Assembly (NCBI RefSeq): GCF_010093535.1
Contig: NW_022985173.1
Coordinates: 936,855-1,000,854, forward strand
Direction of reading: 5' to 3'
From: Lindgomyces ingoldianus
Taxonomy: Eukaryota; Ascomycota; Dothideomycetes; Pleosporales; Lindgomycetaceae
DNA: 64,000 bases
In this document: one piece after another, positions 1-64,000 of the stretch
How positions within the stretch are numbered: position 1 is the stretch's first letter
Layout: every line of letters starts with the position of its first letter
The notes under the pieces: generated by a model
What the model was told of the DNA's origin: nothing
Databases searched by the model: none
The model's input: only the letters and a program-made list of their open reading frames with translations
Translations under genes and position numbers: made by a program

Positions 1-176
1 ACTGTTCACGTGATTGCAAGGGGTGTGAATACTGTACCAAGCCACATCTCTTCCGGAAATCTCCGCGTGGCGCAGACATTGCCACCCACTGATGACTTCT
101 CCACGACCCCACAACTTCACGTTCTCCTCTCTCACTGCCTAGGTATCCGAAAGTACTGGCAACCGTAAACTGCGTC
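1..176. other. Left-edge flank, upstream of first gene
   Basis: Window edge and presumed promoter or 5' leader of the gene that starts at 177. I see no ORF, RNA gene or clear TATA box. Confidence 0.4.
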
Positions 177-1585
177 ATGGCGCCCGCGGTGGCCCATCTG
201 CATAAACTGGTGGCCAAGAACGCGAAAGTGCTCAAGTGAGTTATTGGAGCCTGGATTGTGAGAGTTCCTTTACTGACGACGGAGGTAGGGCTGCCTGGAA
301 ACATGCGGCAAGTCTTGTGCAAAGCCAATTACCACCTTCTATACGACCTACACAGGCCGAATTACAGCCCATACTTGCACGCAATACTCCCCGGCATCCG
401 ATCCATCCCGCCGCCTTCCTCAAGCAGAGCAAGGGCCGATGGTATAGTACTCACAGTGCTATCAACGCTACTGTCCGACGTTTCACGACATCTGCCCCAA
501 GATCCTCTGGCCTTGTACTCAAGTATGACCGATCTTCTTTCCCAAAGTCCCGTATTGGTTCCGCCGTCAACAACCTGTCCGGCCGTGCTCCTTTCGCATC
601 CACCCTTCGACCGAACCTGACTGGAGGAACACTCAATAGGACCGCTGGAGGATACACGTGGGGCTCTGGGCGTTCTGGAGGTGCCAGGCACTTCTCCCAT
701 GGCCCAGCAGCTCCCGCCCAGGTCATTCATAACGTTTCTCAGGCGGTCCGTGCTTTCATGGTCTCGGGCCAAAAAGCACAATTTGATGGTCTCAACCCGC
801 AGACCGGTGAGAAACGGTACAAGACTGTCTCAGCTTTGCAAAATAAAGTGAACCGCACACTCAATAAGGCACCCAAGGCAACTCCGGGATCTCATATCAG
901 CTTCAACATCAATCCTACTATCACGGCCCTTAGCCCGTTGAAGGCTGTCAAGGGTTTTTCTTCTTTCGCAGAAGAGAAAGATTCTCTTAATCGTGAAGGT
1001 CTCCTAGATGTTCTTTCCGTAGATTTCTCAAGGGCAGTTAAAGAGCTTGCTGCAGTCCTCAAGGATTTGCAACGACTCTCTAACTTAGGCGACTTACCTA
1101 TTACCTACGAGAATTCTACGTTAAAGGTTCATTTCCCTGGCTGTGATGCTGGCGCCGTGGAAACAATCTGCAACGAGCTTGGCGTTCAACGTGGAGTAGT
1201 GTACCAGGACGAAGATTTCGATACTTTTGTCGGGACGGATATTGCCCTTCTGTTTCCCTTTGCTCCAAGCCGGACGCCCTCAGAATGTTCTTTCTATGAG
1301 AAACCAATCACCGGCAGACAACAGCCAATCGATTGGCAGAACATGTTATCACCTCCAGTCATGAGCCTCGACGAGTATTCGACTCACTCTGAGGATGGAT
1401 TAGACTTTGAACTCTTTCCAAACCCGTGGGTCTCGTCTCCATCTGGCTATGATAGCTTGCACACGAGCGATGTAGAAGATACAATGGCTTTTCCAGATGA
1501 ACACGACGTACATACTCCTCTCGAGTATCAGGGCATAGAAGGCATTTACAGGTTCATGGAGCAGTGCGAGTCTAGTCACATATAA
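177..1585 (+). CDS. Conserved fungal protein with mitochondrial-presequence-like N-terminus
   Basis: Two exons, 177-235 and 289-1585, give about 451 aa. The 53-nt intron has a GTGAGT donor, a CTGAC branch site and a GTAG acceptor. The ATG at 177 (MAPAVAHLHKLVAKNAK...) was chosen because it splices in phase into the long frame. The N-terminus is rich in basic, Ala and Ser residues with few acids up to about residue 140, which resembles an organelle-targeting sequence. A motif near residue 170 (NVSQAVRAFMVSGQKAQFDG) and an acidic C-terminal third follow. From memory, related Pezizomycotina proteins are often labelled casein kinase II beta 2 subunit. I see none of the CK2-beta zinc-ribbon cysteines, so I do not adopt that function. 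The gene is probably real; its role is unknown. Confidence 0.7.
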
Positions 1586-2211
1586 GTATGTGACTGGCGT
1601 TCTGTGGGCTTACCAAGCAACAGTTGGCTACAGATTGGCCAGACTAGAGTTTGCGGATTCATGAAACTTTGTACGGTTGCACTAGTCACTCATTCTTCTC
1701 CTATGTACACATGATTGTATGTCTCTCTCCGTAATTGTTGTGATCATAGTTCCCAAGCATCTGTCCTAAGGGGATCACTCCCCGCTACCCCCAAGTTTAA
1801 GTCCATCTTCATCCCCAACTCGACTCGGCAGGTCGATGCGGCATTCCGCGGGTATGGCCGCTAAAAACAGATCCACAGATGCCCCGCAGATTCAAGCGCC
1901 GGCCGGCAAATGGGACCATGACCGCATCAGTGCCGCCAAAGGCGTGAATGGGTTTCAAACTGACCAATAGCAGCCGCTATTGACGATCCATCTCGTAAAA
2001 AAAATCCTTTATTTCCGGGGAACCAGACCGTTGCGAGGAGTCACCTCGGTACCTTGGCATCTTCAGGTCAACAAAATGGAGACTGTTTGCAAATTTCTCA
2101 TCATCACACAAGAATTTCCTCAAGTGAAATCCAAGTTGTGTGTTTCTATAAGCCTTCCATTGCAAGGAAGTGGCGAGGACTGAAGACGGACGATCCCCGT
2201 TTTCTCATTCT
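1586..2211. other. Intergenic, 3' flank and MFS promoter
   Basis: Two tandem + strand genes are separated by 626 nt. Short ORFs here overlap on both strands and have no recognisable content. I see nothing beyond presumed terminator and promoter sequence. Confidence 0.4.
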
Positions 2212-3898
2212 ATGACGGAACACCATATTTTCAAATCTCCCAAATCGAAGGATTTTGGCGATAGCGATCGGATTTGGAAAGACGAAGAGGAACAAAGTAT
2301 TGCAAGAACCGAGAAGAGCAGCGATGAGGAGAGGAATGGTGGCGTGGATGAGAGCGAGATAGTCGTTGGGGAACAGAAAGAGGAAGATTACCCGCCGAAT
2401 GGAGGCTATGGATGGGTTTGCGTGGGATGCACGTTCATGATAAATGGGTGAGTTTGATATTTTCATATTATGTTGTCCTCTCCTTTGACGCTCACAATTG
2501 TGGACACTTCATATTATTCTTTGGGGAAGGTTTCACACCCTATCATGAACCCTAATTTCTTATAGGCACACCTGGGGCCTTAATAGCTCATATGGCGTCT
2601 TCCTCGCCCACTATCTTGCGAACAATATTTTCCCAGGTGCGACACGTCTCGATTACGCTTTCGTCGGCGGCCTCTCTATCTCCCAGGCCCTTGTCGTGTC
2701 TCCCGTAGCTACTCTCACAACTCGACTTTGGGGAACCCGAACCACACTTCTCATCGGTGCCTTCTTCGAGACATTATCTTTGATCGGCGCCTCCTTTGCC
2801 ACTAAAATTTGGCACCTATTCCTGACTCAAGGTGTCTGCTTTGGCTGGGGCATGGGGTTCCTCTTCGTTGGCTCAGTCGTCATTGCTCCACAATGGTTCA
2901 CCACTCGACGTAGTCTCGCCAACGGCATCTCAGCCTCTGGGTCTGGCATTGGAGGACTTATTTATTCACTCGCCTCGCAAGCAATGATTAAGAACATTAG
3001 TCTATCATGGGCTTTTCGAATCCTAGGAATTACCGCTTGCGTGGTAAACACAATTGCCGCGCTCTTGGTCAAGGATCGAAACAAGCAGATTGGAAGTTCC
3101 CAGCTTTCATTCGATCATCGATTGTTCAAGAAGATCGAGTTTTGGGGATTGCTGGGTTTTGGGTTTTTGAGTATGTTGGGGTATATTGTGCTGTTGTTCT
3201 CGTTGCCGAATTATGCAAAGACTGTAGGTATGACAGCAAAGCAAGGGTCGATCATTGGTGCTGTGTTGAATCTGGGACAGGCCCTGGGGAGACCACCGAT
3301 AGGGTACTTCAGCGATTCTTTTGGCAGAGTCAATATGGCAGGGACTATGACTTTCCTCGCGGGATTGTTTTCCTTGCTAGTTTGGAGCTTTGCTAACAGC
3401 TTTGGAGTGCTGATCTTCTTCGCTATTGTTGGAGGCACTGTAGCAGGCACTTTTTGGACTGTCGTCGCGCCGGTTTGGACGGAGATTCTGGGACTGGTAG
3501 ACTTGCCGTCTTCGCTTTCGATCACTTGGATGGTATTGGTATTACCCACTACTTGTAAGTCCTCCATCTAGGGATTCTGTTTCTACGCTGGATTGCTGAT
3601 GTGTGCAGTTTCCGAAGCGATCGCTCTCGAGATTGTCGACTTCGATGACGGAAGCTATACTGGCGCGATTCTGTTCACTGGCTTTATGTATATTGGTGCT
3701 GCGGTATTCGTGTGGCTAGTACGAGCGTGGAAGATCGGTGAGATGGAAGAGAGGGCAGCAGCGAGAATGACTGATCCGCAGGCTATCGACCTCGTAACTG
3801 ACAAGCCTCGTGAGGATGAGGGACGGGAGGCTTTGGATCCCGCTATGGTACAGAAGTCGTCTTTTATGCGGAGATTGTTGGTGTGGAAGAAGGTGTAG
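2212..3898 (+). CDS. MFS monocarboxylate (MCT/SLC16-like) transporter
   Basis: Three exons, 2212-2447, 2566-3554 and 3609-3898, give 504 aa, the usual size for fungal MCT-type permeases (Mch/Esbp6 group of S. cerevisiae). The cytosolic N-terminus of about 65 residues is acidic and leads into PPNGGYGWVCVGCTF, the typical entry to helix 1 of this family. Further hydrophobic helices follow, with family-like stretches such as TWGLNSSYGVFLAHYL and a loop QWFTTRRSLANGISASGSG. A second helix bundle begins after about residue 285, with the MFS-type loop GRPPIGYFSDSFGR between two of its helices. The C-terminal tail is cytosolic and charged. The substrate cannot be read from sequence: monocarboxylates, riboflavin or other small acids are all known within the family. 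Both introns have canonical donors (GTGAGT, GTAAGT). The first ATG in the frame was taken; no earlier in-frame ATG is present. Confidence 0.88.
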
Positions 3899-5155
3899 AG
3901 GATGAGGGGAGGGGATAGACGAAAGTGAAGATATGCTTGTATATTGAAGCATATAGAGAGATGAAAGTATATACACTCACAGCTTTAACATAACTTTTGC
4001 GGTGGACATAGTGTATCATGTCCCCCCATGTGGAACCTGGTAGGGGTACTTGAGGACATATTCTTCATTATCTTAGCACTCTGCCTAATTCTAGCAAGAG
4101 GGTTAAGGGATAGACTTTGCCCTAATCATGTTTCACGTTGGGTGAGAAGATGCAGGTCATTCCCATCACGAGCGCTCGGGAACCACTGTGGGAACGTGCT
4201 AGCCCCCGCTAGCTTTCCATGTTGCATTCACCCTCCAACGGTCATCCCAGCTTGTCATCGTACGGTTTTCTCGAAACTTAACACGTTGAATGCAAAGAAC
4301 CGTAACAAGTACTAGCCAGTGAACGTTGTGTTTCAGCGGGATGCTAAGAAGGTAATGGAGCCTTTCCAAGATACGGGTCTCCCTTTCGTCCCTTGTCGAG
4401 GAGACAAAGTGCATGAAGCGGTGTTTGAGGGAGCAATTAAATAAACAAATGAGTGAAATGCGACGCGTCGTGGCACGGAGGGGAATACAACAGGGGTTGT
4501 ACCCAGATGCTGCAATGCCGCCTATCAGTTGCACTTCCAGGAGTTCTTGTGGTGCTCCGGCCCCGACACTGACCCAACGGTATTCGGTTCCTGCAAAGAT
4601 GCCGTAACAGATGTTAAGGGATGCGCTCCCACCAGCTCTGCTCATTTGTGTGCGACCCTCTCCCGCGTTCGCCTCGGCTTCAAGTCGTACCCCTGCACAC
4701 TCCTCCACTGGGCCCCTTGCGTCCATGACACGTTCTCTGGTCCGCCACCACAGCCAATCGGTAACGGCTGACTTAAGCCTCGTCTCCTTTCTACAATTTC
4801 AGTCCTTCTGGCGGGCAGCACACCTCTTCACAGCCGCGATTTTCGTCCTCTTCCTGCTGCTGCTACGGGTATGGTGTCTCTTCCTGCCAACACGTCAGTG
4901 CTATCCAACCTCATGTCGCTCTTTTAGCCACTCTGCTCTGATACTTTCTTTTGTAAACATAATCACTGCGTCATACCTGGCCTTCACGCCTCAAGACCTC
5001 GCAACGTCCGCACGCGTTGCCTGCCCTGCCAATCCGACAAACGCCGTTTGGTTGACGAGGCCGAGCGATTCCCGTCTTGCTCGTCGCGTGCAAGTCGTCC
5101 AAGGTGCGCGTCTTTCGGTGAGACACTGTCTCCGGGGCTGGCCGTTGAACGTTGA
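3899..5155. other. Intergenic, long 5' region of giant coiled-coil gene
   Basis: Overlapping ORFs on both strands show no conserved motif. The pyrimidine-rich stretch from about 4640 to 5150 looks like promoter and leader of the gene at 5156. An in-frame TGA sits directly before that ATG. Confidence 0.4.
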
Positions 5156-8100
5156 ATGCCAGCGCGACGCATTTCCTCGTCCTCACTTCCCCCGCCGTCA
5201 TCTCCCCCATCGGCTTTCCGGCAAGACGGAGAAGTGAACGGTCCTTCAGAGGCGCGTGGTGTGCCCTCCCCGGCACAGACTCTGTGGACAGCCCATCCCT
5301 CGCCCACGCAGACACTGGGCCACTCTAGCCCAGAGTTACCCCCTCTCCCTGGTTTTTCGACGCTTGGGAGCGCTGAGCGGACGCCTTCAACGGTAGCAAG
5401 GCACGAGGATACTTCATCCTATTACACTGCAAGCTGGGGTAGCCCGTACAGACACCCTCCGCCGTCGTTCAACCGAGGACGCAATCTTTCGGCGAATTCT
5501 GGGAGTGACGATCTTGAAGAGGACGCGTCAAATCTTCAGTTCGGACTTGAGCACCTTCTTCCGCGACTGCCAGAAGACGACGCGCCGAATCCCGCGTTTG
5601 GTCTCGAGCATCTGCTTCCCCCGCGACTGACGGAAGACAATTCCCCTAATCGGTTCAACCTAGAGCATCTGATCCCTTCTCGACTGCCCCCAAGCTTCGC
5701 CGATACGCCAACGAAATCCCATTTCCCTTCGGATAATACCCCGCGATCAGTCCCCTTTAGTCTTCCAGCATCAGAGACAGTTGACAACCCGTCTGAGAAG
5801 TGGGTTCAGCAGTTTCTGGACGGAGGCTGGAATCACGAGGCAAGAAATTGGCAAAGCGACGGATCGACTGACGGCGACGACCAAAGGCTTCTCGTAGAGA
5901 AACCGCAGAAGAAGAAGGGTCATAAGTCAAGGGCCAACAACTTGACTTTGACACCGCAGGATTTCTGGTCGCATATTGGCAAGACTCAGCAGGAAGAACT
6001 CGGCAAGATGATGGCATCAAGGTACGCCGATCCCCAGGCGCATTCGCGTCAGGGGTCTGGTGCGAGCTTGAGGTCCCAGCTGAGTCGGAGCATGCATGCG
6101 GACAAACCCCTGCCAACGCCAGAGGAAGAGAAGGCTCCCGAGTCTCCGAAGTTTGTGGTAGATGCTCAGGGAAAGCCGCAAACTCCAACCAAGGCTGTCT
6201 CTCCTGCACCTACCCCTCGCCAGCGTAAGAGGATCCCCGTAAAAGGCAAGTCGTGCTGGATTTCGATACCGACGGATATTCCGCGAGGCTCGCCTGGATT
6301 TCCGCCCAAACCAATGAGTCCGGCAGAGGTCGAGTCAAAATTGCAACATCTCCAACGAGCTGGTTATGACACACGGGGGTTCGGGTACTGGAAGGGAGCT
6401 GATGTATCAAGTGGATTGTGTCTTCCTCAAAATCGAGCCATCTGGCCCGACGAAGGCGAGGTGCGAGCAGAGCGTTCGGGGCAATACCGTGTGCGTATTC
6501 CCAACAAGTCTGACTGGGATGCGTATGTTAATCACCTCCTGGAGGCGAAACTGGCTGCTCTCGGTGTCAGTGTAGGAGGCGAAGAGGACGACAATTCAAT
6601 GTCAAGACAAACTTCCGCTTCGCAACATCCTAGCATGCCATTTTCGCCTCCACTCCCTACATCGTCTGCGGGTAGTCACCGAATCCGACAGGGAAGCATC
6701 GTTTCGGGTTCCTTTCCCCTCGGCCCTTCTCCTGGACACGCTTCACGGCAGTCAATGGCATCGCCAATCACAGCTTTTGGCAATCAACGTCCGAGCATGC
6801 ACATGCACAGACATTCCACCTTTGGTTCACCTGCAAGTTTTATTCAACACCAGGCCGCTTCGCCATCCGGTCAATGGTCACCTAACCAGTACTTTGGTGT
6901 TCAAGGCCCTCGAGGCGGCTCGCCTGCTCTGCCTCCTCTTCCACCAAGCAGACCCGATCCTGCCGATCTTGCATCGCCCAACTCTCCATTCGGGTTTAGG
7001 TCTGGCCAGCAATTCCCTCCTGCCCCAACTCAACGGGATGAAGTCCTGGCTCAAATGCAACAGCAACAACATCAGCACAACCTTCAAGCCCAACAACAGC
7101 AGCAATTGTTCAACCTCCGACCATCTTCTACGCTTGCAGAAGTACCGGAGGATGAAGCCGAAGAAGATGAAATGCCAGAGTTGAAGAATGCGGCTAAGTC
7201 TGGGCCTGAAATCGCTGTTCCAACTCCTCGCGGCCATCGCCATAACATTAGTGCAAGTCTTGAGCGTGAAGCTCGCGAAGCTGAGTACCATCTGGAGGAG
7301 GCTATCGATAAGCAGTTCGAGGAGGGAGGGGATTTCAGTACGGAGCCTGAAAACAACACCCAGTTCAAGCACTCAGCTCCTGTTGCTGATTCTACTTGGG
7401 AGGAATCTCGGCCTGTCCTGCACCAACCTCAGCCCCACAGCAGAGCGCACTCCCTGACTAAGCCTCAGCAATCTTCGTTCTCATTCGGCTTCGGCCCGCA
7501 ACAACCAGAGAACCCACGCGCAGATGTCAGTGACGGGGCTAGAACCAATATTTCTGACGTCACGAATCCTAGCCTAGGGGATGGAAATCGCCTTGACGCT
7601 GCCAACGGCTCGGCACAGCACTCTAAAACTGCATCGCAGGTCAGCAGCTCATGGAAAGACACGAAACTTGCGTTCGGGAAGCCTGGTTCAGCCATGCACA
7701 GCAAACACACGTCCCGCTCTTCCATCTCTAGGCTCAACGTGGAAGCTAAGGAGTTCAACCCGTCGACGACGTTTAGTCCGAACTCCTTTTCTTCCAGCTG
7801 CTCGTTTTCGCCCGGCATCAAGCCATTCGGCCAAGATGAAGCGACAAGGAGCAACAGGGTAAGTATCGATGGCTTGTCGAGCCTCAATGTCGCCGCACCC
7901 GTGTTCAAGCCTGATGCGCCTGTGTTTAAGCCCGATGTACCTGCATTCAAGCCGGCCTCTGAAAATCCAACGCTCAAGGCTGCTGTCGAGGCTCCTGTTT
8001 TCAAGCCTGGCCTGATGAATGGATCTGCTTTGCCAAGCAGTATCTTCAGTTTCATCTCCGAAGGATCTGTTCCCAAACCCGATGCCCCAGTCTTCACCCC

Positions 8101-11100
8101 GACCAGTGGTGCATCCATGGGACAATCCCCCACCGCTCCGACGAACTTTTCTTCAAAGATATTTGGGAACGTTAGCATCTCTGCAACTGATATTGTTAAG
8201 CCTGCGAAACGTTCCAAGGCCATTCCTATCGTACGTCCTGATGCTACACGACAGAAAACCCCAGAGGAGGAAGAAGACAAAGACGATGAGTTTGGACGAA
8301 TTATGCAAGCTGATGGGCGAGAGAAACGCGCTCGACACGTTCATGATGGTGGTGACGATGTTCCTCAATTTGCGCTACCGTCCCAACCCTTGGCGGAAAG
8401 TAAACAACCCCAGGCAGCCAAACAAGACCCACAGATTGAGCGCGAAACGGCTCCAGAAGACAAGGAGAATCTTTCGCCAAATGCCGAGAGACCGAAGTCT
8501 AAGTCAAAGAGTCCCGATCCTCTTGTTACTATTGGGCTGAACTCGTCCTTCGAACCGAGCATCCCTACTCCTCAGACTGAAATGTCCACGGGATCCTTGT
8601 CAGACTCCAAGACGCCGATTGATGATAGGACGCCGCAAGAGAGCGATGCACCCACACCTACGGTCGATGAAGCACCGAAGCCATTCACGAATAAGCATGC
8701 CCACAAAACAAGCTCACTTTCTGCGGCGGCGAAACCATTCGAGTTTCGACCCCAGTTCGGCACTTCCGGCTTTGATTTTGGTTACCACGTCACCAAGCCT
8801 TCCGTCGCACAGGACGACGAACATAACAACACCCATATTAGCCCTCCCCGTCACTCAAGCCGTAGCCCAGCAACGACTTTCCGACCTAGCGACGATGGCT
8901 CTTTTAAGACTGCTCTGGAATCCCGAAGACACGTCCCATACGCCGAGAGCGAAAGCCTCGACTTCGACAATTTTGGCCAAACATCATTCAATGACATTGA
9001 CGCTGTTATTCAGCATATGAATGAAGAAGGCTCCGACTTTGGCATCGAACGAGACGATCCTACTTGGGAGCAGTCTTCTCCTAGGAGATCTCCCCACCAA
9101 TTCGAACGCCACGATTTAGCACCGAACGTTAATCTGCGTAGTGATGCACCTAGCCCTAGTCCCCGCAGACTATACGCTCCTAGGAATCTGAACGCATCCT
9201 CAACATCAATAACGCATGATCCTTTCAGCGACGATCGTGCTGGCCTTGCCTACGAATCTCCAGTTCATCGTCTCAATAACGCAGCCGAGGTTCCAATGAG
9301 CGATTGGGATGAAGGTCTTACGTCGGAAGGCGAGGATAAGATTCAAACACGAAGCCGATTCTTCGATAGTCATGTCGATACCCTCATTAGCCGCCTTTTG
9401 CAGAGTCGCCTTGGTCCGATGGAGAAGAACCTGCAGGGCATTCAAGATGCAATTGTTACGATGTCTCAACGTCCCGGACGTGGCCGACGCAGCATGTCTA
9501 CGAACGGACGTCTTGACAGTGACGCCGATGACGAGGACGACGAGATTGGAACCGACTCGCATTTCCGTACCCGTTCTCCCAGGAAGGACCGGAGGCTCGA
9601 AAAGATTCGATCCATTGTCAAGGAAGCACTCGAATCCCACCAGCCAGCCGTCACTTCCCTTCCTGTACCTGTTCCTGCTGTGGTAGAACCCATGAAGCCG
9701 GATAACGTCCGAGAAATCATCATGGAGGCTCTTGCTCACCACCAGCCTCAATGGACGCCGCCCAAATTCGAGCCTGTTCCCGCTGAGCAGATCCGCGCTA
9801 TCGTTGAAGAGGCAGTTGTCTCTCATCAACCGACAGCTCCCGACCCTGTTGTGGAACCTATCAAGCCGGATGATATCCGCTCCATTGTCTTGGATGCACT
9901 TGCTTCACATGCCCCAACGGCATCCGAGTCAACTTCTGAACCTGTGAAATCGGAGGAGATTCGCTCAATTGTTATGGATGCGCTTGCTACGCATGCTCCT
10001 CAGCTCGCTGTCGAACCAATCCGACCGGACGATGTCCGGGCAATAGTCACGGCTGCTCTCACCGAACACGCTCCTCAGCTAACTTCCACATCCGCTGTTG
10101 AGCCAGTTCAGCCAGATCTTATTCGCTCGATTGTTATGGAAGCTTTTGCAATGCATGCCCCCCAGTCCGCCCCTTCCCCAGTTCCCGAGCAATTACGGCC
10201 GGATGATATTCGATCGATCGTTACAGAGGCCCTCGCCGCGCAACAGCCGCAGCTCCCACCTGCACCTGCTGGTGGACCTATCGAGCCGGACACGATTCGC
10301 TCTATTGTTGCGGAAGCTTTAGCATCTCACAAGCCCGCTGCAACTCTAGAGCCTCCAGTTGATATTCCCCAACCTCAGGTTGATATGTCTGAAATCTTTC
10401 AAGTTATTGGCAGCTTGAAGGCTTCTATTGCGCATGCTACTTCTAGCCACATCCAGGCCGAGGATATCCGTGAGGTGATCGAAGACGCTTTGAAGCGTCA
10501 AAGCGAGGAAGCTGCAGAACGCGAGGAAGCTCGGGCTATTGAAGAGAAGGACATCCGGATTGCTGACCTCGAGGCTATGCTGAAAGAAACCTCTCTTCGC
10601 CTAGACACCGAAGCTGAAGCTCGCAAAGTCTTGGAAGCTCGTGAAGTTGACGGCGCACGCCTGCTCGAGGTCACCGAGAAGGAGCTTGCTCTCCTTCGTG
10701 AAGCTGCTGGCGACGATGAGAACAAGATCCGAGCACTCCAAGTGGAATGCGAGGATACCCGCGGCAAACTTGACTCCCTCCATAACAGTGACGAAGAGCT
10801 CCGAAATAGACTTGTTGCTCTTCAAACCGAGAACGATGAGCTCAAACTCAAGGCCATTGCATTTGAGAGCAGTGAAGATGACATCAAGAAGAAGTTAGAT
10901 GTTGTCTCTGCTGAGAATGAGGCTCTGTCGTACACCCTCGAGGAACATCGTATGTCGACTAACAAATGGAGGAACGATATTCAAGCCGCGAACGAGGAGA
11001 ACGAAAGGATGCGCAAGACTATCAATTCTTCACGACTCCAACATGAGGAAGCCATAAGACTCCGCGAATCCATGCGTACCAAGTTTGAGAAACTGCAGCA

Positions 11101-12751
11101 GGATATGATCATCGCTTCTGGACAGGCTGCTGCTGAGCGTGCTCAATGGCAGAAGAGTGACGAGGCACACATGAAGAAGTACGAAGTCCTCAGCGCCAGG
11201 ATCGAGGCCGAAGGACGGACAAGAGAGAGGCTGGAGAGGGAGTTGGAGAGGCTCGAGACTCAAGAGCGAGAAGGCATGAAGCTCAAGGTTGCTCTAGAGC
11301 AGACACAGAAGGCTAACGTCAGACTGGAGCAAACCCTTGACGAGCTAAGACAGGAGAGTGTGGAACACCAGAGAACGGCCGAAAGATATGAACGTGAGTT
11401 CAGGGAGGCAAGAGAAGCCGGACGCGTTGAGGTCAGACGCACGCGCGTGCTTATGGAAGCGGATATTGATGCCGCCAACAATCAAGTCAACATTGTCCGC
11501 GCCGATCTCGAAAGCGAAATTTCTCGAATACGGGCAGAGCTCGACCAGGTTCGCATGGATACCGATACCGTCAAGGCTAAGCACGAGGTTGAGATGGAAG
11601 CTGCCTCAGATGCGAAGAAGCATGCCGTTAAAGAGGCTTTCGAAAGCAAGACCCTTGCTCTTCAAGAACAACACCAAGTCTTTGAACGACGTTTCGAACG
11701 CCTCTCCCAAGAACACTGCCGAGCCCTGGAGATCGCCCGCGAGGACAAGGAACGAGCGGAGACTTTCCACAAAGACCGCATCTCGCTCGCCGAATCCAAG
11801 ATGGAGCACCTTCAAGACAAGGTCGCTCTGCTCGAGGAGAAGCTTGCTGTTACTAAGGAAGCAGCCAGTGCCGCCGCGGCTGCCGCTCAATCTGTCAAAT
11901 TTCCGGCTATTGTAGGTCCGTCCTTGTATGGTTCCGGTTTGCCCGAGAAGATCTCGCCTCAAGCACTAAGAGAGTCAATTGCGGTTCTCCAAGAACAGCT
12001 TCAAGAACGCGAATCTCGCATCGAATCACTAGAGCACAAGCTCGCCGAAGTTGATACAGAGGCCCCAGCAAAACTCAAAGAGCGAGACACGGAGATTGGT
12101 TGGCTGCGAGAGCTTCTCGGTGTACGTATTGATGACCTGAACGACCTCGTCAATTCGCTCGCTCAACCTACCTTTGATCGCGAGATGGTCCGCGATGCGG
12201 CTATCCGCATCCGAACGAACCTTCAGATGGAGCAACAGGAGAAGGAACGCCTTGTGGCTGGTGGCCAGTCGTTCCCAACACTCGCCACACTCTCCAATTT
12301 TGCATCTCCTAAGGCTGTACAGCTTGCTGCTGCCATCGGAAATTGGCGTAAGGGTCGTGATAATGGATCCAGCTCGCTAGTTGGCGGTTCAAACAACACA
12401 TCTCGTAACCAGACGCCCTCGAGAATTGCTCCTCCGGCGGCCCAGTCTTTCCTGTCTGGGCTCATGACCCCGCCTACTTCGAACCTCCGCCGCACTCCAG
12501 ATCTACCGTCCTCGGCCATTCGACCACAGAACATCCGTTCGAACTCGTCGAGCTCACGAGGTTCTGCAGGTTTTCCTAGCTTAGGAAAGCAGCCGGTGCC
12601 CAGCACTCCGCCTCTTCTTCATAAAGCAGCATATGACCAAGATGCCGAGGATGGGCATTTCAGCGAGAGCGGATTCTACGATGACGAAAGCACTGTTGAT
12701 GGCGACATGACACCGATTGGTCTAAACTTTGGCCAGGAGCTGAGGCGGTAA
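5156..12751 (+). CDS. Giant (2531 aa) disordered/coiled-coil protein with internal repeats
   Basis: A single uninterrupted frame of 2531 codons starts at ATG 5156, right after an in-frame TGA. Residues 1-1480 are mostly disordered (Ser, Pro, Gln rich). They include three copies of an FGLEHLLP-type repeat near residues 126-178, a compact conserved-looking block near 360-480 (KGKSCWISIPTDIPRG, AGYDTRGFGYWKG), and an APVFKPD repeat near 915-985. Residues about 1480-1780 hold ten copies of an IRSIV-EAL-H-P repeat. Residues about 1780-2310 form a long coiled coil rich in E, K, R, L and Q. The C-terminus is again Ser/Thr/Pro rich. This architecture fits a cytoskeleton or spindle-pole-body-associated scaffold. 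Similar Pezizomycotina proteins are, from memory, labelled myosin class II heavy chain only because of the coiled coil; there is no motor domain here. Function unassigned. Confidence 0.85.
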   Translation: MPARRISSSSLPPPSSPPSAFRQDGEVNGPSEARGVPSPAQTLWTAHPSPTQTLGHSSPELPPLPGFSTLGSAERTPSTVARHEDTSSYYTASWGSPYRHPPPSFNRGRNLSANSGSDDLEEDASNLQFGLEHLLPRLPEDDAPNPAFGLEHLLPPRLTEDNSPNRFNLEHLIPSRLPPSFADTPTKSHFPSDNTPRSVPFSLPASETVDNPSEKWVQQFLDGGWNHEARNWQSDGSTDGDDQRLLVEKPQKKKGHKSRANNLTLTPQDFWSHIGKTQQEELGKMMASRYADPQAHSRQGSGASLRSQLSRSMHADKPLPTPEEEKAPESPKFVVDAQGKPQTPTKAVSPAPTPRQRKRIPVKGKSCWISIPTDIPRGSPGFPPKPMSPAEVESKLQHLQRAGYDTRGFGYWKGADVSSGLCLPQNRAIWPDEGEVRAERSGQYRVRIPNKSDWDAYVNHLLEAKLAALGVSVGGEEDDNSMSRQTSASQHPSMPFSPPLPTSSAGSHRIRQGSIVSGSFPLGPSPGHASRQSMASPITAFGNQRPSMHMHRHSTFGSPASFIQHQAASPSGQWSPNQYFGVQGPRGGSPALPPLPPSRPDPADLASPNSPFGFRSGQQFPPAPTQRDEVLAQMQQQQHQHNLQAQQQQQLFNLRPSSTLAEVPEDEAEEDEMPELKNAAKSGPEIAVPTPRGHRHNISASLEREAREAEYHLEEAIDKQFEEGGDFSTEPENNTQFKHSAPVADSTWEESRPVLHQPQPHSRAHSLTKPQQSSFSFGFGPQQPENPRADVSDGARTNISDVTNPSLGDGNRLDAANGSAQHSKTASQVSSSWKDTKLAFGKPGSAMHSKHTSRSSISRLNVEAKEFNPSTTFSPNSFSSSCSFSPGIKPFGQDEATRSNRVSIDGLSSLNVAAPVFKPDAPVFKPDVPAFKPASENPTLKAAVEAPVFKPGLMNGSALPSSIFSFISEGSVPKPDAPVFTPTSGASMGQSPTAPTNFSSKIFGNVSISATDIVKPAKRSKAIPIVRPDATRQKTPEEEEDKDDEFGRIMQADGREKRARHVHDGGDDVPQFALPSQPLAESKQPQAAKQDPQIERETAPEDKENLSPNAERPKSKSKSPDPLVTIGLNSSFEPSIPTPQTEMSTGSLSDSKTPIDDRTPQESDAPTPTVDEAPKPFTNKHAHKTSSLSAAAKPFEFRPQFGTSGFDFGYHVTKPSVAQDDEHNNTHISPPRHSSRSPATTFRPSDDGSFKTALESRRHVPYAESESLDFDNFGQTSFNDIDAVIQHMNEEGSDFGIERDDPTWEQSSPRRSPHQFERHDLAPNVNLRSDAPSPSPRRLYAPRNLNASSTSITHDPFSDDRAGLAYESPVHRLNNAAEVPMSDWDEGLTSEGEDKIQTRSRFFDSHVDTLISRLLQSRLGPMEKNLQGIQDAIVTMSQRPGRGRRSMSTNGRLDSDADDEDDEIGTDSHFRTRSPRKDRRLEKIRSIVKEALESHQPAVTSLPVPVPAVVEPMKPDNVREIIMEALAHHQPQWTPPKFEPVPAEQIRAIVEEAVVSHQPTAPDPVVEPIKPDDIRSIVLDALASHAPTASESTSEPVKSEEIRSIVMDALATHAPQLAVEPIRPDDVRAIVTAALTEHAPQLTSTSAVEPVQPDLIRSIVMEAFAMHAPQSAPSPVPEQLRPDDIRSIVTEALAAQQPQLPPAPAGGPIEPDTIRSIVAEALASHKPAATLEPPVDIPQPQVDMSEIFQVIGSLKASIAHATSSHIQAEDIREVIEDALKRQSEEAAEREEARAIEEKDIRIADLEAMLKETSLRLDTEAEARKVLEAREVDGARLLEVTEKELALLREAAGDDENKIRALQVECEDTRGKLDSLHNSDEELRNRLVALQTENDELKLKAIAFESSEDDIKKKLDVVSAENEALSYTLEEHRMSTNKWRNDIQAANEENERMRKTINSSRLQHEEAIRLRESMRTKFEKLQQDMIIASGQAAAERAQWQKSDEAHMKKYEVLSARIEAEGRTRERLERELERLETQEREGMKLKVALEQTQKANVRLEQTLDELRQESVEHQRTAERYEREFREAREAGRVEVRRTRVLMEADIDAANNQVNIVRADLESEISRIRAELDQVRMDTDTVKAKHEVEMEAASDAKKHAVKEAFESKTLALQEQHQVFERRFERLSQEHCRALEIAREDKERAETFHKDRISLAESKMEHLQDKVALLEEKLAVTKEAASAAAAAAQSVKFPAIVGPSLYGSGLPEKISPQALRESIAVLQEQLQERESRIESLEHKLAEVDTEAPAKLKERDTEIGWLRELLGVRIDDLNDLVNSLAQPTFDREMVRDAAIRIRTNLQMEQQEKERLVAGGQSFPTLATLSNFASPKAVQLAAAIGNWRKGRDNGSSSLVGGSNNTSRNQTPSRIAPPAAQSFLSGLMTPPTSNLRRTPDLPSSAIRPQNIRSNSSSSRGSAGFPSLGKQPVPSTPPLLHKAAYDQDAEDGHFSESGFYDDESTVDGDMTPIGLNFGQELRR
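9598..10500 (+). repeat. Ten-copy coding repeat (IRSIVxEALxxHxP)
   Basis: Inside the giant coiled-coil gene, an 18-residue core recurs ten times at spacings of about 25-35 residues. Examples are EKIRSIVKEALESHQP, KPDDIRSIVLDALASHAP, KSEEIRSIVMDALATHAP, RPDDIRSIVTEALAAQQP and EPDTIRSIVAEALASHKP, ending with a degenerate DIREVIEDALKRQ that runs into the coiled coil. The linkers are Pro/Val/Glu rich and differ between copies. The DNA copies have diverged, so this is an old protein-level repeat and not a recent tandem duplication. Confidence 0.9.
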
Positions 12752-13444
12752 ACGTTTGCAAGAATACACATCACCAAATGGAACATCCCAGATTATGGAT
12801 GAGATCAACCAAATTTCCTTTGTACACAACAAAAACTCTCCTTATGTCGCCCGCTTGCACAGGGCATCCCCTCGTTTCCTGTAGCTTAATTGTTTTCATG
12901 CGCCTCGATCCCTCGTTCACTCTACTTGCTGTCTTTACTTAGCGATGATAAGCATGGATGGATATACCCCCAAGACCGCACCGCCTGGTATAGGGCAGGA
13001 TCATTGAGATTGGATTGGATTGGATTGGACTAAATTGTCAGATTAGTAGATAATTCCCCTTTGGATCCGTTTCTTTTGTTGAATAGGGTTGGTGGTGGCG
13101 GAGAACGTAGATATACTTAGCACAAATTGTAATAAGGGTTAGAGCTTAGTATAAGTTGATATAAGAATGCGAGACTGAAGTGGAGGTTTGAAATGTCCGA
13201 ACCCGTGCGAGACAGGGAACCTTAGAAGAGCACGGGTGCCAGGCGCGTGCATTGAGGGATAGGCCTCGGCTCGCCTGCTTCCAAGGTTGGTTTCAACGCG
13301 GCCATGTTTCCCTTTTCTTTGCGACGCCAAACCCTCCGCAGCATCCGCTACTTGTTCACGGCTGCATGGGGAAGCTCATGCTGACGTCCTCTTATTGACC
13401 TCCCCTCCCCCCTCAGCGATGCAAAAATACTGCTTCATTCATTC
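12752..13444. other. Intergenic with ATTGG microsatellite
   Basis: 3' flank of the giant gene and promoter of the sphingoid base kinase. A short ATTGG repeat lies near 13006-13028. A pyrimidine-rich stretch at 13394-13420 precedes the start codon. No gene seen. Confidence 0.5.
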
Positions 13445-15090
13445 ATGACCATGGCGCTCGCTGGGGAGGACGACCCCTTCAAAGACCCTTCGCTAGCCGG
13501 CACCCAGACGCCGCTGTCTCAACAGGACCACGGGGACCGCGTCGCGGGTACGACACTCGCTGTAGGCAGAAATGCCTCGTTGACCCTAGGCACAGACTCT
13601 TTAATTGTCTTAGGTACAATTCCTGATGTTTATCGCAGATGCGCGCTCACAATAACTCCTAGATGAGGGCCTACTCGAAACACGAAGCGCAAACTGCTGC
13701 GGCATCAGTCTGACCCCAGGCAGTGAGTTTCGCGCCTCTGGCGTGCTAGGCACCAATTGCTGACAAGCCGCTAGAGAACAAAACCACTCGCTCGATCCCT
13801 TTCTTCAACATTCTCTGGGCCGAACATTCCGAAGACGGAGAGATTGTCATTCACTATGCACATGCCGAGTCAAAACACGCAGTCCGTCCCGCCATCATTA
13901 GCTATGAACTCGAACAGAAGGAGCGCGAATATACGGATGCATGGATAGCGAGTCTCCTCGATCGCGCGTACGGCCCCTCGCAGCGTCGGAAGCGGATTAA
14001 AGTCCTCGTTAACCCGTTCGGCGGGAAGGGGAAGGCACAGAAGCTATACCATAGGCGCATTGCGCCGATATTCGCGGCTGCACAATGCGAGCTAGACGTG
14101 GAGAGAACGCAGTACAACGGACACGCTGTTGAGATTGCGCAGAACATTAACACGGAAGCATACGATGTCATCGCTTGCTGCTCTGGCGACGGGGTCCCGC
14201 ACGAGGTTTTCAACGGGCTAGGCAGGAAGGACGACGCCGCTCGAGCGCTGGCGAGAATTGCTGTCGCGCAGCTGCCCTGCGGTTCCGGAAACGCTTTAAG
14301 TTTAAACATGAATGGAACGAACAGTCCCAGCCTTGCTGCGTTAGCCGTCGTCAAAGGCCTTCGCACGCCACTTGATCTGGTGTCTATAACGCAGGGCGAC
14401 AAGCGGACGCTGTCCTTCCTCTCCCAGTCCGTTGGTATCGTCGCCGAAACCGACCTGGCTACCGAGCATCTTCGGTGGATGGGAAGTGCGCGCTTCACCT
14501 GGGGTTTCTTTGTCCGTCTCGTTGGAAAGACAATATATCCAGCCGACATCGCCGCGATGGTCGAAGTTGACAACAAAGACGCAATTCGAGATGTCTACAG
14601 CGCCGAGTCTTCAAAGCCTCCCCCCAGCTATGACGACCGCCCCGTTCCCGGTACCGAAACGCGCCTCCCAAACCTCAAATGGGGAACAGTCAACGACCCC
14701 TTACCCTCAGAATGGGAGCTCGTTCCCCACGACAAACTGGGCAACTTCTACGCCGGAAACATGGCGTACATGTCGCCCGACGCAAACTTCTTTCCTGCCT
14801 CTCTTCCTTCAGATGGCTGCATTGATCTAATCCGCATCCGAGGCGACATAAAGCGTCTCACGGCTATCGGTACTCTCCTCGCTATTGCCGAGCACAAATT
14901 TTTCGACCTCGATCACGTTGATTATCAGAAGATCTCCGCATATAGAATCATCCCTAAAAACCAACCGGATGGCTATATCAGCATTGATGGAGAAAGGGTG
15001 CCCTTTGAGCCATTTCAGGCGGAGGTCCATAGAGGTTTAGGGACGGTGTTGAGTCGGAGTGGGCATATGTATGAGGCAAAGGGGGTGTGA
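13445..15090 (+). CDS. LCB4: Sphingoid long-chain-base kinase
   Basis: Three exons, 13445-13613, 13663-13722 and 13775-15090, give 514 aa. The enzyme phosphorylates sphingoid bases (dihydrosphingosine, phytosphingosine) with ATP at cellular membranes. The diacylglycerol-kinase-type catalytic domain is clear: VLVNPFGGKGKAQK near residue 150, the nucleotide-binding SGDGVPHEVFNGL near 210, and LPCGSGNALSLNM near 245. The C-terminal lobe ends in DGYISIDGERVPFEPFQ. The N-terminal PH-like part (FFNILWAEHSEDGEIVIHYA) matches fungal LCB kinases. The first two exons are short, and the introns (49 and 52 nt) follow splice consensus and keep frame. A second in-frame ATG at 13451 is an alternative start. 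Confidence 0.9.
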
Positions 15091-15600
15091 TACATTGGTG
15101 GGCTCGGAGCCACGACTGGGTAGTGCTGTAACTGTTTTGGCGTTTTTATAAGATTTGAGGGGTTTTTGGTTTGCACTTTTGGTGCTCTTGGTTTGGGTCG
15201 GTCTGGCCATTTGTAGACTCTTGAAATACCCTGGAAATATGGAGGAGCTATGTATAATCTCTGGTTTTAGATATTCTTGCTTTTAGAAGCCTTTAGTGTT
15301 GTTTTGTGTATTAATTTGGCTGCTATGCTATTATCGCTTCACTTTTGATGTTAACTGGTTGATATTATTGCACATTCTACGCTCTCTTTGTCCTTCGCTA
15401 CCCGCACCGATCCCTTCATGTGACTCAATCGACCCACAATCATAATCCACATTTCCCCACTGCACTCGCTACCGCTCTTTGACTCACCAATCGTACCACT
15501 TTGCATCTGCCCTTCTTCTCAGTATTTTGAAATGATAAAGAAATGAAATACCATATATAATAGATATTATTTCTGAAACATTCATAAAACAAATCAAAGA
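15091..15600. other. Intergenic, 3' flank of LCB kinase
   Basis: T-rich downstream region of the kinase gene, running to the tRNA. No ORF or RNA structure recognised. Confidence 0.4.
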
Positions 15601-15672
15601 AGCTAAATGGCGCAGCGGAAGCGCGCCGGGCTCATAACCCGGAGGACGCAGGATCGAAACCTGCTTTAGCTA
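15601..15672 (+). tRNA. Initiator tRNA-Met (CAU)
   Basis: A 72-nt intronless cloverleaf folds perfectly. The acceptor stem is AGCTAAA/TTTAGCT with an A discriminator, the D stem GCGC/GCGC, the anticodon stem CCGGG/CCCGG with loop CTCATAA (anticodon CAT), and the T stem GCAGG/CCTGC. Initiator identity is shown by the A1-U72 pair, the three G-C pairs next to the anticodon loop, and the T-loop ATCGAAA in place of TTCGAAT. These are the standard eukaryotic initiator hallmarks. Confidence 0.96.
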
Positions 15673-15681
15673 GGATTTATC

Positions 15682-15687
15682 TTTTTT
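15682..15687 (+). terminator. RNA polymerase III T-run terminator
   Basis: Six consecutive T residues lie 10 nt after the tRNA, as expected for Pol III termination. Confidence 0.75.
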
Positions 15688-16990
15688 GCTCTTTTGGGGG
15701 CATAGAGGGAGATTGGAACGGTGCTGCTAGTGGGGACGGGGTTCGAGTTGTGGTATGGTAGTTTCCTTTGTAATTATTTTTTTTTTTGGGAGGTAAGGGT
15801 TTGGGACGTGGGAGCCGTGATTGGACGGTCAACTAAAGGATGAAAAGTAATCATTGAGAAGAGAGAATCTTGTTTGTTTAGTGCTTTTATCCATTCGTGC
15901 GTTCCCGCTCGTACATGAAGTTTTTCTCCTGCTTCTTCCAAGGTTAAACGCTATAGAAAAAAAGTATATGACTAACGTGTATCCCGTAGGAACGGAAAAC
16001 CCACCAGGTGGGAAATTAAGCGAGGTACCTCAGCTTCAAGTAACCACGATTTCATATAAATGTGGAAATAATTAACTATGTGGTATCTGTCGAGTGCTGG
16101 AGCTCTTGTTGTATATAGAAAACACTTCGCGTACCATAAATTACATGCGTGTCTCCATCTTCTTGCGAGATTTATATGTCCGCTTCTTGCGAAGCATCAC
16201 AGCATGCGCTGCTTAAATTGCGTCTAACAAGTCGAAAATCCTCAATCACATCGGGATATGTCGTCCAGTCAGTCCTTGAAGCCTCAGTATATCATAACGA
16301 ATGTTCTCAGGCACGCAACAGCGTTGTGGGGAGGACCCTCATACCCAGTCGCTATGATTGGCGGTACCTCCGTTGGGGCGATTTCTAAACAGAGTTAGCA
16401 CATTGCAGTTACGTAATCAGCTCACTGTAATATACATTCGTCATCTTCCCCTGGAACTTGTGGCTGTCTGGCTGTGGCTGTTCAAGTCAGCAATAACCGC
16501 TGAGCACGTCCACGCAAACAGGAGACGCAAACCGCTTACGGTTTGCCCAAAGAGCCTTGCGGAACGAAAAAATCTAGATTTAGGAATTTTCAAAGAAAGA
16601 ATCAGCTCTGTGAATGAGGGAATGGATGGTGGGTATGTGGGGGCAGGACTGGTAACCCTTTTGCCTGTTGCACGGGAGGTTTTCTGCAACTCGAAAGCCA
16701 CAGCCACACGGATGTCAACCGACCGAACCTCGGGCCGCAATTGAATCTCCATCGCTGCCGGTAAGAATGTGATACTGCAGGCCGCGGTCTTGAATGCGCT
16801 GGGACTTACCAATGAGTATAGGATCGTGGTGGTCGCCTAAGAAGCTTAGGTATCAGGCGTTTTGGAGAGCAGCATAAGGCCGGGGAATGCAGTCACAAGA
16901 ATTCGGTTCCGGAAGGAGCTGGCTTCAACCTGCCTACGACTAGAATTCAGAATCAACCCGACTGAATGGGTAAGGAAAGTCATTACCCGC
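15688..16990. other. Intergenic between tRNA and HET gene
   Basis: AT-rich with small overlapping ORFs and no recognisable coding content. Probably the 3' flank of the minus-strand HET gene. Confidence 0.4.
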
Positions 16991-19315
16991 CTAGCGAATT
17001 GCCCAAGTTCTCTCTGCGTAGCTCGACAAAACCTCGATACACCCACACAGCCTTCTATCCATCTCCCGGCTCTGTCCTGTTTTATACACGGATACGCCAA
17101 CAGCCCCTTGATGCCTTCCGGACAAAACCTCGGGAGTTGGACCATTTATTGTCTGGTCAAGTTCCATCACAGCTGCATAGCGGTGAATTGTATGCAGAGC
17201 AAGAGCGTCATGATGCAGAACTAAACCCAGCAGCCTGTGTGAGTCGGACATGGAGCTGCCCGGTCGGTTTGTCTCCAGCGAGCGACCGAAATTTTCGGTA
17301 GACTGCTGGTGCGATTGCCATTCCCCTGGCTTCTCAGTGATGTGTATGATCTTGTCTGTTGAGGGGTCGCAAAGGACGAAATCCCACGGCCGGCGGACGA
17401 GTTCCTTTGGCGCCCTCAAAACATATCCCGGATAGGAAACCTCGAGACACGGGCATTCGGTCTCCATGTGATGGAATCTTCTGTTTCGTATTTTCCCCAC
17501 GGTGACGCCCAGTCCAAAAGCAGCCTTGTCCAAAAAGGAGTGAACAAGCCATCGGAACCCTTCCTGTGGTGACCTCGGCCCTGGAGCGAAGATGACGCGC
17601 CGAGGAAACTCAGGCAGCTCAGCGATAACTGCACGCATCCGGTCCTCAGCCGGGATCTGGAACATGTTGGGTGGTATGACGCCGAGCATGTTGCTTAGCA
17701 CAAGCGCCTCGTCCGTTCTCCGCGTCGTCGACCGCCAGCTCATGTCCCTGAACAGCCACGACAGCTTGCTACTCGATCCAGGCAACGCTCTTGCAGACTG
17801 CTGGATGCCCGTTCGCATGGCAATCGGCACTAGCGGGTTAGGCACCCACGGCTGGGCCCACAGATCCTTCCGCAATGTCTCCAGCTCCTCCCATAGATGA
17901 AACACCCTTCGCTCTTTGAAAAGGACGGAGAGCCGCTCTGCACCGAGGATACTCTCCTGGAGCGTCCATAGCCTTCTCATCCAGTTGCTGCAGATGAGTC
18001 GGACAATCGCTTCAGAGCTCGTGCTCGGTAGATCTGTGTGGTAGAGCTCCGCGTCGAGAACTAGAACGGTAGTGGCTAGCTGATATGGAATGGCCATGCG
18101 GTCAAGAGCCATGCGCCGAAATCTAGCAGCTGCGGCACCACGCGGGACGCAGATTGTGTCGATCCAAAATGTTGCAGATGGCGTGGTCGTCCCGGTGCCA
18201 TCCACGTCTGTTGACGAGGCATTGTTTCGATGACTGGTGTTTCGTTGTCTTTGTGCAGCGTTGACTGCCTTGATAAGAGCCGCGAATTGACACTGCGGTA
18301 GCCAGCTGTTATTTTCATTGCCTAGACCATCTGACCAGACGTGCGAGATGGCGGTATATTCCATTCCAGTCTTGTAGTTGATAACCTCGACATTAACAGT
18401 GCCGTAGTCAGACACGGATGCCCTGAGAAGCGGCAACCCCCCTTCTTCAAGGATGACAAGTATGTGAGCCTGGGTCGGCTCGATCTCAGGACACCGGCCA
18501 TCACAAGGCGGGTCGCTGCTATCGGAGTGCCTGGTTTTGTATGCTTTCGGATTGCGGACCTTCCCCACCATACACGCATGAACAGAGCAGTCACCATGAT
18601 ACCCCATCCGCGGACGGTCTAAGGAGGCGGCATAATAGAGAAGGATGTTCGTGGAGGCGGGGGGATAGTTCTCCAAGAACGCGATGTGGTTCGGACACCA
18701 TTGTTTTGGCTCCAGCAGCAGCTTGTGCAGGATCATCCTGTTGTATCCCCATTTGTTACGAGTGTCAATGTATCCTCCGGGGGCTCGGCTTTCGAAGCTT
18801 TGCCGTATCGAATAATGGACTTGACCCAGTGTCTCGCCGAGGATGCTGATGGACAGGCGGATCTCGGGCGTAACGAGACAGTCGGGTCGCTGGGATTTGT
18901 CTAGGAGTGAAAAACGGCAGACGCGCGCTGCTAAGAGATTCCGCTCGGATCTCATGAAGCAGTCGTGGCGCTGATCATCCGACATCGCGTGGACGTTCTT
19001 ATACCACGCGGATGTGTAATGGGGCAGCCTCTTTGTCGTCACGAAGCCGTCGACCACGAAGTCTTGAATCGCAATTTCGACACTAAGAACCTCTGTTAAC
19101 ATGCCGAAAAAAAGCCAAGCCTGGAAAAAGGAGGACTGTTCTTGGGCCGACCGCCCGGCAAGTCTAATTGTGTCTGGCGTCGCATCGGATGCATCTTGCC
19201 ATTTTTTGCGGACGGGGAAGTCCGCAAAGCCGAGTCCATCGTATTCTTCGTTGCCTAAGAAAGGAACACGTATGTGTTCCCAAAGGTGGCTCTCAACACA
19301 CGGAATATGGTCCAT
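16991..19315 (-). CDS. HET-domain (heterokaryon incompatibility-type) protein
   Basis: A single exon on the minus strand gives 774 aa from the ATG at 19315 (MDHIPCVESHLW...). The frame stays open a further 27 codons upstream but contains no ATG. Fungal relatives, as I remember them, also begin near MDHIP. The HET domain lies at about residues 318-450: YTAISHVWSDGLG, then FWIDTICVP, then a helical stretch MALDRMAIPYQLATTVLVLD, then NWMRRLWTLQESIL. This order matches the large HET subfamily with an N-terminal helical region of about 300 residues. Known HET proteins trigger cell death or growth arrest after non-self fusion; whether this one does is unknown. There is no frameshift or stop, so it looks functional. 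It neighbours a dead transposon. Confidence 0.88.
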   Translation of the reverse strand: MDHIPCVESHLWEHIRVPFLGNEEYDGLGFADFPVRKKWQDASDATPDTIRLAGRSAQEQSSFFQAWLFFGMLTEVLSVEIAIQDFVVDGFVTTKRLPHYTSAWYKNVHAMSDDQRHDCFMRSERNLLAARVCRFSLLDKSQRPDCLVTPEIRLSISILGETLGQVHYSIRQSFESRAPGGYIDTRNKWGYNRMILHKLLLEPKQWCPNHIAFLENYPPASTNILLYYAASLDRPRMGYHGDCSVHACMVGKVRNPKAYKTRHSDSSDPPCDGRCPEIEPTQAHILVILEEGGLPLLRASVSDYGTVNVEVINYKTGMEYTAISHVWSDGLGNENNSWLPQCQFAALIKAVNAAQRQRNTSHRNNASSTDVDGTGTTTPSATFWIDTICVPRGAAAARFRRMALDRMAIPYQLATTVLVLDAELYHTDLPSTSSEAIVRLICSNWMRRLWTLQESILGAERLSVLFKERRVFHLWEELETLRKDLWAQPWVPNPLVPIAMRTGIQQSARALPGSSSKLSWLFRDMSWRSTTRRTDEALVLSNMLGVIPPNMFQIPAEDRMRAVIAELPEFPRRVIFAPGPRSPQEGFRWLVHSFLDKAAFGLGVTVGKIRNRRFHHMETECPCLEVSYPGYVLRAPKELVRRPWDFVLCDPSTDKIIHITEKPGEWQSHQQSTENFGRSLETNRPGSSMSDSHRLLGLVLHHDALALHTIHRYAAVMELDQTINGPTPEVLSGRHQGAVGVSVYKTGQSREMDRRLCGCIEVLSSYAERTWAIR

Positions 19316-19671
19316 GGCGTGAGATATGGGAGTGCTAAGCCAGGTAGGAGCGATCTGTTTGCCGTTGTCTCGCAAGAAGGATGTGTCGCATTTCACGTAT
19401 GGTCGTGATGCGAGCGAGGTTTTGGAGGCAAAGATTCACAGGTTGGAGACTATTCTCATTGAGATAACAGGCTCTCTTGTGTTCTACTAGTGTGTATAGG
19501 AGAGTTGTGTCTGGATTGTGTCTTTATGCTCCTAGTGGGAGCTGTCGGATCTAACGAGCCTCGTTTTGTGCGGCTTCTGTACCAGGAAATAAGCAAAATA
19601 AATCAGATCACTGACTTGCAGGCACAGACCCGATCTTGCATGGATCACAATCCTAATTGCCTAGATGCCTC

Positions 19672-19695
19672 TCGTCTCTTCGTTCCTCAAGGCAC
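19672..19695 (+). repeat. 24-nt direct repeat, copy 1
   Basis: The 24 nt here (beginning TCGTCTCTTCG, ending AAGGCAC) recur identically at 20099-20122, 427 nt away. The spacer also repeats pieces such as CGCTATACCTA. Likely debris of a mobile element next to the pogo copy. Confidence 0.7.
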
Positions 19696-20098
19696 GCTAT
19701 ACCTAAAAGAAATCATATGGTTGCGGTGGAGAGGAGGCTACGATTCGGGAGGCGGCGGCGGAGGCGGAGGCGTGGGGGTGGTCTTTTCCAGACGAGCAGC
19801 TTTAAGCAGCCAAATTAGCACGAAATAAATATCAAGGTCCTTCCAGACGAAGCGGAGTAGATGTGAATGGTTCTCAAGATGGTCAAGGTCACGAGAGAAA
19901 GAGAAGAGATATGTTGCGGCCTAGGCATAAGTCACGGGAACTTGGTGGTAAAATTTCAACAACGCTATGCTTATTTTAGCAACGCTATACCTACTTCATC
20001 TACACTTTACCTAAAACAAGGCATATGTGACGAACTCGAGGTGTGGCCGTACAGAGTGTGGCTGTAGTTTTTGGGGGGTGCAGGTCCCTGTTAGCCTT

Positions 20099-20122
20099 TC
20101 GTCTCTTCGTTCCTCAAGGCAC
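20099..20122 (+). repeat. 24-nt direct repeat, copy 2
   Basis: Identical partner of 19672-19695. It lies about 100 nt beyond the stop codon of the transposase relic. Confidence 0.7.
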
Positions 20123-20222
20123 CGCTCGTCTCATTGATTCTTACGATCGTTCTAAGTACATAAAACTGCACGACTCTCAATACATTCCATCAGCTCACAA
20201 GTACTCTCCTAATACATCCGCG

Positions 20223-21928
20223 CTACTGGTACCTCCAGGGCTCTGGTGACTTTGCTGGCTCAGGCACCCTTGCTGGCTCTGTCACGTCGCTCTTTCGCAT
20301 AGCTTTTTCCTTCCGCACTGGTTTCGACAGATCCGACTCTACTTCCTGTCCTTGCTCTGAGTTGGGATTTGACTCCGGACACTTTCGCTTACGACCACGC
20401 TTTCCCTTGCCCGCAGTAGCTTTGGCATTCTCCTTCTCAGCACGCTTCTTCCTCGCCTGCTCAAGGTCTTCGTAGCTCATTACCTTCGCTTTCCCCAAGA
20501 CAACAGACCTGGTCGATCGGCGGACCTTAGCTTCTTTGTTTAACTTCGACAAGAACTGATTCTGGTCCTCAAGGAGAGCCTGTTTGGCGAAGGATACCTG
20601 AGCGGCATTCGCAAGTTTCTGTACGTGTCTCTGCAGGCGATGTTTGCTTGATTTGTCGGAAAGTGTGTGGACATCCCGCTGGATTAATTCATGTAAAGAC
20701 GTCAGATCCTCCGTCATTACTGGCGTTACCGGCGTTTTCAACACTTCTACTTGCGGACAGGATTCCTCGTTCAAAATACTTGGCTCAGGAAGAGGCTTTG
20801 GCATACTACGGAGTACCCTCTCTGGATTGAATGGAAATAATCCCGTGGCTGCCCACGAAGCGGTGATGTTCCTTTTAGAAAACGCCTTTTCTCTGGCAGG
20901 CTTGTAAAGGGAGGTGAAATGCTCCTTGCCGACGTTGTCTAGACCTCCACGAAGCAGTCGTTCAACTTCGTCCCGATAGGCTGCTTTTAGAGGCGCAAAG
21001 ACTCCAACGTCGCAGGGCTGGAGCTTGTGAGAAGTATGAGAGGGGAGACGACATAGAAGAATGTTGGCTTTGAAGCAAAATTCTAGGATCTCAAGCGTTT
21101 CATGGCTCCCAAAACCGTCGCAGATTAATACTCGCGGTCTTCCGTTAGCCCGCTCCCGAGTTTGGGGGTCGAACACACGGGTCAGCCATTCTAAGCTGAT
21201 TTTAGAATCGTTATACCCATTCTCTGAGTGCGCATAGTGCCAGCCAGGCGTCGGATACGTTGTCCAGTTGCTTCTGTGGGTTGAAGCTGGCCAGATAACA
21301 AGCGGGAGCAGCGGCCTACCATCGCCACTCACACACTCAACAACAGTTACTACCGTTCGCTTGACGCCTGCTCCTCGATGTTTGCGCAGGTCATCCTTAC
21401 CTACAAGGACTTTTACAGAGCCAAGCATGCTTAGCATGACTCCTGTCTCTTCCATGTTATAGACATTCTCGGGCAGGATACCTGGATCCTTGATTACGGG
21501 TTCAATTACATCAAACCACTCTACAATCTTCGGGTATGTATTGTTCCCATGACGCTTCCAGTCTATTGCCTTGACCGTTCTCGCCTTGAGTTCGGGATGG
21601 CGTTTCTCGAAGGCTCGAGGCCAGTTCTTGCCCGGGGCTTTGCGGTGGGTGAACGCTGTCGGGCGAGGATAAGGGCTAGGGAAGGTATATACTTGATACG
21701 GACTGGATATCCAAGGTTAGACATTAGTAATAAGAATGCAACCAGCGCTTTCTCTTCTTCTGGGGTGAGGTATTGCTGTTTCCGGGCTTTTTCCTTCTCG
21801 GAGGGCCGTCCGCGAGCGCGGCAATAGAGCGTGGTGAGAGGTACGCCGGCATATTCCGACCGGGCAGCCCATGTCTGGGGTAAATCTGCGGGGAAACCTT
21901 CTGCCAGTGCCTGGCTGGCCCGGTCCAT
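20223..21928 (-). pseudogene. Pogo/Fot1-type transposase, frameshifted
   Basis: Minus-strand DDE transposase. The N-terminal piece (21928 down to about 21640) has the pogo-type helix-turn-helix region (RASQALAEGF, AGVPLTTLYCRARG). The remainder runs from about 21640 to 20223 in another frame: YNMEETGVMLSMLGSVKVLVGKDD, GWHYAHSENGYNDSKISLEWL, PRVLICDGFGSHET, PSHTSHKLQPCDVGVFAPLK, then a basic nuclear tail. The frames meet at the four-base G run at 21634-21637 (C run on the minus strand), consistent with loss of one base. The first catalytic position reads E where pogo/Fot1 relatives usually have D; the second and third acids (ICDG, PCDVG) are kept. This single copy is therefore probably dead. 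Terminal inverted repeats were sought and not resolved; the sequence around 22050-22097 is the best candidate for one end. Confidence 0.85.
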
Positions 21929-24827
21929 GTCTACGACGGTGGGCGTTGTGATATGATGGTGATAGGGACAGGCACAAGCCCGGACCGGACACGTATGCAG
22001 CAACGAAATTGCAGCGCTCTGTTACCAAAAATAGATGGCCATATACATTTTGGGGCAAGCGCAGTGAGATTGATCGAGTTAGTAGCGTTGACTAGCTAAG
22101 CAGAAATAAAATACTGAGTAAGCATCACAAAGATCCCGCGCTAAGAAGCCATTTTACTTCCTTTCTCGGGGAAACTTTTAGAGTCTATATCGCAGCAATT
22201 TGAACAGCCTAGAATAGATTCTGACCACTGGGCCTTGTTGCCGCAGCGTCCGAAGGATTCCGAAGAGAAGTAATACAAGTCCTATCGCAGTGCGGCAGGG
22301 GTAAGAAGTCCATGAAGTTATAGACGGATATAAGTAATGGCCAACAGGTGGATCATGGCTTCGTAATTTTTGGTTGCAAGCCTATCATTTAGTAACGGCT
22401 GTATGAACAATGCTCATGGTTCGATTATAGGTTGGAAAGACCGTGGAGTGGACGACAAATTGCTCTTGTGGTTTTGCCATTTCTGCACTAGGGGTTTTCC
22501 GGGACGTAGGGGGGAACGTTACAGACATCAAGCTCGAGCGCGACTTTGCAAGCATTATCGTAGATCTTGTTAAGAATAGCCATAAAAGTGAGTCCCTTTT
22601 CAAATTCGTCATGGCCATTTTCACCAAGGTGTATGGTGATTTGTGTTCAAGTGAACGCTTTCATCATAAAGGCATTACGCACCTGAGTAGTCAGACCATA
22701 AAGCCAGCAAATGCTGTCTCAATGTCCCAAGAAGAGAACAAAGAATTCTTGCACGATCCAGGTTCTGCGGAACCAGATGCTGTCGAGTATTTCTAGTAGG
22801 GAATCCCACCCTTCAAGCTTAATCCAATGTTCAACGATCTCCAGTATCTATTGTTCCAACTCCGACCAATGCATTTCATGTTGAATGTCTCGTGGGATGC
22901 TTCCTGTGTAATATTTACATTTTCTAGGGGTGTGGCGAATATCGGAGGGGATTGTGCTTCTTTCAGTCGGCCTTTCAAGCTGCGCTGTCAAGCAAAACAG
23001 CATTCGCTTTGTTGATAAACATATTGGGCCCACGATTTTCCCTGGCTATATCTCTCCGGTAGGTAGCCCTGGCTGATTTATAACTCATCTCTCGCAAAAG
23101 AGCCAGCAAGTCTTCCTAGGCAGATTTATGGCACTAACCAAGCTGCTGTAAGACATAAGAGTACAAAATTAATCATAAACCATGCTTTTTATCAGACAAT
23201 TTATTGTCATGCAGATATAACATAGGGAAGGGATCTTGCAGCCAAATCAAATTAGCTCACCCCAAACGGGCTCATCGTCCTAACCTGGCCTTCCGTCCCA
23301 ATCAACACCACAGCCTCACGGATTCTATCAACGGATATAGGGCTTCGCAGAATCGGCTTCGCTGTTCTCATTTATGGAGATTCTTTTCAAATCATTGTCA
23401 TACAAGAGGCCCTTAACATACGCCCAGCCAATTAATATTCTAACTTAAGTTGAACCTAAATAGTTACATGCAAATACATAATATGGGAAAAGTAGTTCTG
23501 AATTTGAACCTTCCGAATCATAAAGTTCTGTCATCCATCCAATAATTACAGTAGGTATCTCAGAAGACCTTTTAGCACAAGTTTCTGGAAACTCAATTCA
23601 AGAAGGATACTGCCGTAGGGGTGACCCGGAAGGAATATTGTCTATCATCTGCTTCTGTACTTCGGGGGTTCCAGTAATGCAGACGATTTCGAGTAGAATT
23701 CCCTTTGGCATTGTTGGAGGCGAGGCCGGTGATGTTGAAGATGATTAGGTGGGTGGCATCTTCGGATTTGGTACAGATTCTTAAAGGGTTTGTTAGAAAG
23801 GAATTGAAAGACCATCGGCATTTTTTTTACTTATCCTAAGAAATGAGGGCTTTGTTTACTGTGCCCTCCTGCACTATATCTTCCTGTCTAACGTCAATGG
23901 CGCTTGAGGTTAGTGAATGGGGCTATGAACAGTCCCCTTCTGAAATAGCCAAATGGATATCTTAACATCGTCAATCTTGAGGGGGATACTTCTGAGCCTG
24001 AGTACATAGGACAATTGATAAAAGAGCTTCGTTAAGTTCCTAGGCTATAAGAATAGTAAAGATAGTGTTGAGGCAGCGAGCACTGACCTTAGGAATTGTA
24101 AATGAGCTAGCCTATATTGGAATAGTTCAACTTACCTCCAAACTACACTCCGGTGTCTTCCCAAGCCTCCTTTTAACTTACTATTATGCGTTCGTGAGGC
24201 TAAGTATGACTAAAAATTTAACTGTAGGATTTCTAACCCTTTCCCTTACATCAATTACCCAAATCTTAGGCGACAACGGCCGATCGAGTTGCCTGCTAGA
24301 TACGGTCGTCAAGAAAGTTGGGCCGCACCATGGAGGGAAGCTTGTCCAATGAAGAGGTAATACGACCCGGATGAGCCGCCCTGTTGATTGTGAGTGGCCT
24401 TGTTTTGGAGAGCGTGGAGGTGTTGTGTAAGCCACATTTGTGTTTCTGGTAGTTTCATCGTTTTCCCTTCAAGCCTTTCTTATCTGCACCTATCGGTTAC
24501 ATTAGGAACTGATTATCTTCCCAAAAAGGACGTATGCCGCGAAAGGCTGAAAAATAAACAGACGCCTCGTGATGCAAAACGGCACGTTTGTATGTGCTTC
24601 CTAGGGTAGAGCTCATTGCATGAGCGGGGGTACATCTTCAGACGCTTTCTTAACGCCCAATGGCAAGCGAACCTTGATCGCAGTGTTTAAATTGGGCAAG
24701 TCTCAATCTAGGTGGCGAGGCACGCGCAGTTCGCCGTATGGGTGCCATATTTCCTCGACGCTAGGCTATTCAAAAGACCCACTACCCAGCCCACAGCCTA
24801 AGGGGAACCATCGTTTCATTCCTCGTC
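21929..24827. other. Gene-poor AT-rich stretch
   Basis: About 2.9 kb with only short, stop-limited ORFs on both strands. The largest is about 117 codons at 22443-22796 and has no recognisable motif. The left 170 bases probably belong to the transposon end. I recognise no other gene or RNA. Confidence 0.5.
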
Positions 24828-26516
24828 ATGAGGGTCGCCGCAAATCTAGTTGTCATTGTGGCTATCATTCTCGTCACACTCTGTTCAAACGGAGTTGTTG
24901 CAAAATCTGCCGGATCTGCAAAGGAAAACAGTCCAAATCGTCTCGATGCCCTCAGCCTTGCCATAGAAAATGAAATCAATTTGAAAAACGCGACTTTCCA
25001 GGTAGACCACCCTCACGTACAATTTGGACCAGCTCAACTGCCAATTCCAGAAGACCAGAGTCCTAATTATTTGATCCCGAGGGAACTTACGAAGCTTTTT
25101 AAACGCACTTGTTACTTCCCTACCGGCGGTGGCCATTGCGGTGATGGCCAGATCTGTTGTACTGATCAGGGCGACTCTAGTAGTAATTGGTGCTGTAAAG
25201 ATGATACACAATGTGTACCTAGGCCAAAGCAGAATCCCAATGGCTGGCAATGTTCTTGGAGCAAGTACGTCTGGCTTCCTTTCGAAGACAGTGCATCTGA
25301 GCTTTTCTTACGCTAGTGATTGTGCAGAACCTGGGTAGTCATATGGTACACCTCGACGGTATATACAACTAAATCTTCGACGGACATACGGAACGTCGCC
25401 GAAACTACCAAATGGTCAACTATTTCGTCGACCAGTACAGTCGTAGTGACTAGATCGGACGTCGATACTTCGACAGAGGTCAAAGTAGTGACGGTTACTG
25501 CGAGAGTAAATAATAGAAGACGACTGGGCCAAACAAAGGTCGCGCCATTGACATCAGCACTCCCTGCAAAACCAACCAAATCACTTCCAATTGCTTTGGT
25601 TGCCCAAGCGAAACCTCAGGGACCCATTGCACCTCTGATCACCTCGGGAGCTCAGCTCCGTCCTCGGGGTTGGTTCAAGCGCACGCTTACTACTGAAACG
25701 GCGACAACAAGTTCGACTACGACTAATGTTCAGACACGAGTCATCTATGTCACCAGTGTATCCTATTACACTGAAACGTCCACCACTACTTCAACATCAA
25801 CGAGTACGTCCACGTATGTAGCCAACGCCAAAAAGACCGTAACGTCAACAAGCACAACCACGCTTACGCTCACACCGGGGCAATCAGCTCCTACCCCCGC
25901 CTCCACCAAGTCGGCCGGCGGTGGCCAAGATCTCCAGGAAAATCCTCCCACTCCCGGGGGTGGTGGTGGTAACGGTGGAACTAGTCTAAGCAAAGGCGCA
26001 CAGGCCGGCATCGCCACCGGGACAGCGAGTGGTTCACTCATCATCTGCATCATTCTAGCCTTCTGCATCCGCCGTCGCCGTAAGAAGAGAAAGGAGGAGG
26101 TCGCCGAGCTGATCAATGCGGCTGTCGCGGCAGCTAACAACGCGCAATCTTCTGTCCCTCCCCCTGAGAAACCTCCCCACGTAGGAGTCTATGCGCCAGC
26201 TGCACCAGTCCCCAGTCCGCCTTTTCATACTTCGTCGTACTCGCCTAATGGCGCACCGTACGGCAGACTGAGTGACTTGGTGCCAGTTTACAGTCCGTCA
26301 GATAGTACTGCGAGGAATACCCCAGCATCAGGACTTGGAAGTCCGACGGGACTCGAAATGTCTAGCACACCAATAGCGGCACCCATCTCGATGCAATACC
26401 AGTATCCAAGGCCAATGAGTCCGGAGGGTTCTTATGAAATGTATCATCCGCCACCAGAGATGCCATCAAACTATCAGTATCCTATGCAGCGTAACCAGCC
26501 CGAATGGAGGCCTTAA
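24828..26516 (+). CDS. Cys-rich, Ser/Thr-rich single-pass plasma-membrane protein
   Basis: Two exons, 24828-25264 and 25328-26516, give 541 aa. Residues 1-25 form a signal peptide (MRVAANLVVIVAIILVTLCS). Residues about 90-140 hold a compact cysteine cluster: CYFPTGGGHCGDGQICC, then NWCCKDDTQCV, then WQCSW. A long Ser/Thr/Val-rich, probably O-glycosylated stalk follows (TSTSTSTSTYV). A glycine-rich hinge leads to one membrane helix at about 372-394 (SGSLIICIILAFCI). The stop-transfer motif RRRRKKRKEE comes next, then a Pro/Tyr-rich cytoplasmic tail of about 140 residues. This is the plan of fungal wall-stress sensors and of a common Pezizomycotina surface family, but the cysteine pattern is not a WSC domain. 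Ligand and role are unknown. The 63-nt intron has a GTACGT donor and a TGCAG acceptor. Confidence 0.8.
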
Positions 26517-27518
26517 ATGAAAGGAAAGGTCGAGGAATCATATATTTGATGATTAGAATGGGAGTGATGCTTCCAATTTGTACTTTCTCGGTATAACTAA
26601 GACCAGAAACTGTATGGGAATGTAGCAGCTATATAGGAGTACACATCAATACATTTTGCCTCATGACCTTGTCTTAGATGGACCAAATGAGTTACAGCTA
26701 ACAGCAGCAAATTAGATACTGGTCTAAACCTTGCTGGAATAATGGAGCAGCGCCTTAGCTACTGCGCATATAAAGCCACTCAAAGCCACATACTGCAGCT
26801 TATCACCTAACGTAGAACATGACCACAATAATATAGGACATAATTTAGCGTCCCATGGGCCTTATATGTTTATGTTACCAATGATTTTAATAGTCAAAGT
26901 CTATCCAAATTATGTTCCACGTAATATGAATACATGCAGTAGTTCTAACGTCTATATCTCCATCAATATTCAGCAGATTATTATTATTGTGGCGTTAAAG
27001 GCGAGCATTGCAGGCCTAAGAAAGCCCGGATTTCAGCCCAATGCCCAACGTCGAAGGACGCTGTAAGTGGGCAACGAATTCAGCCTTAAAGGGTAAGGAC
27101 TGTGTGAAGGACTTCATGTATGCGCTGTACGTACGAACAACTCGGCGAATATTTTTACTTCACCCTTGTGAGAAGCGTAAGGATCTTAAGAAAGTTGACA
27201 TGTGAAATCATATATCTTCTCGGGTATTAGTATGCACACAGCCTCCAGGGCGATGTCATGAGATATAGGAAGACTTAGAAGCAGCCCTTTTGACTTTGTA
27301 GATTTCGCGGAGCCTTCCCTCTAAAACCCCCACAGGAGACTACATTCCAGACTCGTGCTGGCTATAGCAGTTAGGAAAAGGAATGCCCCCTTCTAACAGC
27401 CTGGCCTAGAATCGAACAACAACAAACACGCCGGAGATGTCCGAATGAAGACAACAGGCCCAAAAAACAGTACCGCAAGCGCCGACCCCGTGATTGATGA
27501 AGCGGCTTTGCCCTTACT
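26517..27518. other. AT-rich intergenic
   Basis: About 1 kb of AT-rich sequence with many small palindromic and low-complexity patches. No gene or RNA recognised. Confidence 0.4.
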
Positions 27519-28124
27519 ATGATGGAACAACAACGACAAATTGAATATCTCCCTCTGGGTATACGTGGCTTAGAAATATACTCAAACCGCCCCGGAGACT
27601 CTGCACAGCCAGTAAATCTTCAGCCTCAAACACTTATCATCGATAATCGGCGCTTCGAGCTCCATGAGCATCATTCAAGCCAGGACCGGCAATTTTACGA
27701 GAATCAAGTCGCACGCCTCCAGTCTCAGCTTGATCGGGCAGAGAAAAGAGTTGTGGATGCTGAATTCGATAGAACACGTATTGAGCTGAAAAATAAGACA
27801 TTGGAAGCAGAAAAGACAAGCCTAGAGCAGAAGCTTCAAGAATCGAACCAAAACTGGAGTACCTATTACAACCTATATCAAACGTCGTATTCGAACGAGC
27901 ATAAACTCCAACAAGACCTCCAAAACATCGAACAACAAGTCAAAGAATTGGAATCTCAACTCGCTACTTCTGCAGCAGATCTTGCATTATGGAAAAGTTC
28001 GTCCGAAAAGTGGGAGACCTCACATGAGGAGTGGCGAGACTGGGGTTTGAAGACAAAGTCAGAGCTGGAAGGAGTAAGGCGGGAGATAAAGGAATTGAAA
28101 AGAGGCAAGTCGGTGGGGGTGTGA
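27519..28124 (+). CDS. Small coiled-coil protein, unknown
   Basis: An intronless 201-aa frame starts at tandem ATGs (27519, 27522). Residues 1-50 carry a short hydrophobic and polar head. Residues about 55-195 are strongly coiled-coil forming (E, K, Q, L heptads; ENQVARLQSQLDRAEKRV). I recognise no family. The consistent amphipathic pattern argues for a real gene, but an orphan or recently arisen ORF in this sparse region is possible. Confidence 0.5.
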   Translation: MMEQQRQIEYLPLGIRGLEIYSNRPGDSAQPVNLQPQTLIIDNRRFELHEHHSSQDRQFYENQVARLQSQLDRAEKRVVDAEFDRTRIELKNKTLEAEKTSLEQKLQESNQNWSTYYNLYQTSYSNEHKLQQDLQNIEQQVKELESQLATSAADLALWKSSSEKWETSHEEWRDWGLKTKSELEGVRREIKELKRGKSVGV

Positions 28125-28499
28125 CTTCTAGGGAAAGATTATGAAAATCCAAGAGGATGTTCTTAGACTTGGTCTTGACGCACCGTATGTGCATGAGCAA
28201 GGTTAACTGTATCATCTAGCTGCTAAGGTATCTGACTACACATCTAAGAATGAGAAACGAGAGAACGCCAGAATATTGAACGGAAAACTCTTGAGACTCC
28301 AAACAAGAGTGTGGGGGTTTAGTAATAGAGGGATGTCTCTTTTGAATTGCTACGGTGTTTCCGGGCGAGGCTGGGTCGTAGCTTTTGCCTTTGCCATACT
28401 CTTTTCGCCCTTGCTTTGCAGGAACTCCCCAGTCTTTCTTGACGTCAACCCAACACGAGCCAATCTTATAGCCTTGTCTTATTCGCAATATAATGCACC
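28125..28499. other. Short intergenic
   Basis: Between the coiled-coil gene and the membrane-protein relic. Overlapping ORFs without recognisable content. Confidence 0.35.
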
Positions 28500-29265
28500 G
28501 TTGATTTTTTTTTTCTTCAATGCCTTCCAAAGCTCCTTCCCCGAGTAGTCGCACGTGCAAAGACCCACTTCATCAATAATAGCCCGTAGAGTATCGTCAA
28601 CAAACCGAGAAGTATCCAAAGCGCGACCCATATAGCGGGGCTGACAGTTGCGCTGAGCATCTACCTAGACACCAAATGTACCGACCAACTAGACAGCGAA
28701 GAGGATTATTGTGATGAAACTCTAGGTTGATGAGAAACCCTCTTGATGCCGACTTTCCTTAGCAGGGATGCAGTTGATTTCCTATAAACGGGATGTGTTT
28801 ACTTGGGAGAAGGGAGCCAAACTATCACCGACCTGGTGGGGACGAAGTAAATCTTGCTGTTGCAGATAGCATGTTCCGGTATTCATAAAGGTATGTATTG
28901 CTAAGAGAAAGAGTGAGGAGAGCACTACCCAGATCATTACCATAGTTCGGCGCTTGCCTTTGAGACCAAAGATCGCCTTGGAAGTGTGGATGATGCTCGT
29001 AACTTTCCGTGATTGAGGAATGGTTCTGTAAAAAGTTGAGGGTCGAGAGGCTCGTGCTCCGTTGCCTCCATCAACAGCTGACAACAGCCCAATAGGATTT
29101 AATCGCAACAATAGTGGCCTGCCCGCCGAGGCCCACTACCAACAGGATTCCAAACGAAGTCGGTAGGGTTAGTTTCTCCAGAGTCCATGAACCAGTTGTT
29201 AATCTCAGAAGTGCTAAATCCTCCAACATAAAGTCAGACTCAATGGCGAAGGTCACAAGCATGAT
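28500..29265 (-). pseudogene. Relic of a fungal multi-span membrane protein
   Basis: Reading the minus strand across frames gives a coherent protein in pieces. These are VTFAIESDFMLEDLALLRLT, SFGILLVVGLGGQATIVAIK, a short NHGKLRASSTLP piece in a second frame, GKRRTMVMIWVVLSSLFLLA in a third, then IYFVPTRSVIVWLP, and finally QRNCQPRYMGRALDTSRF with DEVGLCTCDYSGKELWK near 28510-28645. At least three frame changes and in-frame stops separate them, so the locus is dead. The pieces resemble, from memory, a large uncharacterised family of Pezizomycotina proteins with several membrane helices, which I cannot name. The upstream end is not resolved. Confidence 0.5.
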
Positions 29266-29982
29266 ACTCCGGAAACGACAAGGACTAGCACACTCTTTCT
29301 TTATGGCTCCGATATGATTTCAAGATCTAGATAAGTGCTATGGCTTGAACGAAGTCTCAGCTAATTTGTTCGGAGGGCACTGACTAGTTGCACCTTGAGT
29401 TGCTTTGGGGATGAGGCGCTAATCCTTTTAGGGAATAGCGGTAAGCGTGCAGGGATCGGCAAGGTACATGGACCAGCTCAGCTCACTAAGGCGCTCGCGG
29501 ACTCTCGACGACCTCAGACGCCCTCTCTTCTCATTATATCCTTTACGGGTGCGTGAGAATTATAGAGTAAACCCTTACTGTGTTATTGAAGTCCGCCTGC
29601 TGGGTCGTGCCCTTACAAACGAGAATAAAAATAGCAACTAGTTCCGCGTCTACCGATCCACGAAGTCCCCCGGGCAACAATGTGGAGCCACGACTCATCA
29701 CAGCCTCACACAAATCAGATCAGGGCATGGCTGAAGCTCTCAGGCGCAGCGAAACCGTCATCACATGTCCTAGCAGAAGGAATTCAGAGCTGAACTCCGC
29801 TCTGGCTTTAATTGCTCACTTACCCACCACTGACACCTTTGCACCACCCACCCACTCATTGCACGACAACAAAGCTAGCAATCAAACACTCGTTCTATAT
29901 AAGCTAAAGGTACGCTTTACCTAATTCCTCAATTCCCTAGCTTCGCATGAACTGACTTCTAGAAGACTTCCACACCCTCAGA
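29266..29982. other. Intergenic, promoter of small surface protein
   Basis: No recognisable coding content. A TATATAAG-like stretch at about 29898-29904 lies about 80 nt before the next start codon. Confidence 0.4.
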
Positions 29983-30492
29983 ATGTCTTCCGTCCTCTCC
30001 TCCGTCGCCGCCAACCCGACCGGTGTCTGCAGCACACAGGCATACAGCCAACTCCCCGGTGGTACGGACAATGGCTGCGCAATCGCCAGCACCGCCGGCC
30101 TCCCTAGCAACTACTCCGATGCCATGAGCAAATGCTGCAAAGACGCACCCGTCGAGAAATGGGCCAGTGATTGCGCGCTGTGGTGTCTTGCTTCTGGCCA
30201 ATCCATCGGCGACCTTACCACTTGCCTCCAGAAGGAGAGCGTGGTCGCGAACATGATCTTCTGCCGCGGGAACACGACTGCAACTGCTACGGGAAAGGTT
30301 AGTGGGAGCGGGACAGTAAAGGCCACGGGAACGAGCTCTCAGACCGGCACTGCGGCGTCGAGTGCATCGGGCAAGAGCACGAGCTCCCCCGGTGCTGCGC
30401 CGAGATTGATGACTCAGCAGAGTGTGTCGAAGGCTGGTGTTGGCATGCTCGTTGTGCTGTTCATCTCTGCTGCAGCGGGAGCTTTGATCTAA
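29983..30492 (+). CDS. Small 8-Cys Ser/Thr-rich surface protein, GPI-like tail
   Basis: An intronless 169-aa frame. The first 90 residues hold eight cysteines (GVC, NGC, KCC, SDC, WC, TTC, IFC), which could form four disulfides. Residues about 95-140 are Ser/Thr/Gly rich and probably glycosylated. The last 20 residues are hydrophobic (GVGMLVVLFISAAAGALI), like a GPI-attachment signal or tail anchor. There is no N-terminal signal peptide from this ATG, which is odd for a cysteine-rich surface protein; either an upstream exon is missing or secretion is unconventional. I believe similar proteins occur widely in Pezizomycotina without known function. Confidence 0.7.
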   Translation: MSSVLSSVAANPTGVCSTQAYSQLPGGTDNGCAIASTAGLPSNYSDAMSKCCKDAPVEKWASDCALWCLASGQSIGDLTTCLQKESVVANMIFCRGNTTATATGKVSGSGTVKATGTSSQTGTAASSASGKSTSSPGAAPRLMTQQSVSKAGVGMLVVLFISAAAGALI

Positions 30493-30710
30493 GGATATGG
30501 ATAAGTTGGTGGCTGGAGCGGGGCTGCGTCTAGTACAACTTAGATTGCGTTGGGTTTCTGATGGTGGTGCAAATTGGGAATAATATCGGGTGTCTTTTCT
30601 AGCATTGGAAACTCATTATGAGATTCGGGTAATGATAATATGACTTGTGTGTAGCTTTTACCCTCGACACAATACACTAACAAACACGGGTGATTGGCGT
30701 ACATCACTTC

Positions 30711-31927
30711 TTATGACTTCTGCCACATCTCCATCTCTGTGCTGGCAAACATGAAAGGGCCAGCTCCCTTCCCGTCATTCTCGCTCAACGGAACTCCAAT
30801 ATAGTACTATATGCATTCATCAGCTCAAACGCTAACCACAATAGGACCTCAAAACTCACCTCATAGCTTCCATCTTGATCTAAACTCCCGACCCGTACAG
30901 TCCCCTCCCAGCTCAACGTCCCGTTGGATTCACGCTTCACAAACCTATCCACCATAAGCTCATACGCCTTCATCGCTGTGTCTCTATACTCCTCATCCAA
31001 TAGCCCCGTCCTCACACCCTTCAAATATCCATACGCAAACATCGCCGTCCCACTCGACTCAATATAATTCCCCTTCATCCCTGGATACGGTTCATCCATG
31101 ACTAACCACCACCCCCAACTCGCATCCTGTGCCCTCTTCAGCCCCGCCGCAAGGCTTGTTAGATACCCCTTTAACCTCGAATATCCAGCCAACTTCTCTG
31201 GATATACCTGCAGCACTTCCACCAAAGCCATAAAATACCACCCTACCGCCCGATCCCACACATGCGGGCTTGCACCCGTCACCGGGTCCGCCCATACCGC
31301 CTTCTTACTCTCGTCATAACCATGAACTAGCAGGCCAGACGTCTTGTTCCGACAGTGCTGCTCAATCAAATCGAATTGATGTGCGATGTCCTCCCATGCC
31401 GTGATGTTCTCCGGCTCGAAGAAAGATGTGTATGTTGCGTAGAAGGTTTCTGCCATGTATATCCCATCCAACCACATCTGGTTCTTGTACTGCGGATCCC
31501 GGTGCCAGAACCCACCCATCGGCGTCCGGGGATATCTGTCTAATTGCTTGCGGAGCGAGGTAGCTGCGGTTTTGTACTTCCCTTCCTTCCTGCCTTCAGA
31601 ATCCCAGAAATATAAAATGTTGTTGCCGATACGTATGTCGTCCAGGGAGTAGAAATTAGGGTCCCAGCCCAGTAATGTGCCATTTGAAGCGACGAGCGAG
31701 GATACGGCAGAGGATACGAAGGAGAGGAGCGAGGAGTTGGGGTGGAGGATGGCAGCCTTTTGCAGGCCTTCGTGTAGGACAGCGGCTACGTAGTGGCGGT
31801 CGATTTTTTGGGATTTGGAGAGGAAGGAGGAGGCCATCCATGTTGAGTATGGCTGGGCGGGTTTGGGTGCTGCGAGGGTCGTCGAAGCATATGTGAGGAG
31901 GGCTAGGGATAGGGCTGGGAGGTGCAT
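30711..31927 (-). CDS. GH105 unsaturated rhamnogalacturonyl hydrolase, secreted
   Basis: Two exons on the minus strand, 31927-30860 and 30806-30711, give 387 aa. The N-terminal 20 residues are a signal peptide (MHLPALSLALLTYASTTLAA). The body matches glycoside hydrolase family 105 (YteR-like), an alpha/alpha barrel that removes unsaturated uronic acid from rhamnogalacturonan or related pectin fragments after lyase attack. Recognised segments are GGFWHRDPQYKNQMWLDGIY, the active-site region SPHVWDRAVGWYFMAL near residue 220, and YIESSGTAMFAYGYLKGV. The C-terminal 53-nt intron was placed because splicing restores the family ending YYIGVPLSENDGKGAGPF. Unspliced, the frame reads on into a shorter unrelated tail. 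A plant-biomass-degrading lifestyle is suggested. Confidence 0.9.
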
Positions 31928-32981
31928 GGTGACTCTAGTCTTGTAGTGAGAAACCAGGGAGGGGAGGAAAACTTGGGCTGCGGTTCACATGGAGAAATAT
32001 GCGATGCTGATATAAAATCCATTCTTATATGTCTACGCCGATATACATTTATGGGTTGCGAGAGGGAAGTGCGAATCTAGGCACTAGATGTCTAGATTGA
32101 GGGGCTCGCAGGTGATCACCCGGAAATTTATTAATGGAAGAATGGCCTCGGGGAAATTCGATGCGAGTGTGAGACAGAGAATGTGGACTAAAATGCGGAG
32201 ACTTGGGAGAACCTAAGACGGAGAAATATGCCTATTCTCGCAGTAGTCTTGCATTGACTTCGGCACGATTGGGCTCATCTTTAAGGTGTTGGGGATGGTT
32301 ATTTGGTGTGAAGACTAGCGACGCCTTTGAAGCTGCGTGACTAGTATCCGTGGACCCTATTATTGGACAGGACCAGAATATGCAGTGCTGAGCTCTGTTT
32401 GTAGTTGAAAGTATTGACAGACTTCTTGGGGATGGAGTCAAAGGAAGGTTTGGGGAATGAACAGGGCTAATCTAGATGAAGACTAGTGGCATCGCAACAG
32501 CCTTTCCTCATGATCGTCCCGAGTATGCTCACAAGTTCTGTGCAGCAAGTGCCTAAACGCGTATTCTAATCCTGTCAAAGTTTTACCCAAATTTCTGTTG
32601 GCTGTGCATGTCATGATGAGGGTCGCTGAGTGCAGTATGCAGATGGAGTGGAGCTGGTTGGTATAGAGGTAAGTATAGATACGGTAAGGTAAACATTAAA
32701 TAGCAAAATCTCAAGTAGAATACCTCGTTTTCCAGCAAAGATCAGAGTTGCTTCTTAAGATTAATATCTCACCTAGTAGGTTTCATGCACTTCGAACGGT
32801 CGTTGGTGGTGCTGACATAATTTCCCCCATGCAAGATCTAATCTAATCTCATCACCGCTCCGACATGCACAGAGGACACAGGACCAAGCTCCCAGGAACG
32901 CACATCAGTGAAGAGCAACACGCTTTCACTCCTCCTCCAGCACCCCACCACACCGCTGAAGTTTCTCACCATACACAAATA
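31928..32981. other. Divergent intergenic, GH105 and SEC13 promoters
   Basis: About 1 kb between two divergent genes. No ORF of note; presumed to carry both promoters. Confidence 0.45.
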
Positions 32982-34231
32982 ATGGCAAGCAGCACCCCGT
33001 GAGCGCCTTCCAAGAATTCCTTCATCGTTAACAATCTATTCTAGGCGAATGTCATAACAAATTCCGGCCACGATGACATGATTGTATGTCCCCACCTGCG
33101 CCTCCACCACACTTCTCCTCTGCAGAATTGCCGCCGATATGGCCCTTCCACTTCCGATGGCGCCGAATCCCGTAGTCGATTTGCTGTCCTTCGAGGCTAA
33201 CGACATGCAGCATGATGCCGTACTGGACTACTATGGCAGACGGTTAGCCACATGCTCGTCGGACAAGACAATCAAGATCTTTGAGGTTGAGGGCGAGTCA
33301 CACAGACTGATTGAGACGCTGAAAGGGTGCGCTTTTTATCCTGTGCACATACAGGCATCTGCTAACACGGGCTTCGGAATAGTCATGAGGGAGCAGTCTG
33401 GTGTGTAGCATGGGTAAGCGTCTACATCTTTCCACACTCTGCCCCAACAACTAACAGATATAGGCGCACCCAAAATACGGCAACATCCTCGCATCCTCCT
33501 CCTACGACGGCAAGGTCTTCATCTGGCGCGAACAGAACGGACAATGGCAGAAAATCTACGAAGTCGCCCTCCACTCCGCCTCCGTTAACCTCGTCGCCTG
33601 GGCCCCACACGAAGCTGGCTGCCTCCTCGCCTGCGCCTCCTCCGATGGCAACGTCTCCGTCCTCGAGTTTAAAGACAACACCTGGTCGCATCAGATATTC
33701 CAGGCGTGTGGATCGGGCGTGAATAGCGTGAGCTGGGCCCCTGCTGTTGCACCAGGCCAGATGACGAGTGCGAGCGGGAATGCGACGGTTGCGGCGAGAA
33801 GGTTCGTTACGGGTGGAAGTGACTGTCAAGTCAAGCTTTGGGAGTACAGTCCAGAGACAAATTCGTACACGAATATTCAGATCCTGCCGGGCCATACGGA
33901 TTGGGTGCGCGATGTCTCATGGAGCCCAACGGTATTGTCTAAGTCGTACATTGCGTCTGCGAGCCAGGACAAGACGGTCAGGATCTGGACATCTTCGGAC
34001 CTTAGTACGGCAGCCCCTTTCATTCCCTTAGCGCACGCCGTGGAATGTTTTGCTAACGAGATTTCAGGAGAATGGAAATCCACAGTCTTGAACGTCGAGG
34101 CTAATGCCTGGCGTGTGAGCTGGAGTCTTAGCGGTAATGTCCTCGCTGTCAGTACTGGTGATAACCGTGTCAGCCTATGGAAGGAGAGGTTAAGTGGTGG
34201 ATGGGAGTGCGTGAAGACGATTGAGGAGTAG
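32982..34231 (+). CDS. SEC13: SEC13, COPII coat / nuclear pore WD40 protein
   Basis: Best model: exons 32982-32984, 33045-33083, 33211-33326, 33383-33413, 33464-34004 and 34068-34231, giving 297 aa, the same length as yeast Sec13. The protein is a six-blade WD40 propeller that pairs with Sec31 in COPII coats and with Nup84-complex subunits at nuclear pores. Clear segments are [65 protein letters not shown] and [18 protein letters not shown]. The first exon is only the ATG followed by an unusual GC donor (GCAAGC). The nearby GTGAGC donor at 32999 would put the rest out of frame. The fifth intron (34005-34067, 63 nt) is a multiple of three without stops and can be mistaken for coding. Confidence 0.9.
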
Positions 34232-36386
34232 GCTGCTTTAGGAGTTGTCCTCTCATTCCTTCAAAATATGCACACACGGCTCGCCAAGGTAGTCTGTTAG
34301 CGCCATTGGCTATGGGATGGCTAGAGTATTGGGTATGATGAATATACCGACGACTCGGTCTAGTTAGGTCCCGGGCTAGAGGCCTTTCATTGGACGGATG
34401 GTGTTTAAATCATAGTGGGAGTCAAATCACAGATATCATGAAGTCAAATCCATGATATTCAATTCCTAAAATTCCACGACATGTAAAATCATGCGCTCTT
34501 GTAAACATACGCGTTTTGCCTGCCGAATTAGCCACCCCATTGTTAGCAAGGTCGGACATAATCCATCCCTTTTAAGCTTTGACCTTGCCCATACCACCTT
34601 TATTAAAGCCCATCTGCCTAGGTATCTCGTTTCTTTCCCTTTCCTCAGCAAACTCTACCTTAGCTCTCCCACCATTGGGTGCCAAAACCCGAAATTCACA
34701 AGACTTGAATTGAACCACATGTGTCCACGCCTTTCCTCCCTACGAATCCCTTATCGGCTTCTTATCCCCATAATCTTGATTCCTACCTAAAACTACCAGC
34801 CTAAGTCTTTCCCACCCCAAGGATAATGGTTAGGAATGAAATTTCAGCGGCGTACATATATGGTAGTGATGTGTACACGTGCTACGATATCATGTCCGTC
34901 TACCTCTATTTAGTTTCCTATACTGACCTCCCCACTCGCGCTACCCAGGCAAACAAATTAGTTATAAGACCTAGCTTCATGTCTCCCTGTTCTCTAGGAG
35001 CTCTTTTCCTTCCCCCGCCGGGCTGGCTCTCGAGAAATGTACCATCCTCGAAAAACAGCAACTCAGCTCAGTCACAGATAAGGACAGGACTTGTGCGCTG
35101 ACTGACAGATTCCGGTTTGCAAATTCTTCAGTTCTTCGGGTTTAGTATTTGGTACTGTAAGCACCATTCACACAGCAGTTTTTCATTAGCACAACGAACG
35201 TAACCATCATTTTAGGTAGGGGTGGGTCTTCACGGCTCCCCACTACAAACTCCAGCTATTCACTGCAACGTTTGCTTCTGCTCTAGCATTCTTCCTTCTG
35301 CCCCCCCCGTCTCCACAAGGCTTCTCACGCCTAGCTCTTCACTATTCACTCTTCACTCTTCACTCTGTTGTATCAAATCGACTGTCCTTCCCCCAACCTT
35401 CTTTTCTCCGGGTGTCCTCCATTTCCTCTCTTAGCCACTTATTTAGCCCTTCCTTCTTTCTATTTATCATTCTTCTGTTTCGTTAAGCACCTTGTTCCTC
35501 ATTCTTCTCGCCTAATTCGATAATTCTAGTATATCGTCATTACGTCCACATCACATCATACACCCTCGACATTTCAGAACCACCAGTTAGAATCCAGTCA
35601 CATTCAAAATCACACAACCAAACCTCACACTGCGTAGTCGATACGGACCCACTTGTTATTCATTCATTCATTCCATCACTCACTACCCAGAAACCCCAGA
35701 TCACCCAGCACACGCACCCAAAAGTTAGCAACCCTCTCACCCAGAAAGCCCCAGTTAGTTCCATCAAGCCCTCAATATAAAAAAGCCATACCCACATTCA
35801 TTCCTCCATCCATTCATCCCGAAACTAGACCAAGGCGGCCAGACACCAGACACCAGACACCATGCATAACTGATGCACATTGGTAAAGTCTGGACATTTC
35901 CACCCACCCCTAACCATATCCGAAACTGCTTCCTGGGGGCACGATTCCAGGGCAAAATGTCGGCATCCACCGAAGGAGGGGGAGCAAAGAGGCTGGCAGC
36001 GCCACTGTATTGAAAGGACACTGTAGTGCATGCCGAATGTGGAAGGAGGCTGAAAAAAAAGAAAGAAACAGGAAACCCTTGGTTATCAGGACTTCTAAGA
36101 GAAGAGTCAGGAAAAAAAAGGAAAAAAAGAAAGAAAAAGAAAAAGGAAAGAGATCCAGCGCATTGCCATGCCGGATTAGTTGAAATACCCCACACAGGGA
36201 CGTATATGGGAGCTGAGAATTAACATTTCGCGGTTATATGAAGCGGATGGGCGGACATCGAGTGAGTTTAGAAACCGTGCAAAGGGCAGCGCCGATGCGG
36301 GGTGACAGGGCGGTGTGCTGGAGATCCGGGAGTCGGCCGTTGCGGGGGGAAGATTTCATCGTCGAAGACGGCACGCCTGAAGCAGA
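34232..36386. other. Long convergent intergenic with promoter-like CT-rich block
   Basis: This 2.15 kb lies between the 3' ends of two convergent genes yet looks like a + strand promoter and leader. Pyrimidine-rich DNA (about 35270-35540) is followed by an A/C-rich leader-like segment (35540-35870) and several short ATGs. One is an 18-codon ORF at 35957-36013 (MSASTEGGGAKRLAAPLY). A polypurine tract fills about 36049-36155. No conserved protein is visible; a noncoding RNA or tiny-peptide gene is possible. Confidence 0.4.
36049..36155 (+). repeat. Polypurine (A/G) low-complexity tract
   Basis: Runs of A and GA repeats on the + strand, interrupted around 36070-36105. Could form triplex or act as a transcription end zone between convergent genes. 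Confidence 0.7.
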
Positions 36387-38084
36387 TTATTCGTCGCTGG
36401 AGTCTAGGTCTAAGTCCGGCTCCGGGCCGACAGCCCAGAAGATGAACGGTCCGCTGTAGTTGCTCTGTGCGCTATCAGCGACTCTGCCCGATCTGCAACA
36501 TACATAATGCATAAATCTTACACCGGAACCAGCATTTTCACCCTCAGGCACAAGCCACCATCGGCCCAGGATCATTCGCCCGCCGGGAAGGACCACACCC
36601 TCATATGCCCACAAGTTATCCTCGGCATACTGGTGATCATCATCGATGAAGTATTTCATAAAGGTAATCCTCTGCCAACCTGGAATCTCGATACCTCGTG
36701 GCTGCGCAGGCAAAGGATTCAACCAGCCTGAAGCGAAGAAGTGTTCCTCTGCGTCGTCACCCTGACCAGTGAAGTGTATCGAGACCGCTTCGGCGTCAGA
36801 TGGAGACATAGATCGCTGCTGAGCTCGAGTGCGGCGGCATTTCATTCGAGGTTTAGACTGCAGGTGCTTTTCGAAAATAGTTGGCCAGTTGAATTTGCCC
36901 GACTCTACGCACTCCAACAAGAGCGTCTACCTTCTGTCAGCGACCGGATATAAATCACAACATGAAACAGGATTCGAGGTCCTACCTGGATTTTACCGTC
37001 GCCCTCCATATTTCCGTCAATGAACACATCATCCTCGTCTGCATCGTACGAGGAATTTCGGAGCTCCTGAAGTTCGGGGGCATCGAGGAATGCTAGCGGA
37101 TTTAGTCAGGCTGTGGGCAAGAGCGTAGGAAAAGAGGACGCCACATACCGTAAGTTCCCTTCCAGTGTTTGCTCAGTGGGTAACAGCCATCTACCAGTTG
37201 AGCTTGCCAATGGGAAGGCTTCTGGGTGACATCCAATGCATCCATGATAGCGTGGAAGCTCTGCATAGACTTGCTCACCATGTGATATTTGAAGAAGTTC
37301 AAGCAGTGGAGAAACCACTCCATGTTGACCTCTAGATTGTTGTAACCTCCGTAGAGGGGACGGTCGGCGGCGGTGTCGTACACAGCCTTTTGGGAGACCT
37401 CGAAACAGTATATGTTGTGCGTCTGCTCCTGTCCGAACAAGAAGTGGGCGCACATGAGCTGAATGGCAGCGAGGGCAGGACTAGTATACGGCTTCTCATC
37501 GTCCTCGGCATTCTTTCGCTTGCGAAGGCGCTTGATGTCAAGAAACGTCTTCGAGTTCTTGACGAACTTCACGAGCTGCTGCTGGTTCAAACAGAAAGGG
37601 CGGCCATACTCATCAAGCCCATACGGACCTTGGAAGGACTCTGCGTGGCGTTAGCACCCGCCTACCCGCTTAGCGGGGATAGCGACTGACCAACGATGAG
37701 ATCCCGAAGAACCCTAAGGACCTTCTGTTCTTGCTTGGTCCAGCCACGGTAGAAGTCTACACCTGCGCCAAGCCTCAAGTACCGCTTCCGCCGCTGATAC
37801 TGCTTCTTGAGGACGTTGTTCGAAGAGCCTGGCTTCATGGCAAAGGCATCCCGAAACCGGGAGCGCCAGAAAGACAGATTATCGCCATCGACGGCATGGT
37901 TCGTGTTCTTGCAGATAAGGCGGAAACTGCAAATGTCTCTGTCGGTGTCGAGATAGTGGACGATCTGCTTGTTGAGCTGGGCGGAAGGCACGGTTAGCTC
38001 AGGGTAGGAAAGCCTTTTCGAGTGCCTCACCTCTATGGGCAGCTTGTTAAAGGCCGCAGTGGACGATGGAGTCTGAAGATCCAT
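36387..38084 (-). CDS. F-box protein
   Basis: Five exons on the minus strand, 38084-38031, 37976-37691, 37640-37149, 37092-36986 and 36926-36387, give 492 aa. The N-terminus carries a degenerate F-box: NKLPIELNKQIVHYLDTDRD followed by CSFRLICKNTNHAV. The F-box binds Skp1 in SCF ubiquitin ligases, so the protein is probably a substrate adaptor. The remainder (WKGTYAFLDAPELQELRN, IDGNMEGDGKIQ, then PGGRMILGRWW and YSGPFIFWAVGPEPDLD) matches a Pezizomycotina family I know only as F-box domain proteins. The first intron (54 nt) is in-frame and stopless but has a GTGAGG donor and a GCTAAC branch site, and removing it restores the F-box. Exon phases agree at all four junctions. Confidence 0.82.
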
Positions 38085-38793
38085 CCTTACAGGCGCCAGA
38101 ACAATACACTGAAGGGCAGCGCGGTACTATCCAAGATCTCCTCCAACGGGGTCAAGAGGAGGGTGAGGCCAGTGGGAACGGCGACCGGATCTGATCACGA
38201 GATTGAGGTTAGTATTCGTCCACAATAGACTCCAACTGGCGGTCTATCTAGCAAACAGGCTGGTGGTGAGGCAGCCTTGTCTGTGGATGTTCTGTCTAGG
38301 TGGTGAGGTAAGCGGATTGTAAAGTCCACGCCTTTTGCGGTGAGTGCGCCGAATTTTGATCAGGCCGTTAGCGGATGCCGCCAAGAGGCGGAGGCTTTCA
38401 CCGAAGGGTAGAAATGATGGTGATGATGGTGGTGATGGGCGGTGAATGGTGGTGGTGAGTCAAAATGACCTCAGTGAAGAATAGAGGGCCTAAAGCGAAA
38501 GACAGGACCCGGCCAACTGCCAGCGAAAGTGTGAACCAAGGGGTCAATGTGGGCGAGCCAAAGAGTGAAAGATTGACAGAAAATAATGTGTCGAAATTCT
38601 TGGATTGCGTGTGGTGATGTGGTTGGCAACTTGACATCGGCCTCGTTGTGGGAACGGAAAGAACAACCAACCTTCAACCATATGCGGCTTCTCAACACAT
38701 CGCTAAGAGTAGCCCCACTACACGTAACAAATGAATGCATTGCCAATTAGATACCTCAGCTCCATGGTAACCTTTTCTCCTGGTCGAACCGCG
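38085..38793. other. Intergenic with GGTGAT microsatellite
   Basis: Promoter of the F-box gene and 3' flank of the sugar dehydrogenase-like gene. An imperfect GGTGATGAT repeat occupies about 38411-38457. No gene seen. Confidence 0.5.
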
Positions 38794-40431
38794 TTATACC
38801 AACGGCAACGCCAACATGCCCACGAAAAGTGCAGCCCATGGGCCAGCCTTACCAAAATCGTGCACAGCACTCCCTGAACTTGACGAAGATGGCACTGCTC
38901 CAGTAGCTGAGGGTGGCAGCCCACTACTAGGAGATGCTTCGTTTGCTGAGCCATTTACCGGAACCACGACATAAATTTCGCCCGTCGTGTCGCTGCTCAT
39001 GAACAGTCTGCCTTGACTATCCCACGCCAGGCCAACCGGTCTGAAGCAATCATCAGGACACTTCGTGACATCGGGATTCGATACCACGTCGATTGCAGCC
39101 GTACTGCTGTTTGCTGCGTCTGTAGGTGAGCCATTTTCAAACTCTATGACAGACAATTTGTAGCCGATAGGCTCGTCTCGATTCCTATGTAATTCAGCGT
39201 GTGCTTTACTCTGCGGAAAGCTACTAACGATTACCATGAGCCGTGAAATGTCACCCACGCTGCGGTTCCATCAGCGTTGAACTTCATGTCCTGTTCAACG
39301 TGAGCTTATGACATATTTCGAGTCACCAAAGAAACATACCAAAGGCGCCATGTGCGCAGCAAACGTCAACCTTGGCGCGATCCGGTCATCCCGACAAAAT
39401 GTATCATTAATCGTAGCATTCTGGTCCCCGATCGCAAACTGCGTTCCAACCTGAATCCCCTGATTCTGCGGGATCGAGCCCACATCCCAAGCCGCATAGC
39501 AAGACGGATATCCATAATTCTGCCCCTGCTCTTCAACTCGAGTGCCATTTAGATATCCATGGAAATTCATTTCTTCCCCAGGATTGTTCTGGTGAATGTT
39601 CTGCCCTTCTCTTTCGAAATTGTCTACGCTGTTTTCCACCGAATAGATGGCTCCCGTGATTGGCTCTTCTGCCATGCCTACGGAGTTTCGTAGGCCCCAA
39701 CCAAGCAGTAGCCCATCTTGGGCGTAGTTGTAGGATGAGTCAGTAAGATTGGATACGTTGAACGCTTTGATTGTCGAGACTCCAGTCGTGATATCCTGGG
39801 CTGCTGGATCCAAATTCGACATGCTTCCTCTGCTAACCAAAAGCATACCCTCAACCCGTCGGGACAACAACAAAGTCCTCGTTACATGGCCATCTGCGGC
39901 ACCCATCTGGCCGATGAGTTCTCTTGGACCAGAAGTGTTTCGGGCTTCAGCGGCATCATAATCCCAAGAGTAGACAGCTTGCGAGGACGACGCATACAGC
40001 GTCTTCCCATCAGCCGAAAGTTCGATTCCATGGTTCAACTAAACACTGGTATCAGATATATATTCAGAACTGAGGCTCAGTAGATCATATCGGGAATCGG
40101 GCCCGGATCGGCTCACCCCAGAAGCCACAATGATATCTTCCGCCTTGCCATCGGCTCTCACACATGCCCCAGAATCATTTGTCAGTCTCAAGCTTGAGAT
40201 ACCGTAGCCCTGCTGCACCACCAGCAGATGGCCACTGGAATCGAAAATGATGCCGCGAGGATCCTTGAGCCCCGATGCAACCACCTGGACGTTCCAACCG
40301 GTTGCAACAGACGGCAACGCGTTCTTCGGAGCAATCGTGCTCGCGCACGCTGCAGTGCTCGTCGCGGAGCTCTGACCACTGGAGGCCTGAACAATAAATA
40401 GAAGGGCCAGTAGGCTTTTAAGTCCTCCCAT
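38794..40431 (-). CDS. Secreted PQQ-type sugar dehydrogenase-like protein, GPI-anchored
   Basis: Four exons on the minus strand, 40431-40117, 40038-39340, 39290-39235 and 39184-38794, give 486 aa. The ATG at 40431 begins a signal peptide (MGGLKSLLALLFIVQASSGQ). The body has the beta-propeller pattern of soluble glucose/sorbosone dehydrogenases: VVASGLKDPRGIIFDSSGHL, LNHGIELSADGKTLYASS, GLLLGWGLRNSVGMA, NYGYPSCYAAW, APRLTFAAHMAPLDMKFN and GTAAWVTFHGSWNRDEPIGY, then RPVGLAWDSQGRLFMSSDTTG. The C-terminus is Ser-rich with a hydrophobic end (AGPWAALFVGMLALPLV), like a GPI signal. Fungal relatives include L-sorbosone dehydrogenase-like and AA12-type oxidoreductases; the substrate here is not known. 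An in-frame ATG further upstream is less likely because the signal peptide starts at 40431. Confidence 0.85.
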
Positions 40432-41932
40432 ATTGAACCGTTGAAAACGCGGGGGGCGAGGAGGTGGCAGGGTACGGGAACTATCGCGACGAAGCGATGC
40501 GCAGGTACAAATTGACCTTGTAAAATGTTTCCGGGTGCCGTCTCTTCCCTTATTCCTTGTAGGAGAAATGGCGAGACGGTCTGACGATGCGAAACTAAAA
40601 AACTGGCAGCAGACAGAGGGCAAGTAGAACTGAAGCAAAAGCGGCAACGTCAGTCATGGAGGCTGAGCATTCTTGACCGTTTTTGCTTTGCGATCTGCTT
40701 AGGAAGGTGCGTCATTGTCCGAAGCATGCCGGCTTGCTAAACGCCTCGAGTTTCAAGCAAGAACAGCGGTGGCATTGGCACCAAGAAAACCCTGCGATCC
40801 GGTAAGTCTGGGGACATCTTGGGCGAGGTCGTTTCGACGCGTCCGACGCGAGATACGATAGCCGAAGGATGCAGATGTGTGCTGAGCACAAAAGTGAGGG
40901 GAGTGCAGCATGCAACGCGTGGAGAAATCTATGCACTCCGCGTTCGTGCATTTTATCGATAAATATGCTAGCAAAAGAAACATGCCCTGTGACTGGGAAA
41001 ATCAATTGTGATTCAATTGATCGATTCTGCTATTCAATTCCACCATTGACGAGGATTGAAGTCGTCGAGAAGCTCTGGACTCCTCACATGCGAGCTTGTG
41101 AACACCTCGGTGGCAGGGAGGATTCCAGCCATCCGTCCATATAAGTAGCACGGATAACCATAAGAGAAGGGAACATCCTGCCCCGAGCCTGGGCATTTGT
41201 ATTTCGGGTCAACTTTATTAAGGCACCACCGAAGAAAGCAAGGAAGATCCTGAAGTTCAAGTTAATAGCATCGTGAATAAGTGCAAGGGGCGGGTGAAAA
41301 ACTCAACATCACATCACTAGCAGCACAGCAGCAGGGTCTCGCAATTTAAGATGTTCAAAGGTTTTGGTTTCATGGTAACAAGCAATGCAATGGCCCTCTA
41401 GGAGCAGCACCATCATTCAGCACAAGGACCACTAATGGAACCAACCCTTTTTGTACATGACCGATAGACAAACACATCCCGTCACGCTCGTGGCATGATG
41501 AACGCACGGCCTAGCCTTTCCAAGCATCAAAATCCGGTCAACAGCCCCAAAACTCCAATTACGCCTTCCTAATCAAGAGGAAATACTGTTGCATCCAACA
41601 TGCCGGATCAAGGAGACATTGAAGGAATTCTTTTTGCCTGCACCCGTTCAAGAATCATCTGCGAAATCCACAACTGATGTATCCGATGCCAATGGAAGAA
41701 AAAAAGGAGATGCTAAATCCGCTCCAATGCAGGAATGCTATGGTAGCATAAGAAATACAGGACGGTGAAGTCAAGGTGTTGTTTGGTTGCCGCTCGAACG
41801 CAAATCCAGAAGAAAGAAAAGACCCAGAAGGAAACTTTTATCCGCCCGCCTTTTGCTGTTCTCGTGACTGGAATAGTTCCGGAGCGAAGACCAGTCCGCT
41901 CACGATGTTGCATTACATCGTAGCTGATGCGT
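40432..41932. other. Intergenic, 3' flank of Byr4-like gene
   Basis: 1.5 kb with no recognisable gene on either strand. It lies between two minus-strand genes and should contain the promoter of the 40431 gene. Confidence 0.4.
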
Positions 41933-44900
41933 CTACATGACTGTCATTAGTTTCATTTGTGTAGCTAGATCATTGTCCGCTTGAAATATCTTGCTGAATG
42001 GGGGGTCTTTTGGACTCGTACTTGGGCTGGGATAGAGACCCTCTGCTTCCCTCAACGCCTCCTTCACCTTGCGTGTCAGCGTACTGACATATGGAACGAT
42101 ACGTCGAAGGGTAGCAGTGTCGAATGGGACTTTCTTCGCGGCCGGCGTGAGTTGCACATCTGCGACAGGTTCATGTGTACTCCTCCGCTTTTGTAGCGCT
42201 TCTATCACAGAACGCGCTTTGGCTTCCGAGTCTTTTCGAGGCCGTGTCGTGGGAGATTTTGGATCTGATGGGGTAACAGGTGGTCCACGTTTCGTCGTCA
42301 AAGGGGTTGGAGAAGAATGAGGTCCAAAGATTCCATAATTCGGTGGAAGTATCGACTTTCTCCTTGGACGATTGGGCTGGTGGCTGGCGTGCGCGAGGTT
42401 AGTGCCAAGATCTTCGCTCGCTAAGAAACTTGACTTGCGTCTTCCTCGACCATGATTGGGGCTAGGACCAGACACGTCATCAAAAGCGTCCTCGTCGAAT
42501 CCGGGAGAGGATGGTGGTGATAAGCGAGGGATACCGTCATGTTCCGCTTCTTGGTCTGCGAGATCTATCATCGCATCAACCTCTTCCCACATGCTGGCGT
42601 TTGGTCCTTCTAGTAAGCCAAGAGCGACAGCTCGTATTCTCTGCTCTTTCAGCTCCTCAATGAGCAAGCCCCACTCCCGGAGGAGACCGATGTTAGCAAG
42701 AACATTACTTTGCTGCTCTTGAATGTTCTTTGGTACGAACATTGCAGTACCGCTGTCAATTCGCTGAGACTCGGCTGCACCTTCCGCGGCGGGTTCTTCG
42801 TGAAGGTCGGAGAAATCGAAGTCATCGTTCCAATCCTCAGTTACGCCCTTGCTTCCCACACCCCAGGTGCCGAATTTGTTGGTGACCACTGTGCTACGTT
42901 TACCAGCAGCATCTGGGACAACAGGCACACTTTGGCTGCGAGCGTGCAACCCACTCGGAGCTCGACGACCAACTGATCGACTGCCTCTTCTGTCTGCATC
43001 CTTCTTCCCATGTACTGTCCGAGGACGTGGCGGTGTACGATTGCCCGAGCTTTTATCAGTTGGCTGTTGCTCTGACCAATCAAATATGCTGCTTCGCGCG
43101 TCCCTATCGCTGTGATCAACGAGAAGATGTTGTGGTGTCGATGGCTTTGGACTAGACCCAGAACCGAGCAGCCGCGGGTTGTGGCGTCCAAGAGAGACTG
43201 GTGTGGCGATGTGAGTGGCTGGCGGGGGATTTGGGAAATCACCGCACGAGTCCTCTTCCTCCTGTTCATCAAAGGACCATCTGCTAACATCGTCGTCTTC
43301 AGCTCTTGAGTCCCATTCCAGTGTCCCTAGGGATAGTGGCTTTGGCATATCCGGAGGCGACGATGGGATCAGGTTTGGAAACAGAGGAGCAACGTGCGAT
43401 CGTGGGAGGCTTGGTGAATCGTTGATTGCTCTCTCCGGTGCCATTGTCCGGACAGGTGTTGAGATGCTTTCCTCCTCCTCTGCAATGGCCTGGTGCCCGG
43501 GAGCACCATCCGCCGTTTGCTCCCGGAAGGTTCCTTTGGGAAGAAGATCTCGCAGACCTGTGACCTTTATTTTCGAAGGGGGGGACTCGTCAAATATCGT
43601 CTCAATGCGTGGGCCTCGGGCGCCAGATGTACTTCTTGTTGCGCCAGTGCGCAACGAATCAAATACGGTCTCACTTTGGAGATCCGCGTCGTCCTCATCG
43701 CCAGATCCAACACCACGAGCCTCGTTATCTGATCCGACCAATGTGGACGCTTGTTCGGACGGGGTCACCGAATGACGGGACGGGCGCCCTCCCGCTTGGG
43801 GAATGGTTGGTGAGGGAGGGATGTGATTGGTGCTAAGCGAGGCCGACGGCTTAATGTCGCTTTGATGCATTGACACCGGAGTACTGTGAGCCATTTCAAC
43901 GGTGCGATGTGAGGGTAATGCTGGCAATGGTGAAGAAGAGGAAAGATCAAGCAGTCCATTTCGTGAATTGCTCCGTTGGGGTTGTCCGGCGGAGGTTGAA
44001 ATCTCTCGTCGAGTAAGGATGGGGTCGGTTAAATCTCGCCGCGCATGGAATGCATTAGATTCTCCATGTGCGGTATTGCTCTGCCTGTTGCTCATCGTAT
44101 GAAGTGGAGCAGAACTCACCCTCCTGCTTGACTTGCGTGCTAGTTTCGTTCCGGGGACCTTCGTCGTTCGCTGCTTTGGTGAAAGGAAGTCACTGATGGA
44201 GAAGGAGCGTCGGGGTCGAGGCTCATCGTCGACTTCTGCGGGCGGGCCGTGCTTTGAGAGCACGTTCTCGACTGAACTGGGTCCATCGGCTTTGGCCGAT
44301 ATGACGGCGGTGATGCTCATCGGTGTCCCAGGTCGACTCACGAAATACACGCTTTCACCAGCCTCGCTAGAGCTGTCATCAATCTCGTCGGCGCCAGCTG
44401 TTACCGATTTTGCTAATAATAAGGTCGGTTTGTGTTTGTCGTTGGGGGCAATCCTCTTCACGCTCTTGCCATTCACGGTCGACCCTTTTCTCTTAGATAA
44501 CGTCTTCTCTTTTGATACCTTGGCGGTAAAAAATTGGGTATACTGAACATCATCTTTCCTACCCACAAGGGCTGGCTCGTCTGTGGACGAATTCTCTACA
44601 GTCATTTCCATGAGGGCAGCGTGGTGTTGCATCGTGGCAGATCTCTGATGACTTGTGGCTGGGCGGCGAAGGGAAGGGAGAAGTGAGCCGGAACTTGGGG
44701 TAGGAGTCTCCCGAGGGATACGGACCGACGACGACCGTTTGACGAGCTTGTTGGGGGGCATTGGCGACGGTGATCGCTTGCCTACCATGGGAGCAGTGGA
44801 ACCATCATGAGAGAAAGCCATCGAGCCATTGGAGCACGAGACTGAGGGTGAGAGTGGGCCAGGGCTCGAGTTTCGACTCGAATTTTGGGATGTCGAGATT

Positions 44901-45184
44901 GTTGACAGGCGCTTCAGCCAAGACGGACGCGATGATAGACTTGCCCCGTGGTCTATATCCATCATGCCCCAGTCGCCAGAAGGGGGCCTGCCATTGACCA
45001 CAATGCTGTGCGATTGGAAAGACGTGTTGTCGCTCGTCATCCTCCGTACTATTCGTCGTTGCGGGCGTCCATCATGACTATAGCGGGTCGCAACCGGGAC
45101 GCGGGACGAGGCAGGGCGCGGTATCGGGGAGCTAAAGGACTGGGCCGAGTTTATGGTCGACGACGTATGTACAGCTGAGTGCAT
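41933..45184 (-). CDS. Large disordered fungal protein, possibly Byr4-like cytokinesis regulator
   Basis: A single minus-strand exon gives 1083 aa from ATG 45184; five further codons upstream lack an ATG. Most of the sequence is Ser/Pro/Arg rich and low complexity with many potential phosphosites. A more ordered part near residues 790-900 reads TEDWNDDFDFSDLHEEP, then QSNVLANIGLLREWGLLIEE, LKEQRIRAVALGLLEG and MWEEVDAMIDLADQE. A C-terminal helix is KVPFDTATLRRIVPYVSTLT. The acidic WNDDFDF motif and the LREWGLLIEELK helix recall fungal Byr4/Bfa1 homologues, which with Cdc16 form the GAP that restrains the septation GTPase Spg1. I am unsure of that match. It could equally be an unnamed conserved Pezizomycotina protein. 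Confidence 0.75.
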   Translation of the reverse strand: MHSAVHTSSTINSAQSFSSPIPRPASSRVPVATRYSHDGRPQRRIVRRMTSDNTSFQSHSIVVNGRPPSGDWGMMDIDHGASLSSRPSWLKRLSTISTSQNSSRNSSPGPLSPSVSCSNGSMAFSHDGSTAPMVGKRSPSPMPPNKLVKRSSSVRIPRETPTPSSGSLLPSLRRPATSHQRSATMQHHAALMEMTVENSSTDEPALVGRKDDVQYTQFFTAKVSKEKTLSKRKGSTVNGKSVKRIAPNDKHKPTLLLAKSVTAGADEIDDSSSEAGESVYFVSRPGTPMSITAVISAKADGPSSVENVLSKHGPPAEVDDEPRPRRSFSISDFLSPKQRTTKVPGTKLARKSSRRVSSAPLHTMSNRQSNTAHGESNAFHARRDLTDPILTRREISTSAGQPQRSNSRNGLLDLSSSSPLPALPSHRTVEMAHSTPVSMHQSDIKPSASLSTNHIPPSPTIPQAGGRPSRHSVTPSEQASTLVGSDNEARGVGSGDEDDADLQSETVFDSLRTGATRSTSGARGPRIETIFDESPPSKIKVTGLRDLLPKGTFREQTADGAPGHQAIAEEEESISTPVRTMAPERAINDSPSLPRSHVAPLFPNLIPSSPPDMPKPLSLGTLEWDSRAEDDDVSRWSFDEQEEEDSCGDFPNPPPATHIATPVSLGRHNPRLLGSGSSPKPSTPQHLLVDHSDRDARSSIFDWSEQQPTDKSSGNRTPPRPRTVHGKKDADRRGSRSVGRRAPSGLHARSQSVPVVPDAAGKRSTVVTNKFGTWGVGSKGVTEDWNDDFDFSDLHEEPAAEGAAESQRIDSGTAMFVPKNIQEQQSNVLANIGLLREWGLLIEELKEQRIRAVALGLLEGPNASMWEEVDAMIDLADQEAEHDGIPRLSPPSSPGFDEDAFDDVSGPSPNHGRGRRKSSFLASEDLGTNLAHASHQPNRPRRKSILPPNYGIFGPHSSPTPLTTKRGPPVTPSDPKSPTTRPRKDSEAKARSVIEALQKRRSTHEPVADVQLTPAAKKVPFDTATLRRIVPYVSTLTRKVKEALREAEGLYPSPSTSPKDPPFSKIFQADNDLATQMKLMTVM

Positions 45185-47474
45185 TGGACGCTGGTCCAAC
45201 TCTCGTGCTGAGGTGGCTTTCCTCTTGTTTGAAGCGTGGTCGAGGGGGTTCTCGCGACCAAATGACAGACCAACCGCAGATGCACCAACGACAGTGGCAG
45301 TGGCACAAAGCTGTGGAACGGTGATGCGTCAGTCATTGCACCCGGTGAGACTTAGATGAGAGATATATTGAACCGAGATAGGCAAAGACGCCCGCCGCTC
45401 TCGAAAGGAGAGCGGCGAGGCGTCGAAGCCGCTCAAAACAATAAAAAGGCCGGTCAGGATGCGGCCGCCATGCACAGGAGAAGGAGGAGATGAAGGGGAT
45501 TACCGTTGGAACAGTTTTCATTCTCAATTACAGGACAAGCCGCCAAAAAGGCTCACTCGACGAAGCACTCGTGACAGCGCGGTGGGCATTATGGCATGTC
45601 GAGGAGACAGTATACCATGGGTCGAGGGCTGCAAGGTGGGAGACGGGCAGCGCCGGGGGCTCAATCAAAGCGACCAGATGGACTACTGCATCACAAAGCA
45701 GGCGAGGGGAAGTGGAGAGGGCACCTGTAGCGGGCTGTGGCAGAAGTAGTGGAGGAAGAGGCGGAGGGGAGGAGAAGAAATCCGTCGCTGGCCCTTCGTC
45801 CTTCGAGACTTGGTGCTGCTGGGATCGACATACAGGGCTTCCCAGCACACCAGCTTGGGCTTAGCGAGATTCGCAGCCGATGAATTGGTTTGGCGTAATG
45901 TCAAAACAACAAACCCACATGCACCGAGCCCTCACCACGGCTCTCCCAATTGATCTCTGCATTGAATCCGCTGCTGCCTTGCTGGCCACGCTGCAGCAAT
46001 CTGCACTGGGACGGCCACAGCGTGGTGTACTGCGAGCGTCCTGAGAGTCTAGGCCAGCTGCAGTAATCGGTACCACGTAACAAACTACGACTCTGTTTGA
46101 AATGGCGCCGCCGAGTAACAATCAACAATCATGGACGCAAGAGGCGAGCTAAAGATCCCTCGTCGCTGCCAGTGCTTGCAACCCAAAATAGTCTACCAGA
46201 GCGCGGCGGCACGGCACTTTGCCGGGCAAGCTGGTGATTCGCTTTGGCCATCCAGACGAGGATCGAACTGCTCGCGACTCCCATGCAGCGAGGTGGAGAT
46301 TGTTTGTTGATCACGGCCGCAGAATCAGCCGGTCATCACCGGGCGCGGAGCGCGTGTGTTTTGCAGCATTTACCGCCGCCTCCGGGGCCTTTTCTTTTAG
46401 GCATCTCTGCCTTTAGTAATGCTGCAATCTGCAATCATCCTCAAACATTTGACGGGAGCAGCGTGGAGGGATTCTCGTCAATTCTGCCCAAGATACGGAC
46501 GCCACTCACCAATGGCAGAACTGGAAGTACATTTCCTCGCCCAGCACCCTGGCCGGCCGAAACAGCGAGCACGTCAGCCCCAGAGACGGCGGAGAAGACA
46601 TTGGGACAGAGCGGGACAGGGGAGGAGGGGTTTGTCGGGACTCGGAAGGCCAGGCCAGTAAGGGCCAGTAAACTCTCACACTGGAAACGGATGGCGAGTC
46701 CCTTCAGCCATGCGGCGACGGCGGTGTGGTTGAGATGTCGCCGTCCGCGGTTTTGATATCCTGCTAGCTTGGGCATGTCAAACCTGTGCCGCCAGCCAAG
46801 TTGAGCTGCATCCGATGTCGAGCAGAGCGAAACCCGAGCAGTCTGGTGGCCCAGGCGGTGAGCTGGTGGTTTGAGTTTCATTCCTTTTCGCAGCTCCAGG
46901 CCGCACAGAGGCTGTTGGACAGGCGCTCTGCACGCTGGATGAGGCGATGATGATGTTCGGCGGAGACACAAGGCGCGGCCGCAGATGCGTGCTGCCGGGA
47001 ATCCTGGAGACAATCGTAGTCCATCGCACGGCGCTTATCCGTGTTCGGGAAGAGGGCGGTTCTAGCGCGTCTTCCACCCCAGCCTCTTAGATGCAGGCGT
47101 TGATGACGGCCAGCTCGAACGCGTCGAGACGTCCGGATTGGCAGTTGCGCGTTGGCGGCGGTGATTGGCCCCGAGATCCTCCTGGGAGCGAAACCGCGAC
47201 AATGAACATTGCAAAGGCCTTCCTCGACGAGATTCTAGCGCTTTCATCTTGGGCGGCTGCGGTGCTACCGAGTGCACACTCAGGTAAACGCCCAACCACC
47301 GCCGCACCACGCCGCAAAGGAGGCTGCATCGGGGCGGCAAGCGGCCAAGTGCGGTGCTTAAGCAACCTCGGAGGCGATCGCGGTGCGCCACACATCAAAA
47401 TTGCCTCCAAGCGAGAGCGACTCGTGGGACAAGCAAGGCACTATCCACGCTGCCCGTCCACCACAGCCAGCGCG
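45185..47474. other. Long divergent intergenic region
   Basis: 2.3 kb, GC-rich on the right side, between two divergent genes. Overlapping ORFs up to about 190 codons on both strands have no recognisable motif and biased composition (Arg, Pro, Ser). Probably promoters and long leaders. The frame of the right-hand gene stays open back to about 47091, but conservation starts at 47475. Confidence 0.45.
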
Positions 47475-49980
47475 ATGGAAGCTGAAATCAGAGCTCAAAT
47501 CCCTAACATCGACCCCATCCTGTCTGACTACTCGGTCGGCTACCTGACCCATGCCTCCAATGCATTCACGTCCGACTTGGACCCCAATGCCCCTTCTCCA
47601 CTTGAGGAAGCCGCCGCAACCGTGGCTGCCCTGCTCCTGTCCGCTTCGGGTGACCTATCCAGCCAGAATGAAACAAACATCCAGAATCTCGTCGACAAGT
47701 TCATCTCCCGTTTGAATGCAGCAAATGGAAGTGATGGCAAGCGCCGCCAGATGGCCCCGTCGGCCAAAAAGCTGGATCAGGCAATCCATGTAGGCTCGCA
47801 GAGGAATATATCCTCGACCCTCGGTCTGACCGGCGGCGGTGTTGATCTCGAGTCCGCAAACACTCGCAAAGTCGAGTCTCGAGTCGACCGCAAGAAGCTC
47901 GAGAAAGCCGAACGCAAGCTGCGTGCCAAGCAAGACCGCAAGGTGTTCAAGAACGTCGAGTATGAGGCCTCGAGACTACTCAACCAGCCCGATGAGACGC
48001 AGAGCTATGAAGAGTTCTACATGGCCGTCAACCCTCTACAGCTAGGCTCTGACTCTAGCTCTAAGAGCAAAGACATTAAGATTGATAGCTTCGACATCTC
48101 CATTGCCGGAAAAAGGATATTGACTGATACTGGCCTGACCCTAGCATATAGCCGTCGATACGGTCTCGTAGGTCAGAACGGTATTGGTAAATCTACGTTG
48201 CTTAGGGCTCTCAGTCGCCGAGAAGTTGCAATCCCTACCCACATTTCGATTCTACATGTGGATCAGGAGGTGAGTCAGCCGGAGAAAGTCCTTCAAAGGC
48301 GCGTCTGTTGACCAGATTTCAGATTACCGGAGATGATACCCCGGCTCTCCAAGCAGTCCTTGATGCCGATGTTTGGCGCAAGCATCTCCTAAAGGAACAA
48401 GACGTAGGTTCAATAATTCCGAAAACGAACCCAGCCTAATTACTTACAGAAAATCACCAAAGAGCTGGCGGAGCTCGAGACCGAGCGATCCACTATGGCG
48501 GATACGTCTGCAGATGCCGCGAAGCTGGATGCGCAACGTGAGGGCTTGGATGTCACCCTCAGCGACATCCACGCTAAGTTGTCCGAGATGGAATCTGATA
48601 AGGCTGAATCTCGGGCAGCCAGCATTCTTGCCGGTCTAGGTTTCTCGGCTGAGCGGCAGCAGTTTGCCACGAAGACGTTCTCTGGTGGATGGAGAATGAG
48701 ATTGGCTTTGGCAAGAGCCTTGTTTTGTGAACCTGACTTACTCTTGCTCGATGGTATGTGATTTGACGTCTTTGCTAGATTCGACTAACGTGTGACAGAA
48801 CCGTCCAATATGTTGGACGTCCCATCCATTACATTCTTGTCTAACTACCTCCAAGGCTACCCTAGCACTGTTTTAGTCGTCTCTCACGACAGGGCTTTCC
48901 TTAACGAGGTTGCTACAGACATTATACACCAACACTCGGAGCGGCTAGACTACTACAAGGGTGCCAACTTTGGTGAGTGGTTGAATAGCTACGAACTTCA
49001 GATCGTGCCTGATATGCATAGACTCCTTCTACGCGACGAAAGAGGAACGTCGGAAGACGGCGAAGCGGGAATACGAGAATCAAATGGCCCAACGCGCGCA
49101 TCTACAAGGTTAGTTCATCGAAAATCGCATCTCCATATTGTGGCTGACTTAGTGATCAGCCTTTATCGATAAATTTAGGTACAATGCCGCAAAGTCATCT
49201 GAAGCTCAGTCTAGGATTAAGAAGCTCGAGAAAATGCCGATTTTGCAGGCGCCGGAGGCTGAGTACAGTGTGCACTTCAAGTTTCCAGAAGTGGAAAAGC
49301 TGTCTCCCCCTATCATTCAGATGAGCAATGTTTCGTTCGGCTATAGCAAGGACAATATATTGCTCAAGGGGGTGGATCTCGACGTCCAGCTCGATTCACG
49401 TATCGGTATCGTTGGCCCGAACGGTGCTGGTAAGACGACGGCATTAAAGCTTCTCATCGGCGCCCTCCAACCTACGTCCGGCCTGATATCCCAGAACCCT
49501 CGTCTTAGGATGGGATTCTTTGCACAACACCATGTCGATGCGCTAGACTTAAACGCAAGCGCGGTGGGTTTCATGGCCAAGGAATTTCCGGGGAAGTCGG
49601 ACGAGGAGTACCGCCGCCACCTAGGAGCATTTGGTATCACGGGGATGACGGGACTGCAGAAGATGGAACTCTTATCCGGAGGTCAAAAGTCTCGTGTTGC
49701 ATTTGCATGTTTGTCCCTAACGAACCCTCACATCCTTGTCCTCGACGAACCGTCGAATCACTTGGATATCGAAGCGATGGACGCGCTCTCTGAAGCGCTG
49801 CAGAAGTTCCAGGGCGGAGTTCTCATGGTCAGTCACGACGTCACTATGCTGCAGAACGTTTGCACGAGCTTGTGGGTGTGCGACCACGGTACGATCGAAC
49901 ACTTCGACGGCACGGTGAAGGATTACAAGCGCAGAATCACCGCTCAAGCAAATGAAGCGGGCGTTGTGCAGAAGCACTGA
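47475..49980 (+). CDS. GCN20: Gcn20-type ABC-F ATPase
   Basis: Six exons, 47475-48269, 48323-48403, 48450-48753, 48799-48972, 49022-49108 and 49160-49980, give 753 aa; yeast Gcn20 has 752. This soluble ABC-F ATPase acts with Gcn1 on ribosomes to activate the Gcn2 kinase under amino-acid starvation. The N-terminal Gcn1-binding region is MEAEIRAQIPNIDPILSDYS. ABC1 has Walker A GQNGIGKST, signature FSGGWRMRLALARALF and Walker B LLLLDEPSNMLD. The linker is YATKEERRKTAKREYENQMA. ABC2 has Walker A GPNGAGKTT, signature LSGGQKSRVAFA and Walker B LVLDEPSNHLD. All six exon junctions agree in phase. No membrane segment is present, as expected. Confidence 0.95.
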
Positions 49981-50495
49981 GGGGTAGTGGCAGCGGGAAT
50001 TGGGCAGATAGCGGGCTTACCGATCAAACAGGGCTTTCGTTGATATTGCTGTACAACTGTGACTGGGCCCATGTTATGCGTTGAGATGTGTTCGGAGGCA
50101 TTCACACGCCAAGAATTGTAGAGCCGGGCTGCTCGCGACATGCTGTCTTGCCCTTCGGCTGTACGGGGATATCCTCTGGTGATGTGAATATGCTTCGGTG
50201 TGCTATTCCCCGACCGCGGTCAGGTGAAGGCAGTGAAAGTCTGGTGATGATAGCACGGTGGGAAATGTTGCCTGCAGGTTCGGTATGCGACTGCCCGCTA
50301 GTCCCAGAACGCTTGGACGCAGATGCTTGTCTAGCCCAGCCTCAAGCACTACCAACTTACTTCAGCACCTCATCACACGCCTGAGATCGCCAACATCACC
50401 ACCTCGCCCGCAAGCAAACACGCCCGCCCGTCCATTGCTGATACTCCAATGCTCTCGGCCCGCTCGTGACCTGCCAGCGCCCACGTTCAATTGAC
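49981..50495. other. Intergenic between GCN20 and WHI2 homologue
   Basis: 3' flank of the ABC-F gene and probable promoter or first exon of the next gene, whose start codon I could not place. Confidence 0.4.
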
Positions 50496-52197
50496 CTGAA
50501 CTGCTAGCGCTGCCCCCCTTCATCCAGCTGCTCCTTCCCAACCAGGTCTCACACACAACCGTCACCTTGTCGCGGACGCAGGCTTCCAGTGCAAACGGCT
50601 TGTCCGTCCCAGTCGCTCCTTTGTCTCCCCACGCCAACCATCGCGACGACGACTCCCGCCCGCCTTACTCCGTCACCGCGCCCACCGCCGACCACGCAGT
50701 GCTGACAACTGCCGGCGAATCACCGTACCCCCCTCCCTTCTCCTCCCTCTACTTCTCCCCTGACGACCCTGCCGAGGACCCAAACAAGGCTTGCGATACC
50801 GCCTCGCCAGACGAGTCTCCTCCGGCGTTTGCCCCTGCACCCCCGTTTACCGAGTCTTCATCCTCCGCTGCCGCTGCCGCCGTTGCTGAAACCAAGGCTG
50901 CCCTCCCGCGCGACACCAAGGAAGGATCTAGCAGTAAGGATATCGACGACGGAGAGCCGCCGCCACCATACAGCGAAGGATCAAGCCCGCTCGAATCGTT
51001 CACATACGTCATGGCATCTGCAGGAGGCCCCGCAAGTATTATCACCCAGGTCTCACAACAGAGCGGCGGACCGCCAATAAACACCCTCGGGGGCTCTGAC
51101 GAGAACATCACGTTGGAACTAAGGTAGACAAATTATAGTTGTATCGGCGTAGAGTGCAAGGACTAACAACATATGCAGGGGAACTCGATTCACCCTCTCC
51201 CGAGACGAACTTCTGACCTTGCCTGAATTCGTACTCTTATCTCTATTTCCTAATGGCCTTCTTCCAGACGGCCATATGAACTCGTACCACGATGGTGATG
51301 TGTACCCAGTCGATGTTTGTGCCCCCGATCTCTCCTCCCCTGCCCCTGGCAATATGCGCGCCAATTCCATTCAAATGATCCTCTACCACCTCTCCAACCC
51401 TGCATTATATCTATCTGACAATATCTATTCCTCTCAGTACGACCCTCAATCGCTCCAATACATGCTGGAGTTCTTCCGAAATGTAGCCCAAACCATTCCT
51501 ACCTCGCCCCCGTCCCCAGCCGCAACCCCAGATCATCCTGCCGAAGCGGTACCGATCGAACCAATGCACGGCTCCGCGAGAGACATGCTGCAGGACAGAG
51601 CTGGCATAATCGTCCTCCGGGAAGATCTCGACTTCTATGCCATCCCCCCGCGCCGCGATATCGACCAGCCGGAAATGATCGAGGTCAAGCGAGCTGCTGG
51701 CGAAGCGTTGTTGAAGCAGGATGGAATCTTCTCGGGGTTGCGCAAGAGTGAGGAACCGGGCACCACTGAGCAGCACCTCATCGAGATGTTGACCGCGGGG
51801 TACGAATACTCATTTCCATTTTCTCTACTCCCATGCTGATACCTTGTGCGTAGCGGTTTCAATCACGATGATCGGTGGGGACACCGAGCCGGCGAGCCCA
51901 ACAAGGCCGTGATTTGTAGCATTGCATTAGCAAGGCTGAGGACCGACATCAAAGGCAATGACCTTGCGAACAGCAACGCTGTCGGAATGGCCCAGAAGCT
52001 TCTTCTCTTCTGGAGAAAACCAGCTCGACGATGCTGGTGGGAAGGCGTTGAACTTGAAAACGTGAAAGGCGTGGAAGGGGGGAAACTGAAAGTTTGGATT
52101 CGACGAGTCTGGACGCTCGAAATGGTAAGCACTATGTTCACTTATTCAAATGAAGCGTGGCTGATATCTAAATTAGAGCGTCATCGGGTTACGTTAA
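50496..52197 (+). CDS. WHI2: WHI2-like phosphatase-activating protein (start unresolved)
   Basis: Exons ..-51123, 51179-51799, 51854-52124 and 52177-52197. The last exon encodes only SVIGLR and the stop, and all junctions keep phase. The conserved body reads TRFTLSRDELLTLPEFVLLS, HDGDVYPVDVC, YDPQSLQYMLEFFRN, then DLDFYAIPP, GGFNHDDRWGHRAGEPNKAV and WWEGVELENVKGVEG. This is the BTB-like Whi2 family; in yeast Whi2 works with the phosphatases Psr1/Psr2 in the general stress response and in TORC1 restraint. Before it lies a Ser/Pro/Ala-rich stretch of about 185 residues. No ATG exists in this frame between the TGA at about 50493 and residue MASAGG near 51010, so a spliced first exon upstream is likely. 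The start given here is only the edge of the open frame. Confidence 0.8.
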
Positions 52198-54622
52198 CCG
52201 GTACATTCACATTTCCTTTGTCACCAGCGCGTCTTTTTCAACAAACTCCATATTCCGCATTCTCTTCATCGACAGCTACACAGGCCATCACCATGTCATT
52301 CTTGTCATTTTCCCCTGTATCTTGGAAACAAAAGCCAGGCTCTAAGGGTTCTAGGATGATGAGCGAGTTTCTTCTTCTTTCTGTTTTTGATACCTCATCT
52401 CTTCCCTGTGCTGGATGGATGTTTCGAACCCCTGACTACCAAAGGCAAACGCCCGGTTTTCAATTGCAAGCGGCATTATCATCATGGACGGCGATTATCC
52501 AGCAAAGACTGTTTGATTCTGGAAGAGATTTGTTATAAAGAAGGGTACGGTGGTAGTAGTACATAATTCTGTTGTGCAGTAGACTGAACATATCCTCATG
52601 GCTTGTAGGGCTGTAATACTTGTCGAGCAGTCCTTGGCCGTGGTTATTTTTACTCGATATCTTTCTTCACCCTTGGTTTGTGTCTCTGGGCTCACGGAGC
52701 AACATTACAAATTGTGCAATGCAGTACGTCCTCCAACATACGATGTTCTCAGACCACCTCTCTTCCTTTTCCTTACTCCAAGCCACACACCTGCAAGCCT
52801 ACCCGAATTCTCCACCGGCCCTCGTATTCTTACCACGTTGCATGTTGCATGTTGCACGGCGCGGCGAGCCGCATGCAGATCCGCAAGTCTATGTCGGCAA
52901 CGAACGTTTTCGAACATGCAGTCTCTGAATTTTCTAAAACATGGTATTAGACCCACCTGCATGTAGCAGGATTTAAAAGCAGTATTGACGCCATGCGAGC
53001 GGGCCCTGAGCCAGGGTTAGCATAGGTTAGATGTAAGGGTTGCGGGGATTTAGGGTTGGGATTGGGGTGGGAGGTTTAGGGGAGATGGACTTGGGTATAT
53101 GGAGAGTAAATTGTAGATGGAGTGTAAGGAAGCAGGTAGAAGGAAGAGACTTTATCATCATCACCCATCTCGAAGTTCCGCCTAGCTCCAGAAACAATAC
53201 TAATGGTAAGTTCGGCAAAGTTTGGGAACTATGGTCTCCAGTACTGTCTTGTGGGGCTTGGCACCCCTGCGGACTCGAGCTTTTCTAGACTTTTCCTGCA
53301 CTCACACAATTGTCTGCCAAATGAATACATCATTAAAATTGAGTATTTGAGACTCTTTCTTTATATTCCAAGATACTAGGTAATATGCACATAATCCAGT
53401 TAGGAACAGATATCGAGCCGACCTTCAGATTACTAAGAGGACCAATGACGATTGGACCAGTGTGTATATGTACAGTATAGGGATTCTCAGCATGAAACGA
53501 AGAGTAGCCCGTCGTCCGAGCCTCCAGCAGGCTTCTCGAGTCAAGTCATCAAGCAACCTCATTAACAACGGGTTGAAACAAGATTTACAAAAGTGGGGGT
53601 GCTTAATATGCGACACGAACACAGCAGTTGATCTTTTCTGGTATGCATGGCATATTCTGAAGATATTTTATGCATGGCTCATGGCCATGTTCCTACGCTC
53701 CGAACAAACTATTCACTCCGTGAAGGAAAATATAGGCCAGCTCAGAACTTCCGTATGCAATGATATGAGCTCTAAGAAGCTTGCAGAGAACAAACGCTAC
53801 AAACAAGCCGAGAAATAATTCCAAGGGATGAAGGCGGTGATCGAGAATGGCAATACTGCATAGGTCGGGTGGATATGTGAAGATTGGGAGGTGCTGGGTA
53901 CTTCCCTAATATTTCGTTCAAGGCGCTTGCTGAGCAATGAAATGCGTCTAGAAAATTAAGGAAGAGGCCTCGTGTCATGGTCCATCTTGAAGGCATGGTG
54001 CTCCCTTGAGATGATTCATTCATGCGTCAGATCTATCAATCTGCTCACCAAAATTAGTGACCGACAGCGGGGCACAAAAGTATTGTATGTTGGAGAGCTC
54101 AGATTATACAACTTCAGTCTGCTGACAATTCATACCGGCACCCAAATTCTACGCCGGAGTCCGAAATGCGCAAGGACCAGTGATTCCGAGCGTTGACATC
54201 TGGTCGCTTTGCTGTGTGTTCTCCATGTCAAGAAGTTGGTTGGTTGGTGTTCGGCTTTCAAGGCATATATCAATACTAAACTGTACGACAGAAGCTTATA
54301 GAAGCCATTATGAGCGAGATAGCAAGAGACCCATGGAAACGCAAGATTGTAGGTGGAGACTTGCTCCATGATGAAGAGGGTGTAATTGATGTAGTGAAGC
54401 AGTGGCATCAACGTCTTCGAATCACAACACGCCAAACAGGTCACATCACGAAGGATCTCTTGACATTCATCAAAGCCAAATTTTATTGGCAAAATGCCGA
54501 ATATCTGTTGTAAGTCTTTCCCAAGTATTGCAGGACATTCTCACGAGGAGCACGGGACAAGCAACTCCACCCGAAACAGGCAATTTTGATTACCACATTA
54601 CTAGAGATCGATGAAGTCGCCC
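52198..54622. other. Gene-poor region with unassigned small ORFs
   Basis: 2.4 kb without a recognised gene. Two ORFs could be real but show no known motif. One is 118 codons at 53462-53818, with one hydrophobic helix (VDLFWYAWHILKIFYAWLMA). The other is 67 codons at 54310-54513 (MSEIARDPWKRKIVGGDLL...), and may be a fragment. I would not annotate either as a gene without expression evidence. Confidence 0.4.
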
Positions 54623-55227
54623 CAGGGCTTCCAACGGGCCGTACTACGGTCCGTACAAAGTGAACCGTAACGGTCACGTGTTCAGTACGAACGTACCGAG
54701 TTCGTGAGCCGTACTGTACGTTTAATGATGCCCTAGGTACGGTACGTAGTACAGATTGTATTACCCTTTTAGGAAGTTTGTATAGGGGTTCTAGAGGGGT
54801 ATGAGGGCTCTGGCGAGCAGGAGGCCTGCGGACGCTTAAATCTCTTTCTAAGGGTTTTAATCTATCCATCTGTCTGTTGTCTTAAAAATGCCTATTACAG
54901 ACCATTTTCTATTGCAGAGTTATCTATCCACGCCTCTTGCAGCCTTACATGCCTCATCTAGTCCTATCTGCTCTTGTTACTAGGGAGAACTAGTTAATTA
55001 GACCTTAATCTTGCGTCTCTAGAGACCTATAGTCTTAGCTGTTTTAACTAGAGTACGGCGTACTTTAATTAAATTGTACTACTCGTACAGATCACGTGAG
55101 CCGTAACAGTTACGATACGTACACCTACCTCTCCTCCTCCCTGTCGTACGAACGCACACAAAATCTCACCCGTACAGGCCTCAAAATCGCCCAATCGTAC
55201 AGTACTACGCCTCGTTGGAAGCCCTGG
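54623..55227. mobile_element. GTAC-rich inverted-repeat element (MITE-like)
   Basis: The 14 nt CCAGGGCTTCCAAC at 54623-54636 recur exactly as reverse complement at 55214-55227, and similarity continues inward for about 15 further bases with mismatches. A second pair of arms lies inside: ACGG(C)TCACGTG followed by GTACGA motifs at about 54667-54695 and, inverted, at about 55085-55110. The 605-nt element is packed with GTAC/CGTAC motifs and has no long ORF. A further inverted copy of ACGGGCCGTA (54635-54644) lies outside at 55389-55398, so the element may be nested or longer. No clear target-site duplication was found. It fits a non-autonomous DNA transposon. Confidence 0.65.
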
Positions 55228-58266
<3,039 letters not shown>

Positions 58267-58895
58267 ATTTCTTTTTCTTTCTGTGTATTGGGTCCGGCAG
58301 GTTTCAACACGACGTTATGAATTGGGATGATACCACTTCCAAAAAGTTGATTTGTCTTCAACGGCATATTCAGGGAGCATTTAAAAGATGGTGTGTGGGT
58401 TTTTTCTCTGGTCGGTTCGATCTAAAAGGCGTTGCTAGCATTGTCACCCTCCTTGACCCTTCAACCTTGGTCAAGCATATTCAGTGTTTCTTGTAAGAGT
58501 GCGATTTATATGGGGATATTAGGGGAGTTCAACGATTGAAGTGAGTGGAGGCTGCTGCATTTGATTGCGCAGAACAGAGCGGCTACGTATATAAGTAGTA
58601 ATAGCTCGTCCGTACACGGCGGGGTGAGGAATACATGAGTGGCGGGTTCCACACCTGCCCTGTGAATCATACATGTAGCTCATATGATGGGATGGAACGA
58701 TCCAATTTCACAGCGAAATATCCTCTCAACGTTCTCCTCAACTCTAGCTAGAGGATTAAAATGTCATATGCGCCCTGGTCATGTTCTATGTTATGCAATA
58801 GTATGCTGTATTCATAGTTTATACTTCTTTTCGTAAGACCTCCCTTGCTTCTCCATCCTAATCCCCTAATCCACCAACCCAACACTACTCATTCC
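58267..58895. other. Convergent intergenic
   Basis: 3' flanks of the SAHH gene (+) and the hydrolase gene (-). T-rich; nothing else recognised. Confidence 0.45.
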
Positions 58896-59783
58896 TCATT
58901 CCCCTCCCGGCAACCCTCCCTTCTTCAACCACTCCCCCAAAATCCCATTAAACCTCTCATGTTCAACCATATGCGCAAACGTCCCCCCACCTAGCACCCA
59001 CACTTCGTCAACTCCCTCCCTAACCCCCAACTCCCTCTCCCACGCCTCCGCCCCCGGAATTGCCTCTGTACAAACTACTAACCTCGGTACCGTCCTCTTC
59101 TGCATAAACGCCTTACACGCTTCCGTCTGCCCCATCACACTGTCAAAAATATCGACGATCCCATCAACACATCCAACCAACATCTCTGGTTCGCAACCTA
59201 GCACGCGCCGGATTTGCCATGTTTTAAGCCATGATGGGGTTTGGGGCGTGTACATTAATTTGGAGAAGAAATCTGCTGCAAGGACAGGAATTTGGGCCGG
59301 GGATGAAGAGGAGAGAGAGCGCATGCGGGCGGCCATGAGGGGGAGTGCGGGGGGCACGCCGCTGTAAATGGGGTGGGCGAGGATGAGGGCGCGGATGAGG
59401 GTGGGGTGGGAGATTGTAAGGAGGGAGGCAATCACTGTGCCCATGGAGTGGGCAATTAGGATTACGGGGCCGGTGGATAGGTGGGTGAGCAGGCTAGCAG
59501 CGTCAGAGGCTAGGGCTGAGAGGCTGTATCCTGAGGAAGAGGGAGGGGGAGGGGAAGAGTTGAGTTCTGATGAAGGTGATGATGGGGGTGATGGTGAGGT
59601 GGATCGGCCGTGACCTCGGTGGTCCATGGCAATGACGCGGTATCCGAGGGAAATAAGGAAGGGGATTTGGTAGCTCCAGTCGTGCGAGTCGCAGGCCCAG
59701 CCATGGAGGAAGAGGACGGGTGGTCCAGTCCCTTCTGAGTCGGTGTAGAAGAGGGAAACGTCGGAGTTTTTGTGGAATGGCAT
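58896..59783 (-). CDS. Alpha/beta-hydrolase fold protein
   Basis: An intronless minus-strand frame of 295 aa. The fold is shown by the oxyanion motif VLFLHGWACDSHDW (about residues 24-37), the strand AMDHRGHGRS, and the nucleophile elbow LIAHSMGTVIAS with Ser in A-H-S-M-G. The catalytic His is probably in FAHMVEHERF near the C-terminus, and an acid lies in the preceding strands. A low-complexity Ser/Pro insert (about 60-80) is unusual but lies in a surface loop. Substrate unknown; relatives include esterases, haloperoxidase-like enzymes and epoxide hydrolases. Confidence 0.85.
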   Translation of the reverse strand: MPFHKNSDVSLFYTDSEGTGPPVLFLHGWACDSHDWSYQIPFLISLGYRVIAMDHRGHGRSTSPSPPSSPSSELNSSPPPPSSSGYSLSALASDAASLLTHLSTGPVILIAHSMGTVIASLLTISHPTLIRALILAHPIYSGVPPALPLMAARMRSLSSSSPAQIPVLAADFFSKLMYTPQTPSWLKTWQIRRVLGCEPEMLVGCVDGIVDIFDSVMGQTEACKAFMQKRTVPRLVVCTEAIPGAEAWERELGVREGVDEVWVLGGGTFAHMVEHERFNGILGEWLKKGGLPGGE

Positions 59784-60347
59784 GGTGATGTAGCGTAGTC
59801 TACAATTTGGGGGGGGGGTGGTGTGGTGTGGTTTTGAGAAAGGTTTAGGGGCTGGTTGGTGGTGGTTAACGGTATTGTTGATATATCAATAAAGCTATGG
59901 CAAGTGCGGGGTGGATTCATGTGGGGACATGCTCGTATCCTGCAGGTATGTGGCTCCGGATTTTTACAATTAAGAGGATCTGTATGCACAAGGTTGTTAG
60001 AACGTGCAAACATGATTGGTCAATTAGGAGTAAAAATGCTAAAGACAGCTTGATAAAGATGACTGGCTCCTGGAGGGTTATGTGAACACCACAACCATTA
60101 CTGCGCACATAAATCGTGCTACAGTATGTTAGCACCAACACGGAATATTAGCAGAGAGGATATGAATCCATTGGCTTCTGGCTAGGTCTAGGGAGAGGAA
60201 CATGAGGATGTAGCTTTCTGTGAGAATTTAGATCCTTATCATGTTCTGTAGTATGCGCCAATATGCCCTTATTCTCATACCCTACCTCATGTCTCTAGCT
60301 ATTCTGGCTCATCTTTCTATATCTATAGTTCGTGCAACACTGGGAAT
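59784..60347. other. Intergenic, AT-rich
   Basis: Promoter of the hydrolase gene, with a G run at 59810-59818, followed by AT-rich DNA. No gene recognised. Confidence 0.4.
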
Positions 60348-62112
60348 GACTTCATGATTTGACCCTCTAATTCGAGCTCCGCATTCTTGACAGGGTGCTT
60401 ACTCCATTGGCTTGCCGCATTCGCCGATAGCGAACTGGATAAATGTCAATCGGTAGCTTTTACTAGGTTGAGGAATTTGGTGGGAGAGGATGGTTTCTTA
60501 AGGGATGGATGAAGGTGTCTAGTAGAGATAGAGGAAGAAGGTAGTAAGCGTACAAGGCTTAATACTCACCGGATGCCTATTTTTATAATTATACCAATGC
60601 CCCATATGCGTCGCGACCCCCCTAGTCTCACTCACCATTGCCTGCTTGATAGCAGCGAGTCTTTTTAAGAGAAACTGCTTCATACCACTCCGGCGGCCCT
60701 CTTTCGTGAGGCTGTGATCTATTCTCGTCTGTGTTCCTGCCGCTGACGCTAAAGAACAAGTGCTGTATTTAGCCTTTATGCATCGTTACAAAGGAGAGGA
60801 GAATACCGTCAGCAAGCTGCTTTAATTCCTCCCACGAGTTGCGTATCTCTGAGGCTGGTTTCTTTTGTGAAGGGCAAAGCTGCTGAAACGATATGTTCAT
60901 TTCCAAACCTCGCCTACTATCAAACGAGACGTGGCTAATATAAGCGTGTGAGGATCATGGACATCCCGGAAATCTCCAAATTTTAATTTGGGGTTCCAGA
61001 GACTGGCCGGATCGTTCTCGAAGACGTGTATCAGGCTTCCGAGAGCTTCTATCGATTCTCCGAATGTGTCGTGTCGAAGAAGTCGGAAGTGTGTATCAAT
61101 ATGCCGTTCAGCTTGGTCGTGGAGGACATGAAGCTGGTCCAGATCGGTTGATGGGAGGAAATCTGCCTCTTGGCCTTCTCCCTCTTGGGTAAACAATCTA
61201 CTTGCGCGTGCTACGGTTGCACGTATCTCGTCAATTTGGCCAAGGACGATTGGAAAAGCCAGGGATTGGGCCTCTCTAGTGACGACTTGGGCTGTATTTT
61301 TCATCCACTTGATTAGAGTTGGAAGGTCCTAATTGAATCTGGTGCGGGGCCCTCTTCTAAGAAGCTCGCGAAGGGCGGTTGACATAGCTACAAGCGCCGT
61401 CTCAACGGCAGTGGGTGAGGATGCAGCATTGAATTGGGATTTGACTAGTGTTTCGCAGAGATGCTGGAATGAAGGGAATGGCGTGGGTACCGTTTGCGCT
61501 ACTGACGGAGTTGTACAGAAGCCCAACGGGAGTATTAGAAGAAAGGCAATCTAGGAAAGAAGAGTGAGTAGTGACAAGAATGAAAGGCCGGACAAGTCGA
61601 ACATACACGCCATAGTCTTCGGAGAGTGTCGGCTTATCTATCATGTTCATGATGTGCTGTGGACCAACGTACTCCTCATCACTAAGATCTCGTCGGAGCA
61701 TTTGTTTCCATTCTCGTTCATCTCCGTTCAGGGTCGCAAGATCACCCTGCCACGGCCGCTCCGCGGTCCTCTCGTTCTTTGCCTGTGGATGGGATTTGGT
61801 GAATCTTCTCTAAAAACTGTAGTCAGCTTTCGCTCGCTGTTGCTCTGGCGTCTCCTTGGGTCTCGGGGGGTGCTCTCTCGGTACATGTTCATTATTTCCA
61901 CTAGATGAAAGATTATGGGAGAACTTGCATTTTGCCTCGAACTTGCAAGAGCCAGTTTGCTGGAACTGTTGACAAATCCCATAGTTTGGACCACGTGCAC
62001 TTAACCCACCTGTTTTTCCGCCCCGCTGTCCTTTGCCTTTCCCATGTCCGCCTCCAAATCCCTGACCGCGCCGTACAGGGCCAAATAAGCTCATGGCGTT
62101 TGATAGAGGCAT
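60348..62112 (-). pseudogene. Relic of ZNFX1/NFX1-type zinc-finger helicase gene, core deleted
   Basis: The minus strand starts with a CCCH finger (CQQFQQTGSCKFEAKCKFSH, C-x8-C-x5-C-x3-H) and TPEQQRAKADY. Then come EWKQMLRRDLSDEEYVGPQH, NTPVGLLYNSVSSANGTHAI, FQHLCETLVKSQFN, ALRELLRRGPRTRFN, EADFLPSTDLDQLHVLHDQA, ERHIDTHFRLLRHDTFGE and SFDSRRGLEMNISF. After ADG (about 60810) the text jumps to the extreme C-terminus: KRLAAIKQAMVSETRG, HMGHWYNYKNRHP, an intron-like gap, then FAIGECGKPME and CQECGARIRGSNH, i.e. an RZ-type zinc finger. The helicase core, which spans many hundreds of residues in relatives, is missing. Lesions are TAG at 61810-61812, a frameshift near 61470, TAG at 61329-61331, a frameshift near 60945 and TAA at 60399-60401. 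Confidence 0.8.
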
Positions 62113-63551
62113 TTGAGCTTAAATGATTCAATTTGATTAGATATTAGTTCTAACAAGAGTAAAGGAAAGAAAGAGATAAAGATAGTGAGCGCGATAACTG
62201 ATAGCACCCTAAACCGCAAGCAGGCAACAGCATCAAGCTAAAGTGTCGACAGTGTCACGGAAGGTGAATTGCATATGCAATGGAAAGGTAGTGAACTGTA
62301 CAGCAGGTTCTCGCACAACACGGAATATGACCAGTAGCCCATTTGCTAAACTTATTACTAGAACAAGAGAGATCTTTAGGGACGCCAATATCTGTCCTAA
62401 ATCAGATTCTTGTCGTGTTCCATCATTTTTGCTAATATTCAGCACGAGTAGAATTAGGAGGATATGCTTGCAGGCTGCTGGATCGCCCATATCGTCAGTG
62501 TTCTTTCCTGAATCAAACTCACATTTCAGCATTAAGATAAAAACTTAACAAGTGAGCCGTTGCTGAGTTAGTGCATGATGGCGGTGACACGTCACTGTGA
62601 GATCATGTCTTGATTTGGGGTCTTACAGTCTGGTACTTCCAGAGGCTCCAGGGATTAGTCAGCCTTGTATTCCACAACTGATCCAGACAGATAGACAACG
62701 GGTAGCAAACACGCCTGCAGCTGGTTATGGGGCGATATCGGAACGCCCAGAAGCCTCATGCGGAGGGTGGAGAGATATCGATTTTGAGAATTCCAATGGG
62801 CGGTATGCTTCAATCAACACATGTAGTGACCCGCGCTTAGTATAGATGCTCTAGTGAATCTATGGTGTCGGAATAACTCAAATTTGCTAGATCAGCCAAA
62901 GGCTAGATTGTCTGCTGTGCAGAACTGGCTGTGGCAGTAAACTCGATTGTGCAAAGAGAAAACGCAGATCAAGAATCGGTCAGATAACTGAGTTCTTCTA
63001 TTGGACCAGATTTGCTACGAACTAGTTATGCATCATTACCATCCACTAATGACTTAGAACTACAAGGGAGTGTATACCTCAACAGACCGGAATTTTAACG
63101 AAGAAGCACGACAAGTTCTACCATCCGTCAATTCCTGGTAGAGAACCATACGTTCCACCTCAAAGCGAGTTGAATAGGTCATCCGGTACCAATCCCTCAA
63201 AAAGTGCACTAGAGCCATTTAGTTGGATATCAAAACTCGTTGCTGATACAATGAAGGAGTTTAGGGGACCATTTCGTGGTGTTGAAACATACTATGTACT
63301 TCAAGCTCGGGCCGGCAGAAAGTCCGTGGAAAGCTTGATTGACTATCGGATCAACACGGACCACCTACTTCGTAGGCTGGTCTGTTCTCAGGCACGTGCA
63401 AGGTTACAACTCGGCTCTCCTTCAGCCGACCCTCACCGCTTCCTCCGTGATCGGCGATTGCTAGCGCCAATTCGACGCAAAACCTGCTCATGGGCCCACA
63501 AATCCGTTGCACCGGGCAACAGGCAGCCTCCGAAACCCCGCCTCTGACGCC
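62113..63551. other. Intergenic upstream of U2 snRNA gene
   Basis: AT-rich until about 63170, then more GC-rich towards the U2 promoter. A 125-codon ORF at 63170-63547 shows no recognised motif and runs into the U2 promoter, so I do not call it. Confidence 0.4.
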
Positions 63552-63559
63552 TATATAAA
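63552..63559 (+). promoter_or_regulatory. TATA box of U2 snRNA gene
   Basis: TATATAAA lies 32 to 25 nt before the inferred U2 5' end at 63584, the spacing expected for an RNA polymerase II promoter. Confidence 0.75.
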
Positions 63560-63583
63560 CCCGCCCTCGCCCTTCTTTTAGAA

Positions 63584-63848
63584 ATCAGCTTTTCTTTGCC
63601 TTTTGGCTTAGATCAAGTGTAGTAGTGAGTTTCAATTTCCTGATTCGGACAATCTTTGCATTTGACGGCTTTGGGCTAACGATTTTCCAGTCTGTTCTTT
63701 TCAGTTTAATCTCTGAAACGTGTCTACGGACACATTTTCAAGATTATTCCTATTTTTGAACGCGGTCCTCCTCTCACTGGGCTTGCTCATAGTTGCGGAC
63801 ACAGTGACGCCGGCCCCAGCACTACCGCCGGCTGTCGCGAACCTGCAC
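63584..63848 (+). ncRNA. U2: U2 spliceosomal snRNA, gene split by an intron
   Basis: Exon 1 (63584-63624) ends with GCCTTTTGGC, TTAGATCAAG and TGTAGTA: U2 stem I, the U6-pairing segment and the branch-point recognition element GUAGUA. Exon 2 (63691 to about 63848) starts TCTGTTCTTTTCAG, exactly what follows GUAGUA in canonical U2. It then has stem-loop IIa, a perfect GUGUC-UACG-GACAC hairpin (IIb, 63720-63733), an Sm site AUUUUUG (63752-63758), stem-loop III with GGGCUUGCUCA closed by GUCC/GGAC, and stem-loop IV closed by GCCGGC/GCCGGC around CCCAGCACUACC. The spliced RNA is about 199 nt, typical for fungal U2. Exact 5' and 3' ends are estimates. Confidence 0.93.
63625..63690 (+). other. Spliceosomal-type intron inside U2 snRNA gene
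   Basis: This 66-nt insert has a GTGAGT 5' splice site, a GGGCTAAC branch site (A at 63679, 11 nt before the end), a T-rich stretch and a CCAG 3' splice site. These are the same signals as in the protein-coding introns of this window. Removing it joins GTAGTA to TCTGTTC and restores the universal U2 sequence without a base gained or lost. Confidence 0.9.
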
Positions 63849-64000
63849 TCCTTTTCATTGATGCATCTGGCTGTGGCTGGGTGATCGAGGAAGAGGTTTT
63901 GCTGTTTTGTTTCGTTTGTACTTTACGCTTGCTGTAATGAGAACTCTGCGTATCGACTGCCCTAGCAATCCTCGCACGGTTAATCAATTGCTCTACGCCC
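63849..64000. other. Right-edge flank of U2 gene
   Basis: Downstream sequence to the window edge. The 3'-processing signals of fungal snRNA genes are not recognisable by eye. Confidence 0.35.

Follow-up and report, generated by a model that had tools for sequence, protein, structure and literature searches.

A probable spliceosomal-type intron behind the branch-recognition sequence of a U2 snRNA gene in Lindgomyces ingoldianus, within a U2 family of zero to three intron-like segments per intact copy

The window analysed here, a stretch of 64,000 nucleotides from the Lindgomyces ingoldianus (Pleosporales) assembly (68.4 Mb in 99 contigs; C12:936855-1000854), contains a U2 snRNA gene that is one of at least eight U2-derived loci in this genome and that appears to carry a spliceosomal-type intron immediately behind the branch-recognition sequence GUAGUA, with a transcript that is likely spliced into a canonical U2 (a reading to which we assign a probability of roughly 85%). 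The gene has intron signals, a TATA box and a downstream element, and it has paralogues with zero to three intron-like segments whose helices covary once the exons are joined in silico. A further seven or more loci derived from U2 lie outside the window, and the genome also shows four additional U2 intron sites as well as interrupted copies of U1 and probably U4. The attribution to Lindgomyces ingoldianus (Ascomycota, Dothideomycetes, Pleosporales) agrees with an intact protein frame at window positions 236-1585, which matches a protein of this species with 100% identity over 96% of the query; among the best 120 of 1815 matches, the next named ones reach 77-80%.

The identity of the window copy (referred to as L002) was established with cmscan, which matched RF00004 at window positions 63587-63846 with 82.4 bits (E-value of 3.1e-16, model positions 1-192 of 192, cut-off of 46), and the branch-recognition GUAGUA, the Sm site and stem-loops I to IV are all present. 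The cmscan alignment takes up the 66-base insert as a misplaced gap. In the letters of window positions 62800-64000, exon 1 ends in GTGTAGTA at 63624, intron A runs from GTGAGT to GGGCTAACGATTTTCCAG, and exon 2 opens with TCTGTTC at 63691. The intron has GT-AG ends, a fungal 5′ splice site, a branch site and a 3′ splice site (CAG, within the CCAG that closes the intron at 63690), with 11 bases following the branch A. Since both L001 and L004 are continuous at this site (an unbroken GTAGTATCTGTTC), the boundaries are set by homology and not by eye alone, and removal of the 66 bases from the window copy restores GUAGUAUCUGUUC. The 66-nt intron-like split behind GUAGUA that the initial annotation had described in a U2 gene is thus real, with coordinates that were right within a few bases, and its further proposal of an mRNA-type intron at exactly this position in a filamentous ascomycete is supported as far as the gene sequence goes. 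A processed or degenerate U2 pseudogene was considered for the window copy and rejected, as the TATA box, core, Sm site, helices and downstream element have all been retained.

Table 1. Features of the window U2 gene (positions in the window) and the U2-derived loci of the assembly.
Feature or locus	Location	Strand	Basis or content
TATA box TATATAAA	63552..63559	+	sequence; 35 bases upstream of the U2 match start
U2 exon 1 (stem I and branch-recognition GUAGUA, 63619-63624)	63587..63624	+	RF00004 match; 5′ end taken as match start
Intron A, 66 bases	63625..63690	+	boundaries from uninterrupted L001 and insert-free L004; homologous intron in L003
Intron A, 5′ splice site GTGAGT	63625-63630	+	intron A signal
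Intron A, branch site CTAAC (branch A 63679)	63676-63680	+	intron A signal
Intron A, CAG	63688-63690	+	intron A signal
U2 exon 2	63691..63846	+	RF00004 match; helices backed by covariation among four paralogues
Stem-loop IIa arms	63699-63704 and 63713-63718	+	U2 exon 2
Stem-loop IIb arms	63720-63724 and 63729-63733	+	U2 exon 2
Sm site ATTTTTGA	63752-63759	+	U2 exon 2
Stem-loop III		+	U2 exon 2
Stem-loop IV	63804-63838	+	U2 exon 2
Downstream element TTTCATTGA...GAGGAAG	63853..63893	+	pattern search of genome and predicted hairpin fold
L001	C31:490660-490854		no intron; 106.8 bits, top RF00004 score
L002	window		intron A at GUAGUA/UCUGUUC, 66 bases
L003	C12, 7 kb downstream of the window copy, same strand		introns A (66) and B (60)
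L004	C7		introns C (59, GAUCAAG/UGUAGUA), B (49) and D (49, GGCCCCAG/CACUACC)
L030	C23		degenerate; E and A (51-base GT-AG), plus B segment without GT
L005	C58		degenerate; E; GAAAUA in place of GUAGUA
L006	C9		degenerate; lacks the 5′ end; B and a remnant of intron A
L034	C22		degenerate; 3′ half only, with intron D

Intron signals were scored against a full definition consisting of GTRNGT, YAG and a branch motif near the end, which nine of the 12 intron-like segments scored satisfy; the remaining three are the B segments of L004 (GCTTGT), L006 (GTAATG) and L030 (CCACGT). When the letters of the window intron A were shuffled, the signal set arose in 2 of 200,000 shuffles, and for each of the other qualifying segments in 0 or 1 of 50,000. 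Within the window the segment is single-copy, as would suit a chance insertion or an assembly error that happens to resemble an intron, but the shuffles speak against such an origin and the paralogues already contradict it: L003 carries a homologous segment of 66 bases at the same site, and L030 a GT-AG segment of 51 bases, which leaves this explanation with next to no credibility. The three clearest introns inferred for protein genes of the window, taken from a noisy frame-bridging list, are close to the U2 introns, with lengths of 45, 47 and 54 bases and a branch A placed 9-10 bases ahead of the end. Elsewhere in the window, a minus-strand frame at 20223-21455 carries a DDE_1 transposase-type domain.

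The count of at least eight U2-derived loci is a lower bound, with six loci obtained from an Rfam search of the genome and two more, which that search missed, from a search with the 3′ half. Four loci look intact and contain zero (L001), one (L002), two (L003) or three (L004) intron-like segments, and four (L030, L005, L006 and L034) are degenerate. Their insertions define five intron sites (A-E), two of which (A and C) flank the branch-recognition bases. The junctions of sites A to D are fixed by paralogues that are free of the insert. Site E falls within the 5′ arm of stem I; since both E-bearing copies are degenerate, its ends were placed in part by the GT-AG rule, and removal of E leaves extra bases in L030. 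Intron B of L003 interrupts CUUUUCAG/UUUAAUC, so that the middle exon of this copy counts only 14 bases, and intron B of L004 begins with GCTTGT, which points to a GC-AG intron or, alternatively, to a donor that lies four bases further on.

The initial annotation had raised the question of an intronless U2 copy elsewhere in the assembly, and L001 (106.8 bits; Table 1) is such a copy. It has the same TATA box and downstream element as the other U2 copies, and it holds the single occurrence of the continuous core GATCAAGTGTAGTATCTGTTCT in the 68.4 Mb genome when up to two mismatches are allowed. Among the best 120 of 140 protein matches of one frame on its contig (L009:7013-8422), the top two reach 80% and 79%, the named ones include Ascochyta, Nothophoma, Ophiobolus and Alternaria (48-57%) and, at lower scores, Colletotrichum, Penicillium and Aspergillus, and no Lindgomyces protein is listed; the contig is therefore compatible with Pleosporales, although the species is not proven by the single frame tested. 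With an uninterrupted U2 gene present in this assembly, the making of U2 need not hinge on the splicing of U2 itself. This contradicts the closed self-dependent loop that had been proposed for the window gene, since L001 and the U2 that the cell already contains would break the circularity.

By the same token, the presence of an intronless U2 implies that the window copy could be silent. It might then be a dying duplicate, with L001 as the sole supplier of U2 and with an intron that stays because nothing removes it. L001 indeed combines an uninterrupted structure and the top score with the only genomic site of the continuous core, and the four other U2-derived loci mentioned above are clearly degenerate; since each of the four still has at least one of the intron sites occupied by an insertion, intron-bearing copies do decay in Lindgomyces ingoldianus. 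The retained TATA box and downstream element of the window copy argue against this explanation, as do exons that are constrained while the intron drifts, a stem IIb that was altered by paired exchanges, and joined forms that lie nearer to the U2 consensus than L001 does. On balance, a silent duplicate is unlikely, and the comparisons behind this judgement are as follows.

Between the window copy and L003, intron A differs at 11 of 66 positions, all between intron positions 10 and 56 with none in the first nine or last ten bases, while the exons differ at 9 of 193 positions, six of which form three complete pair exchanges in stem IIb. The excess of differences in the intron over the exons is significant both when exon positions 69-80 are left out (11/66 vs. 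3/181; Fisher p-value of 4.5e-5) and when stem IIb is included (11/66 vs. 9/193; p-value of 0.005). In the flanks of the same two copies, the two nearest upstream alignment blocks are identical at 34/54 and 82/98 positions, and downstream 87/95 and then 47/94 aligned bases are identical.

Covariation was examined in the four intact copies (36 pairs, 144 helix cells), i.e., with only four paralogues behind it. Of these cells, 97.9% are paired and three are unpaired. Two-sided changes occur at 10 of the 36 pairs, compared to a mean of 3.3 in shuffles (none of 500 reaching 10) and to 0-3 when slid. Five of the ten depend on L001 alone (all four in stem IIa and one in stem III), and the four two-sided changes in stem IIb fall among L002, L003 and L004. 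When forms joined in silico were scored by identity to the Rfam consensus line, the match at 72 strongly conserved positions amounted to 64 for L002, 64 for L003 and 62 for L004, against 55 for L001, so that the joined forms of the interrupted copies look the more canonical U2, and L001 looks like an unusual but well-paired version. At the same 72 positions, the degenerate copies L030 and L005 score 56 (on par with L001) and 44, respectively.

In the reading that the window copy yields functional U2, the gene would probably be transcribed by RNA polymerase II, after which intron A would be excised by the existing spliceosome with the help of pre-existing U2, among it that made from L001. Trimming of the 3′ end would take place at the predicted downstream hairpin, and the joined RNA would fold as a normal U2 and assemble into a working U2 snRNP. 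Introns would have been gained at several sites over time and would persist because the spliceosome removes them precisely, and intron B would either have been precisely lost from the window copy or have been gained elsewhere.

It had also been proposed that the unspliced precursor serves as a decoy or as a feedback sensor that reads U2 activity. Such an RNA would hold GUAGUA next to GUGAGU, and the L002 precursor is predicted to fold with most of GUAGUA paired to the intron, but in the precursor of L003 GUAGUA is paired to a lesser extent, and L001 lacks an intron altogether. Moreover, the duplex energy of the branch-recognition stretch with its own intron was compared to 1,000 dinucleotide shuffles, and pairing as good was reached by 15% (L002), 27% (L003) and 18% (L030) of the shuffles for intron A and by 40% for intron C of L004. 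Masking by the intron was rejected on these grounds, the pairing of intron A with the branch-recognition sequence being no stronger than that of shuffled introns, and the decoy or sensor role that had been based on it is unsupported and very improbable.

The flanking signals recur across the U2 family and beyond it. A TATATAA motif precedes the AGCTT start by 35-49 bases in L001, L002, L003, L004 and L030, and the degenerate L005 has CATAAAA at 44 bases before the start. The downstream element, i.e., TTTCATTGA and GAGGAAG separated by a variable stretch, follows most U1, U2 and U4 genes and is predicted to form a hairpin of which the middle differs between genes. A relaxed pattern of this element matches at 15 of the 17 U1, U2, U4 and U1-like loci tested (at L005 far downstream), with L030 and L026 as the two loci that lack it, and was absent at both U5 genes, the three U6 genes tested and U3. 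A strict pattern yielded eight matches genome-wide, compared to one for a reversed control; they comprise three U2 genes, a U1 gene, a U4 gene, two further U1-like genes and one chance-looking match (L049). From this distribution and the predicted fold, the element is a probable signal for snRNA 3′-end processing. The pattern also picks out new snRNA-like genes.

Interruptions are not confined to U2. Three U1 matches (L018, L019 and L020) were obtained from Rfam, all below the cut-off. L019 is uninterrupted (AAACTTACCTTG), whereas L018 (C57:155561) contains a 53-base intron-like segment (ATACTT/GTTCGT...GCTAACATTTCGATAG/ACCTTG) and L020 (C26:454976) one of 56 bases (ATACTTA/GTGAGT...GCTAACAACGCTCTAG/CCTTG). 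Both splits fall inside the 5′ splice-site-recognition sequence, with junctions one base apart, and none of 100,000 shuffles of either segment satisfies the signals. Stem-loop I differs between L018 and L020 by paired exchanges. If transcription starts at AUACUU, the presumed start, U1 exon 1 is predicted to be just 6-7 bases long. Two further loci, L048 (C6:68295) and L052 (C23:877953), are U1-like by eye, with a CATTGCAC loop, an Sm-like site and the downstream element, and L048 shows, in addition, a TATA box together with a 5′ arm that is altered and reads AUACUGCCUGC; neither locus gave an Rfam match up to an E-value of 1.

Four matches were found for U4, of which L025 (C39:493631) has a likely 52-base intron near its 5′ end; its Sm site appears altered by eye. 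In L023, L024 and L026 no intron was seen by eye. The single U3 match has a likely 50-base intron, as expected for Pezizomycotina according to PMC5832005. No intron-sized insert was present across the model in the two U5 matches, nor in the 12 U6 matches (eight of them read with flanks), although the very 5′ end of a low-scoring match could hide one. Both U5 genes, L021 (C32:492398) and L022 (C39:490847), resemble the best U6 genes in their T-rich 3′ flanks and in a TATA box that precedes them by about 30 bases, and U5 may possibly use another polymerase or 3′ pathway than U1, U2 and U4. One U1, one U5 and two U4 copies lie within about 86 kb at C39:431536-517064.

As to the origin of the introns, sites A and C border the branch-recognition sequence of U2 and both U1 sites lie inside the sequence that recognizes 5′ splice sites. 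Sites B, C and D follow AG, a common context of intron insertion. The placement of two of the five U2 sites at branch-recognition borders has a binomial probability of 0.021 in a test chosen after the sites had been seen, and three of seven sites, once U4 and U1 (with its adjacent pair of sites treated as a single one) are included, give 0.0038 at an assumed 5% per site, likewise post hoc. Reverse splicing is thus a possible source, with sites suggestively near intron-contacting bases in a count that is small and post hoc. A more far-reaching version holds that the spliceosome goes on adding introns to its own RNAs where these make contact with introns, with the interrupted copies as the main supply of U2 and the divergent, intronless L001 keeping the loop alive. 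Introns would then have entered U2 to either side of its branch-recognition sequence and U1 within its 5′ splice-site-recognition sequence, and the ladder of zero, one, two and three introns in the U2 family would record gains and losses. We regard this version as tentative and rather doubtful.

In a tree of the joined exons of five copies, the window copy groups with L003 (support of 70) and L030 joins them (91), which makes a single gain of intron A plausible. A tree of the 3′ halves of all eight copies, in which L001 was placed with L006, was set aside because it is poorly supported (0.26-0.81). A DNA search with the 66 bases of intron A returned only the intron itself; since the known relative in L003 was missed, this search is insensitive. 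With its 23-base core, at up to three mismatches, only L002 and L003 were found in the genome. An introner-like element, which calls for many copies in unrelated genes, was rejected for intron A on these intron A searches alone.

The closest precedent is the U2 gene of the basidiomycete yeast Rhodotorula hasegawae, in which Takahashi et al. reportedly described an mRNA-type intron in 1993 (Mol Cell Biol 13:5613, cited in PMC2586383). This intron is said to be of spliceosomal type, the only one in that gene, about 60 bp long and immediately downstream of the branch-recognition sequence, at the same site as intron A of the window copy; it lowers the novelty of the single window observation. The yeast belongs to another phylum and reportedly has one U2 intron, whereas here five sites are found among paralogues with zero to three introns, including an intronless copy; the U2 introns of Lindgomyces ingoldianus are predicted from gene sequence. 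Takahashi et al. are also said to have found, in 1996, introns in conserved snRNA sequence of U1 and U5 of R. hasegawae, whereas both U5 matches of Lindgomyces ingoldianus look uninterrupted. Fungal U6 and U3 introns, reportedly covered by Canzler et al. in 2016, are likewise spliceosomal introns in small structured RNAs; in contrast to the fungal U6 cases, U6 is here without an intron-sized insert while U2, U1 and probably U4 are split.

Canzler et al. 2017 (PMC5832005) name U3 and U6 as the sole small structured RNAs in which interruptions are known to be frequent, and they describe genomes that hold interrupted alongside intronless copies of U3. Spliceosomal introns also occur in ascomycete ribosomal RNA genes (Cubero 2000 and Bhattacharya 2000, as cited in PMC11889510), likewise in conserved non-coding RNA, but rRNA is not part of the splicing machine. 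In Dothideomycetes, introner-like elements are a case of intron gain, including parallel gains at close positions (PMC4457414). Introners multiply as similar copies in many genes, whereas for intron A no relative was detected outside the U2 loci. Among the papers listed in searches of an open-access full-text library, none was seen to report an intron in the U1, U2 or U4 gene of an ascomycete. Within these open-access searches, an ascomycete with interrupted U1, U2 and probably U4, five U2 intron sites and graded paralogues thus appears to be new.

It is rare for the RNAs that remove introns to contain introns themselves, and such cases have a direct bearing on the question of intron gain. Annotation would profit as well, because the Rfam cut-off excludes the interrupted U1 genes here and the Rfam search overlooked two of the U2-derived loci. 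The Rhodotorula work is said to have led to the old proposal that introns reverse-splice into an snRNA where it contacts the spliceosome. A second lineage from another phylum, with split and unsplit copies in one genome and with insertions in U1, U2 and probably U4, would make this proposal testable via related species, and the sister copies with introns at further sites could help to test how introns enter splicing RNAs. Lindgomyces ingoldianus would moreover offer a natural system, open to genetic probing, in which the production of U2 would depend partly on U2.
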